From positions 1-48,299 of the forward strand of contig CALDYY010000025.1 in NCBI GenBank assembly GCA_937944245.1: a stretch of DNA of 48,299 nt, written 5' to 3'. How positions within the stretch are numbered: position 1 is the first letter of the stretch; every line of letters begins with the position of its first letter. Below are positions 1 through 48,299 of this stretch, piece after piece. Position numbers and translations under genes: made by a program. The notes under the pieces were generated by a model. The model did no database searches. It saw only the letters and a list, made by a program, of their open reading frames with translations, and was not told where the DNA came from. The stretch is from an uncultured Saprospiraceae bacterium (lineage in GTDB: Bacteria > Bacteroidota > Bacteroidia > Chitinophagales > Saprospiraceae).

Positions 1-439
1 TAATTACTGAAAACCAATATTTTATGAACCTGACTTCAGTAAGGCTTAGTCATTTAGCCCGCTAAATTCCCTCGCCTTCCTATTGTCAGAACCACAAACT
101 ATTGATTTTCACCTAAAGAAAATTTTTAAACAAGCTCTAAATTGCCCAAAGGTTCAAACCCTTTAGGGTTTATTTTAATCATTATTTTCATATTCTGATT
201 TACAATCGAGCCTATTTACCCATTAAGTTTTCTTTCGTAACATGAGTTATTAGTTTCTGTCATTGATGCTTCAAAGGTGTTAAGCCTTATTTGCTATGTT
301 TACAACTGCGAAAACAATAAAGCATAATATTTCATTTCACATACTTGTAAAAGTAAACCTTCAATTAATTTTATAAATTTGCAATAAAAGTTCTTTATTA
401 CAACGAAAACAACTTTATTCAACTTTTAATTTGGAAATT
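1..439. other. Gene-free left edge and leader region
   Basis: I see no convincing coding region here. The visible structure is a short inverted repeat at 156-171 (AAACCCT, TT, AGGGTTT), which may be a terminator for a gene left of the window, and a -7-like box at 374-381 before the first gene. No tRNA-like cloverleaf was noticed. Confidence 0.6.
374..381 (+). promoter_or_regulatory. Possible -7 box for the DUF1080 gene
   Basis: TAAATTTG matches the Bacteroidota TAnnTTTG element exactly and lies about 60 bases before the chosen start. The nearest upstream TTG (345-347) leaves a 26-base spacer, which is too long, so only the -7 element is supported. Confidence 0.35.
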
Positions 440-1825
440 ATGGTTATGCGAAAAATCACTTTATTACTGTTTTTATTTGCTGTTGCTCAATATTCTATAT
501 TAGCACAACAAACAGGATGGACGGAATTATTTAACGGTAAAGATTTTAGCAATTTCACCCAGCTAGGTGGAACAGCAACTTACAAAATTGAAAATGGGGC
601 AATTGTTGGCATTTCAAAAGCAAATACACCCAACAGTTTCTTGGCAACTAAGAAAACTTACGGCGATTTCATCTTGACTTTAGAGGTCAAAATTGATGCA
701 GGCTTGAACTCTGGCATACAAATCAGAAGTTTAAGCAAGGCTGACTATCAAAATGGTAGAGTACATGGCTATCAAGTAGAACTTGACCCTTCCACCAGAG
801 CTTGGTCTGGAGGTATTTACGATGAGGCTAGACGTGGATGGCTCTATCCAGTTACCAACAATCCTAAGGCACAAAGGGTATTCAAAGTGGACGATTGGAA
901 CGAGGTGCGCATAGAAGCTATCGGGCATCACATTCGCACTTGGATAAATGGCGTACAATGCGCTAACCTAGTAGATGATATGACTGCTGAAGGGTTTATT
1001 GCACTACAAGTTCACAGCATTAGAGATGCTAAATTAGAAGGTACTACCGTTTCTTGGCGAAACATCAAAATAAAAACCGATAATCTTGCTAATGAAAGTT
1101 GGGCAACGCATCCTTATGCTATGGAGGTCAACTACATTCCAAATTATTTGACAGAAATGGAAAAACGCAAGGGCTGGCGTTTGCTTTGGGATGGCAAAAC
1201 GACGAATGGCTGGCGAGGTGCTAAACTGCAAGGTTTTCCAGAAAAAGGTTGGAAAATAGAAGATGGCATACTTACCGTACTTTCCTCTGGCGGCGCAGAG
1301 TCCGCTAATGGTGGCGATATCATCACTGTGGATACTTACAGCAATTTTGAATTAATTGTGGATTTCAAAATTACGGAAGGAGCAAATAGTGGCATCAAAT
1401 ATTTTGTTGATCCAGAACTCAATAAGGGTTCAGGTTCGGCTATTGGACTAGAATTTCAAATCTTGGATGACGAAAAACACCCCGACGCAAAAATGGGTAT
1501 CAGCGGAAATAGAACAGTAGGTTCACTTTACGATTTGATTCGAGCAGATAATTTGTCAGAGCCTGACAGAATGGAAAAACGTTTCAATGGCGTTGGCAAC
1601 TGGAATCGCGCTAGAATTGTCGTCAAAGATGGTCATGTAGAGCACTGGCTCAACGAAATCAAAGTAGTGGAATTTGACCGCCATTCACAAATGTTTAAGT
1701 CGCTAGTAGAAAAAAGTAAATATGCGCAGTGGAAAAATTTTGGCATGGGGCAGGCAGGTCATATTCTATTGCAAGACCACGGCGATACAGTTCACTTTAG
1801 AAATGTTAAAATTAGAGAATTTTAG
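440..1825 (+). CDS. DUF1080 protein with two tandem domains (3-keto-glycoside hydrolase family)
   Basis: Secreted protein with two DUF1080 (3-keto-disaccharide hydrolase, concanavalin-like fold) domains. Each opens with the family signature: [14 protein letters not shown] near residue 25, and [16 protein letters not shown] near residue 245. Each also carries the NSGI motif (LNSGIQIRS and ANSGIKYFV). An N-terminal signal peptide ([15 protein letters not shown]...LAQ) predicts export. An in-frame TTG at 431 extends the frame, but ATG at 440 or 446 gives a normal signal peptide. Members of this family cleave 3-keto-glycosides made by Gfo/Idh/MocA oxidoreductases, and the next gene is such an oxidoreductase, so a joint role in oxidative glycoside cleavage is likely. 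The substrate cannot be read from the sequence. A 21-base-scale hairpin follows the stop. Confidence 0.88.
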
Positions 1826-1828
1826 GTT

Positions 1829-1870
1829 AAGTTGTTTGGCTAAATCTTTAAGGATTTAGCCAAACAACTT
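1829..1870 (+). terminator. Perfect 18-bp hairpin after the DUF1080 gene
   Basis: Arms 1829-1846 and 1853-1870 are exact reverse complements around a 6-base loop. It starts 3 bases after the stop codon. No T-tract follows, so it may stabilise the 3' end of the transcript rather than act as a classic intrinsic terminator. It separates the DUF1080 and oxidoreductase genes. Confidence 0.6.
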
Positions 1871-1963
1871 GATAGAAACAAGTAAACACACTAGCAATTT
1901 TTGTGTTTTACGCCAAAGTATATATAAATTCATTTATTATTCAATCAGCAAAACGAAAACAAG

Positions 1964-3361
1964 ATGAAAAACGATGTTTCAAGACGATCATTCTTGCATT
2001 CAGTCAGTTTACTGGCAGCGAGTGCAGCAATGCCTGTTGGTAGTTTTAACTTTGGCAAAAAGCTAAAAGTGGTGCTTGTCGGTACGGGAGTGCGAGGGGT
2101 TTCCTTTTGGGGGAAACGCTTAGTGGACAATTACAGCGAAATCCTAGAATTTGTTGGCTTATGCGACATTAATCCTGGCAGGTTAGAAATGGCAAAAAAT
2201 TTCATGAAAGTTAATTGTCCAACTTTTGTGAATTTTGAAGAAATGATAAAAACCACTAAACCCGACCTAATCATGGTCACTACTACGGATTCTACTCACC
2301 ATGAATTCATTATCAAAGGTTTAGAAATGGGCTGTGATGTACTCACCGAAAAACCTTTGACAACAGATGAACACAAATGCCAAGCCATTTTAGATGCAGA
2401 GCGCAAGACCAAACGTCGCGTAATTGTAGGCTTCAACTATCGCTGGAGTCCTTACATGACTAAAATTAAGGAATTACTAGCTGCCAAAACCATTGGCAAA
2501 ATAACTTCCGTTGATTTCCATTGGTACTTGAATAACTATCATGGAGCTTCCTATTTTCGTCGCTGGCACGGGCAACGCGAGTATGGAGGAACGCTATGGG
2601 TGCACAAGGCTACACACCATTTCGACCTTTTAAATTGGTGGTTAGATTCTGACCCAGCAGAAGTATTTGCTTACGGTGCACTAGAGCATTACGGTAGCAA
2701 CGGACCTTTTAGAGGAAAAAATTGCCGCACTTGCGATCATAAAAAAGATTGTAAATACTACTGGGACATCACTAAAGACCGCCACATGATGGAGCTTTAT
2801 GCCAATCATGAGCAGCATGATGGCTATATTCGCGACAATTGTTTATTTCGAGAAGAAATTAATATTTACGATAAAATGTCGGCGCAAATTAAATACGCCA
2901 ACAATACAATTGTAAATTATTCTTTAACCACCTATTCCCCTTATGAAGGTTGGAAAATTGCTTTCAACGGTACAGAAGGAAGGCTCGAAGCGTGGGAAGA
3001 TATTCCTTACTTAGAAAAAATAGAACAACCAGACCAAGCAGAGCTACATGCGCGTGAAATGGCGCAGGGTGCAAAAGAGGATATTGCTTACAATCAAATG
3101 ATTCTACATAAAAATTGGAATAAATATGAGGTAGTGAATGTGCCTTACACACGCGGCGGGCATGGCGGTGGCGACAGCCGCTTACAAGATAAAATCTTTG
3201 TTAATCCAGCATCTCCTGACCCATTGCGCCACACCGCAGGTACACGCGATGGAGCAATGTCTATATTGGTAGGCATCGCTGCAAGAAAGAGTATTGAATC
3301 TGGTAAACCTGTACGAATAGCTGAATTAACAGACTTAGAGCCACGTGCTAAGCGATTGTAA
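1964..3361 (+). CDS. Gfo/Idh/MocA-family oxidoreductase with Tat-type leader
   Basis: NAD(P)-dependent sugar oxidoreductase of 465 residues. The N-terminus SRRSFLHSVSLLAASAAM is a Tat-type leader, so it is probably exported folded with its cofactor. The Rossmann motif is VGTGVRG (39-45), the conserved EKP is at 129-131, and the C-terminal domain has KATHHFDLLNWW (215-226). Cysteines at 254, 257, 263 and 293 (CRTC, then C, then C) form a possible metal site inserted in the C-terminal domain. Family members make 3-keto-glycosides from glycosides, which is the substrate class of the DUF1080 hydrolase just upstream. Both products carry export signals, which suggests extracytoplasmic glycoside oxidation and cleavage. 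The substrate is unknown. Confidence 0.87.
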   Translation: MKNDVSRRSFLHSVSLLAASAAMPVGSFNFGKKLKVVLVGTGVRGVSFWGKRLVDNYSEILEFVGLCDINPGRLEMAKNFMKVNCPTFVNFEEMIKTTKPDLIMVTTTDSTHHEFIIKGLEMGCDVLTEKPLTTDEHKCQAILDAERKTKRRVIVGFNYRWSPYMTKIKELLAAKTIGKITSVDFHWYLNNYHGASYFRRWHGQREYGGTLWVHKATHHFDLLNWWLDSDPAEVFAYGALEHYGSNGPFRGKNCRTCDHKKDCKYYWDITKDRHMMELYANHEQHDGYIRDNCLFREEINIYDKMSAQIKYANNTIVNYSLTTYSPYEGWKIAFNGTEGRLEAWEDIPYLEKIEQPDQAELHAREMAQGAKEDIAYNQMILHKNWNKYEVVNVPYTRGGHGGGDSRLQDKIFVNPASPDPLRHTAGTRDGAMSILVGIAARKSIESGKPVRIAELTDLEPRAKRL

Positions 3362-3376
3362 ATCAATAAAATTGTA

Positions 3377-3412
3377 AAGCCCCGAGCTAGAAAATACAAT
3401 AGCTTGGGGCTT
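3377..3412 (+). terminator. Hairpin after the oxidoreductase gene
   Basis: Arms AAGCCCCGAGCTA (3377-3389) and TAGCTTGGGGCTT (3400-3412) pair over 13 bp with one G-T pair and a 10-base loop. It begins 15 bases after the stop codon. Confidence 0.7.
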
Positions 3413-3452
3413 CCCCATAAGTGTTAAAGTATTCCTAAAATAGTTAAATAAA

Positions 3453-3484
3453 TTTGCACATCAACTTTATTTATTTCACCTTTG
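3453..3484 (+). promoter_or_regulatory. Promoter of the mltA-like gene
   Basis: TTTG at 3453-3456, a 20-base spacer, then CACCTTTG at 3477-3484. This fits the Bacteroidota -33/-7 consensus with one mismatch in TAnnTTTG. The start codon is 23 bases downstream. Confidence 0.6.
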
Positions 3485-3507
3485 CGGCCTAATCAAATCC
3501 CTAGTAC

Positions 3508-4725
3508 ATGTTTTTATCCCGTTTGGGTATTTTTTCAGTATTGTTTATAGTTTTGCTCTCATGTGTTAAAGAAGAAAAGCAAGTATTGACAGCCTCTTTA
3601 ATTCCATATGCACATTTGTCAGAGCAAACCAATTCAAAAAATACCTCTAGTCGTTCTAAAAAGTCTAAGCAAGACCATACTTTTAATCATCTTTACACGC
3701 TCACACCACTCTCCTCTAATGTTTTCCCTGTAATTGATAATGTCGCTTTAGCAGGTTTAAATGCGCAACGAACGGTATTGAAGTATAAATCACATCAGTA
3801 CAATCAAAGAATTGGCAACTTGCAAATTAACCATAGTCAACTTCATGAAACGATTGACTTATTGGAGCTATGGCAACATGTTCTACCTATTGGCATTGAA
3901 AAGCAATTTGACGCTTATCAAATCTGGGGGAATAATAGAATGGGTAAAGTACGATTTACAGGCTACTTCGCTCCAATTATCAAAGCAAGTAAGGAACCAA
4001 CGGCTACTTTTAAGTACCCTATCTATGCAACGCCTTTGTATTGTCCGTCCACAATGCTAACACGACAAGAAATCGAAGCTGGTGCTATAAGTGATTGTGC
4101 GGAAATACTTGCTTATGCCGCTAGTAAAGTAGATATTTACTATATGCAGTTGCAAGGTTCTGGCTACGTTGAGTATCCAAATGGTAAAACAGAGTTATTG
4201 GCTTATGCTAGTTCTAATGGTTATCGTTTCAATAGTATTGGATCGTACTTACTTGAAAACCAAGCTACTTATGATGTAGCTAATGTTTCTATGGATGGCA
4301 TAAAAGGTTACCTAAGCAGAAATCCAGAATTGATAGATTCCGTGCTTAACGTTGACCCTTCTTATGTTTTTTTCAGAAGAAGCAAAGAAGCACCTTCTGG
4401 CGCAGGTTTAGTGGCATTAACTCCCGAAATGTCGGTTGCGGTTGACCCTAAGTATATTCCTCTTGGCAGTACACTATTAGCCGAACTTCCAAAAATTGGA
4501 CGAAATGGAAAAGTAGAAGGAACAGAATACAAAATTTTACTTGCTCAGGATGTTGGCGGAGCTATTAAAGGTGCTGGACATATTGATATCTACTTTGGTG
4601 CAGGCAAAGAAGCAAAAAGCAAAGCAATGCACTTCAACCATTATGGCAGAGTTTGGTTACTGTTGCCAAAACAATCTACTGATGTATTCCAGCAGTTCGA
4701 CCCTGCTTTAACTATGCTGAGATAG
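3508..4725 (+). CDS. mltA: MltA-type lytic murein transglycosylase, lipoprotein
   Basis: Peptidoglycan-cleaving lytic transglycosylase of the MltA family, 405 residues. The leader ends in the lipobox LLSC with Cys19, so it is probably lipid-anchored. Residues about 130-290 match the MltA domain (FTGYFAPII...YPIYATP; YYMQLQGSGYVEYPNG). The C-terminal 3D domain is recognisable from DPKYIPLGS and AQDVGGAIKGAGHIDIYFG, the region that holds the conserved catalytic aspartate. Residues about 20-90 are poorly conserved and look like a linker. It has its own promoter and a terminator shared with the convergent gene at 4744. The family assignment is firm; the role in cell-wall turnover comes from the family. 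Confidence 0.9.
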   Translation: MFLSRLGIFSVLFIVLLSCVKEEKQVLTASLIPYAHLSEQTNSKNTSSRSKKSKQDHTFNHLYTLTPLSSNVFPVIDNVALAGLNAQRTVLKYKSHQYNQRIGNLQINHSQLHETIDLLELWQHVLPIGIEKQFDAYQIWGNNRMGKVRFTGYFAPIIKASKEPTATFKYPIYATPLYCPSTMLTRQEIEAGAISDCAEILAYAASKVDIYYMQLQGSGYVEYPNGKTELLAYASSNGYRFNSIGSYLLENQATYDVANVSMDGIKGYLSRNPELIDSVLNVDPSYVFFRRSKEAPSGAGLVALTPEMSVAVDPKYIPLGSTLLAELPKIGRNGKVEGTEYKILLAQDVGGAIKGAGHIDIYFGAGKEAKSKAMHFNHYGRVWLLLPKQSTDVFQQFDPALTMLR

Positions 4726-4732
4726 TGTCTAA

Positions 4733-4765
4733 CGTAGGGCATTTCAAGTTTTGAAATACCCTACG
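4733..4765. terminator. Bidirectional hairpin shared by convergent genes
   Basis: Arms CGTAGGGcATTTCAA (4733-4747) and TTGAAATaCCCTACG (4751-4765) pair with one C-A mismatch and a 3-base loop. The structure includes the stop codon and last codons of the minus-strand gene ending at 4744 and starts 7 bases after the mltA-like stop. Confidence 0.75.
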
Positions 4766-5937
4766 CTTCCACCAACCCAATCTTTGTTTTTGTTATATTT
4801 CACGCCAATCATTTCCCCTTTACTCAGTCTAGCTAGATTGTTCACTATGCGCGGTCTTGCAGCCCCCTCCTCCCATATGGTCAGCATCCTAATTTCGCAT
4901 TTGGCAGGCACATTTGGTGTTTCAATGATGGGAGCATATTGCACTTTTTGCTGCAAAATATAATTTTCTGGGTCTTCTACTGCATCAATATCATACCGAT
5001 TCAAATTGATAATTACCCCAGAACCCGAAAACGAATAAAGCGGTTTGAGTACATAGTTTTCTAAATCGTCAGGAATACTTGTTAAATTATTCAAAAACAT
5101 AGAATTAGGTACATAAGGCGAACCCGATAGCAAAGGCAGCGTATGCTTACTAATTCTAAAAAACCAATTTGGATGCCCTGCCCATTCGACATTGTAGGAT
5201 TGCATAAAGTAAAAATCGCGCTGAAGGTCATCTCGTTTTAATAATTCATCAAAAATAACGCGGTTGTAAATGCGCTCTACTTGAATGAGTTGTCCATTTT
5301 TTTCATAGTAAACATCATTGCCAACAATTTTAAGGTCGCGCACGCAGACGTATTCAATCCCCAAATAATATTTGCAAATAATAAAATCAATAAGTGTAGC
5401 TTGTTCCTTTGGTTCTACTTCCAGAAGAATAACATGTTTGGGGTCATGATTACCAACAATCATTTTTCTTAATAATTCGATGTATGCTTCTTCTGTCAAT
5501 CCACCAAAAAGATGGGAATAGTCAGTGGGAATATCAAAATACTTCCGATAAAGCCCCGCTATGGTATGTTGATAAAAATAGAGCGAAGGAAAACCTTGAG
5601 CTTCAATAAGATAAGGATGTAAACATCCATTTTCATCCAGACAAACACCAAAATCCATTTGTAGAAATAAGGTATGGTTTGTTTCATTAGGCACAGTTTG
5701 CCCTGCTAACAAAGCGCCTTTCGATTTCTCCTTAAAGTCAGGAGCAGCAATAACATCAATAATGTGTTCACTTGCTTCAAATAGCTTCGCCTTTAAGTCA
5801 TCTGGAATAAAGATAGGCGTTTCGGCAATTCTAAAAGGTGGGCGGTGATGAAATTGAGCCTCTAGCTCATCCAACATTGCATGATACTTTTCATTGGTGA
5901 AAGAGGCATTATATCGTTGTCGAAGTGGCTTAATCAT
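4744..5937 (-). CDS. Conserved protein with ATP-grasp-like C-terminal half
   Basis: A cytoplasmic protein of 397 residues. I place the start at ATG 5937 (MIKPLRQRYN), because the frame's extension to 6006 would add an unlikely leader. Residues 295-310 (YVLKPLYSFSGSGVII) look like the ATP-grasp lysine plus glycine-rich loop. Residues 347-355 (CEIRMLTIW) and 362-375 (PRIVNNLARLSKGE) resemble later ATP-grasp strands. The N-terminal half has MDFGVCLDENG...PYLIEAQGFPSL (94-119), where YLIEAQG is a plausible substrate or metal site. No transmembrane segment is visible. It follows the PPOX gene by 88 bases on the same strand. The fold is inferred from motifs, and I cannot name a substrate. Confidence 0.6.
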   Translation of the reverse strand: MIKPLRQRYNASFTNEKYHAMLDELEAQFHHRPPFRIAETPIFIPDDLKAKLFEASEHIIDVIAAPDFKEKSKGALLAGQTVPNETNHTLFLQMDFGVCLDENGCLHPYLIEAQGFPSLYFYQHTIAGLYRKYFDIPTDYSHLFGGLTEEAYIELLRKMIVGNHDPKHVILLEVEPKEQATLIDFIICKYYLGIEYVCVRDLKIVGNDVYYEKNGQLIQVERIYNRVIFDELLKRDDLQRDFYFMQSYNVEWAGHPNWFFRISKHTLPLLSGSPYVPNSMFLNNLTSIPDDLENYVLKPLYSFSGSGVIINLNRYDIDAVEDPENYILQQKVQYAPIIETPNVPAKCEIRMLTIWEEGAARPRIVNNLARLSKGEMIGVKYNKNKDWVGGSVGYFKT

Positions 5938-6025
5938 AGTATTTTCTTTTGTGTTTTTATGTATAAAACAAAGAAACAAAAAGTATGACTTTGTAGGTAG
6001 CCTCAAGACAATTCTTTTTTATTCC

Positions 6026-6625
6026 TCATGGTACTGCCCACATCTTTTGCCACTCCTGTTTTACCCAATAAAATTTGGCACGTTGATGCCCCTCTCGATG
6101 TAAATGCAACCAGTCTATTTCTTCTATAATTGTAGCAAGCACTACAAAATGCTCAAAAAATAAATCTGTTGTTTCTGAATTTAAAACACTATTATTCCAA
6201 AAAGGCGATAAATCATTTTCCGCAAATTGCTTTGGATTGCCTGGTGCTTTGGTGGTAGCATAGTCTCGACGTTTAGCAGGAGCTATTCTAGCCCATTTTT
6301 CAGCAGCTAATTCATCTTTATGGTGTATCATCACTTTTCCTGTTGCCCGAATCTGAATGTGCTTACTCGGATTCCAAAATACCCAACAAGCATGAGGGTA
6401 TTGCTGAATATCCTCTATTTTACCACTTCTTATATCGCTGTAAGCTACCAATTTTCTTTCTGCTGGAATGGTTTCCCTAAGCACCACTGTCCTAGCATTG
6501 GGGGTCTGCCCATTTGTGGTGGCTAGTACAGGAGTATGAAAATCGTCTTTCACTTGCACAGCCCCTTTATACAACAAATTCCAACAAGACCTCAACACAT
6601 CATCTAAATCATCGAATCGTTCCAT
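6026..6625 (-). CDS. Pyridoxamine 5'-phosphate oxidase-family FMN-binding protein
   Basis: A 199-residue protein with the split-barrel PPOX pattern: TPVLATTNGQTPNARTVVLRE (31-51), where NARTVVLR is the FMN-phosphate-binding segment; then YSDIRSGKIEDI and ACWVFWNPSKHIQIRATGKV. The C-terminus FYWVKQEWQKMWAVP resembles the substrate-side end of PdxH-like proteins but lacks the full PdxH ending, so a general FMN-dependent reductase or oxidase (Alr4036-like) is more likely than true PNP oxidase. It is probably co-transcribed with the ATP-grasp-like gene downstream and is divergent from the AAA+ gene. Confidence 0.8.
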   Translation of the reverse strand: MERFDDLDDVLRSCWNLLYKGAVQVKDDFHTPVLATTNGQTPNARTVVLRETIPAERKLVAYSDIRSGKIEDIQQYPHACWVFWNPSKHIQIRATGKVMIHHKDELAAEKWARIAPAKRRDYATTKAPGNPKQFAENDLSPFWNNSVLNSETTDLFFEHFVVLATIIEEIDWLHLHREGHQRAKFYWVKQEWQKMWAVP

Positions 6626-6668
6626 ATCAAATTCCTTTCTTTATTCCTTATGAGTATCTTTTTTTTCA

Positions 6669-6695
6669 TCTCTAAATTAGAGAACTATCCTTTTG
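6669..6695 (+). promoter_or_regulatory. Palindrome and possible -7 box upstream of the AAA+ gene
   Basis: TCTCTAAATTAGAGA (6669-6683) is a perfect palindrome around one central base, in the gap between divergent genes. TCCTTTTG (6688-6695), one mismatch from TAnnTTTG, follows directly. The palindrome would therefore sit in the promoter spacer, where a repressor could bind. Confidence 0.35.
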
Positions 6696-6778
6696 TTCAT
6701 ATGTTAGAACACTTATTAAGCGAAAAGGAAAGATAAGAGGGATTATAAATGTGCCCTAACTTCAACAAAAATTATTAC

Positions 6779-8269
6779 ATGAATCACGTAAAAACACTCG
6801 GCGAATTAAAAGCTACTGGCTATCAGCCAAAATCTATTAAAGAAGAGCTTCGCAGCAACCTTATTCAAAAACTTCAAAAAAAAGAAACAGTTTTTAGAGG
6901 TATTTTAGGATTTGATGACACAGTGCTACCCGATGTGGAACGTGCTATTCTTTCTCGACACAATATCCTATTGCTCGGCTTACGGGGGCAGGCTAAAACT
7001 AGAATTGCTAGATTGCTAGTCAATTTGCTAGATGAATATATGCCTATCGTTCAAGGTAGTGAATTAAATGACGACCCATTGCAGCCACTCTCCAGATATG
7101 CCAAAGATTTGATTGCCGAGCATGGCGACAAAACACCTATCGAATGGGTGCATCGCGATGAGCGTTATGTGGAAAAATTGGCAACACCCGATGTAAGTGT
7201 CGCCGATTTAATTGGCGATGTTGACCCTATTAAAGCAGCGACGTTGAAGTTACCTTACGCCGATGAAAGGGTTATCCATTTTGGGCTTGTACCTAGAGCG
7301 CATCGTTCTGTTTTCGTTATTAATGAGTTGCCCGATTTGCAAGCTAGAATTCAAGTATCGCTATTCAATATGTTACAAGAGGGCGACATTCAAATTCGAG
7401 GTTTCAAATTGAGAATGCCTTTGGATATTCAATTCGTGTTTACAGCGAATCCCGAAGATTATACCAATAGAGGTAGCATCATTACACCACTGAAGGATAG
7501 GATTGAAAGTCAAATTCTGACTCACTATCCACGCTCCATCGAAGTTTCGAGACAAATTACAAAGCAAGAAGCAAAGTTGGCGGATGCACAACGCACTAGC
7601 ATACATGTGCCTGACTTGTTAGAAATTATCCTAGAAATGACAGCTTTCGAAGCTAGACAGAGTGAATATGTAGATGAAAAAAGTGGTGTTTCTGCTCGAT
7701 TGAGCATTTCAGGATATGAAAATTTGGTGAGCACCGCTGAAAGAAGAATGCTCATTAATAAAGAGAAAAAAGCAGTTGCTCGCATTGCTGATTTTTGGGG
7801 TGTAGTGCCCGCCATCACTGGAAAAGTAGAACTGGTATATGAGGGGGAACAGGAAGGACCTTATGTGGTAGCGATTGAGTTGATGGAAAAAGCCATTAAG
7901 AAAATGTTTCTTAATCACTTCCCTAATCCTGATAAATTAAAAAAAGGTCGCGAGCGCGATCCTTACGGAACAATAAAGGCTTGGTTTTCAGGAAGTAATT
8001 CCATCGAAATCCTTAATGATGCTTCTGATAAAGACTACAAAAAAGCATTAGATAGCGTAGCAGGATTGAGAAATGTAGTGGAAACAACTTTGCCAAATTT
8101 AAAAGGTGAAGAAGTTTATACCTATATGGAATTAGTGCTTTACGGATTAGCTGAGTTCAATGTGTTGAATAAAGATTTTGTGAACAATACTTTCACTTTC
8201 AAGGATTTACTTGCTAATATGCTCGACGACGATGATATTTTCGGCGATATGAATGAGGATGACGAGTAA
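6779..8269 (+). CDS. MoxR/magnesium-chelatase-like AAA+ ATPase
   Basis: A 496-residue AAA+ ATPase. I start at ATG 6779 (MNHVKTLGEL); an upstream in-frame ATG at 6749 would add ten residues with no family counterpart that I know. The Walker A motif is GLRGQAKT, with the GxxGxAKT form usual in MoxR-type ATPases. FVINELPDL is the Walker B region (Asn-Glu), and FVFTANPEDYTNRGSIITPLKDRIESQI holds sensor 1 and the arginine-finger region. The C-terminal part ends in an acidic tail (DDDDIFGDMNEDDE). Such ATPases usually work with a VWA-domain partner on protein or metal-cofactor assembly, but no VWA gene is adjacent. It stands alone between a divergent operon and a strong hairpin. Confidence 0.83.
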   Translation: MNHVKTLGELKATGYQPKSIKEELRSNLIQKLQKKETVFRGILGFDDTVLPDVERAILSRHNILLLGLRGQAKTRIARLLVNLLDEYMPIVQGSELNDDPLQPLSRYAKDLIAEHGDKTPIEWVHRDERYVEKLATPDVSVADLIGDVDPIKAATLKLPYADERVIHFGLVPRAHRSVFVINELPDLQARIQVSLFNMLQEGDIQIRGFKLRMPLDIQFVFTANPEDYTNRGSIITPLKDRIESQILTHYPRSIEVSRQITKQEAKLADAQRTSIHVPDLLEIILEMTAFEARQSEYVDEKSGVSARLSISGYENLVSTAERRMLINKEKKAVARIADFWGVVPAITGKVELVYEGEQEGPYVVAIELMEKAIKKMFLNHFPNPDKLKKGRERDPYGTIKAWFSGSNSIEILNDASDKDYKKALDSVAGLRNVVETTLPNLKGEEVYTYMELVLYGLAEFNVLNKDFVNNTFTFKDLLANMLDDDDIFGDMNEDDE

Positions 8270-8271
8270 CC

Positions 8272-8317
8272 AATCTAATGTTCGTTTAGGCTAAATAGCT
8301 TAAACGAACATTAGATT
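8272..8317 (+). terminator. 21-bp hairpin after the AAA+ gene
   Basis: Arms 8272-8292 and 8297-8317 pair over 21 positions with one G-T pair and an AAAT loop. It starts 3 bases after the stop codon. It is probably also used by the convergent gene ending at 8336. Confidence 0.7.
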
Positions 8318-8335
8318 TGAGTAGAAACTAAATAT

Positions 8336-8593
8336 TTATCGTTTATTTGTCTTAAATAGTAATCTGTAAAACAAAAGTAAAAGAAAAGCACCGAAAGTAG
8401 CAATAATAATGCTACCTAGCAACCCATTGCCTGTAATACCGACTACCTTTCCAACATAACCTCCAATAACAGAGCCAGCAATACCTAGTAAAATAGTGAC
8501 AATCAAACCTCCTGGGTCTTTTCCTGGCATTAGGAATTTTGCTAATCCACCAGCGATAAAGCCAATAACAATCCAGTAAATAATGTTTGTCAT
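8336..8593 (-). CDS. GlsB/YeaQ/YmgE-family stress-response membrane protein
   Basis: A small inner-membrane protein of 85 residues with three hydrophobic helices. The family pattern is clear: IYWIVIGFIAGGLAKFLMPG, then DPGGLIVTILLGIAGSVIGGYVG, then a last helix ending in basic residues (LFKTNKR). It belongs to the transglycosylase-associated (Tag) family. Members are stress-induced in several bacteria, but the biochemical function is not settled. It is a single gene. A possible -7 box on this strand lies at 8716-8723 (TATCTTTG on the minus strand), about 120 bases upstream of the start. Confidence 0.85.
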   Translation of the reverse strand: MTNIIYWIVIGFIAGGLAKFLMPGKDPGGLIVTILLGIAGSVIGGYVGKVVGITGNGLLGSIIIATFGAFLLLLFYRLLFKTNKR

Positions 8594-8800
8594 AATGGTT
8601 TGTATAGTTTATAGATGAAAAATAGATGACCTAAGCTAACTATCTTGTTTGCATCGAGCCATATGAATAGCTTAACTTTGACAATCCTTAGCTATTACTA
8701 AAGACAACTTAGGCTCAAAGATAAACAATAAAAAAAATGATTCCCTATTATTTTCCTACTCCTTAACTTGCTTGCTCATTCAAACTAATAATTAAAGTTT

Positions 8801-9169
8801 ATGAAACCACTTATTACAATTGGACTTTTAATACTTTCTAACGTCTTTATGACCTTTGCTTGGTATGGTCATCTCAAATTCGCACAATGGAAATGGTTTA
8901 GCCAACTAGGGCTATTTGCGATTATTTTTATTAGCTGGGGAATTGCCTTTTTTGAGTATTGCTTTCAAGTCCCTGCTAATAAAATAGGCTTCCGTGAAAA
9001 TGGTGGTCCGTTTTCCTTAGTGGAGCTAAAGGTACTGCAAGAAGTCATTACGCTAGTGGTGTTTATGATTTTCACATTACTCGTTTTTAAAAATGAAACC
9101 TTTAAATGGAATCATTTATTGGGTTTCGGGCTTTTAGTGCTGGCGGTTTATTTTATTTTCAAAAAGTAG
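8801..9169 (+). CDS. DUF486 (DMT-superfamily) four-helix membrane protein
   Basis: A membrane protein of 122 residues with four predicted helices: LITIGLLILSNVFMTFAWYGHL, LGLFAIIFISWGIAFFEYC, VITLVVFMIFTLLVF and LLGFGLLVLAVYFIF. The segment EYCFQVPANKIGF...FSLVELKVLQEVITL is characteristic of DUF486. The family is related to small drug/metabolite transporter subunits, and no substrate is known. It appears to be a monocistronic gene. Confidence 0.85.
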   Translation: MKPLITIGLLILSNVFMTFAWYGHLKFAQWKWFSQLGLFAIIFISWGIAFFEYCFQVPANKIGFRENGGPFSLVELKVLQEVITLVVFMIFTLLVFKNETFKWNHLLGFGLLVLAVYFIFKK

Positions 9170-9274
9170 CCTTCAGCAGTTGATAAATATCGTGCGAATA
9201 AAATACAGATTTCATCTGACCATTTATTAACTTGACATTAACAAGCTTTTCTTTCATTTTAGCGTCAAACAATA

Positions 9275-9282
9275 TATATTTG
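9275..9282 (+). promoter_or_regulatory. Possible -7 box for the DUF1573 gene
   Basis: TATATTTG matches TAnnTTTG exactly and lies about 70 bases before the start codon. No clear TTG sits 19-21 bases upstream. Confidence 0.35.
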
Positions 9283-9353
9283 TTAGATGTTTGCGTTATA
9301 AAGGAAGTAGAAATTAAATTATTTGAGAAACATATTTAAAATTATCTTTTAAC

Positions 9354-9842
9354 ATGAAACAAGTCCTTTCAGTAATTATGTTGTCGCTGTTTGCAATAAC
9401 CATGAGCGTTGCCCAAACAGACACTAAAGCAAAAGTAGCAGCAACCACTGAGCAACAACAAGTAAAGGTAAATGGTCCTGTAATTAAATTTGAAACCGAA
9501 ACAATTGATTACGGAAACGTACCGTATGGTTCTGATGGAACTAGAGAATTTGTGTTCACAAACACAGGAACTGAGCCGTTAGTCATTTCTGCTGCAAGAG
9601 GAAGTTGTGGTTGTACAGTACCTACTTTTCCAAAAGACCCAATTATGCCAGGCGAAACTGCTAAAATCAAGGTTAAGTATGACACTATGCGTGAGGGTGG
9701 CTTCACAAAGTATGTTACCATCACTTCCAATGAAAGTGAGCAAGAAAAAAGATTAACCATAAAAGGAAATGTGTTATCTAAACCAAAGGAAGAAAGCGTG
9801 CCAAGTAACAATAATTTGTTTAACGGTGGTACAAAGAACTAA
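9354..9842 (+). CDS. DUF1573 secreted protein
   Basis: An exported protein of 162 residues with a cleavable signal peptide (MKQVLSVIMLSLFAITMSVAQT). Residues about 43-140 form one DUF1573 Ig-like domain, recognised by FETETIDYGNVPYGSDGTREFVFTNTG..PL and the family motif SCGCT. The tail after residue 140 is low-complexity (KPKEESVPSNNN). DUF1573 proteins are abundant in Bacteroidota envelopes but have no settled function. It is a single gene closed by a strong hairpin. Confidence 0.88.
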   Translation: MKQVLSVIMLSLFAITMSVAQTDTKAKVAATTEQQQVKVNGPVIKFETETIDYGNVPYGSDGTREFVFTNTGTEPLVISAARGSCGCTVPTFPKDPIMPGETAKIKVKYDTMREGGFTKYVTITSNESEQEKRLTIKGNVLSKPKEESVPSNNNLFNGGTKN

Positions 9843-9904
9843 TTAGGAAAAGATAATGCCAAATTATATGTAGTGGCGAATCCTAGCAGTAACAAATTAA
9901 ACAA

Positions 9905-9940
9905 GAAAAGGAGTTTCAAAATAAATTGAAACTCCTTTTC
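9905..9940 (+). terminator. Terminator of the DUF1573 gene
   Basis: Arms GAAAAGGAGTTTCAA (9905-9919) and TTGAAACTCCTTTTC (9926-9940) pair perfectly over 15 bp with a 6-base loop. The stem base supplies a T-run on the plus strand. Confidence 0.8.
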
Positions 9941-9949
9941 TGTTTCATC

Positions 9950-9978
9950 AAAAAACCCTTACTCGTTGGAGTAAGGGT
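9950..9978 (-). terminator. Intrinsic terminator facing the pyruvate carboxylase gene
   Basis: ACCCTTACTC (9955-9964) and GAGTAAGGGT (9969-9978) form a 10-bp stem with a 4-base loop. On the minus strand the stem is followed by a run of T. It lies about 190 bases beyond the pyruvate carboxylase stop. Confidence 0.7.
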
Positions 9979-10168
9979 CTCTAACCCAAACAAATAAACA
10001 CAAAAACTACTTTTTAATATCAAAGTCAAATTTAGTAGCTAATATTCTTGAAATCAATACTGTTAAATGCTATTTTGTGATGCTAAAAACAACGTTTAAT
10101 TTGAATAAAACTCTTTAATGGCAAGCAATAAAGACAGATTCTTGTGACTTTTCTTTTTGTTAAATATT

Positions 10169-13100
10169 TTATTCTAATTCAATCACTAAATCGTTTTGTT
10201 CAACTAAAGTACGCTCTATCAGGTACACTTTTTTCACTTTTCCTACATTAGGTGCAGTAATCGTACTTTCCATTTTCATGGCTTCAATAACAAATAAGGG
10301 TTGGTTCGGAAGTACTTCATCCCCTGCCTTCACCAAAATTTTAGATAAACTGCCTTGTAATGGCGCACCAATTTGTTTTTCACCACTAGCTTTTTCATGA
10401 GCAATGGTTTTAACTTCAATTGTTTTATCCCTGACTTCAACTGACCGCGTTTGACCATTCAAGCGAAAAAAGACCAATCGCGTCCCTTGATCGTTTGGCT
10501 CTGTTTTATTCAAATATCTAACAATCACAGATTTACCTTGCTCAAGTTCTACTACAATTTCTTGATTGGCTTTCATACCATAAAAGAAAATAGGCGTAGG
10601 AATCGGTGCAACCCTTCCATATTTTTCGACAAATTCATGGTAATCTTCAAATACTTTCGGGTAAAACTGATGCGCCAAAAATTCTCTTATGGTGTAATGC
10701 TCGCCAAAACGCTCGAAAAAGGCTTTAGACGCAGCCTCAAAATCAACAGGGGCTAAATGAGCATTTGGGGCATCTGTGTAAGGTTGTTCCCCTTTGAGCA
10801 CAATTTTTTGAATATTAGGCGGAAAACCTTCTTCTGTCTGCCCAAGATCGCCGCGCATTAGGGCTTTCACACTATCGGGAAAAGCGAGATGCTCACCTTT
10901 AGTCAAAATATCCTCTTTTGTCAAACCATTGGCAGTCATAAACATAGCCATATCTCCCACTACTTTTGAGGAAGGCGTTACTTTTACGATGTTACCAAAA
11001 AGTTGATTAGCAATCTTATAGTTTTCCTTAATCGTCTCAAATTGGTCTTCCAATCCAAGTGAACGCGCCTGCGGTCGAAGATTAGAGTATTGACCACCTG
11101 GAATTTCTGTTTCATAAACATCTGCTGAACCTGCCCTTAATCCAGATTCAAATGAATAGTAATAATCGCGAACTGCCTCCCAATAGTTAGAGAATTGATT
11201 CAACGACTTTAAATCAATTGGAAATGCTCTAGGATGTCCCTCTAGCATAGCGACTACCGAATTAAAATTCGGTTGACTAGTCAAGCCTGACATGGAAGCA
11301 ATGGCTACATCAATTACATTCACACCCGCATCCACTGCCTTTAAATAAGTGGCAGGTTGAATAGATGATGTGTCGTGCGTGTGCAAATGGATGGGTAAAT
11401 TAACGGTTTCCTTTAGCGCACTAATCAATATTTCTGCAGCTTTAGGTTTTAATAACCCCGCCATATCTTTAATGGCTAGTATGTGCGCACCCATGTCCTC
11501 CAATCTTTTCGCCAAATCAAGGTAGTAGTTGAGGGTGTATTTAGTTTCTTTTGGATTGCTCAAGTCGCCAGTATAGCAAATACAGGCTTCAGCGATGCTA
11601 TTGGTTTGATTTCTAATGGTTTCGATACTGGTTTTCATGGAAGGTAACCAATTCAAACTATCAAAAACTCTAAAAATATCAATACCTGCTGCTGCTGCCT
11701 CTTCGATGAATTTTTCAATTAAGTTATTAGGATAAGCCGTATAACCCACTGCATTTGAACCTCTTAGTAACATTTGAAAGCAAATATTGGGAATGGCTTC
11801 TCGCAGAGCTATCAAGCGTTGCCATGGGCTTTCTTTTAAAAAGCGATACGCTACATCAAATGTAGCACCACCCCAAACCTCCATACTAAATAAACCTTGG
11901 GAATGATGATGTGCAAAACTTTCTGCCACTCTCAGCATATCGTAAGTACGCATTCGGGTAGCAAGCAAACTCTGGTGAGCATCTCTGAAAGTAGTGTCTG
12001 TATAATAAACGGGCTGTTGGTCTTTTAACCATTTTGCAAAGTCTTCAGCACCAAGCTGTTGTAATATCTGTCGTGTTCCATGTCGAGGGGTTGTATCTGC
12101 ATTAAACGCAGGTACAATAGGTGTTCTGAAAACATGGTCTTTGGCAGGTGGATGTTTAATTTCGGGATGACCATTCACCACCACCTCTGCCAAATAACGC
12201 AATAATTTTGTACCGCTATCCTTTCGCCTTGGCAGTTCCAGTAACTGCGGATTGTCTTTGATGAAATTGACTGTTGCTTTCCCTTCGAGGAAGGATTCAT
12301 TTTGGAGCAGGTTGATGAGAAAATCCACATTCGTTTTCACACCACGCACCCTGAACTCGCGCAATGCCCGCTGCAATCGTTGAGCCGCCCCTTTGTAAGT
12401 TCTACCCCAAGCAGTTACCTTCACTAAAAGGCTATCAAAAAATGGTGAAATTTGTGCGCCAGGGTAAGCATTACCCGCATCCAAGCGAATACCCATACCG
12501 CTTGCCGAACGATATGCAATGAGCGTACCATAGTCAGGCTTGAAATCATTAGCAGGGTCTTCAGTGGTTAAACGACATTGAATAGCATAGCCACTAATAG
12601 CGACATCTTGCTGCGATTGAATATGTATCGTCCTGTGATTCAAGGGATAACCCATTGCAATCAAAATTTGAGAGCGTACAATGTCTATTCCTGTAATTTC
12701 TTCGGTAATCGTATGTTCTACTTGAACTCGTGGATTAACCTCAATGAAATAAATATTTTCTTCTTTATCCACTAAGAACTCTACCGTCCCTGCATTGCTG
12801 TAACCTACTTCGTGGGCAATGCGCAAGGCGTAGTTGTAAAGCCTATCTTTAGTAAATTCTTTGATAGAAATGCAAGGCGCAATTTCAACGACTTTCTGAA
12901 AACGGCGTTGGATGGAGCAGTCGCGCTCATAAAGATGCACAATGTTACCATGCTGGTCGCCGAGTATTTGAACTTCAATGTGTTTTGGATTTTCTACAAA
13001 TCTCTCTAGAAAAATCGTGTCATCGCCAAAAGCTGTTTTGGATTCTCTTTTGGCTTCGTCAAATTCTTTGGTGAGCTGTGCTTCATTCTGCACAATCCTC

Positions 13101-13630
13101 ATCCCCCTTCCACCACCGCCAGCAGCAGCTTTTATCATCACAGGGTAACCAATTCTTTTAGCTTCTTCTTTTGCAATATTTAGGTTGGTTAAATCTTGTT
13201 TGCTATCTTCAATGAGGGGCACATTAACTTTTCGAGCTAGTTTTTTTGCTGCTACTTTATCGCCCAACTGCTCCATTACTTCCACGCTAGGACCAACAAA
13301 AGCAATTCCTTCCTCACGGCATCTTCTCGCAAAATTAGCGTTTTCAGAAAGAAAGCCGTAGCCAGGATGAATCATATCCACGTCGTGCTTCTTTGCTAAT
13401 TTGATGATGGCTTCAATGTCAAGGTAAGGTTTTAATGGGTCGTTGTTTTCTCCTATTTGATAGCTTTCATCTGCTTTGTAACGATGCAAGGAGTACCTAT
13501 CTTCGTAGGTGTATAGGGCCACTGTTTTTAGCCCTTGCTCAGTAGCCGCTCTTAAAATGCGAATAGCAATTTCTCCTCTATTGGCAACCAATAGCTTTTT
13601 GTATTTGTGTTTTTCTGTATGTTCCGTCAT
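10169..13630 (-). CDS. pyc: Pyruvate carboxylase
   Basis: Biotin-dependent conversion of pyruvate and bicarbonate to oxaloacetate (anaplerosis). I choose ATG 13630 (MTEHTEKHKYKK), giving 1153 residues, normal for the single-chain enzyme; the frame extends 21 codons upstream without family support. Domains in order: biotin carboxylase at about 10-460 (LLVANRGEIAIRILRAA, HPGYGFLSEN, KAAAGGGGRGMR, EVNPRVQVEHT); carboxyltransferase at about 530-830 (TDTTFRDAHQSLLATRMR, the metal-site HLHTHDT); the central PycA-type domain; and the biotinyl domain with EAMKMES, whose Lys1119 would be biotinylated. All key motifs are present. No partner gene lies next to it. Confidence 0.96.
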   Translation of the reverse strand: MTEHTEKHKYKKLLVANRGEIAIRILRAATEQGLKTVALYTYEDRYSLHRYKADESYQIGENNDPLKPYLDIEAIIKLAKKHDVDMIHPGYGFLSENANFARRCREEGIAFVGPSVEVMEQLGDKVAAKKLARKVNVPLIEDSKQDLTNLNIAKEEAKRIGYPVMIKAAAGGGGRGMRIVQNEAQLTKEFDEAKRESKTAFGDDTIFLERFVENPKHIEVQILGDQHGNIVHLYERDCSIQRRFQKVVEIAPCISIKEFTKDRLYNYALRIAHEVGYSNAGTVEFLVDKEENIYFIEVNPRVQVEHTITEEITGIDIVRSQILIAMGYPLNHRTIHIQSQQDVAISGYAIQCRLTTEDPANDFKPDYGTLIAYRSASGMGIRLDAGNAYPGAQISPFFDSLLVKVTAWGRTYKGAAQRLQRALREFRVRGVKTNVDFLINLLQNESFLEGKATVNFIKDNPQLLELPRRKDSGTKLLRYLAEVVVNGHPEIKHPPAKDHVFRTPIVPAFNADTTPRHGTRQILQQLGAEDFAKWLKDQQPVYYTDTTFRDAHQSLLATRMRTYDMLRVAESFAHHHSQGLFSMEVWGGATFDVAYRFLKESPWQRLIALREAIPNICFQMLLRGSNAVGYTAYPNNLIEKFIEEAAAAGIDIFRVFDSLNWLPSMKTSIETIRNQTNSIAEACICYTGDLSNPKETKYTLNYYLDLAKRLEDMGAHILAIKDMAGLLKPKAAEILISALKETVNLPIHLHTHDTSSIQPATYLKAVDAGVNVIDVAIASMSGLTSQPNFNSVVAMLEGHPRAFPIDLKSLNQFSNYWEAVRDYYYSFESGLRAGSADVYETEIPGGQYSNLRPQARSLGLEDQFETIKENYKIANQLFGNIVKVTPSSKVVGDMAMFMTANGLTKEDILTKGEHLAFPDSVKALMRGDLGQTEEGFPPNIQKIVLKGEQPYTDAPNAHLAPVDFEAASKAFFERFGEHYTIREFLAHQFYPKVFEDYHEFVEKYGRVAPIPTPIFFYGMKANQEIVVELEQGKSVIVRYLNKTEPNDQGTRLVFFRLNGQTRSVEVRDKTIEVKTIAHEKASGEKQIGAPLQGSLSKILVKAGDEVLPNQPLFVIEAMKMESTITAPNVGKVKKVYLIERTLVEQNDLVIELE

Positions 13631-13767
13631 TGCGATTGTAGTATTGCTCAATGTTGATAAAATGATTTGATTAATATGAGACAATGGCAACAAATGTTAC
13701 CCTCTTGTAATTAAACAAAACTAGCAATTTTTTTATTGAGCCACAGCACAATCCCTCGAAAAGAGTT

Positions 13768-15348
13768 TCAACTTTGCTTGACAATCTGTCTTGTCTGTTG
13801 TGTTTTTCCGCTTTGCAAACGAACGTGATACATTCCGTTAGGCAAATGACGCATATCGTAGCGGATTTGTTCTTGTCCTTTGTTGAATTTACTACTCATT
13901 GGCGTTGCTACTAAACGACCAGCACTATCAAAGATTTGAAGTAGGGTAAATCCCTCCGTCTCAACATCAAATTGAACCCAGTCTCTTGTGGGATTTGGAA
14001 AAACAGAAATTATATTTCGTCCTGCTTTTTGATTTTGTTCTCTTGTTGAAGTAGCCACACAGCCACTCGTCGCAATCACGGGTAGCGTGGCATATTCATC
14101 GAGCATTACTTTTTGTAAGTCGCTGTTTTCCAAGCAAAACCAATCTTTTAGCAACGTGGCATACAGCGAACGAAAATCGTATTGCATTTCGATATTATCT
14201 TGATATCTAGCATTATTGGGAATAAGTGGATTTTCACCTGTAACTCCTCCAACAACAGGCTTTCCAAAAAGAAAACAAGGAGCTGCTGCACCATGATCTG
14301 TCCCCAAACTTCGGTTAGAGGTGATGCGGCGACCAAATTCAGAAAAAGTCATACCGATAACCCGTTCTTCTAAGCCCATCATTTTTAAATCATCCATGAA
14401 GGATTCAATAGCCGTAGATACTTTGTAAAGCAGTTCCGCATGCTCACCATAGCGGTGGTCTGTTTCTTCTACTTGTTGGTCGTGTGTATCAAAACCACTA
14501 ATCGAAACTAAATAAATTCTCGTTTTCAAGCCACCATGAATCAAGCGAGCGACTATGGCGAGTTGCTCCGCCAAATTATTTTTATCGGGATAGGCAACTA
14601 AATTTCGCGATGCTAAGTAAGCCTCCACCAGTCTTTGCCCATAAAGGTTGGACTGGCGTTTTATCAGTCGAATATGCTCTAGCAAATCGCCTGCGGGTGT
14701 ATCAGGTGCGGGTGTTTGCACGCCTTCTACCATTCTATAAAATTGGCTAGGGTCAAAAACAGACATTCCCATGTTCACACCATTGCCTTGAAAAGTGAGC
14801 GAAAGGCGTGGTCCCATTTCCAAAGAAAGTGGGTCTGGCATTTGCGCATTCGGGAAATCTACGGGAAAGTTGGGAAATTCATTCTCTAAGTAACGCCCAG
14901 CCCAGCCGGTATTCACCACTTCATCGTGGTCAGCACCAGACATCCAAATATCGGAAGAACGAAAGTGCGAAAAATCTTGATTGGGATAGCCCACCGATTG
15001 GATGATGTTAACTTTGCCTTCTTCATAAAGTCGGCGCATTCCTTTCATAGCAGGGTGCAACGCCACTTTGTCTTGACCGTCGAGTTTAATTAAACTGCGT
15101 TCAGGTAAAATAACGTGTGGACGCGCTTGGTAGAGTTTGTCGTATTGGTCGAGCGGGACAACCGTGTTTAAGCCATCATTGCCACCATCCAAACGAACAA
15201 GCACCAGCACTCTATCCGTTTCAATCATAGCATTTTGCAACAAATTCACCCAAGAAGCACTAGCTACTTTGCCCATGCCAGAGAAAGGAATAAAATGAGG
15301 CATCACTGTGCCCGCTGCTGCATATTTTATAAAGTTTCTTCTTTTCAT
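13768..15348 (-). CDS. DUF1501 protein with T9SS sorting domain
   Basis: A 526-residue secreted protein. The N-terminus MKRRNFIKYAAAGTVMPHF is a Tat-like leader. Residues about 40-420 are the DUF1501 (sulfatase/alkaline-phosphatase-like) domain: VLVRLDGGNDGLNTVVPLD, HPAMKGMRRLYEEGKVNIIQSVGYPN, SHFRSSDIW, and FSEFGRRITSN...GTDHGAAAPCFLFG. The last 80 residues are a T9SS type A sorting domain (SVFPNPTRDWVQF...GRLV...LPNGMYHVRL). Its start overlaps the stop of the DUF1800 gene by 4 bases, so the two are translationally coupled. DUF1501/DUF1800 pairs are common in Bacteroidota and Planctomycetota, with unknown biochemical function. Confidence 0.9.
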   Translation of the reverse strand: MKRRNFIKYAAAGTVMPHFIPFSGMGKVASASWVNLLQNAMIETDRVLVLVRLDGGNDGLNTVVPLDQYDKLYQARPHVILPERSLIKLDGQDKVALHPAMKGMRRLYEEGKVNIIQSVGYPNQDFSHFRSSDIWMSGADHDEVVNTGWAGRYLENEFPNFPVDFPNAQMPDPLSLEMGPRLSLTFQGNGVNMGMSVFDPSQFYRMVEGVQTPAPDTPAGDLLEHIRLIKRQSNLYGQRLVEAYLASRNLVAYPDKNNLAEQLAIVARLIHGGLKTRIYLVSISGFDTHDQQVEETDHRYGEHAELLYKVSTAIESFMDDLKMMGLEERVIGMTFSEFGRRITSNRSLGTDHGAAAPCFLFGKPVVGGVTGENPLIPNNARYQDNIEMQYDFRSLYATLLKDWFCLENSDLQKVMLDEYATLPVIATSGCVATSTREQNQKAGRNIISVFPNPTRDWVQFDVETEGFTLLQIFDSAGRLVATPMSSKFNKGQEQIRYDMRHLPNGMYHVRLQSGKTQQTRQIVKQS

Positions 15349-16982
15349 GATAACTGGTGTTCTTCTTGGTGAAAAATGGTGTAGAAAAAAGGCAACAAGC
15401 GATTCAACACCGTAGCACGCTTCATCTCGTCATCGGGTTGAGCAAGATATTCATACCAAGCAGTTGTCCAGTAGTAGTCCTGCGTTTGTCCTGAAAGTAG
15501 GATTTCTCTCAGTTGCTCGTGAAATGTTTTATCCACTTCAATCGGATACTGCCATTTCAACATGAAGTCAATCAACTCGTTGGGGTCAAGGGCTTCCGCA
15601 ATTTTTGCTACCGTGCCTAAAATATTGAGTTGGGAAAGAAAATTTGGGGTAGAGATACCCACCCAAAGTATCCAATCCACAAAAGAAGCGCGATTAGGAA
15701 GGGTATTGGTGGTAATCCATGATTTATCAAAATTAGGAATTTGGTGATAGGCTTGCCAACCTGCCACGTTGGGCGGATCGCCTAAATCTTGGTCAAAAAT
15801 ATAGCTCATATACACCAAATTGCCGTAGAAATCGTAACGGTCTTGAAGCATCTCTGCTGGCGGAATCGGCGCATTAAATTCACGACAAAGCGAGACTATA
15901 AAATCAAGGGGACTTTTGATGATTGTTCCCTGCCTCAAAAAATCAAAGAAATGTTGGCTGCCGAAAAGCTGTCGCAAGACAGGGACAATTTCGTAGTTGC
16001 TCGTTCTCAATGTTTCTGCTAGTGGCGCAATAATGTTTTCCTCTGTCCAATCATCAATGCCTTGATAAACAAAGAAGCGATAAAGTTTTCGACAAATGAA
16101 TAAGGCACATTCGTCGTTGTCAAAAATCATGTCCAGTAATTCGTCCAGTTCTTCTGCACCCGCAGCACCTTCGCGCCCCATGATGATGCGATTGTTGTAA
16201 AAAGCGGAAAAGGCTTTATTAGAAGTGTCGTGGGCTTCCTCGTCAAAGTAGTGTTCGTCGTTTTCGTAATTGGTGCGCCAGCCAGTCAAGATTTTAGCAG
16301 CAGCCTGCACATCGCGCTCTGTGTATTGTGAATTTGGTCCTTTGCCAATGCAGTATAATTCCTGCAACTCTCTACCATAGTTTTCGTCGGGTGCATCTTT
16401 GTGGTTGTATTGACCACTCAAAAAATGAAGCATTGCCGGGCTTAATGTAATCGCTTTTACAATAGACTTAACGTCGCCAAGTGCCTGCTTTCTTAGCATT
16501 TCAATGTATAGATAGTCCCAACGTGCAAAAAAAACTTCGTAAAATTGTATAGGAATATGATTGAACCAAAACAAAATCATTTTTTCGTGGATGGAGCGGT
16601 CTTGTGTCATCATGTTGTGCATCCACCAGCCTTTTAATGACCATATTCTGCCCGGTTCTGCATCATCGGAAAATGGCGCATGAATCCAAGTTTCGCCGAA
16701 TGGTACATCGGGGTCTATGAATTGGCGATCATTGTAGTTGTTAACTGGAATGGGCGGCACTATGGCGGAAGGCGAAAGTAGTTCGTCCAATGTTTCTTCC
16801 AAAGTGCGTTCTTGAAAATAGCGTATATCCTCTAAAGTAGCGCCAAATAGCGTGCGCCTCAATAAATGCGTAATTTCTAGCATTCCCCATTCGCCTTCAT
16901 ATGGACTTAAATCACCTAGCAGAGGCGGTGCTTCCACAGGTGGAGCTAAAGCAGTCAAGTGTAAAAAATTGCTTCTTTTCAT
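15345..16982 (-). CDS. DUF1800 protein
   Basis: A 545-residue protein of the DUF1800 family and first gene of the operon. Family features are ITHLLRRTLFGATLEDIRYF near the N-terminus, DRSIHEKMILFWFNHI, ELQELYCIGKG, TERDVQAAAKILTGW, CRKLYRFFV and NVAGWQAYHQIPNFDKSWITTN. No clear signal peptide and no T9SS C-terminal domain are visible, unlike its DUF1501 partner; the N-terminus MKRSNFLHLTALAPPVEAPP is only weakly hydrophobic. It is probably cytoplasmic or exported in association with the partner. Function unknown. Confidence 0.88.
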   Translation of the reverse strand: MKRSNFLHLTALAPPVEAPPLLGDLSPYEGEWGMLEITHLLRRTLFGATLEDIRYFQERTLEETLDELLSPSAIVPPIPVNNYNDRQFIDPDVPFGETWIHAPFSDDAEPGRIWSLKGWWMHNMMTQDRSIHEKMILFWFNHIPIQFYEVFFARWDYLYIEMLRKQALGDVKSIVKAITLSPAMLHFLSGQYNHKDAPDENYGRELQELYCIGKGPNSQYTERDVQAAAKILTGWRTNYENDEHYFDEEAHDTSNKAFSAFYNNRIIMGREGAAGAEELDELLDMIFDNDECALFICRKLYRFFVYQGIDDWTEENIIAPLAETLRTSNYEIVPVLRQLFGSQHFFDFLRQGTIIKSPLDFIVSLCREFNAPIPPAEMLQDRYDFYGNLVYMSYIFDQDLGDPPNVAGWQAYHQIPNFDKSWITTNTLPNRASFVDWILWVGISTPNFLSQLNILGTVAKIAEALDPNELIDFMLKWQYPIEVDKTFHEQLREILLSGQTQDYYWTTAWYEYLAQPDDEMKRATVLNRLLPFFYTIFHQEEHQLS

Positions 16983-17116
16983 CGGTCAACTTTTGTTTAT
17001 GGGTAAGTATGGCTAAATCCTAAATTATTGGGAAGGGATAACTTAATGTCACAAATAGTAAATAGTAAACGTCGTTTCAATTTGTTTAATATGTAATTGG
17101 CTTAAAACTTTTTAGA

Positions 17117-17134
17117 AAAATCCGATGGGCTTGC
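17117..17134 (+). repeat. Left copy of an 18-bp direct repeat
   Basis: AAAATCCGATGGGCTTGC, identical to 18655-18672 in the same orientation. The two copies flank the leucine-rich T9SS gene. Confidence 0.7.
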
Positions 17135-17204
17135 TTTACACAAAAAGCAGCGACCGCCTTACAAAAGACAAAAAAACATGAGCCGATAAGTGGAATGGAT
17201 TAGC

Positions 17205-17250
17205 TTTTTTTTGAAGCACCGCAGGTATGCCCGTGCGGTGCTTCAAAAAA
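17205..17250. terminator. Hairpin at the 3' end of the leucine-rich gene
   Basis: GAAGCACCGCA (17213-17223) and TGCGGTGCTTC (17234-17244) form an 11-bp GC-rich stem with a 10-base loop. Flanking T and A runs extend the pairing. It lies just beyond the minus-strand stop at 17261. Confidence 0.7.
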
Positions 17251-17260
17251 TGGAGGCGTT

Positions 17261-18445
17261 TTATTCTTTTATGAGTGTCCAAGTGTTCGCAGTGCTGGTT
17301 TTGATGTAGTAAAAACCAGCAGCTAAATTAGATACATTAATTTCATTGTTCCCTTCTCGAAGTTGATGTTGCTCAATCGTTCTCCCTAGCGCATCGTAAA
17401 TGCTTAGCACTTGCGGATGGATGCTTTCTACCCTAATCCAATCTTGGGCAGGATTAGGATATAGTTTGTCTTGAGCCGAGCCTCCAATAGTAGCTACCGC
17501 AATAGGGCTATACTCGAATGAGCCATCGAAATCCACTTGCTGCAAACGATAATAATTAGCCTTTGCACGAGGAGCTAAGTGTAAAAAGCTAAAGTCTTTT
17601 TCTTCTAGCCATGTACCATCTCCCTTTACTATACCGATGGGCGTAAAGGAAAGACCATCCAAACTATGCTCCACCACAAAGTGGCTATTGTCAATTTGCT
17701 GTGCCACAGACCAAGTCAGGCGTATGGCGTTGCCTTCTACAGATGCCTGCAAGGGTTTTGACCACTCCACAGGTAAAGCGATACAAGCGGCTTCAAATTC
17801 AGTTATATCCGCACATCCAGTATCATTGCCCAGAATGATGGTTGTTACCATATTGACAAAGGCAGCATCACAAAGAGACTGTACCGCACACTGCGCTAAG
17901 TTAGCATTGTTCTGAATACTAATTCCCGTAATGCCAGACATAATATTTTTAAGCCCTACTAGGCTTGTGAGGGCATTATTAGAAATGATATCAAGGCCTC
18001 CCCCAATAGAAGTTACCTGATCCAGACCTCCTAGGCTTGTAAGGGCATTATTATTTCGGATAAGAAGGTCTCCCCCAATAGAAGTTACCTGACCCAGACC
18101 TGTTAGGCTTGTAAGGTCATCATTAGAATCGATACTAAGGTCTCCCCCAATAGAAGTTAATGCAATAAGTGCATTCAGATTCGTAATGTCATTTCCTGAT
18201 ATCGTTAAACTATTAGGAAAATCAGTACAACCTGGATAATTAGTTGGAAAGGCATCTACTTCTGCCTGTGTGCTAAGGTTTACATCCCCCATAGGACACT
18301 GTGCCTGAAGGCGAGTCTGAAGACAAGTCTGAAGACAAGTCTGAAGACAGACCTGAAGGCAGACCTGAAGGCAGACCTGAAGGCAGGTAAAAAGGATAAT
18401 GGATTTCCATCTAGTAGAGTTAAGTGTTAGTAAAACATTTGTCAT
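17261..18445 (-). CDS. T9SS-secreted leucine-rich-repeat protein with repeat-built signal peptide
   Basis: A 394-residue predicted surface protein. Residues about 14-48 form the signal sequence, but its hydrophobic core is seven tandem copies of a four-residue unit (TCLQ, VCLQ x3, TCLQ x2, TRLQ) encoded by a 12-bp repeat. Mature residues about 75-175 hold three exact-length 24-residue repeats of the receptor-L/LRR kind (GGDLxIxxNxALTSLxGLxQVTSI). A C-rich cap follows (AQCAVQSLCDAAF), then a fibronectin-like segment, and a T9SS type A sorting domain at the C-terminus (KLYPNPAQDWIRV...GRTIEQ...LAAGFYYI). Six cysteines in a signal core are unusual. It is a single gene with its own terminator and a -7-like box on this strand at 18480-18487. 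Family function is unknown; adhesion is a guess. Confidence 0.82.
   Translation of the reverse strand: MTNVLLTLNSTRWKSIILFTCLQVCLQVCLQVCLQTCLQTCLQTRLQAQCPMGDVNLSTQAEVDAFPTNYPGCTDFPNSLTISGNDITNLNALIALTSIGGDLSIDSNDDLTSLTGLGQVTSIGGDLLIRNNNALTSLGGLDQVTSIGGGLDIISNNALTSLVGLKNIMSGITGISIQNNANLAQCAVQSLCDAAFVNMVTTIILGNDTGCADITEFEAACIALPVEWSKPLQASVEGNAIRLTWSVAQQIDNSHFVVEHSLDGLSFTPIGIVKGDGTWLEEKDFSFLHLAPRAKANYYRLQQVDFDGSFEYSPIAVATIGGSAQDKLYPNPAQDWIRVESIHPQVLSIYDALGRTIEQHQLREGNNEINVSNLAAGFYYIKTSTANTWTLIKE
17933..18148 (-). repeat. Three 72-bp tandem repeats (24-residue LRR units)
   Basis: Units at 18077-18148, 18005-18076 and 17933-18004 are each exactly 72 bp, begin at a run of five C on the plus strand, and encode GGDL/GGGL...LTSL..GL units. 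The nucleotide identity is high enough to suggest recent duplication or recombination. Confidence 0.85.
18305..18388 (-). repeat. Seven 12-bp tandem repeats inside the signal-peptide coding region
   Basis: Seven uninterrupted units with plus-strand form CTGAAGrCrrrt/c (for example CTGAAGGCAGAC). Each encodes x-Cys/Arg-Leu-Gln on the minus strand. Any change in copy number keeps the reading frame and changes signal-peptide length by four residues. Confidence 0.92.
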
Positions 18446-18624
18446 TGTATGTGATTTTAACGTGTTATAAATATTGCCTCAAAATTAAGCAATTCTGACA
18501 ATAAAGCAGCATCAATAAACAAATATTTAATATTTTAATGCTGAAATAATTACCAGCTTATACATTTTAAATATTTTAATTAAATCAAGCATCTATTTTT
18601 TTCTTAAATGTTGATGGGTGGAAA

Positions 18625-18640
18625 TGTCCAATTCTGGACA
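18625..18640. promoter_or_regulatory. Short inverted repeat in a divergent gap
   Basis: TGTCCA (18625-18630), ATTC, TGGACA (18635-18640). It lies between the divergent leucine-rich gene and the glycosyltransferase promoter and could be an operator. No regulator is nearby. Confidence 0.3.
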
Positions 18641-18654
18641 AAGACTTTAAGCAT

Positions 18655-18672
18655 AAAATCCGATGGGCTTGC
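18655..18672 (+). repeat. Right copy of an 18-bp direct repeat
   Basis: Identical to 17117-17134. Its last bases overlap the TTG of the downstream promoter. Confidence 0.7.
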
Positions 18673-18698
18673 CATTATCGTATTATTTTAGACCTTTG
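18669..18698 (+). promoter_or_regulatory. Promoter of the TIGR04282 glycosyltransferase gene
   Basis: TTG (18669-18671), a 19-base spacer, GACCTTTG (18691-18698). One mismatch from TAnnTTTG. The start codon is 15 bases downstream, which implies a very short leader. Confidence 0.55.
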
Positions 18699-18713
18699 TT
18701 TCAAATCAATAAA

Positions 18714-19334
18714 ATGAATCAAGCATTAATTATTTTCATCAAAAACCCCGAATTAGGCAAAGTAAAGACAAGATTGGCAGAAACAGTCGGCGATGAAAAA
18801 GCACTCCTCATTTATATGGAATTGCTGAAGCATACGCAACAAATAGCTTGCGAAGTAGAAGCCAATCGGCTTTTGTTTTACAGCAAATTTGTGAATACAA
18901 ACGATAATTGGGATAACCAAGCCTTTCAAAAGCAATTACAGCAAGGTAGCGATTTAGGCGAACGAATGCAGGCGGCTTTTGAACAAGCACTTGTGCAACA
19001 CGAAAAGGCAGTGATTATTGGCAGCGATTGTGCCGCTTTAACCCCTGCAATTATCGAAAGTGCTTTTCAAGCATTAGATACCCATGATTTTGTGGTAGGA
19101 CCTGCCGAAGATGGTGGTTACTATCTTTTGGGCATGAAGCAAGTTGAACCTACGCTTTTCCAAAAAATGGAGTGGAGCACAGACCAAGTCCTTCCAGAAA
19201 CCCTAAAAAGAATGGAAGCAAAGCAAGCTGACTACATTTTGTTACCAATGCTTTCTGATATTGACTATTGGGAAGACTGGGTAAAGCACGGCTGGGCAAT
19301 ACCTGAATTAGAATTTGTAGAAGCCCTGAAGTAA
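18714..19334 (+). CDS. TIGR04282-family glycosyltransferase (arsenosugar-type)
   Basis: A 206-residue GT-A-fold protein of the DUF2064/TIGR04282 family. I start at ATG 18714 (MNQALIIFIKNPELGKVKTRLA), which matches the family N-terminus; the frame is open upstream to 18663, but that part would overlap the promoter. Conserved motifs are FIKNPELGKVKTRLA (nucleotide-binding start), IIGSDCAALTP (the D-x-x metal region) and VGPAEDGGYYLLGM. Some family members act in arsenosugar biosynthesis, but most Bacteroidota copies are of unknown substrate, and no arsenic gene is nearby. Confidence 0.85.
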   Translation: MNQALIIFIKNPELGKVKTRLAETVGDEKALLIYMELLKHTQQIACEVEANRLLFYSKFVNTNDNWDNQAFQKQLQQGSDLGERMQAAFEQALVQHEKAVIIGSDCAALTPAIIESAFQALDTHDFVVGPAEDGGYYLLGMKQVEPTLFQKMEWSTDQVLPETLKRMEAKQADYILLPMLSDIDYWEDWVKHGWAIPELEFVEALK

Positions 19335-19344
19335 GTAATTTTTC

Positions 19345-19368
19345 AGATGACGAGCATGCCCGTCATCT
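19345..19368. terminator. Hairpin between convergent genes
   Basis: AGATGACG (19345-19352) and CGTCATCT (19361-19368) form an 8-bp stem. It sits between the glycosyltransferase stop and the minus-strand gene ending at 19383, preceded by a T-run on the plus strand. Confidence 0.6.
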
Positions 19369-19382
19369 AAACAATCAATCCA

Positions 19383-20441
19383 TTATTCAAAAAAGGTATC
19401 GTAGTTATTGTCGCCAGTACGTGGCTGCTTCTGTGCCCTTGGGCGTTCGCTGTTTAAATCCAATGTACTGCTTTTTTTGCCAGCATCCAACAATTTTGCA
19501 GATTCTTTTTCCCCAAAAACAAATAGTGGACTTTCTTTTTCCCATTGCTCCAGCATTTTCAAACCCTGCTCTTCAAAAACACCGTTTTGTAAATCCACAG
19601 AGTTCATAAAATTAGCAGACATTTCCATGAAACGCTCCATTTCACCCACTTTGTTTGCTACGTCATCTGCTACGGCTTCCATTGCTTGGTCGAACATAGC
19701 GCGCTTGTCAGGGTCGCCAGAAATAATGCTCATCGCCGATGTCATAGCGGAATGAGATGCGCGAATCGCTTTGCGCTCTTGCTCTTTCACCGCTACTTGG
19801 TCGCGCGTGTCTTCTAGCAGGATTTCAGAATTTTTATACATTTTATCCAAAATGCGGTGCATTACCTCCATTTTAGCATAAAGTGCGTCATATTTTTCGT
19901 TACTTTCCTTCAAACGAGCTGCTTTGCGAGAGGAAAGTATCATTTGCTCCTGCATTTCACGCTCTCTAGCTTTACTTGCCAGTAGCAAATTATTTTCAAT
20001 TTCCTTTTCGTTTTGCTCCATTGTTGTTTTCAACTTGCGCATTTGCCCTCTAAGTGAACCAATTTGGGTACTCATTTTGCGCAAATTACTTTCCAAATCG
20101 GAGATGTAATTTTTCAAAATGCCAATTGGGTCAAGCGTAACAAAGATGCTGGTAATGCTGCGCATCACGCTTTTGTACATATACCACATCAAGTTGCGCA
20201 TACGAGGGTCGAGCACGACAAACACAAGCGCCGCTATAACAGCTAAAGAGATGGCGATAGAAACGGTACTACTCAATATTGCTGCAATGGCAGCTAAAAT
20301 TTGAGGAAGAAAAGTTATGGCTAAATACCCTCCACCAATAATTAAGCCCGCCATAAAAATCATTCCTGTAACGCCTTCAGGACGCGACCAAAATCCTTTC
20401 CTTTTGCCCTCTGGGTTGTTAAATTGAATTACCTCAGACAT
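19383..20441 (-). CDS. Membrane-anchored PspA-like coiled-coil protein
   Basis: A 352-residue protein that I cannot assign to a named family. Residues about 24-46 and 50-77 are two strongly hydrophobic helices. Residues 104-235 are a long charged helical region whose start (DPIGILKNYISDLESNLRKM) follows the DPxxxLxxxIxDxExxL pattern of PspA/IM30 proteins, with a heptad-like hairpin after it. Residues 255-300 are another amphipathic helix, and the last 35 residues are polar and probably disordered. A membrane-tethered relative of the PspA/ESCRT-III-like group acting on membrane integrity is a reasonable inference but unproven. It follows another coiled-coil gene by 60 bases on the same strand, which suggests an operon. 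Confidence 0.6.
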   Translation of the reverse strand: MSEVIQFNNPEGKRKGFWSRPEGVTGMIFMAGLIIGGGYLAITFLPQILAAIAAILSSTVSIAISLAVIAALVFVVLDPRMRNLMWYMYKSVMRSITSIFVTLDPIGILKNYISDLESNLRKMSTQIGSLRGQMRKLKTTMEQNEKEIENNLLLASKAREREMQEQMILSSRKAARLKESNEKYDALYAKMEVMHRILDKMYKNSEILLEDTRDQVAVKEQERKAIRASHSAMTSAMSIISGDPDKRAMFDQAMEAVADDVANKVGEMERFMEMSANFMNSVDLQNGVFEEQGLKMLEQWEKESPLFVFGEKESAKLLDAGKKSSTLDLNSERPRAQKQPRTGDNNYDTFFE

Positions 20442-20501
20442 AGTTTTTTTTTATTATGTAGTTTGAATATAAAATTTCATTGAAAATGGCTCATTCCACT
20501 T

Positions 20502-21053
20502 TTACAAATATGCACTAATATTTTCAATATCTTGTGCTATTTGATTCATAATACTTTGATGCGTGAAATCAAAAGAAGTTTGCGCTTCTTCAATTTTGCT
20601 TTTTGCCTCTTGCACTTCTTCATCGGCGTTGCTAATCGTTTGATTGGCTTTGGCAATGCGTTGCTCCAACTCCTCAATTTTAGCAGCATATTCAGCCACT
20701 TGTTTTTTTAGCTGCTCAACTTCCTGTAATTTTAATTGCACTTTTTGTTGCATCTGCTTTTGCAATGCAGCATCAAATTTTGTTCTTTCCTCTTCCAATA
20801 TCTGTTGATAGTGATGTGCTGATTTAAGCAGTTTTTCTTTGGTCAATCCCATAGACATTGCCGTTGCTAGGACAGATTTATAGGCAGTAACTTCTTCGAT
20901 GTTCATACCTATCAAATTAGCAACAGATTGCTTAAACTCAATGTAATCAAAACCGGGTAGATTACTCCTTTCCAGTGCTTTGATAAGAAAATGCAGACTC
21001 TTTTCATCTAGCCCATGTGTTGTACCAAAAATATTGCTCAAATCTTTTTGCAT
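20502..21053 (-). CDS. Hypothetical coiled-coil protein, partner of the PspA-like gene
   Basis: A 183-residue soluble protein, unrecognised. Residues 1-75 look like a compact all-helical domain (GLDEKSLHFLIKALERSNLPG...FKQSVANLIGMNIEEVTAYKSV). Residues 78-160 are a continuous coiled coil rich in E, K and Q. The last 20 residues are amphipathic. No signal or membrane segment is visible. It is first in an apparent two-gene operon with the membrane-anchored PspA-like protein, so it may be its cytoplasmic partner. That link rests on adjacency and shared architecture only. Confidence 0.65.
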   Translation of the reverse strand: MQKDLSNIFGTTHGLDEKSLHFLIKALERSNLPGFDYIEFKQSVANLIGMNIEEVTAYKSVLATAMSMGLTKEKLLKSAHHYQQILEEERTKFDAALQKQMQQKVQLKLQEVEQLKKQVAEYAAKIEELEQRIAKANQTISNADEEVQEAKSKIEEAQTSFDFTHQSIMNQIAQDIENISAYL

Positions 21054-21380
21054 AGCATTAAATATTAGTTTTGTTTTACAGACATACGCTGTCTATCATT
21101 AAAACACCATGAAGATAGCATACTTGCTCTTAAAACTTAGCCAAATAAACATTAAATAAATCATTCTCCTACTTTTCACTCGACCACTATTGTTTTCTAC
21201 TCGACAAAATAATAGAAAATAGAAAATTTACAGCGCACCATTAAGTGAATTTATGACAAAATGAAAGCATATTTGAATAATAAACAAACAATTATTCTAT
21301 CTTGCTTAATGATTACAAAAATTAAGTAAAAAAATAAGAACTCTTTTTTCTGTTACTAAAACGACCTAACCTATTGGCTT
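21054..21380. other. Divergent intergenic region with paired CTCGAC sites
   Basis: A 327-base AT-rich gap between the coiled-coil operon and the symporter gene. TTTTCACTCGAC (21173-21184) and TTTTCTACTCGAC (21193-21205) are near-repeats whose CTCGAC cores start exactly 21 bases apart. CATATTTG (21268-21275) is a one-mismatch -7 box toward the symporter. No gene was seen. Confidence 0.45.
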
Positions 21381-23126
21381 ATGAACTTTGATGCTATTGA
21401 CTTAATTGTTTTCTTTGGCTATTTGCTTTGCATTATGGGATTTGGCGTTTGGATTTCCAATCGCGACAAAGCCTTGAATGCTCAGGATTATTTCCTTGCT
21501 AGCAAAGCCCTGCCTTGGTGGGCAGTGGGTGGTTCACTCATCGCTTCTAACATTTCAACAGAGCAAATTCTGGGCATGAATGGCTCGGGCTACGTCATGG
21601 GACTAGCGATTGGTGCTTATGAATTAATGGCTGCACTTTCTTTGATTGTAGTTGCCAAATTTTTCTTACCTGTTTTCATTGAAAAAGGAATTTATTCCAT
21701 GCCTCAATTTCTTGAAGTACGCTATAACAAAAGTGTGCGGATTGGATTAGCTTTTTTCTGGGTGGCATTATTCATTTTTGTTAACCTAACTGCTGTATTT
21801 TACTTAGGAGGCTTGGCGATTGAAGGGCTTACAGGTATTCCAATGATGTACGGTATTGCCGCTTTAGTCATTTATTCAGCCAGCTTTTCTATCTTCGGAG
21901 GACTAAAAGCAGTGGTTTGGACAGATGTGGTGCAAGCTACAGTATTAATAATCGGTGGATTAGTCGCTGCTTATTTTGTGGTCAATGCTGTGGGTGGCGG
22001 CGAAGGCTTTTTTGCTGGTTTGGGCGTGATGTATGAAAAAGCACCTGAAAAATTTGATATGATACTCGATAAATCCAACCCTTCTTATAGCCAGTTGCCT
22101 GGTATAGCTGTATTGGTAGGAGGATTATGGATTGTGAATTTATACTACTGGGGTTTGAATCAATATATTATTCAACGTGCTTTAGCGGCTAAAAGTCTTC
22201 AAGAAGCCCAAAAAGGCGTAGCTTTTGCTGCCTTCCTGAAATTATTAATGCCTCTAATTGCCGTTATTCCAGGTATTGCCGTTTTCGTATTGGGTGGCGA
22301 CATCGCAAAACCAGATGAGGCTTTCCCTTGGGTATTAAGCAACTATGTGCCACTCGGCTTAAAGGGCTTGACCTTTGCAGCGCTAGTAGCCGCTATTGGT
22401 TCTTCCGTAAGTTCTATGGTGAACAGCACTTCAACCATTTTTACATTGGACATTTACAATACCATTTTCAACAAAGATGCTTCCCAAGCCAATCTGGTGT
22501 TAGTTGGAAGGATTACCGCAGCCTTAGCCCTAGTTATTGGGGCAGTTGTAGCACCCGCTTTAAGTGTACTTGACCAAGCGTTTCAATACATACAGGAATT
22601 TACAGGTTTCTTAAGCCCCGGCGTATTCGTTATTTTCATTTTTGGACTATTCTGGCGGCGTTCCTCTGCTAATGCAGCGATGTCTGTTGTTATTTTATCT
22701 ATTCCGCTATCGTTTTTGCTTAAAATCTTTTTCCCTGATTTACCTTTTATTGACAGAATGGCGTTGTGTTTCATCTTGCTTTCCGCCACTATGGTTGTTG
22801 TTTCCTTGATAGATAACGCTCAAAAAAGCGAACCTGAGGTTAATGAACGGAAATTCAAATGGCTCATTTTTGGCTCATTTTTGCTTATTACGATTCCTTC
22901 GGGGCTAAAAATTATTATTTCTGACATAGAGATAAGCAACTGGTTTGGTTACATCATTTTAGGGCTTTCCGCCATTGTTACCTATGTTCTCTTTGCTGAA
23001 AAACGCAAAGACGATACCAAAGGCATCAAAATACCTGATGGCTTGTTCAAAACAGAAATGATATTCAACCTTTCTGCTGTCGCTGTAATGATTATATTGG
23101 CATTTATTTATGCCTTGCTCTGGTAG
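21381..23126 (+). CDS. Sodium/solute symporter, SSS family (SGLT-like)
   Basis: A 581-residue inner-membrane transporter with about 14 hydrophobic helices. It belongs to the SSS (SLC5) family and resembles the bacterial sodium/sugar branch: DYFLASKALPWWAVGGSLIASNISTEQILGM near residue 37 covers the sodium-site helix, ASFSIFGGLKAVVWTDVVQ is the family signature around residue 175, and YYWGLNQYIIQRALAAK near residue 260 is typical of SGLT-type members. The first unwound helix and sodium-site serines are present. Sugar or a related polyol is the best substrate guess. It is monocistronic, divergent from the coiled-coil operon, with a terminator behind it. Confidence 0.88.
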   Translation: MNFDAIDLIVFFGYLLCIMGFGVWISNRDKALNAQDYFLASKALPWWAVGGSLIASNISTEQILGMNGSGYVMGLAIGAYELMAALSLIVVAKFFLPVFIEKGIYSMPQFLEVRYNKSVRIGLAFFWVALFIFVNLTAVFYLGGLAIEGLTGIPMMYGIAALVIYSASFSIFGGLKAVVWTDVVQATVLIIGGLVAAYFVVNAVGGGEGFFAGLGVMYEKAPEKFDMILDKSNPSYSQLPGIAVLVGGLWIVNLYYWGLNQYIIQRALAAKSLQEAQKGVAFAAFLKLLMPLIAVIPGIAVFVLGGDIAKPDEAFPWVLSNYVPLGLKGLTFAALVAAIGSSVSSMVNSTSTIFTLDIYNTIFNKDASQANLVLVGRITAALALVIGAVVAPALSVLDQAFQYIQEFTGFLSPGVFVIFIFGLFWRRSSANAAMSVVILSIPLSFLLKIFFPDLPFIDRMALCFILLSATMVVVSLIDNAQKSEPEVNERKFKWLIFGSFLLITIPSGLKIIISDIEISNWFGYIILGLSAIVTYVLFAEKRKDDTKGIKIPDGLFKTEMIFNLSAVAVMIILAFIYALLW

Positions 23127-23137
23127 TCGCTTCCCTT

Positions 23138-23172
23138 TAGCCTTTTGAAATCTTGAAAGTTTCAAAAGGCTA
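23138..23172 (+). terminator. Terminator of the symporter gene
   Basis: TAGCCTTTTGAAA (23138-23150) and TTTCAAAAGGCTA (23160-23172) pair perfectly over 13 bp with a 9-base loop. Confidence 0.75.
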
Positions 23173-23190
23173 TCTTCTGTTTTCATTTGT

Positions 23191-23230
23191 TATATTTGTA
23201 GAACGTTTGGCAAAAAGAGATTTTGCCAAA
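23191..23230 (+). promoter_or_regulatory. -7 box and leader hairpin of truB
   Basis: TATATTTG (23191-23198) matches TAnnTTTG. Downstream, TTTGGCAAAA (23206-23215) and TTTTGCCAAA (23221-23230) form a perfect 10-bp hairpin with a 5-base loop, which would lie at or near the 5' end of the mRNA. Confidence 0.45.
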
Positions 23231-23261
23231 AAAAAATCAATCTTTTCACTAAAACAAAAAC

Positions 23262-23984
23262 ATGAATCAAGCGGACAATCCGCTCCCGAGTTACGACTTC
23301 AAGCAAGGAGCAGTGTTGTTAGTGGATAAACCTAAGGAATGGACTTCTTTTGATGTAGTAAACAAAATAAGATTTGCCTTAAAAAAAGCCACTGGAGAAA
23401 AGAAAATTAAGGTCGGTCATGCTGGTACGCTAGACCCTTTAGCTACAGGATTACTCATTATCTGTACAGGAAAATTCACTAAACAAATTGATGAATTTCA
23501 AGCCCTAGAAAAGCAATATACAGGTACAATAAAATTAGGTACTACCACGCCATCCTATGATGCAGAAACAGAAGTGGACGCTACTTATCCTACCGAACAC
23601 ATTGATAATGAATTACTTGAAAAAGCTAAGGAAAATTTTATGGGTGCTATTCAGCAATACCCACCTATTTTTTCTGCTATCAAAGTAAATGGTCAGCCAT
23701 TATACAAAAAAGCACGACAAGGCGAAATAGTAGAAGTAGAGGCAAGAAGTGTTCATATTTACGACTTTGAGTTGACCAACATTGATTTACCTAACATTGA
23801 TTTTAGGGTCAGATGCAGCAAAGGCACTTATATTCGGTCGCTGGCGCACGACTTTGGCAAAGCCGTAAATAGTGGTGCTTACCTTATTGATTTGCGCAGA
23901 ACGCACATTGGGACATATGCAGTAAAAGATGCTTGGAATCTGGAACAGTTAATTGATTTTATTGATGCCAACGCATCGAAATAA
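23262..23984 (+). CDS. truB: tRNA pseudouridine(55) synthase
   Basis: Makes pseudouridine 55 in the T-loop of tRNAs. The 240-residue length is normal for a TruB without the C-terminal PUA domain. Motif I is intact (VDKPKEWTSFDVVNKIR), and motif II KVGHAGTLDPLATGLL includes the catalytic aspartate. PPIFSAIKVNGQPLYKKARQG and RCSKGTYIRSLAHDFG are the other family blocks. Ten bases separate its stop from the start of the crotonase gene, so the two are probably co-transcribed. Confidence 0.95.
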   Translation: MNQADNPLPSYDFKQGAVLLVDKPKEWTSFDVVNKIRFALKKATGEKKIKVGHAGTLDPLATGLLIICTGKFTKQIDEFQALEKQYTGTIKLGTTTPSYDAETEVDATYPTEHIDNELLEKAKENFMGAIQQYPPIFSAIKVNGQPLYKKARQGEIVEVEARSVHIYDFELTNIDLPNIDFRVRCSKGTYIRSLAHDFGKAVNSGAYLIDLRRTHIGTYAVKDAWNLEQLIDFIDANASK

Positions 23985-23994
23985 ACCTTAACGA

Positions 23995-24759
23995 ATGGAC
24001 AAAACACAACAGGGCAGCGTCAATCTTGAACTCCACAATGGAATTGGTGTACTTACATTTTTCCATCCCACGCACAATGCTCTACCTTCGCATTTGCTGT
24101 CAAAAATGATTGCCTTTATTCAAGATGCTGGCGAACGAGAAGCGGTAAAAGCTATCCTAATCAAAAGCGAAGGCAACCGCACTTTTTGTGCAGGTGCTAG
24201 CCTAGATGAGTTGTTGCAACTCGAAAACGAAATGCAAGCTACTCAATTTTTTATGGGCTTCGCTGATTTGATAAATGCTATTCGGCAATGCCCGAAGTTG
24301 GTGCTTGGTCGGGTGCAAGGCAAAGCTATCGGCGGAGGCGTTGGTTTAGCAGCGGCTGTGGATTATTGCTTCGCGACTCAGTATGCTTCTGTGCGTTTAA
24401 GTGAATTATCCATCGGTTTTGGTCCTTTTGTGATAGAGCCTGCGGTAAGTCGAAAAATTGGTGTTGCTGCGACGGCGCACCTTACGCTGAATCCTACGGA
24501 ATGGCAAACGGCGCAATGGGCAAAGGAGCGCAATCTTTTTGCCGAAGTGTTCAAAGACGTACAGCAAATGGATGATTACATCGTCCATTTTACAAAATCT
24601 TTGGTTGAATACAGCCCTGAGGCTATGCGAGCTATCAAACAAGTGCTTTGGACGGGCACTTCACATTGGAACGAATTGCTGGCTGAACGTGCAGCCATTA
24701 GTGGAAAGTTGGCGATTTCTGATTTTACAAGAAGGAAATTGGCTCAATTTAAACAGTAA
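23995..24759 (+). CDS. Enoyl-CoA hydratase/isomerase family protein
   Basis: A 254-residue crotonase-fold protein. The oxyanion-hole segments are GNRTFCAGASLDELL (residues about 60-74) and QGKAIGGGVGLAAAVDYCFA (about 105-124). One family acid is plausible in VRLSELSIGFGP; the second position is less clear. Candidate reactions are hydration of an enoyl-CoA or methylglutaconyl-CoA, but sequence alone does not decide. The pairing with truB is probably positional, not functional. Confidence 0.85.
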   Translation: MDKTQQGSVNLELHNGIGVLTFFHPTHNALPSHLLSKMIAFIQDAGEREAVKAILIKSEGNRTFCAGASLDELLQLENEMQATQFFMGFADLINAIRQCPKLVLGRVQGKAIGGGVGLAAAVDYCFATQYASVRLSELSIGFGPFVIEPAVSRKIGVAATAHLTLNPTEWQTAQWAKERNLFAEVFKDVQQMDDYIVHFTKSLVEYSPEAMRAIKQVLWTGTSHWNELLAERAAISGKLAISDFTRRKLAQFKQ

Positions 24760-24771
24760 TAAAAAATGAAT

Positions 24772-24806
24772 AGCAGCGCAAAAAACTAAAATATCTTTGC
24801 GCTGCT
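24772..24806. terminator. Bidirectional hairpin between crotonase and desaturase genes
   Basis: AGCAGCGCAAA (24772-24782) and TTTGCGCTGCT (24796-24806) pair perfectly over 11 bp with a 13-base loop, between convergent genes. Confidence 0.75.
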
Positions 24807-24823
24807 GCATAAAATCCAGTATT

Positions 24824-25969
24824 TTATACAATCAAGGCACTTTTACCGTATTCTGGCACAGTAGCATCTGGTTTGCTCAAATGGTGCAACATCCACATAT
24901 GTTTCTTCAAGGCTACCCAAAAGTTCGGATTTTCATGGTATTCGATACCAAATTCTTCTGCGGTTTCTTTTAAAATATCGGTCAATTTGTCGTAATGAAT
25001 ATGGCAAATTTTTGGAAAAATATGGTGAATGACATGGATATTAATACCTCCCATGAGCCAAGTTCCTAACTTATTTTTTCTTGAAAAATCTGCTGTGGTT
25101 TCCAAAACGTGTAAGGCATAGTTATTGTCAATATTGCCATCGTCATCTGGATGTGGAAAATGCGTTCCTTCATAAATGTGTGTCACTTGAAAAATCAAGG
25201 CAAATGTCAATCCTGGCAAGATGTGCATACTAATCCAAGCTATAAAAACTACCCAATTTGGAGCAGACAGAAAAATGAGTGGCAACACTAGGGTTAACCC
25301 ATAGTAAACTGTTTTTGAGATAAATAAGATAACATATTCACGAAAAGGATGTGCAATTGCTTTATTGTTTCCAATATTCGATTCTACGAAAAACCACTTA
25401 AAATCTTTTACTGTTACCCATTGCAACATCGCGAAGGAATACAAAATGGGCGTATAAATGTGTTGCCATTTATGATAGGGCAAATAAGGTTCATCAGGTG
25501 TAAAGCGGAATAAACCGTGCGTTTCCAACGTCACATCAATACCATGTATGTTCACATATCCATGGTGCGCACCGTGCATACGACGAAAGAGATACTGATT
25601 GCCACCAATGAAGTTCATGCTGTAACCTAACAAATCATTAATCCATTGCTTTTCAGAATAAGCATCATGCGTGGCATCGTGCATGATGTTGAAGGCAATA
25701 AAAATATTGACAAAGCCTAGCAGTGTAAAACCAAGCATTAGTGTCCAGATACTACCACTTAATACATCAGACATAATAAGAGAATAGACAGCTATCCAAG
25801 CGAAAATAGCAAAAAATGTTTTGAAAATCATTGCCCCATTGGCATAAGGACTAATGTTATTCTCCTGAAAATAGGCATCAATGCGTTGGCGAACTACTTT
25901 TATGAACTCACTTTTTTTAGGTGTACTCTTGAAGCGAACGCGCTTGTCAGATGTCATTTTATTCAACAT
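24824..25969 (-). CDS. Membrane fatty acid desaturase
   Basis: An integral-membrane di-iron desaturase of 381 residues (an alternative ATG at 25957 would give 377). The three histidine boxes are HDATHD, HGAHH and HVIHH, in the order expected for acyl-lipid/linoleoyl-CoA (delta-5/6-like) desaturases. Hydrophobic helices lie around residues 45-85 and 205-250. It introduces a double bond into membrane fatty acids, an expected homeoviscous role in a cold or variable habitat; regiospecificity cannot be called. A -7-like box on this strand lies at 26020-26027. Monocistronic. Confidence 0.9.
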   Translation of the reverse strand: MLNKMTSDKRVRFKSTPKKSEFIKVVRQRIDAYFQENNISPYANGAMIFKTFFAIFAWIAVYSLIMSDVLSGSIWTLMLGFTLLGFVNIFIAFNIMHDATHDAYSEKQWINDLLGYSMNFIGGNQYLFRRMHGAHHGYVNIHGIDVTLETHGLFRFTPDEPYLPYHKWQHIYTPILYSFAMLQWVTVKDFKWFFVESNIGNNKAIAHPFREYVILFISKTVYYGLTLVLPLIFLSAPNWVVFIAWISMHILPGLTFALIFQVTHIYEGTHFPHPDDDGNIDNNYALHVLETTADFSRKNKLGTWLMGGINIHVIHHIFPKICHIHYDKLTDILKETAEEFGIEYHENPNFWVALKKHMWMLHHLSKPDATVPEYGKSALIV

Positions 25970-26087
25970 AGAAGAGCAGTTTTGTTATGATTGTTTTAAT
26001 AAGCAATGTTTACAACATGCAAAAATAGCAAATTCAAGCTAAACTCTACGCCGATTGATAAAGATCAGTTAAGAGAATTGTCATTTT

Positions 26088-27323
26088 TCAGAAAGTTATT
26101 TTCTTTTTCAATTCACTTTTTCCGCGTTTGATAACTACCGTAGTCGTATCGCCTGCATTGAATTGGCTAAGTCCTTCCATGTAATCAAAAATATCTTTCA
26201 CTTTTTTGTCACCCATTTTTATCACAATATCCCCTTTTTGAATGTCTGCTGCATGGGCAGGGCGGTCATCTAAGACAGCATCTATCAACATTCCTTCGCC
26301 ACCATAGCTGTAATCAGGCAATATACCAAGTGTTACTCGGAAGCTAGCCGCTTGTCGTTGACTATCGTCTTTGGTTTTCGTGAAATCAATTTTTCCTTTC
26401 TTGTCCAGTTGCGCTATCAATGCCAACATAAAGTCAGCGATTTCGTGCATTCCTTCGTAGTTAATCAATTCACTGTCATCGGTTGGCTTATGGTAATCTT
26501 GGTGTGTACCTGTAAAAAAATGCAATACTGGAATATCTGCTAGGTAAAAAGAGGTATGGTCAGAAGGACCTGTTCCGCTATCGAAAGTTTCTATTTTAAT
26601 GGGTGTTCCTTTTATCTTAGGAAATGTTTCTTTCCAAACAGGAGAAGTACCAGCGCCATTGATAATCAGCGTTTTATCACTACGCAAACGCCCTACCATG
26701 TCCATATTGAGCATATAATTCACTTGATTTAAAGCAATAGTGGGTTGTTTCACAAAATGTTTAGAACCATAAAGCCCTAGTTCTTCGCCTGAAAAAGCGA
26801 TAAATAAATAGTTGTTGTTCTTTAAATTCGATTTTTTCAGTGCATCCGCTAAATAAAGCAGTACGCCTACCCCACTTGCATTGTCGTCTGCGCCATTATG
26901 CACCACTGGTCCATCTAAAAAGCGCGAGCCAAAAGCACCTCGACCAATATGGTCAAAATGAGCACCAATAATGACCGTAGTTGGCGCGCCATTATCGAGC
27001 AAACCAATAATATTCTTACCAATTCTAGCTTCACTATCCTTATTATGAGGATTGGTAGAAAAATTAAAAGCAAAAGGCTGAACATAGGTATTTCCTTCAC
27101 CTTTGGGCGTTAATCCAATTTGCTTAAATCGCTTGGTGATGTATCTAGCTGCCAATTCCTCTCCAATAGTACCTGTTTCCCGCCCCTGTAAGTGATCGGA
27201 TGCCAAATAAACTACGTCTATTTGCAAATCTTGCAGTATATCTTCTTGACTTTGAGCTGTTAATGAATAGTATAAAGAAAACAACAGTCCTAACAGCCAT
27301 ATTATTATTTTTGAGTATCGCAT
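26088..27323 (-). CDS. M28-family zinc peptidase with C-terminal PDZ domain
   Basis: A 411-residue exported metallopeptidase. A signal peptide (residues about 1-25, IIIWLLGLLFSLYYSLTAQS) is followed by the M28 catalytic domain. Expected zinc ligands and the catalytic acid are all visible: GAHFDHIG, GADDNASGVG, FSGEELGLYGS, NMDMVGRLR and GTHQDYHKPTDD. Residues about 330-411 form a PDZ domain (GMLIDAVLDDRPAHAADIQKGD). The pairing of M28 with PDZ is common in Bacteroidota aminopeptidases. A -7 box on this strand is at 27376-27383 (TACTTTTG read on the minus strand). It is divergent from the M14 gene. Confidence 0.92.
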   Translation of the reverse strand: MRYSKIIIWLLGLLFSLYYSLTAQSQEDILQDLQIDVVYLASDHLQGRETGTIGEELAARYITKRFKQIGLTPKGEGNTYVQPFAFNFSTNPHNKDSEARIGKNIIGLLDNGAPTTVIIGAHFDHIGRGAFGSRFLDGPVVHNGADDNASGVGVLLYLADALKKSNLKNNNYLFIAFSGEELGLYGSKHFVKQPTIALNQVNYMLNMDMVGRLRSDKTLIINGAGTSPVWKETFPKIKGTPIKIETFDSGTGPSDHTSFYLADIPVLHFFTGTHQDYHKPTDDSELINYEGMHEIADFMLALIAQLDKKGKIDFTKTKDDSQRQAASFRVTLGILPDYSYGGEGMLIDAVLDDRPAHAADIQKGDIVIKMGDKKVKDIFDYMEGLSQFNAGDTTTVVIKRGKSELKKKITF

Positions 27324-27530
27324 AGTATTTTTTTACAGGTTATGTACCTAAAATTAAAAATCTGCCTTTACTTTACAAAAGTAATCTATGTTATCCATTT
27401 CAGCTACTCAAATAGTAAGCGTTCCGTCAAAAATTAAGGTTCGTTAATCTTATTGTTGTATTATATCAAGATAAGACCAGTATTGAGAATACTAATTTTA
27501 TCCAATTTATAATTTAAAATATGTAGTATT

Positions 27531-30176
27531 ATGATAATGAAGCAATTAAGCTCACTGATGATTATGTTCTTTTTACTAAATCATCTTTTTGCACAAAACG
27601 TGCTTGTTCCTAGTCATCTCAACTTTGAACCTGAATTACCCTACGATGCCAATATTCCTTCACCTGATGCCTTTTTAGGCTATCAAGTGAGTGAGGATTT
27701 CGCATTTTATGCTCAAGTAGTAGATTATTTCAATCGCTTGGATGGACTTTCTAAAAAGATTGTAGTAAAAAGCTACGGTAAAACGCACGAAAATCGCCCT
27801 TTGATTTATGCTGTTATTACTTCAGAAGCCAATCATCAGCGATTAGAAGAAATTCGACTAAACAATTTAAAACTCACTGACCCTGTGAATACTGGATTGG
27901 TGGAAGCGCAGGCGCTAATGAAAACACAGCCAATCATCATTTCCATGAGTTATAACATTCACGGCAATGAACCTTCCGCTACTGAATCCGCCATACAAGT
28001 AGCTTACCGATTGATAGCTGCAAAAGACCAAGCTACACAACAGTTATTGGAAAATATGGTCTTTGTGATGTACCCTTGCCTTAATCCTGATGGGCGCGAC
28101 CGCTATACCTATTGGTACAAATCAGTGCGACGCAATATTCCTGCACATGAACCTAACGACCTCGACCACCAAGAGCCTTGGCCTCAAGGTCGAACCAACC
28201 ACTATTGGTTTGATTTAAACCGCGACTGGGTATGGGGGGTGCATCCAGAATCGAGAGGACACGTCGCAACTTATCAACAATGGATGCCTCAACTACATAC
28301 CGATGTACACGAAATGGGCTACAACAACAACTATTTCACCGCACCTGGCACTACGCCACGCAATTTACTGTTACCAGATACTTATGAGCCACTTTCTGAT
28401 ACGATTGGTAGGGCAAATATTGCTGCTTTCAATAAGTATAAAATTGACTACTACACCCGTGAATCGTTTGACTTTTTCTATCCAAGCTACGGCTCAAGCT
28501 ACCCTAGTGTGCTAGGCGCAATCGGAATGTTAGTGGAACAAGGAGGTATTGGCGGTGGTCGAGTGATTCAAACCGACGATGGTACGTTATTGACTTTCCG
28601 ACAAAGGGTATTTGACCAGTATTTAACTTGCATAGCAACTATCCAAAAAGGCGTACAACAAAAAGCATTATTTATGCAATATAGCTACGATGCGTTGAAT
28701 CCTAAAAATAGCAAGTCGAAAACAAAAGCCTATTTCTTGCCCGACGATGGCAGTGGCTATTTATACGATATGTTGAATGTACTAAATCGTCAAGGGGTAA
28801 AGATTGAACGCACTAAAGCCGCTTTAAATGCTGCTAACATTGTCAGTTACAAATCAGGAAAAGCAGAAACCAAACAACTTCCTGCTGGAACATTCGTGGT
28901 TTCCACCAACCAGAATCGTCATTTACTTATCAACAGCATTATGTCTAGAACTTTAGCCATTGAAGATTCTGTGATGTACGATATGTCCACTTGGTCAGCA
29001 CCATTGGCTTACAACTTGGAGGCGTACTACACCGAACAAAGTTTGGCACTGAACACGGAAGTGGTTAACAAAATACCCGAAGTGCCTTATGGTGTAGAAA
29101 ATCCCGATGCGCAGTATGCCTTCATCATTAACTGGGCGCAGCGCAACGCACCTAAAGCCTTAGCCATGCTTTGGGAAAAGGGTTATCGGGTGCGAGCAGC
29201 ACAAGAGCCTTTCACAATGGATAAACAAACATTTGGCGAAGGCTCGCTCACTATTTTGTTGGGTAGAAATAGAGAAAAAGAAGCTACCATTAAAGCAGAT
29301 ATGCAAGCCATTGCGAATACTGCCAAAGTTAGTATTACAGGCGTAAATACAGGACGAGTAAGCGACGGCATTGATGCAGGTTCAAGGAATAACATCCCTT
29401 TAACTCCGCCGAAAGTGGCACTGATGGTAGAACCTCCTTTTGATTTATTAGCTTCTGGGCAAATTTACTACTTATTCGACCAAGAAACGAGGTTGCCGAT
29501 TGAGCGCATTAAAACTTCTGTATTAATGCAAACCGCTATTCCAAAGTTCGGCAGTCGTTATGGATTTGCAGATTTGAATGATTACGATGTGCTCATTTTG
29601 CCTGGTGGTGGAGGAGCTTTAGCGCAAGTTTTTGCTAAAGACCAACTAGAGCAACTCAAAGCATGGGTTAGTGCTGGTGGCACATTAATCGCTTCAGAAA
29701 GTGCCGTGAACTTCTTTACAGACAAGGGTTCAAAGATGACCGATGTCAAGCTATCGGAAATGAAAAGGGATTCTTCTGATGCTGCTAAATACTTGGCTTA
29801 CAATGACAGAACTGACTTTTATGGTAAAAAACGCATACCCGGTTCAGCCCTTAATGCAATGATTGATGTTACCCATCCATTGGCATTTGGTATGAAACCT
29901 TCACTATATACCTTAACTTTTAGCAATAGTGCTTTAATGCCTAACTCAAATTTGCAAACCGTAGGTTACTATGTGAAAGATAAAGCGAACCTGTTGGCTT
30001 CGGGGTATGCCTCCGCAGAAAACCTAGACCATTTGGCAGGAAAAACTTTTGCAGCTGTGCAACCTATGGGACAAGGGAAAATCGTCTTTTTGATGAATAA
30101 TACTCAATTCCGAATGTTTTGGATTGGCGGAATGCGCATGATGCAAAATGCAGTGATGTTGATGCCTAGTTTTTAA
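27531..30176 (+). CDS. M14-family zinc carboxypeptidase, secreted, long form
   Basis: An 881-residue exported peptidase (ATG 27537 is an equally good start). After the signal peptide (MKQLSSLMIMFFLLNHLFAQ) the M14 domain spans about 55-390. It includes the HxxE zinc motif in NIHGNEPSATES, NPDGRDRYTYW, FDLNRDW, HTDVHEMGYNNNYF (third zinc ligand) and GMLVEQGG (catalytic Glu region). The C-terminal half has a class-I amidotransferase-like segment, DYDVLILPGGGGAL near residue 685, which is typical of this long Bacteroidota M14 type. It probably digests extracellular peptides; the preferred residue is unknown. It ends in a terminator shared with the convergent susD remnant. Confidence 0.9.
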   Translation: MIMKQLSSLMIMFFLLNHLFAQNVLVPSHLNFEPELPYDANIPSPDAFLGYQVSEDFAFYAQVVDYFNRLDGLSKKIVVKSYGKTHENRPLIYAVITSEANHQRLEEIRLNNLKLTDPVNTGLVEAQALMKTQPIIISMSYNIHGNEPSATESAIQVAYRLIAAKDQATQQLLENMVFVMYPCLNPDGRDRYTYWYKSVRRNIPAHEPNDLDHQEPWPQGRTNHYWFDLNRDWVWGVHPESRGHVATYQQWMPQLHTDVHEMGYNNNYFTAPGTTPRNLLLPDTYEPLSDTIGRANIAAFNKYKIDYYTRESFDFFYPSYGSSYPSVLGAIGMLVEQGGIGGGRVIQTDDGTLLTFRQRVFDQYLTCIATIQKGVQQKALFMQYSYDALNPKNSKSKTKAYFLPDDGSGYLYDMLNVLNRQGVKIERTKAALNAANIVSYKSGKAETKQLPAGTFVVSTNQNRHLLINSIMSRTLAIEDSVMYDMSTWSAPLAYNLEAYYTEQSLALNTEVVNKIPEVPYGVENPDAQYAFIINWAQRNAPKALAMLWEKGYRVRAAQEPFTMDKQTFGEGSLTILLGRNREKEATIKADMQAIANTAKVSITGVNTGRVSDGIDAGSRNNIPLTPPKVALMVEPPFDLLASGQIYYLFDQETRLPIERIKTSVLMQTAIPKFGSRYGFADLNDYDVLILPGGGGALAQVFAKDQLEQLKAWVSAGGTLIASESAVNFFTDKGSKMTDVKLSEMKRDSSDAAKYLAYNDRTDFYGKKRIPGSALNAMIDVTHPLAFGMKPSLYTLTFSNSALMPNSNLQTVGYYVKDKANLLASGYASAENLDHLAGKTFAAVQPMGQGKIVFLMNNTQFRMFWIGGMRMMQNAVMLMPSF

Positions 30177-30182
30177 GGAGAG

Positions 30183-30219
30183 AAAAAAGTTGGATGCCAA
30201 AACAGCATCCAACTTTTTT
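30183..30219. terminator. Strong bidirectional terminator
   Basis: AAAAAAGTTGGATGC (30183-30197) and GCATCCAACTTTTTT (30205-30219) pair perfectly over 15 bp with a 7-base loop and give a T-run on both strands. Confidence 0.9.
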
Positions 30220-30222
30220 TCA

Positions 30223-31293
30223 CTAATATCCTGCGTTCTGAACAATTATTCCTTTGGAAGTATCTACCTCACGTTCAGGAATAGGCAACAAAGCTCTAAA
30301 CTCTTGTGTAATACCCACACTAGAAAAATCGCCTGTGCGGCGTATATCTAACCATCTTAGACCTTCGTGAGCAAATTCAATAGTGCGTTCTTTTAATATG
30401 GCAGCAACAATATCTTTAGTATCTGTTGATGTGAAAGGAGCTAAACCTGCTCTTGTTCTAATGATATTCAAATCAGCTAACGCTTCATCAACTTTATTTT
30501 GTTGTGCTGCTGCTTCTGCACGAGTTAAATACATTTCTGCAAGACGAATAATTTGAACATTATCCTCGCCTGCTACTCTAGTGTATTTCAATGTTTTATT
30601 TAAAGGTACACTAGTAGTAACGTTGATAGGTAGTCTTAAATCACCTGCCTCATGTAAATCCCTCAATGCTGCGGAGGCAGTAATTTCATTACGCCCTCCA
30701 TTAGCTGGCGGATAGTAGAAAAATGCAATAGAGTTAGTTGTGTTTACATCAAATTGCAACTCCCATATAGTTTCTGAGCTATTTTTATTGAGGAAAATAT
30801 TTCTGTAATTGGCACCAGTTAACAAGGTGTATCGGTTAGTTGCAATTACTTCCGTAGCTAGAGCCTCTGCTTGTGCATACTCTCGACGCACCAAGTGCAT
30901 TCTAGCTTTTAAAGCTCTTGCTACATTTTTATTAGCCCTACCAACACCATTGTTCTCATTAAGATTAGCAATAGCAAAATCTATATCTGACAAAATCAAT
31001 GCCCATACTTCTGATTCGCTGCTACGTGGCTTAGCTTCTGCATCCGCTGATGATAATGTCGGACTATCAAATAAAGGTATTCCAACACCATTTTGATTGA
31101 ACCCTGTTGGCGTACCACCAAACAAAGAAAGTAAGTTAAAATAGTGAAACCCTCTCAAAAGACGCGCCTCTCCAATAGCATTATTGACATTGAAGCTAGG
31201 GTCATCTACTCCTGAAGCAGAGGCAATTACATTATTAGCTCTATTTATTCCAGTGTAGCATTCTAAAACTCCCTTCAAAAACTTTGCAGTCAT
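30223..31293 (-). pseudogene. 5'-truncated RagB/SusD-family gene
   Basis: The encoded 356 residues are clearly the C-terminal three quarters of a SusD-like glycan-binding lipoprotein: CYTGINRANNVI, EARLLRGFHYFNLLSLFGGTP, tetratricopeptide-like AKNVARALKARMHLVRREY, IIRLAEMYLTRAEAAAQ, LNIIRTRAGL, KERTIEFAHEGLRWLDIRRTG and the family ending LPIPEREVDTSKGIIVQNAGY. Intact members are 450-550 residues and start with a lipoprotein signal, which is missing here along with about the first 100 residues. An in-frame TAG stands at 31297-31299, two codons before the first Met. No susC/TonB-receptor partner is adjacent. It is most likely a remnant of a polysaccharide-utilisation locus. Confidence 0.82.
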
Positions 31294-31336
31294 CTCCTAT
31301 GTTTTCATAATTAAATTGACATTTAGCATTAAATTC

Positions 31337-31368
31337 TTGGTAATTAGCGATACTTTTTTGAAACTTTG
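31337..31368 (+). promoter_or_regulatory. Candidate promoter of the sulfotransferase gene
   Basis: TTG (31337-31339), a 21-base spacer, AAACTTTG (31361-31368), one mismatch from TAnnTTTG. It lies immediately right of the susD breakpoint. Confidence 0.4.
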
Positions 31369-31412
31369 TGTTAATATATGAGTAATCGTAATGTGTACTG
31401 TGTGCAACAAAA

Positions 31413-32273
31413 ATGATGATAGATAAACTAACAGAAGAAGCGAGAAGGTTTAAGCGAAATTACCGGAAAGGAACGCTTCGATACAATATCATGGCTTATT
31501 ATGCGGGGTATCCTATTGAGCTGTGGAATAGATGGTTCAAAGCGGCTAAGGTCAAAAATGAACCACAACTAAAATTTATCATCTTCACTTCGGGTCGCTC
31601 TGGTAGTACACTTCTGGTAGATTTGCTCAATTCTAATCCCAACGTTCAGTGCGATTCAGAGATACTTAAACGTCGAGTAGCTTTTCCAAATGCACTAGTT
31701 CGCCATTTTGAGCAAAAATCAAAAAAATCCATCTACGGTTGGAAGCTTCTTTCTTATCAGTTGCTCAATGTACAAACAGGAATAAAAGACAAAAGTGCTT
31801 TTATCTATCAACTGGTGAAAGAAGAAAACTATAAAATCCTCTATCTCAAGCGCAATGACAAAGTGAAGCAAGCACTTTCTATTATTTATGCTTTTTACAG
31901 AGGAACATGGCACAGCGACGAAAGTGGTCATCAGAATGCTGTACAACCATTTGCCTTAGACCCTAAGGTCTTTTATCACTTTTTGAAAGAAGTGGATATT
32001 CTGGATAAATTTGAGGAGGAACTTATGGCAACTGTTCCCCATCTGTTCATTTCTTATGAAGAGGATTTAAGCGACCCCGCTTTTTATGGACCTACGATTA
32101 AGTGCATTTCCGACTTTTTAGGCATTGATATTCCTGCAAAACCACCTAGTACAGATTTAAAGAAAGTAACGCCTACCAAGTTGACTTCTATGATTACTAA
32201 TAAGCAACAAGTCATTGATTATCTTGCAGGTACTCCTTACGAAGATTATATGCCTGTATTAGAAAAAATGTAA
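31413..32273 (+). CDS. Sulfotransferase-family protein
   Basis: A 286-residue PAPS-dependent sulfotransferase-like protein. The 5'-phosphosulfate-binding loop is FIIFTSGRSGSTLLVDLL (residues 55-72), and the 3'-phosphate-binding segment is ILYLKRNDKVKQALS (about 146-160). VPHLFISYEEDLSDP is another family block. The N-terminal 45 residues are basic, with no clear membrane helix. The family transfers sulfate to carbohydrates or other acceptors; the acceptor is unknown. Its stop codon is separated by one base from the stop of the convergent helicase gene. The upstream neighbour is the truncated susD, so this may be a boundary of a replaced glycan locus. Confidence 0.83.
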   Translation: MMIDKLTEEARRFKRNYRKGTLRYNIMAYYAGYPIELWNRWFKAAKVKNEPQLKFIIFTSGRSGSTLLVDLLNSNPNVQCDSEILKRRVAFPNALVRHFEQKSKKSIYGWKLLSYQLLNVQTGIKDKSAFIYQLVKEENYKILYLKRNDKVKQALSIIYAFYRGTWHSDESGHQNAVQPFALDPKVFYHFLKEVDILDKFEEELMATVPHLFISYEEDLSDPAFYGPTIKCISDFLGIDIPAKPPSTDLKKVTPTKLTSMITNKQQVIDYLAGTPYEDYMPVLEKM

Positions 32274-32274
32274 T

Positions 32275-34572
32275 TTACCCTTCTAATATTTGCAACTTCG
32301 CAAATTTTAACATGATTCGCTTTTCTGGCTCATCCAAATGCGGGAACACAATAGTAGCCACTCGTTTTTCATTTGTCCCATCAATATTTTTGACATTGCC
32401 TTCCCCAAATTTTAGGTGGAGAATGCGCTGCCCTACTGCAATTTGTTCCGAAGGGCTAGGTCTAAAGGTAGCAGGGTCAACAATGGGTAAATCATTTTTT
32501 CTGATTTGAGTAAAGTTACCACGCACGGTTGCTCGATTGGACGCTTCTGAAGGTGCAGAAGTCGTATCTGTTTTTCTTTGATGAAGTGGTACATCTGCAT
32601 CCAAATGTTGCCAGTCAATTTCTTCAATAAATCGGCTAGGTTCGTTGTAGCGCATTTTGCCATAGCTGTATCGGCTAGCGGCATAAGTTAATGTTAAATA
32701 GGCTTCCGCTCTTGTGATAGCCACATAAAACAAGCGGCGTTCTTCATCTATACCTTCCATTGTATCCGAACTCATGAAAGAAGGAAACAAATTTTCTTCT
32801 AAACCTACGACAAAAACCGAAGAAAATTCTAAACCCTTTGCAGCGTGTACAGACATTAGTGTTACGCGGTCATTATCGTCTTTATCTTGGTCTTGGTCAG
32901 TTACTAAGGCAATATTTTGCAAGTAACTTGCCAAACTTTTGTCCGCTACATCAGCATCTTCTTCTAAATCTGTTTCTACAAATTCTTTGATACCATCCAA
33001 AAGTTGAATGATGTTCTCCGTTCTATCTTTGCTTTCTTGAGGCGCATCGTTTTTAACTGCCTCCAACACCCCAGATTGTTGAGTGATAAAGTTAGCAGCT
33101 TCATAAGCATCCACTGCTTTTACCTTTTCTTGGAAACTTTCCATCAAATGCACAAAACCCGCTAATGATTTATTAGCTTTTGCGCCCAAAGTAGGAGAAA
33201 TTAAAGGCAACACTTTCCACATGGATTGTTTGGATTGGCTCGCCAATTCGCTAATTTTATCTACGGTGCTATCGCCAATACCTCGCTTGGGATAGTTAAT
33301 AACGCGCTTCAATGCCTCATCGTCATTGGGATTAACTGCCAATCGCATGTAAGCTAGCAAATCCTTTACCTCTTTTCGCTGATAAAAAGAAAGTCCTCCT
33401 ACAATACGGTACAAAATATTATATCGTCGCAGATATTCCTCAAATACTCTTGATTGAGCATTGGTGCGGTATAAAATAGCTATATCTTTGTTGCTGAGGT
33501 GTTCCCGATTTTTTTGCTCCGTAATCATATCCACTACGCGCTTGCCTTCTTCTGTATCCGTAAGTGCTTTGAAGAGCTTAATTCGGTTACCTGCTCCTTT
33601 TTCAGAACGAATCGTTTTCTGAATTTGATTTTTATTGTATTGAATCAACTCATTGGCAGCCTGCACAATATGCTCGGTGGAGCGATAATTTTGTTCTAGC
33701 TTAAAAATCTTGATGCCGTGCGCTTTGTAGTCATTTTCAAAATCCAAGATGTTTTGAATGGTAGCCCCTCGAAAGGAGTAGATACTCTGTGCATCATCGC
33801 CAACTACACAGATATTTCTTGGACTATTAGGATAATCCACCAACTTTTTCACAATTCGATATTGTAAAAAATTGGTATCCTGAAACTCATCCACCAAAAC
33901 ATATTTAAACCGCTCTTGATATTTTTGTGTAACATTATCAGGGTTGCTTTGCAATAGTTCAAACATTCGATAGAGCAAGTCGTCAAAATCCATTGCGCCC
34001 GAGCGTTTGCAGCGCGCTGTGTATCGCTCGTAAATTTCATAGACATAAGGTCGCTTTCCCGCACGGTCTTGCTGAATTAATTCCTCGTTTTGAGCATATA
34101 ATTTAGGCGTAATCAATTTACTTTTTGCGGAAGAAATTCTCGATAGCATCGCTCCGGGATTATACAACTGCTTATCGAGGTTCATTTCTTTGATTATCGC
34201 ACTAATTACACTTTTACTGTCTTCCGTATCGTATATAGTAAAATTGCTAGGATAACCAATTTTCTCTGCCTCTACCCTTAGAATTTTAGCAAAAATAGAG
34301 TGGAAAGTACCTGCCCATACTTTTTTTGCCGAGCCTCCAACCACTTTTTCAATGCGGTTTTTCATTTCCTTAGCCGCTTTATTGGTAAATGTCAACGTCA
34401 GTATTTCCCAAGGCTGGGCTTTCGTTTCAATGAGATGTGCAATGCGATAAGTCAATACACGCGTTTTGCCCGAACCTGGACCCGCCACTACAAGCACAGG
34501 CCCGTCTGTTACGGTAACCGCTTGGCGTTGCACCTCATTTAATTCCTGCAAATAATTTTTTTGACTAGACAT
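32275..34572 (-). CDS. UvrD/PcrA-type superfamily 1 DNA helicase
   Basis: A 765-residue ATP-dependent 3'-5' DNA helicase for repair and replication restart. It starts MSSQKNYLQELNEVQRQAV (Q motif). Walker A is AGPGSGKT (30-37), then LTFTNKAAKEM (Ia), VLVDEFQDTN (Walker B), GDDAQSIYSFRGA (III), FKLEQNYRS (IV), VTLMSVHAAKGLEFSSVFV (V) and ERRLFYVAITRAE (VI). The C-terminal tail (GQRILHLKFGEGNVKNIDG) is the Tudor-like region of PcrA/UvrD. Length and motifs are normal. The promoter lies inside the end of the DUF1015 gene. Confidence 0.94.
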   Translation of the reverse strand: MSSQKNYLQELNEVQRQAVTVTDGPVLVVAGPGSGKTRVLTYRIAHLIETKAQPWEILTLTFTNKAAKEMKNRIEKVVGGSAKKVWAGTFHSIFAKILRVEAEKIGYPSNFTIYDTEDSKSVISAIIKEMNLDKQLYNPGAMLSRISSAKSKLITPKLYAQNEELIQQDRAGKRPYVYEIYERYTARCKRSGAMDFDDLLYRMFELLQSNPDNVTQKYQERFKYVLVDEFQDTNFLQYRIVKKLVDYPNSPRNICVVGDDAQSIYSFRGATIQNILDFENDYKAHGIKIFKLEQNYRSTEHIVQAANELIQYNKNQIQKTIRSEKGAGNRIKLFKALTDTEEGKRVVDMITEQKNREHLSNKDIAILYRTNAQSRVFEEYLRRYNILYRIVGGLSFYQRKEVKDLLAYMRLAVNPNDDEALKRVINYPKRGIGDSTVDKISELASQSKQSMWKVLPLISPTLGAKANKSLAGFVHLMESFQEKVKAVDAYEAANFITQQSGVLEAVKNDAPQESKDRTENIIQLLDGIKEFVETDLEEDADVADKSLASYLQNIALVTDQDQDKDDNDRVTLMSVHAAKGLEFSSVFVVGLEENLFPSFMSSDTMEGIDEERRLFYVAITRAEAYLTLTYAASRYSYGKMRYNEPSRFIEEIDWQHLDADVPLHQRKTDTTSAPSEASNRATVRGNFTQIRKNDLPIVDPATFRPSPSEQIAVGQRILHLKFGEGNVKNIDGTNEKRVATIVFPHLDEPEKRIMLKFAKLQILEG

Positions 34573-34596
34573 TTAATGCGAAGATTGATAAAACAA

Positions 34597-34627
34597 CAAA
34601 GTTAACACTCTTTACCTAAACCTCCAA
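34597..34627 (-). promoter_or_regulatory. Promoter of the helicase gene
   Basis: On the minus strand, TTG (34627-34625), a 20-base spacer, TAACTTTG (34604-34597), an exact TAnnTTTG. The -33 element overlaps the last codons of the DUF1015 gene, which ends at 34616. The start codon is 25 bases downstream. Confidence 0.65.
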
Positions 34628-35710
34628 TTCATATACAAATAGCCCATTCAGTATTCTTGGTTTAAACCAAGTGGACTTCGGAGGCATCATTTGTTCCTCG
34701 TTTACCAAGTGCATGAAATCCTCCACTAAAACTGGGGCTAAACAAAAACCGACTCTATTTTCGTCTTCATCCACCATCTTTTTTAGGGCTTCAAAATTAG
34801 GGTCATCACCTACTACATAATGAATCCGGTCGTTGTTACGGATACTTTCTACATTCATTAAATGTTGCAATAGTTCAAAATCCAATAAGGCAGCATCTAA
34901 TATTTTTTGTTTGAACTGGTTTTGGGCAAAAAGTGATGTTCTCCAAGTCAAATCATACCACTGTTGTTGAACGTACATTTTTAAGGAATACTTTGCTGGC
35001 AAATGCTTGTCTTTACTAGACTCTATCGTACACCAATTGCTCAAATGCTTCATCAGTTCTTCCAAAGTACGCTCTGGAATCCCTTCCACTACTCGATTGA
35101 AGGACAAAATTTCTACTTGACTAGAGGAAAACAGCGTGCAATACAAATCCAAAGGTTTATTTAATTCTTCAACATATTTTGCTATGCTTGTGGTGCGATG
35201 ATGCCCGTCAGCAATATAAGTTTGTGCTACATGTTGTGCAAAAAGCTGCTGAATGTGTAGAATATCATCTGTTTGATAAATTTCCCAAATTGTGTGTTGA
35301 TTTACCCCCTGTTGGAAAGAAAAAAGTGGGGACTTTAATTGCTGTGCTGAGATCCAAGCCTCAATTTCTACTACTTCAGGATAGGTTAATAACACTGGTT
35401 TTATTTGTGCTTTTCTATCTTTCAAAAGTTCTAATTGCTTTTCCTCTTTGACATCTAATGTCCCTTCATGCCCCTTGATCGTTCCATTTAGGTAGGCTTC
35501 AACGGGTATCGCTGCAGCAACACCTTGATAACTCCTTTTGGGAGTATCAATTCTATAGATATAAATGGATTTTTCTCGTTTCGGTTGAAAATACTGATGT
35601 GCTTTAGCAGCCAAAAAAGCATGCTTCACTTCTGTAAAAAAGTGGCTCAATCGCTCAATTCTATCAAAATTGGGAAATAAAACGGGAGCAGGTAAGATTT
35701 GCATAAGCAA
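34616..35710 (-). CDS. DUF1015 family protein
   Basis: A 364-residue cytoplasmic protein (ATG 35704, MQILPAP, is an alternative start). Family blocks are LPAPVLFPNFDRIERLSHFF near the N-terminus (a shortened form of the family opening), YIYRIDTPKRSYQGVAAAIPVEAYLNGTIKGHEGT, YIADGHHRTTSIAKYVEEL (the conserved GHHR-type motif) and FNRVVEG. DUF1015 proteins are often encoded near serine biosynthesis genes in other genomes, but none is here, and the biochemical role is unknown. A -7 box on this strand, TACCTTTG (35753-35746), is 36 bases upstream. Confidence 0.88.
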   Translation of the reverse strand: MLMQILPAPVLFPNFDRIERLSHFFTEVKHAFLAAKAHQYFQPKREKSIYIYRIDTPKRSYQGVAAAIPVEAYLNGTIKGHEGTLDVKEEKQLELLKDRKAQIKPVLLTYPEVVEIEAWISAQQLKSPLFSFQQGVNQHTIWEIYQTDDILHIQQLFAQHVAQTYIADGHHRTTSIAKYVEELNKPLDLYCTLFSSSQVEILSFNRVVEGIPERTLEELMKHLSNWCTIESSKDKHLPAKYSLKMYVQQQWYDLTWRTSLFAQNQFKQKILDAALLDFELLQHLMNVESIRNNDRIHYVVGDDPNFEALKKMVDEDENRVGFCLAPVLVEDFMHLVNEEQMMPPKSTWFKPRILNGLFVYELEV

Positions 35711-35745
35711 CTTAAATTAGCGCATCAAAGCATTTGTTGATAGCG

Positions 35746-35753
35746 CAAAGGTA
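35746..35753 (-). promoter_or_regulatory. -7 box of the DUF1015 gene
   Basis: TACCTTTG on the minus strand, the commonest Bacteroidota -7 form. The -33 element is not clear. Confidence 0.5.
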
Positions 35754-35897
35754 TATTTTCCCAATTAACTGAAAAAGATTTTTTTGAGAGATGATGAGAA
35801 GAAATATAGTTCTGCATGCGTACAATACTAAATTCGCAATACTTTTCTATACTTTTGGTAGTACAATGGAAAATGTAAGTCAAATTACAAGAAAAAG

Positions 35898-35928
35898 TTG
35901 GTAAGGTCAAAAATTGTCCTTACATTTG
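35898..35928 (+). promoter_or_regulatory. Promoter and candidate operator of the methyltransferase gene
   Basis: TTG (35898-35900), a 20-base spacer, TACATTTG (35921-35928), an exact TAnnTTTG, 23 bases before the start codon. A 23-base inverted repeat (35901-35923) with arms GTAAGGnCAA and TTGnCCTTAC fills the spacer, so binding there would block the promoter. Confidence 0.6.
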
Positions 35929-35951
35929 AATACTATAATTAGCTATTTTAA

Positions 35952-36698
35952 ATGGAACAAAAAGATTTATTTGGCAACGTAATTCAATTAAACGGACACC
36001 AAAAGGTCGTTTCAGGTTACAGGATTTATGATGCTGAACAGAAACGTAGAACGAAGAGAAATGATCTTCCAAGTCTATATCCTGATTTACCAGAAGAAAA
36101 GTACGATATCATTTATGCAGATCCGCCTTGGGATTATGGAGGCAAAATGCAATTTGATAAGAGTGGACGCAAAGACGTAAATAGAAACTGGAAAAATAAT
36201 ATTTTTATAAGTGCAGCAAATTTCAAATACCCTACGCTCACTATTAAGGACATGATTAAAATTCCCATTCACGAAATAGCTAAAGAGGATTGCCTACTGT
36301 TTATGTGGGTAACAAATCCGCATTTAGCGCAAGGTATTGAGTTGGGGAAATCTTGGGGGTTTGATTACAGAACAGTAGCTTTTGTTTGGGATAAAATGAA
36401 CCACAATCCAGGGCAATACACATTATCATACTGCGAACTCTGCCTAGTATTTAAAAGAGGACGTATCCCAACACCAAGGGGTGCAAGAAATATAAAGCAA
36501 TTAGTACGAGTACCTAGAGGTGAACATAGTCAGAAACCGATAGAAGTACTTCACAATATTGAAAAAATGTTTCCCACTCAAAAAAGGATTGAATTATTTG
36601 CACGACACAAGCCCGAAAGTTGGGACGTTTGGGGACTTGACGTTAGAGAAGAGTATGAAGACGGTACTAATCTAAAAGAGGTTTTATCTTCTCAATAA
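35952..36698 (+). CDS. MT-A70-family adenine-N6 DNA methyltransferase (MunI-like modification enzyme)
   Basis: A 248-residue methyltransferase of the MT-A70 family. The catalytic motif IV is DPPW (57-60, in IIYADPPWDYGG). The cofactor-binding segments are LLFMWVTNPHLAQGIELGKSWGF and the C-terminal SQKPIEVLHNIEKMFP...RIELFARH. Methyltransferases of this group methylate adenine N6. The convergent gene is a MunI-family nuclease, and the known modification partner of MunI is also an adenine-N6 MT-A70 enzyme for CAATTG, so this is the cognate modification gene. Its 3' end overlaps the nuclease gene by 32 bases on the opposite strand. Confidence 0.87.
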   Translation: MEQKDLFGNVIQLNGHQKVVSGYRIYDAEQKRRTKRNDLPSLYPDLPEEKYDIIYADPPWDYGGKMQFDKSGRKDVNRNWKNNIFISAANFKYPTLTIKDMIKIPIHEIAKEDCLLFMWVTNPHLAQGIELGKSWGFDYRTVAFVWDKMNHNPGQYTLSYCELCLVFKRGRIPTPRGARNIKQLVRVPRGEHSQKPIEVLHNIEKMFPTQKRIELFARHKPESWDVWGLDVREEYEDGTNLKEVLSSQ

Positions 36699-37266
36699 AA
36701 TGTTCAACTAATTGCTCAGTATCAGATGTGTCTCTCCAAAAGAAAAAATGTGCGTCTAAATTATCATACCAACAAGTGATTTCCCTTACACGACAGGGGT
36801 CTCGTGTAATGTCCCCTTGGAAAACAGTCCAAAAAGGAAGCACATCTTCACCGAGATTACCTGCTTTCTTTAGTATTTTCTGTAAGCCTGGTGTAAAGAA
36901 TTTGCAAGAACGTTCATGGGCATTTCCCCGACCCGCTGAACGTGATTTTCCCTCAACCCATCCGTCTTGCCGTTTAACTTCAATATAAATAGTTTTATTC
37001 GTTTCTGTATTTGTTATTGCATAATCAGGGTAAACGCCATGTTTCTTTATTTCAATATCAGGAACGTATATCTCATCTAAATCCTTTTGACTTAAAGGGA
37101 AATTAACATAAATTTCACTAAATTCTTTTGGCTGGGATATTATTTTATATTCAGTGTTTTCAAATAGTTTCGAAAAAGTTTTGTAAAAACTTTGTTCAGC
37201 AATACTAGCGTTACTCACGCTATAATCTTGCCATTTTCTTCTAAGTCTGTTTGCACTACTCCCCAC
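36667..37266 (-). CDS. MunI-family type II restriction endonuclease
   Basis: A 199-residue nuclease. From memory it aligns with MunI through its length: PDYAI..TE (Pro80, Asp81), the catalytic EVKRQDGWVEGK (Glu96, Lys98), SAGRGNAHERSCKFFTPGL, and LPFWTVFQGDITRDPCRVREITCWYD. These are the PD-(D/E)xK residues and the recognition segment of the MunI/EcoRI-like fold, so the predicted site is CAATTG. I choose GTG 37266 because it gives the MunI-like start MGSSAN; TTG 37272 is also open. It overlaps the upstream C-protein gene by 11 bases, which suggests translational coupling, and overlaps the methyltransferase tail on the other strand. CAATTG occurs in the window (for example 600-605, 2836-2841, 2907-2912), so protection by methylation is expected. 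Confidence 0.9.
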   Translation of the reverse strand: MGSSANRLRRKWQDYSVSNASIAEQSFYKTFSKLFENTEYKIISQPKEFSEIYVNFPLSQKDLDEIYVPDIEIKKHGVYPDYAITNTETNKTIYIEVKRQDGWVEGKSRSAGRGNAHERSCKFFTPGLQKILKKAGNLGEDVLPFWTVFQGDITRDPCRVREITCWYDNLDAHFFFWRDTSDTEQLVEHFIEKIKPLLD

Positions 37267-37483
37267 TGTCAAACTTTAGTAAGTGGTCAATACTTGTATC
37301 CAAAGCATTTGCAATTTTTTCAATGTTAATAAGAGTTATATTTTTTTCGGCACGCTCTATCATTCCAATATATGTCCTATGTAAGTTAGCTTTAAAAGAA
37401 AGCTCTTCCTGTGAAAGACTTTTTTCTTTCCTTAGTAGCCTTACCCTCTGTCCGAATTTTGCTAAAATCGCTCTATTCTCCAT
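37256..37483 (-). CDS. Controller (C) protein, XRE-type helix-turn-helix regulator
   Basis: A 75-residue DNA-binding protein. Residues about 8-65 form a lambda-repressor-like domain (FGQRVRLLRKEKSLSQEELSFKANLHRTYIGMIERAEKNITLINIEKIANALD). The helix-turn-helix is LSQEELSFKANLHRTYIGMIER. Such small XRE proteins next to type II systems are C proteins that delay nuclease expression after entry to a new host. It is co-transcribed with the nuclease gene and overlaps its start. Its own promoter carries a strong inverted repeat that is a natural site for autoregulation. Confidence 0.88.
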   Translation of the reverse strand: MENRAILAKFGQRVRLLRKEKSLSQEELSFKANLHRTYIGMIERAEKNITLINIEKIANALDTSIDHLLKFDSGE

Positions 37484-37502
37484 TCAATAAATTATACTAC
37501 TA

Positions 37503-37548
37503 CAAAGCTAATTCTAGTATGCAACTTATGCAACATACTAGAATTAGC
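37503..37548 (-). promoter_or_regulatory. C-gene promoter within a perfect 15-bp inverted repeat
   Basis: On the minus strand, TTG (37533-37531), a 20-base spacer, TAGCTTTG (37510-37503), an exact TAnnTTTG. The arms GCTAATTCTAGTATG (37507-37521) and CATACTAGAATTAGC (37534-37548) are perfect complements. A direct repeat ATGCAAC lies at 37519-37525 and again at 37528-37534. The structure could be a C-protein operator, a hairpin ending the giant gene's transcript, or both. Confidence 0.6.
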
Positions 37549-37555
37549 ATTTAAG

Positions 37556-37608
37556 ATTTTAAAACTAGAGAATAGACGATTGGCTTGCTTATCTTCTAGT
37601 TTTAAAAT
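37556..37608 (-). terminator. Hairpin after the giant surface-protein gene
   Basis: ATTTTAAAACTAGA (37556-37569) and TCTAGTTTTAAAAT (37595-37608) pair over 14 bp with a 25-base loop, directly after the minus-strand stop at 37611. Confidence 0.6.
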
Positions 37609-37610
37609 AT

Positions 37611-40600
37611 TTACTCCAACACAATCATTTTCTTAGTAGCGATAAAGCCATCCGCAGCAATGGTATAATACAATACACCACTTGCTAAATGCTGACGGTC
37701 AATTTCTATAATGTTTTGTCCTTTATGGAATTGGTCTGCTTTTCTATAAATCACTCGACCACTCACATCGTGAATTGTCAATTCAGCACGCATATGACTT
37801 GGCAAGTCAAATGTAATGTTCGTTTTATCCTTGAATGGATTCGGTATGTTTTGATACAACTGGAAGCCGCTCGCAACTGGTGTTTGGAAGTTTAGCTTCA
37901 AGTCAAATAATGTTCCATTCACATCATAAGCCTCTGACAAGGTGCGCGTAGAACTAATGCTCAACGCATTTTCCAGTACCACTGGCTGTTGATTGCGGAA
38001 GACCAAACTTACCATTCTACCTTTGCTTTGCTCACCATTCCAACTTACAGTAACTGCTCCTTCTTTCTCAAATACTCCAATTTGGCTATAATGTACTGCC
38101 CCGTCCAGTATATTTACCAACTCAAGTTGTGGATTATCATAGTTTAAGGTAAATTGATAGCCGCTTAACTCATGCTCCATGTCAAGATGAACAATGATTG
38201 TTCCATCTTTTTCAACACGCTCTTCTACTGCTTTCACCTCCAATACTTTTTGGAAGTTTCTACCCTCTACAAGGCTTGAATTAGGTATGGCTGAACCATT
38301 AATATCACCTACTTTGATAGCGACAAAGTTCAAATCTAACTTATTTGCTTCCAAGTCATTAATATTCATTACTTCTGGGAAGTTCTCTGCAAATGGATTT
38401 TCTGGATTCTGGAAAACATAATCCGCAGGAATGAATCGCCAGCTTGTATTGTTGGTCAACGCTTGGTCAATCGTCAAAATCAATCGTCGCAGTAGCACCA
38501 TGTCCATCGTAGTAATAGAACCTGAATTGTTGATATCTGCTGCAATTATTTTGTAAGGTGAATCCAACGGTTGTACATTCAAAATATGCTTGGAAATCAG
38601 CACTAAATCGAATGTAGAAATACCGTTCAAGTGGTCATCATCCTTGTATGGTGTCAAAGAATAATCGTAACCTTTTTCCAAGTTGTAAACGCCGTAAGTA
38701 CCTGTTGCACTTGTTCGAGTAGTTGCCAAAGCAGCACCCGAAACTTGTACTTCAGCATTTTCTACCCCGTCATTTGCTTCCGTAGCAATCGTTCCTGCAA
38801 GTGCAGCACCTTGCGTTGGATTCACACATGGATTTTCCGTAAATTCATCACTTTCTGATCCAAGAATACTGACAAATGTTTCACAGAAAGCCGCATTGCC
38901 CGCAGCGTCTCTCGCCCAAAGTTGAACGGGTACAACCCCCAATTCTCCGTTCACACAGGTAAATGTTCTTACGGTAGAATCTGGATAAATAGATGGGTCG
39001 GCAAAAGTCAAGGTTACATCAGAACAGAAGTCAAATGAGCCTTTATCAAACCAATCGGCAGCGATACTTATTGCACCATTTGGCATTGCGCGCGTGGAAA
39101 GTCCAAAAATACACTTAGGCGTTGGCGCTTTGCAATCCACAACTTGGAATGGCACTTCTAGCTCCGTTGTATTGCGGCAAGCATCTTGCGCTTTTAGCAC
39201 AAAAGTATGCGTCGTCGTTGTTCCACCTTGCTGAATTGGATAATTTCCTGTGATGCGGTAACGTCCTTCGCCTAAATCTTCTAATTTGCCGAATGGGTCG
39301 TTTATTGCATCTCTATTAAATGGTTTGAGTTGATAGGACAACGTCAACTTATCCACTACCTCACATAAATCATCCAATGTGAAAGTGATGTCCACAGGCG
39401 CAGTGCAAACATTCCCTCTTGGCTCTTCATCGCCACCGCAGAATGCTTCAAAAGGTTCTACCTCAATCGTTGGTGGTGTTACGTCAATAATTCGGATAAT
39501 TTGACGATATAGGAAGTTGCCATATTCTTGCGCACTCACATAATTTCGCATGATACCAAACTCGTCCGTTCCTCGATACGTTTTAGTAATCCTTGCGGTG
39601 TCGGCATTGTCAATCAATACAAAATCACCATCGAAACCAATATTTAAATCCGTGCGATAAGGGTCACCATCCGTTCTGTCGTCAATATCGTTAATGCCGT
39701 CTCTTCCCAATGGACTGATGATAACACCATCTCTAGTTTCTAGACCTTGTATGAAACTTGTGTTGATGTACCTATCGGTGTAGCCCAAGAATACTTGACG
39801 TGTCAATAAACTATCTGGACGCTGCACCACAGCAATTTCTGTGTTGGCAGGATTCCATGTACACCAGTTGATGAAGTGATAGGTATGCACAATTTGATAA
39901 CAAGCAGCTTCAGAGGCTTCAAATCGCTTAGTTTCTACATTCATTGCCCAGTGATCGCAACCATTGTTGAATTGTAAGATACCTCTACTCGCCCGAACTG
40001 GGTCAATAAATTGCGTTGGCTCGATTCTTCTTGGCGTAATTCTCTCTGTGCAGAAAATTAAATCATCTAACGGGAATGCCATGCTCCAGTCATGGAAGTC
40101 ATTATCCACTGTAATTTTTAATTCTTGTGGTAAAGAAACATTACCGCAAGCATCCACCAACTGGAATACAATAGATAGGCTTCCACCTAAACAAGTTTTA
40201 TCGAAATTATTGGATTGCAATTTATCTACTATTAATCGAGCATTATCGCAATTATCCCCTTCAGCAAGTAAATATTTAGCACTAGCTGGATCAGTAAACT
40301 CACCCGCAGTATTGAACAATCGCTGAATCGCTTCATTTGGATTAGCAGCACTCAATGCCTCTGCAATGCGTGTAGTTAGCGTATCCAAACAAGTCAATTC
40401 AATATCTTTCTTTTTCGCTACTGGCGGAATTTTATCTTGCAATTCCACTTCTACCATGCAGTAATTATAATTGCCATGTCCATCTTCCACTCGGAACACA
40501 ACCATCTGCGTACCTATGCAGCCCTTTATATCCGCTTTCGTGAACTTCACTGATTTTCTAAACAAGGCTTCGTCCCCGTTGAAGAAAATATTATTTCTTT

Positions 40601-43600
40601 CTGAAGACTCCCCAAATAAGAAGCCTGCTGCATTTAACTCGTCCATTCTTGCCACAGTGAAGGTTACTTGACCGCAGTTGTCGTAAGAACCATCATCAAA
40701 CGATTCTGCTGGAATTTCTACTTCACATTCTAAGCCCATAGCAACTGCTCTAAATTTTTCACAGATAGCTACTGGTGGAATTTTGTCTTCAACAAATGCG
40801 TTATACTCAGGTGAGATAAATTCATTTTTGCAGTCATCTATCAAACGAATAGTGTATGTAAATGCCTGATTAATAGGCAATTTAGTTACTCTGTATTTAC
40901 CGCTTCCAGTAAGTCCTGAAAGATTAATTGCAAATTCTTGCTCTGCTCCACGATTAATGCTCAAGAAGGCTTTAACATTACCTGAACAATCATCTTTTAC
41001 TTCAATGTTGATGAAGCCATCAGCAGTACAATCATGGAAGCCACCTAAGCCTGTTACCTCAAAAGGATGCTCTGGTAGTTTTAATTCAGGTGCTTTGCTA
41101 TCGCCTACTTTTACAATTTGCGGAATAACACCAATTAATTCCAAATGTCCATCGCACCAGTTATACACCGTCCATTCGCGGAAGATTTTGTAGGATTTCT
41201 CACAAGTAGGGATTCTATTGCCATCTTTCCAATCAATGGCATAGCCACATGCTGCATGGAAATCACCACTTATGAAAGCAGGTACTTCATCGCCGCTGCC
41301 GTTAGTGAATAATGCACTGGCTAATAAATCTGCTGGGTTCACCACCACACCTGCACCACTGCCTGTGTTGAGCGGTGTTGGGTCGAAGTTCGGAATCATT
41401 GCACCATAAGCTGCAAATTTTGCTGGATTGGAAGCCCATTTTTCAAAAATAGCTAATGGACTTGGGTCGTCGTCGCATTCCAGTTCGATTTCTGGCATTG
41501 GCGCTTTTATGTCTGGCTGGACAATAGTAATGATTTGGAATAAAGTATTGGATTCATTCCCACATTTATCCACTGCTTGAATAGCGCGCACAAAAGTCTT
41601 GAACCTTGCAGGGCGACCAGTGAATGGCGCTTCTTCAATTTCCTTATTCAGAACAGCAGCTAAGACATCAAGGGCGTTTATAATACCAGAGGCATCCAAC
41701 TGACGAATGGCTTGATTAATATCAAATCTATCTTCGGTGCAGGTAAATTCTATCATTTGCCATTTGCTCCATGCAAAGTGAGCATTACAGTTTTCGTGAA
41801 TTTCAAAAACATCACTCAAGGCAGGAATAGTAATCGTTCTTGCGTAACCACTTGCACCAATTCTATCTGGTGTATTGGCGCGAATAGCACGACTAGGGAA
41901 CAATTTAATGTTTTTAACTACATCCGTCATCGTGTTTAACTCCGTCAACAATCGGTCTGTGTCGTAGTAGCACTCAACGAAAATTTCGTCAGATTGACCT
42001 TTTAACACAGGCGGTACTTTGTCTTCAATGACAATTTTACCCCAGCAAGCATCTTCAAAGGCTTTGCCACCACATGGTGCAGGAATAGTGCGTGTAACTT
42101 TCACATCAAGCAGTGTACCGCAATCCACAGCGGAAAAGTCAACGATTGGGTAACCTTCAACGGTTTCTCCAATTTTATTCACATTCGGATTGGTAAAGAA
42201 GATATCATACTTTGTCCCGTTGATGTGGCAAGGATTTTCTAGCAATAAATCAGGAGTCAGAATAACTACGCAATCGTTGGTTAAACTGATGCTTACTCTA
42301 TTGTTGCAAGCCAACTGCTTAGGATAAATATTGATAGTCGTTTCGCACTTAATATCTGGATAATTTGGATCGCTGAAAATAATCGTATGCGTGCCTACTG
42401 GCAAATTGTTGATGGTTACTTTGTTATTTGCCAAATCAGGCGTAAAACTTGGAATAGTACAAGTGCCTAAGTTGATGCTTGGCACTTTTTTCACGCTGCA
42501 ATCTATATAGACTGGCATATCAATGACTAAACTATTCACTGCATTACAGTCGTCCGCTTGAAGGATGTAGTTTCTGCGTGTTGGACAAACAAAAGAGCGA
42601 TTTCTAGGGGTACAACTTACTGCTGCTTCCCAGCCTTGACCGTTGTTGCCATCGCCATTTTTTGTAAATTCAAATGTGATACAGCCACTTCTATTCAAGC
42701 AAGAGGCTTCTACTTCGCCGCCATTAGGCGCATTTCCAACACCTCGTCCTGCACCTGTGCCTAATATCGCACCTGCTAAGTTCTCGCCATCGTATGCTAT
42801 TAATTGGTCGCCAACTGCCACATCAAATAAAGTAAATACTACTTTAACTTGCTGATTAGCTGGGTCTGTTGGGCAAATGGTTACTATGTTGCTAGATGCT
42901 ACATTATCAATGTAAGCAAACAACGGACCGCCTTCATCAAAGAAACCCGTATTTTTTCCGCAATCTATTTTGTAGTTCAAATTAGTAGCACCCGTTGGCA
43001 TCGTAATACCGTTCGTGCAAGCCACATTATAGTTGCATAAATTGCTGGCAGAAAGTACATCTGTTCCATTGGTAACTGTAATTTGATACCCAATATTTTC
43101 TAAATGCAAGCCTCTCAAAATATAAATACCTGAACCTACTGGCATTTCTACTAAAGCATCCCCTGTTGCAACAGGATTCAATGGGTAGCGCACTCCACTA
43201 GCTGGCGGGAACACCCCTAATGGTGCTTTGAATAAGCCTACTACACTTTGTACTGTCCAAGTTTCACCTGGTGCAGCATACACTGTAATTTCTTCCGCTA
43301 ATTGACCATCTAGCACATTTGGTGCGCTTCGGTTATCCAAGCAATTACAAGGGTCGGTAATGGAAATATCGCGAACGATAACCGCAAACTCACAAACTCC
43401 TTCATTGCCCGCTTCATCTACCGCAAAGTATTGGACTAAGGTGTAACCCAATTTAGCTAAAAAGTCAGGGTCAAGATTGTTGCTTAATTTTAGTTTATCC
43501 TGTGGCGTGCAATTATCTGTGAATATAGGTGGTGTCCAAGTTACGATACCACCTTGTCTATAAAAGTCATTTGCGTTGGTGATGATAATGTCTTTAGGAC

Positions 43601-46600
43601 AATTTGTTGTGATTGGTGCTTCTTTATCTTCTACCGTTACGGTGAAACTACAAGATGCAGCGTTGTTGTACCTGTCAGTTACGGTGTAAGTTACCGTCGT
43701 TATTCCCACGTTAAAGACTACTCCACTTGCATCACCTTTGCCACTCACTTGAGTTGCCCCTGTGGTAACATAAGTAATACTTGGGTTGGCGTCGCAATTA
43801 TCATTCACATCCTTTAAGGAAATGCCCATCACTGGTGCGTCGCAACTCTGAGGAGCGTTACTCAACACAACATTTGCTGGACAAGTGAAGGTCGGTGCTT
43901 CTGTATCAGGCAAAGTTTCAATAAAGGCGGTTGTCATTGCTGTGCAACTTGTAATGCCTATTGCCATGACTACAATATCGTAAGTACCTCCATCCAAATT
44001 AGCAAATGAATTACTAGATTGGAAAGTTTTTCCACCGTCAATCGAATATTCTAATGTCCCGCTAGGGAAATTCGCAAAAATCTGAATAGAACCATTATCG
44101 TTGTCTGGGCAGGTTTCTCTAGTCGTATTTACTCTAGTAATCGTTACGGCTGGACCAACTGGCAGCGTTGCTTTAACTTCCTGCTGACAATTTTCTAAGA
44201 ATTGTACTTTTATCAAAATAGTATATTCTCCTGGAGCTAATCCTTCAAAAGTAGATTCATTTTGGAAAGTTTTCCCTCCATCAATCGAATATTGAATCGG
44301 TAGAGTAGCCTTTGCAGATACAGTAATTTTACCATCGTTTGTACCTGCACATAATTCTGGTGTAGTTGTTGATTCACCAACGATGAGGTCGCAAGTCAAG
44401 CAGCCATTATCATGTTTCCCAAACCCTTCAAAGTTTGCTAATCCTACACTTTCCCACTCAATCGGTGAAGCGAAGAAGGCATCTGTCGGGTTGTTGTCTC
44501 CTTTTTGAACAGTCGCTAATCTTCTGATAACATTGTTTTTAGTGCTTACTGCACCTTCTATCCAACCATCAACGCCAGGATTTTCCCCTATCTTGCCAAT
44601 CACGTCTAAAATAACGTTGCCAACACCGCCTTTCCAAAGAATAATAACATCGTTACCGTCAAATAGCAAGTTGGCAGTTGCGTTGGCTGCACTATTTAAA
44701 GTGGTATTTGTTGCACCTTGATTAACAATCACAAAAGTTGCGTTCGGGTTGAGTGTACCTGAAAGCGGAATGGTTACATTCGGACTATTGAAATTGCCAT
44801 TTCCGTTAGCATAAATCGCAATCGTGTATTGGTCTGTTGCTAAATTAATCACATTGGTCGTTGGATTGTATAGCTCTAGTGCTTTGTTATTGCCTTCTGA
44901 TTGTTCTGCATATTCTGAAATCAACACAGTTTGACAATTTTCCAAAATATTGCAACCAAATGGTGCATTGCCTGCCTCCACATTGCGCAAGACGCAAATT
45001 GGATTGTCAGAGAAAATAGCAGAAATGGTGTAAGCACGACCATCGGCTGGCAATACAACCTTAAAGGTATGGCTTGTTGAACTATCTAAGTTGGCTACAT
45101 CCACCGAAGCAGCTACATCGCCGAATAAACTTAACTTGCCTGATGTTGGTGCATCTATAAAATTAACGGTGATAAGTGCAGTAAATTCGTCATCTAATGG
45201 CGTTGGCGTTCCTTTGTCATCACAATCACCTTTTTCTAGTGCAATACTTTCTAGCAAACAAGTAGATGAATTGGTACAATCATCTGCATCAATGGCAATA
45301 TTTAAAATTTGCCAGATACTTGTTTGACCTGCTAGACCATTCGATACATATTGAACTCCAATATAAAAAGCTCCCTCAATGTTAGACAAATCAATTTGTG
45401 CATTTGGGTCTGGATCATCAAATGTTCTTAATTCAATCCAAGTTGCATTTTGAACTGATTGTGCCGTGTGGAAACCATCATAGTCATTGGAGTAGAAAAA
45501 TTTTAACGGTGAGCCGTTGAAGTTCTCTCTGATTTCAGCAGACAAACTTACGAAACTAGCTTTGTCGTAAAGTAGTGCATTGGACACCAACCAAAGGTCG
45601 CTTAAACACTCTGTTCCACAGAAGCCATTAGCCGAGTAGAACCCATCGGAACAAATCCAATTATCGCCATCTCTATTCAAGGTTACTGGCACAATATTGA
45701 AGAAATCGCAATCGCCTGTTACACAACGAGGACAAACTTGTGCTCTACCTGAAATGGATATATTGCATACCTTTTCTGTACCTTCCGTAATAGTGATTCC
45801 CCATGCTCTACCTTCCAAAACAGTGATAATGATTGTTCCATCTGCCACTTGAGCTGGGTTGTCGCCTGAAATTGTGCCTTCGCCAGTATTTGTTAATATT
45901 GCTCCAGCATCAATACCTTTATATTTTATTCTAATTTCCACTAAGTCGTTTAATCCAGTCGTTTCGGTCAAACAAACTTGTGTAACGTCTTCAATTTCAA
46001 CACCGCAAGCTGGTGGAAGTCGGTTTACACTACCATTTGTATTAAAACCATCTGTTGATACCCAAACACCATCTATTAACTGAAGCGAGCTACCTACCGA
46101 TACCCCTCCTTGTGCTACCCCAATATCTACGCTTTGTACACCATCTGCGATACCACCTACACCTACAAAATCCCCTTCATAGCTCAAAAATTCAATTAAG
46201 CCACATGGACTTCCTAGTGCAATACCATCAGGTGAACCATTCTGAAGTCCATTCACTGGCAAGTTCCAAACGTAGTAACTACCTAAATCATCGCTAGTAA
46301 CGGCAATAGCTGTATTCGCTAAGTTAATGCTATTATAAGGTGTTCCATTGCCTCCATTATAGAGTACAATCGTGTAATCACTTAAATTGGTGGGTTGAGG
46401 GTTCTCAATGAATATTTCCACAAATTCCCCAATATCTTCCCCAACATTGTCATAATGAAACTCATTAATTCTAGCAGTTGCTTGTGCGCATGGTTCACAA
46501 ATTTTAGCCGTACCCGAAACGGTTAAATTACAATCGCCATTGTTGTCATTGATAGCGATGAACCACATTTCACCTTCTAGTAAGGTAATCGTAATGATAC

Positions 46601-48299
46601 CGTTTGCCTTAGTGGCAGGATCATCTCCACCGATTGTACCTGCTCCGTTACTTACGACAAAGGCATCCGGCTTAATACCATTATAAGGTATGCTTACAAT
46701 AATTTTATCATCAGAAGCATCTGTTTCTGATTGGCATTCCTCTCTCGGTGTGCCAAATGTAAGTGGGCATGGAGAACACTCACTTACGTGCTTACCTAAA
46801 TCTTCGATGTTGTTGATGACATATCCGTCCCATTCATCCGCAGGATTAAACGCGTCACTCAGATTAGTGTCCCCTTTCTTAATGCCAAATTTTCGACGCA
46901 ATGTATTGTCCGCTGTCGAGGTTAAGCCACTACCCCATTCTGTGCCTGGGTTATTCCCTACCTGTCCTATAACGTCCAACACTTGAGTCCCCTTTTTTAA
47001 CACTATCGCATCATTACCGTTGAAGTTCATGATACCTGCTGTAATCAAGAGGTTCGCTATACCCGTTATTGCTGGATCTGCTGAGTTGTTCGCAATTACA
47101 TATGTCCCATAAGCCGGTATTTCCGCCGTGCCTGAAACCGTACTAAAATTAAAGGTACTACCCGCTGTTGTGTTTCCATTAAAATACACCTCTATTAAGT
47201 ATCCACCTGCTTTTAAGTCTATTACTGTATTGGTTGGATTGAACAGTTCCAGTGCTTTGTTATTACTCGAACCTTCCACGTACTCTGAAATAAAGACATC
47301 TTCGCAATTACCTAATAAAGGATCAACACAGGACTTAGCTGTTCCAGAAGCAATTAAATTACAACCATTTCCTATTAAGGTAATAGCCCACATTTGCCCC
47401 TCATCTAAGGTAATAGTGATTGTTCCGTTGGCAACTGTTGCTGGGTTATCGCCTCCTATTCTGCCTGCCCCTGTACTTGCCAATACTGCATTCGCATTTA
47501 TTCCCGTGTAAGGGATGCTCACCACTACTTGGTCTGTGTTTATTGTTTCTGTAACACATGATTCCGTAGCCATACCTAATACTATGCCACATTCTTGAAC
47601 TGCTACTGGCGTACAATCGTCTGCCTGTATTTTGACGTTGCTAATTCTCCAACGAGAGTAATTAGCGTTATCCACATATCTAAACCCTATGTAAAATCCT
47701 GATAAGTCGCTAATAGCAGAAAGGTCTATATCCTCATTTCCAGGTGTATTAGTGTTTCCTGCTGTCGGTCCTATCAGCGTCTTTAAATTGTTCCATGTCG
47801 CTTGGTTTGGATTACCAGTACCTGCATAATTCACTGACCACAATACTTCTAAGTCTGTTTGGTCAAATGCTTCTTGTGTGTTAAATAGTAATTTGATAAC
47901 TTTAGCATTACCAAAATTAAATTTAGGCGATGTCAACCAATATTCCACTTGACCTGATGCCCCGCTATTGAAAGCATTTAACTGATAATTCTGAAATTGC
48001 TCACTCCATGCGCCTGTTGACGTTGAGTTGGTCGCATTTTGTACTACAAAGTTGTTGAAGTTACCACTATCTACAAAACAATCATTCAATGCAACTACTG
48101 GGTCACATGCTCTTGCCGTACCACTTAAAGCTAAATCACACAAACCACCCATCAGCGTTATCCCCCATGACTGTCCTTCGTCTAAAGTGATGGTGATTAC
48201 CCCATTAGCAACCATCGCTGGATTGTCGCCACCTAGTGTACCCGCTCCTGTGCTGGTCAGCACTGCACTGGCATTCGTGCCTGTGTAGGGAATGCTCAC
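37611..48299 (-). CDS. Giant T9SS surface protein (HYR, SprB, lamin-tail, CUB, dockerin-like), 5' partial
   Basis: The last 3562 codons of a gene that continues beyond the right edge; the first codon in the window is GTG inside a repeat, not a start. N- to C-terminal order: four copies of an unrecognised module (about 48101-48299, 47325-47595, 46490-46772, 45720-46010), separated by adhesin-like jelly-roll segments (47628-48090, 45270-45715) and lamin-tail domains (46775-47310, 46020-46480). A third lamin-tail domain follows (44395-44950), then two SprB repeats (43900-44395, each with YSIDGGKTFQ), HYR domains (43350-43910), a CUB-like domain (42590-43015) and a long array of HYR/PKD-like segments (PPVAICEKF, PPVAKKKDI, PPTIEVEPF). 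The end has a carboxypeptidase-regulatory-like domain, a dockerin-like pair (38470-38650, DINNSGSITTMDMVLL), a cohesin-like strand domain (37965-38240) and a T9SS sorting domain (IPNPFKDKTNITF). Probably an adhesin or gliding/sheath protein; the exact role is unknown. Confidence 0.88.
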   Translation of the reverse strand: MSIPYTGTNASAVLTSTGAGTLGGDNPAMVANGVITITLDEGQSWGITLMGGLCDLALSGTARACDPVVALNDCFVDSGNFNNFVVQNATNSTSTGAWSEQFQNYQLNAFNSGASGQVEYWLTSPKFNFGNAKVIKLLFNTQEAFDQTDLEVLWSVNYAGTGNPNQATWNNLKTLIGPTAGNTNTPGNEDIDLSAISDLSGFYIGFRYVDNANYSRWRISNVKIQADDCTPVAVQECGIVLGMATESCVTETINTDQVVVSIPYTGINANAVLASTGAGRIGGDNPATVANGTITITLDEGQMWAITLIGNGCNLIASGTAKSCVDPLLGNCEDVFISEYVEGSSNNKALELFNPTNTVIDLKAGGYLIEVYFNGNTTAGSTFNFSTVSGTAEIPAYGTYVIANNSADPAITGIANLLITAGIMNFNGNDAIVLKKGTQVLDVIGQVGNNPGTEWGSGLTSTADNTLRRKFGIKKGDTNLSDAFNPADEWDGYVINNIEDLGKHVSECSPCPLTFGTPREECQSETDASDDKIIVSIPYNGIKPDAFVVSNGAGTIGGDDPATKANGIITITLLEGEMWFIAINDNNGDCNLTVSGTAKICEPCAQATARINEFHYDNVGEDIGEFVEIFIENPQPTNLSDYTIVLYNGGNGTPYNSINLANTAIAVTSDDLGSYYVWNLPVNGLQNGSPDGIALGSPCGLIEFLSYEGDFVGVGGIADGVQSVDIGVAQGGVSVGSSLQLIDGVWVSTDGFNTNGSVNRLPPACGVEIEDVTQVCLTETTGLNDLVEIRIKYKGIDAGAILTNTGEGTISGDNPAQVADGTIIITVLEGRAWGITITEGTEKVCNISISGRAQVCPRCVTGDCDFFNIVPVTLNRDGDNWICSDGFYSANGFCGTECLSDLWLVSNALLYDKASFVSLSAEIRENFNGSPLKFFYSNDYDGFHTAQSVQNATWIELRTFDDPDPNAQIDLSNIEGAFYIGVQYVSNGLAGQTSIWQILNIAIDADDCTNSSTCLLESIALEKGDCDDKGTPTPLDDEFTALITVNFIDAPTSGKLSLFGDVAASVDVANLDSSTSHTFKVVLPADGRAYTISAIFSDNPICVLRNVEAGNAPFGCNILENCQTVLISEYAEQSEGNNKALELYNPTTNVINLATDQYTIAIYANGNGNFNSPNVTIPLSGTLNPNATFVIVNQGATNTTLNSAANATANLLFDGNDVIILWKGGVGNVILDVIGKIGENPGVDGWIEGAVSTKNNVIRRLATVQKGDNNPTDAFFASPIEWESVGLANFEGFGKHDNGCLTCDLIVGESTTTPELCAGTNDGKITVSAKATLPIQYSIDGGKTFQNESTFEGLAPGEYTILIKVQFLENCQQEVKATLPVGPAVTITRVNTTRETCPDNDNGSIQIFANFPSGTLEYSIDGGKTFQSSNSFANLDGGTYDIVVMAIGITSCTAMTTAFIETLPDTEAPTFTCPANVVLSNAPQSCDAPVMGISLKDVNDNCDANPSITYVTTGATQVSGKGDASGVVFNVGITTVTYTVTDRYNNAASCSFTVTVEDKEAPITTNCPKDIIITNANDFYRQGGIVTWTPPIFTDNCTPQDKLKLSNNLDPDFLAKLGYTLVQYFAVDEAGNEGVCEFAVIVRDISITDPCNCLDNRSAPNVLDGQLAEEITVYAAPGETWTVQSVVGLFKAPLGVFPPASGVRYPLNPVATGDALVEMPVGSGIYILRGLHLENIGYQITVTNGTDVLSASNLCNYNVACTNGITMPTGATNLNYKIDCGKNTGFFDEGGPLFAYIDNVASSNIVTICPTDPANQQVKVVFTLFDVAVGDQLIAYDGENLAGAILGTGAGRGVGNAPNGGEVEASCLNRSGCITFEFTKNGDGNNGQGWEAAVSCTPRNRSFVCPTRRNYILQADDCNAVNSLVIDMPVYIDCSVKKVPSINLGTCTIPSFTPDLANNKVTINNLPVGTHTIIFSDPNYPDIKCETTINIYPKQLACNNRVSISLTNDCVVILTPDLLLENPCHINGTKYDIFFTNPNVNKIGETVEGYPIVDFSAVDCGTLLDVKVTRTIPAPCGGKAFEDACWGKIVIEDKVPPVLKGQSDEIFVECYYDTDRLLTELNTMTDVVKNIKLFPSRAIRANTPDRIGASGYARTITIPALSDVFEIHENCNAHFAWSKWQMIEFTCTEDRFDINQAIRQLDASGIINALDVLAAVLNKEIEEAPFTGRPARFKTFVRAIQAVDKCGNESNTLFQIITIVQPDIKAPMPEIELECDDDPSPLAIFEKWASNPAKFAAYGAMIPNFDPTPLNTGSGAGVVVNPADLLASALFTNGSGDEVPAFISGDFHAACGYAIDWKDGNRIPTCEKSYKIFREWTVYNWCDGHLELIGVIPQIVKVGDSKAPELKLPEHPFEVTGLGGFHDCTADGFINIEVKDDCSGNVKAFLSINRGAEQEFAINLSGLTGSGKYRVTKLPINQAFTYTIRLIDDCKNEFISPEYNAFVEDKIPPVAICEKFRAVAMGLECEVEIPAESFDDGSYDNCGQVTFTVARMDELNAAGFLFGESSERNNIFFNGDEALFRKSVKFTKADIKGCIGTQMVVFRVEDGHGNYNYCMVEVELQDKIPPVAKKKDIELTCLDTLTTRIAEALSAANPNEAIQRLFNTAGEFTDPASAKYLLAEGDNCDNARLIVDKLQSNNFDKTCLGGSLSIVFQLVDACGNVSLPQELKITVDNDFHDWSMAFPLDDLIFCTERITPRRIEPTQFIDPVRASRGILQFNNGCDHWAMNVETKRFEASEAACYQIVHTYHFINWCTWNPANTEIAVVQRPDSLLTRQVFLGYTDRYINTSFIQGLETRDGVIISPLGRDGINDIDDRTDGDPYRTDLNIGFDGDFVLIDNADTARITKTYRGTDEFGIMRNYVSAQEYGNFLYRQIIRIIDVTPPTIEVEPFEAFCGGDEEPRGNVCTAPVDITFTLDDLCEVVDKLTLSYQLKPFNRDAINDPFGKLEDLGEGRYRITGNYPIQQGGTTTTHTFVLKAQDACRNTTELEVPFQVVDCKAPTPKCIFGLSTRAMPNGAISIAADWFDKGSFDFCSDVTLTFADPSIYPDSTVRTFTCVNGELGVVPVQLWARDAAGNAAFCETFVSILGSESDEFTENPCVNPTQGAALAGTIATEANDGVENAEVQVSGAALATTRTSATGTYGVYNLEKGYDYSLTPYKDDDHLNGISTFDLVLISKHILNVQPLDSPYKIIAADINNSGSITTMDMVLLRRLILTIDQALTNNTSWRFIPADYVFQNPENPFAENFPEVMNINDLEANKLDLNFVAIKVGDINGSAIPNSSLVEGRNFQKVLEVKAVEERVEKDGTIIVHLDMEHELSGYQFTLNYDNPQLELVNILDGAVHYSQIGVFEKEGAVTVSWNGEQSKGRMVSLVFRNQQPVVLENALSISSTRTLSEAYDVNGTLFDLKLNFQTPVASGFQLYQNIPNPFKDKTNITFDLPSHMRAELTIHDVSGRVIYRKADQFHKGQNIIEIDRQHLASGVLYYTIAADGFIATKKMIVLE
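38470..38650 (-). other. Dockerin-like calcium-binding pair in the giant protein
   Basis: Two type I dockerin-like loops are visible: DDDHLNGISTFDLVLISKHIL and ADINNSGSITTMDMVLLRRLI. Both have the D/N-rich loop followed by a helix. In this group such pairs often precede the T9SS domain; whether they bind a partner cohesin is not known. Confidence 0.7.
45720..46010 (-). repeat. Repeat module, copy 4
   Basis: The most diverged copy: IRIKYKGIDAGAILTNTGEG, GDNPAQVADGTIIITVLEG, then CNISISGRAQVC. It keeps the GDNPA core and the final cysteine pair. Confidence 0.75.
46490..46772 (-). repeat. Repeat module, copy 3
   Basis: VSIPYNGIKPDAFVVSNGAG, GGDDPATKANGIITITLLEG, then CNLTVSGTAKIC. It is flanked by lamin-tail domains on both sides. 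Confidence 0.8.
47325..47595 (-). repeat. Repeat module, copy 2
   Basis: VSIPYTGINANAVLASTGAG, GGDNPATVANGTITITLDEG, then CNLIASGTAKSC. Very close to copy 1 in both protein and DNA. Confidence 0.85.
48101..48299 (-). repeat. Repeat module, copy 1 (cut by the window edge)
   Basis: VSIPYTGTNASAVLTSTGAG, GGDNPAMVANGVITITLDEG, then CDLALSGTARAC. Its beginning lies beyond the right edge. Confidence 0.85.

Follow-up and report, generated by a model that had tools for sequence, protein, structure and literature searches.

The nearest worked example of the regulation proposed here is the Esp1396I restriction-modification (R-M) system, whose controller protein, C.Esp1396I, is described as binding three operators before the methyltransferase and endonuclease genes (PMC3758141). 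These operators are named OL, OR and OM in the account that accompanies structure 4i6r of C.Esp1396I, in which R46 is reported to contact the G, and T36 the C, of a GTC in the box (PMC4041747). The description of the C.Csp231I class gives the operator as CTAAG-N5-CTTAG, with two operators separated by a wide gap, and places the sites of the classical class about 4 bp apart (PMC4321490). HsdC of Mycoplasma gallisepticum, likewise called the C-protein of an R-M system, is reported to have a direct-repeat operator, (GTGTTAN5)2 (PMC5282649). With regard to the host, promoter differences are described as preventing the expression of E. coli genes in Bacteroidetes and of Bacteroidetes genes in E. 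coli, and the same source gives TTTG/TANNTTTG as the Bacteroidetes promoter consensus, describing the -33 element as much less evident (PMC6847099).

The window, by which we mean the whole 48,299-nt stretch analysed, carries a cassette of three tightly packed genes, namely M on the forward strand (35952-36698, 248 aa), and R (36667-37266, 199 aa from a GTG start) and C (37256-37483, 75 aa) on the reverse strand. By their ORF coordinates the 3' ends of M and R share 32 nt, and C and R overlap by 11 nt when R is counted from GTG 37266. The separate R and M genes, side by side, have the layout of a Type II R-M system. The original prediction had assigned the three ORFs to an MT-A70 methyltransferase, a MunI nuclease and an XRE controller; they were found at the positions it gave, and Pfam searches confirmed the families. 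The borders it had drawn (35898-37533) held for the genes but not at the right edge, where the distal operator OL (37534-37548) falls just outside. We consider it very probable that the cassette is a horizontally acquired Type II R-M system of the MunI family equipped with a controller, its cutting and regulation being read from the families to which its proteins belong. The cassette itself is ordinary, a small defence cassette of a known kind. Its GC content (34-38% in windows) carries no composition signature when set against the 37.7% of a genome sample of 424,721 bases (20 contig stretches and the window). A sigma70 scan of the cassette returned six sites compared with 7.4 expected in shuffles, and a scan for terminator-like sites within it found none. 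To its right, a 3562-aa ORF (37611-48299) runs to the window end; the C-terminal 399 residues of this ORF include a type IX secretion sorting domain (Por_Secre_tail, 8.2e-12), together with dockerin- and cohesin-like matches.

R was matched to PF11407 (RestrictionMunI) at 2.3e-83 with 279.1 bits (cut-off 25) over positions 1-190 of the 193-position profile, and the MunI structure (PDB 1d02) matched it by phmmer at 1.2e-61, with 51% identity (99 identical residues of 193 aligned). These matches bear out the earlier claim of a MunI-family nuclease, of the PD-(D/E)xK type. The reading frame is open to TTG 37272 (36667-37272, 201 aa), and GTG 37266 appears the more likely start because the residue-3 column is Met in 55 of the 57 relatives having a residue there. 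With the GTG start, the residues previously numbered D81, E96 and K98 become MunI D83, E98 and K100, and R thus has P82, D83, E98 and K100, the P-D…E-x-K catalytic residues, in MunI numbering. The triad, whose loss the original prediction had named as decisive against it, is retained in alignment with MunI and with 74 relatives, D83 being present in 73 (one has Glu) and P82, E98 and K100 each in all 74. The 1d02 chain has Ala at position 83, where the window R has Asp; we take 1d02 to be a crystallised active-site mutant. R115 was kept in 74 of 74 relatives and R121 in 73 of 74 in an alignment of the matched segments, and the RGNAHER segment with its surroundings is nearly invariant among them and identical in MunI. 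The nuclease of the MunI system therefore shares with R the Pfam family, the triad and the RGNAHER segment, although it is only half identical.

M was matched to Pfam MT-A70 (PF05063) at 3.6e-22 and showed distant similarity to MT-A70/METTL3-type structures (best phmmer match, 4.7e-9), in agreement with its previous assignment as an MT-A70-type adenine methyltransferase. Its catalytic motif, DPPW, is read from the sequence at residues 57-60. M.MunI is presumably an MT-A70 relative as well. Relatives of M occur on 15 viral contigs (L123-L137), with 32-72% identity over the best segment, and R is also present in only two of the 15 within the stretches examined; the other 13 look like stand-alone MT-A70 methyltransferases and are perhaps phage anti-restriction genes.

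C was matched to Pfam HTH_3 at 6.6e-15, and the solved structures nearest to it by phmmer are C.AhdI (1.1e-15) and C.BclI (1.6e-14), followed by 3clc, an 'R-M controller protein' (7.3e-10), whose group includes 4i6r. Thus C is a small HTH protein, homologous to known C-proteins, which lies upstream of R and has conserved operators before its own gene (two sites with two mismatches each), and the claim of a small XRE controller is sustained. By sequence, C.Esp1396I, C.AhdI and C.BclI belong to the same protein family as the window C, and an R-T-Y in the recognition helix is common to them all. No recognisable C.Csp231I name occurred among the 15 structures matched by C at E 0.001.

A 15-bp operator core, GCTAACTATAGTATG, is common to the sequences upstream of C and M and, in our reading, sits inside an 18-bp near-dyad, TGCnnACTATAGTnnGCA. 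Two copies lie before C/R, OL (37534-37548, reverse strand) and the inverted OR (37507-37521, reverse strand), and one, OM (35929-35943, forward strand), lies before M, each with two mismatches to GCTAACTATAGTATG. None of 200 letter shuffles equalled the match at either the C or the M promoter, and three of the four sites with at most two mismatches in the 424.7 kb own-genome sample are the cassette operators themselves. These operators are interwoven with predicted promoters of the Bacteroidota type, TTG-N20-TAGCTTTG for C and TTG-N20-TACATTTG for M. At the C/R promoter the predicted -33 TTG (37531-37533, reverse strand) adjoins the edge of OL and stands 20 nt from the predicted -7 box TAGCTTTG (37503-37510, reverse strand, at OL+38), which OR overlaps, and before M the predicted -33 TTG (35898-35900, forward strand) stands 20 nt from the predicted -7 box TACATTTG (35921-35928, forward strand), with OM directly behind it.

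As in the account of Esp1396I, operators are thus found before both C/R and M, but where the Esp1396I operator has TATAGTC that of the window reads TATAGTATG. The core starts of OL and OR are 27 nt apart, leaving the cores themselves 12 nt apart, in contrast to the spacing of about 4 bp reported for the classical class (PMC4321490). The wide gap recalls the C.Csp231I class as described, although the operator sequence of that class, like the direct repeat given for HsdC, is unlike that of the window. The best match before the window C to a classical GACTTATAGTC-type C-box had five mismatches, scored against GTTACTTATARTCCG and not the literal GACTTATAGTC. The classical C-box defines one class of C-proteins, not all. 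Among all loci examined, window included, the core, with three mismatches or fewer, occurs in 23 of 56 promoters of C and in 16 of 64 of M, whereas divergent-type loci mostly carry a box like GTTACTTATARTCCG, resembling the classical one. The second operator before C varies in position across loci (offsets 16, 27, 38 and 46-48). One viral contig (L118) has all three genes together with operator-like sites (at most two mismatches) before C and before M. No paper describing this operator was seen among the literature matches listed on MunI and controller proteins. Sorokin 2009 is reportedly the leading compilation of C-protein motifs. This may be an undescribed class of operator, yet it could already stand in Sorokin 2009 or in the MunI structure paper.

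Operator type goes with a single residue of the controller. Residue 47 of C is Lys, and in an ungapped alignment, with the numbering set by the adjacent T-Y pair, it would correspond to Arg46 of C.Esp1396I. Across 56 loci, which are related and do not represent 56 independent events, this residue is Lys in 32, Arg in 23 and His in one. When operators were typed at up to four mismatches, the closer match winning, 28 of the 32 Lys47 loci had the new core (GCTAACTATAGTATG) and four had neither type, while 20 of the 23 Arg47 loci had a classical-like box and three had neither; the His47 locus has a classical-like box. No Lys47 locus was scored as classical-like and no Arg47 locus as carrying the new core. 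At three loci (L004, L007 and L009) R and M closely resemble those of the window, yet the controller is of the Arg47 type and the new core is lacking, which suggests that controller and operators were replaced together, as if a module had been swapped.

In the scheme we propose, M would methylate adenine in the recognition site, taken to be CAATTG, and R would cut unmethylated invading DNA there, with C acting as a dimeric controller that times expression. M, having a complete predicted promoter of the host type, would be made first on entry; C would then accumulate, bind OL upstream of the C/R promoter and switch on C and R, and at higher levels would also occupy OR, over the C/R -7 box, and OM, over the M start region, limiting both. 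The nuclease is probably controller-activated and the methyltransferase controller-repressed. Families, catalytic residues and operator positions come from the sequence, and activation, repression, timing, dimer state and cutting are assigned by family. The weakest part of the scheme is the repression assigned to OR, because the position of the second operator varies between loci.

A pattern-prefiltered scan of public genome contigs from 84,980 species returned the 74 nuclease loci related to R (43-73% identical), in hosts labelled in their records as Bacteroidota, Chlorobi relatives, Firmicutes, Proteobacteria, Patescibacteria, archaea and others. M was found at 71 of these loci, C at 58 and all three genes at 57. 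Of the 71 loci with M, 70 carry it on the strand opposite to R: it is convergent at 35 loci that have C and at 13 that do not, and it diverges from C-R at 22. At the one other locus M is on the same strand. Some of the contigs on which C was not detected end near the gene, which perhaps explains some of the C-less loci. Stops were seen, among loci with all three ORFs resolved, in the best-matching stretch of R at L008 (one) and L028 (two) and of M at L005 and L073 (one each), and some cassettes may be decaying. Viral contigs held five nuclease loci and 15 methyltransferase loci, phage records gave one partial, unannotated nuclease match, and a search of plasmids for nuclease relatives found none.

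Horizontal entry, which the original prediction had suggested, is supported though not proved. PF11407 occurs in one of 60 related genomes searched, in the own genome only and in none of the 59 others. The best identities to public loci reach 73% for R, 82% for M and 81% for C; a Tannerella locus encodes an R with 71% identity to that of the window, and Prevotellaceae and Thermochlorobacteriaceae loci an M with 82%, and the C match in a Chitinophagales genome may come from near kin of the own genome. The neighbouring DUF1015 gene, however, is only 38-39% identical in two genomes of the same genus and 38-58% identical, in four pieces, in a third, and this contrast with the cassette genes supports entry from outside. 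When an empty site was sought, DUF1015 relatives were present in 17 of 20 genomes, own included, and neither the flanking UvrD-like helicase nor the C-terminal 400 residues of the giant protein had a match in 19 short DUF1015 loci (2.5-4.1 kb) from 16 other genomes.

As regards the recognition site, we infer CAATTG as the site of cutting and of m6A from the MunI family. The genome sample contains 111 CAATTG sites compared with 210.8 expected (0.53), and the window alone contains 10 compared with 28.2 expected by shuffling. By z-score CAATTG stands 13th of 2058 hexamer classes (z -6.9), but by observed/expected ratio it ranks only 33rd of 64 palindromes, 32 being more depleted. GAATTC, at 19 sites compared with 124.3 expected (0.15), is one of these. 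Site avoidance was rejected as support for CAATTG, the depletion being real but not specific. Strong depletion extends to many 6-bp palindromes in the genome sample, including GTATAC (1 versus 43.6), GGTACC (4 versus 65.9) and ATGCAT (12 versus 93.3).

Promoter type was compared with host group, as labelled in the records, by setting FCB hosts (Bacteroidota, Kapaibacteria and Chlorobi) against the rest, on the understanding that bins may be misassigned. Of 75 loci, the window among them, 52 were counted, with the 22 of divergent type and L057 set aside, and from these 52 only promoters with a core of at most four mismatches entered, giving 28 C and 20 M promoters; L034 and L035, identical in R and M, are both counted, and viral contigs lie outside the counts. 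Exact TAnnTTTG at OL+37 to +39 was found in 17 of 19 FCB C promoters and in none of nine others (Fisher 8e-6, a value that overstates independence because host groups are clustered on the tree described below). At OL+38 it was present in 15 of the 19, accounting for 15 of the 20 exact occurrences over 110 offsets around OL. A TATAAT-like hexamer (at most two mismatches) stood at OL+38 in eight of the nine other C promoters against three of 19 FCB ones, and six of the nine had it with at most one mismatch; a further TATAAT-like hexamer at offset 6 in eight of nine is the operator core itself. Directly after OL, TTG was found in 15 of 19 FCB and one of nine other C promoters, and TAG in two of 19 and eight of nine, respectively. 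M promoters followed suit, with TAnnTTTG (at most one mismatch) immediately preceding the operator in all 11 FCB promoters and one of nine others, and TTG 23 nt before a TATAC-starting operator in six of nine others and none of 11 FCB. In hosts that are not of the Bacteroidota type, the same operator carries a sigma70-like TATACT. The distance from OL to the -7 or -10 box is 38 nt in either promoter type, and by counting the centre of OL would lie near -43 from the predicted start in both. This agreement between host group and promoter type is suggestive, hinting at a fit to the host transcription machinery. At L048, assigned by binning to Staphylococcus, OL is followed by a TTG of the Bacteroidota kind, but neither type of box is present. 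L015 and L017, in proteobacterial bins, have TAG after OL and TATTGT or TATAAT at +38; before M, L015 retains a box that differs from TAnnTTTG at one position.

Two other explanations of the cassette itself were considered. The small HTH protein could be an unrelated XRE repressor that happens to lie beside R; all 14 of its NCBIfam matches are indeed to other XRE or unrelated families and fall below their cut-offs, and 16 of the 74 relative loci lack a detectable C. Against this, all 57 three-gene loci have C ahead of R on the R strand, the solved structures that match C best are those of C.AhdI and C.BclI, C and M are preceded by the same operator, and residue 47 tracks the operator type, so that we regard an unrelated repressor as highly improbable and retain C as the controller of the cassette. 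Somewhat less remote, but still unlikely, is a MunI-family system whose site has drifted from CAATTG, for example to another NAATTN site, as might be envisaged from the 51% identity to MunI and the stronger depletion of GAATTC. The near-invariance of the RGNAHER segment across the 74 relatives and its identity in MunI argue otherwise, as does the high z-score rank of CAATTG, and the depletion of GAATTC, being common to many palindromes, needs no link to the window R.

The agreement between promoter and host is harder to interpret. It could reflect shared ancestry only, each cassette lineage having remained within a single kind of host without being refitted when transferred, and we put this at little short of an even chance. 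On a quick tree of R and M (57 rows, SH-aLRT support only) the host groups are strongly clustered, and independent host-differing pairs number only three for C and two for M (sign test p 0.25 and 0.5), with at most three independent host switches, one of them well placed. The switch of L015 and L017 is not secure, since the combined and R trees place them among FCB loci and the M tree (support 57) puts them beside other hosts, and L048, with its TTG and neither box, fits shared ancestry too. On the other hand, promoter type goes with host in 2.8 of three pairs (C) and 1.6 of two (M) on average, never against it, and in 200 random pairings no pair ran opposite to host, though some showed no difference. 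The well-placed switch is L049, a Chitinophagaceae locus with a PorT/SprT neighbour of the type IX secretion system (5.5e-57), whose clade in the combined tree includes 12 loci from other phyla (13 rows, 99). The clades that hold it in the M and R trees contain 17 others (18 rows, 97) and seven others (8 rows, 92), respectively, and yet L049 carries Bacteroidota-type boxes at both promoters. In the alternative reading, which we advance tentatively and with some doubt, MunI-type cassettes would cross the sigma-factor barrier between Bacteroidota and other phyla by keeping one controller operator as a scaffold and rebuilding only the fused promoter element; the rebuilt element would, on the same tentative footing, be TAnnTTTG for the Bacteroidota sigma factor and TATACT for sigma70. 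The insecure placement of two of the switching loci reduces our confidence in it, and the placement of L015 and L017, the M box of L015 and L048 count against refitting or blur it.

If refitting is true, a single controller could, with its spacing unchanged, activate two dissimilar RNA polymerases. Cassettes of this kind occur in many phyla and need correct gene timing on arrival, despite the promoter barrier. With one operator found in combination with both promoter types, the survival of a toxic, timed gene set across such jumps becomes directly testable.
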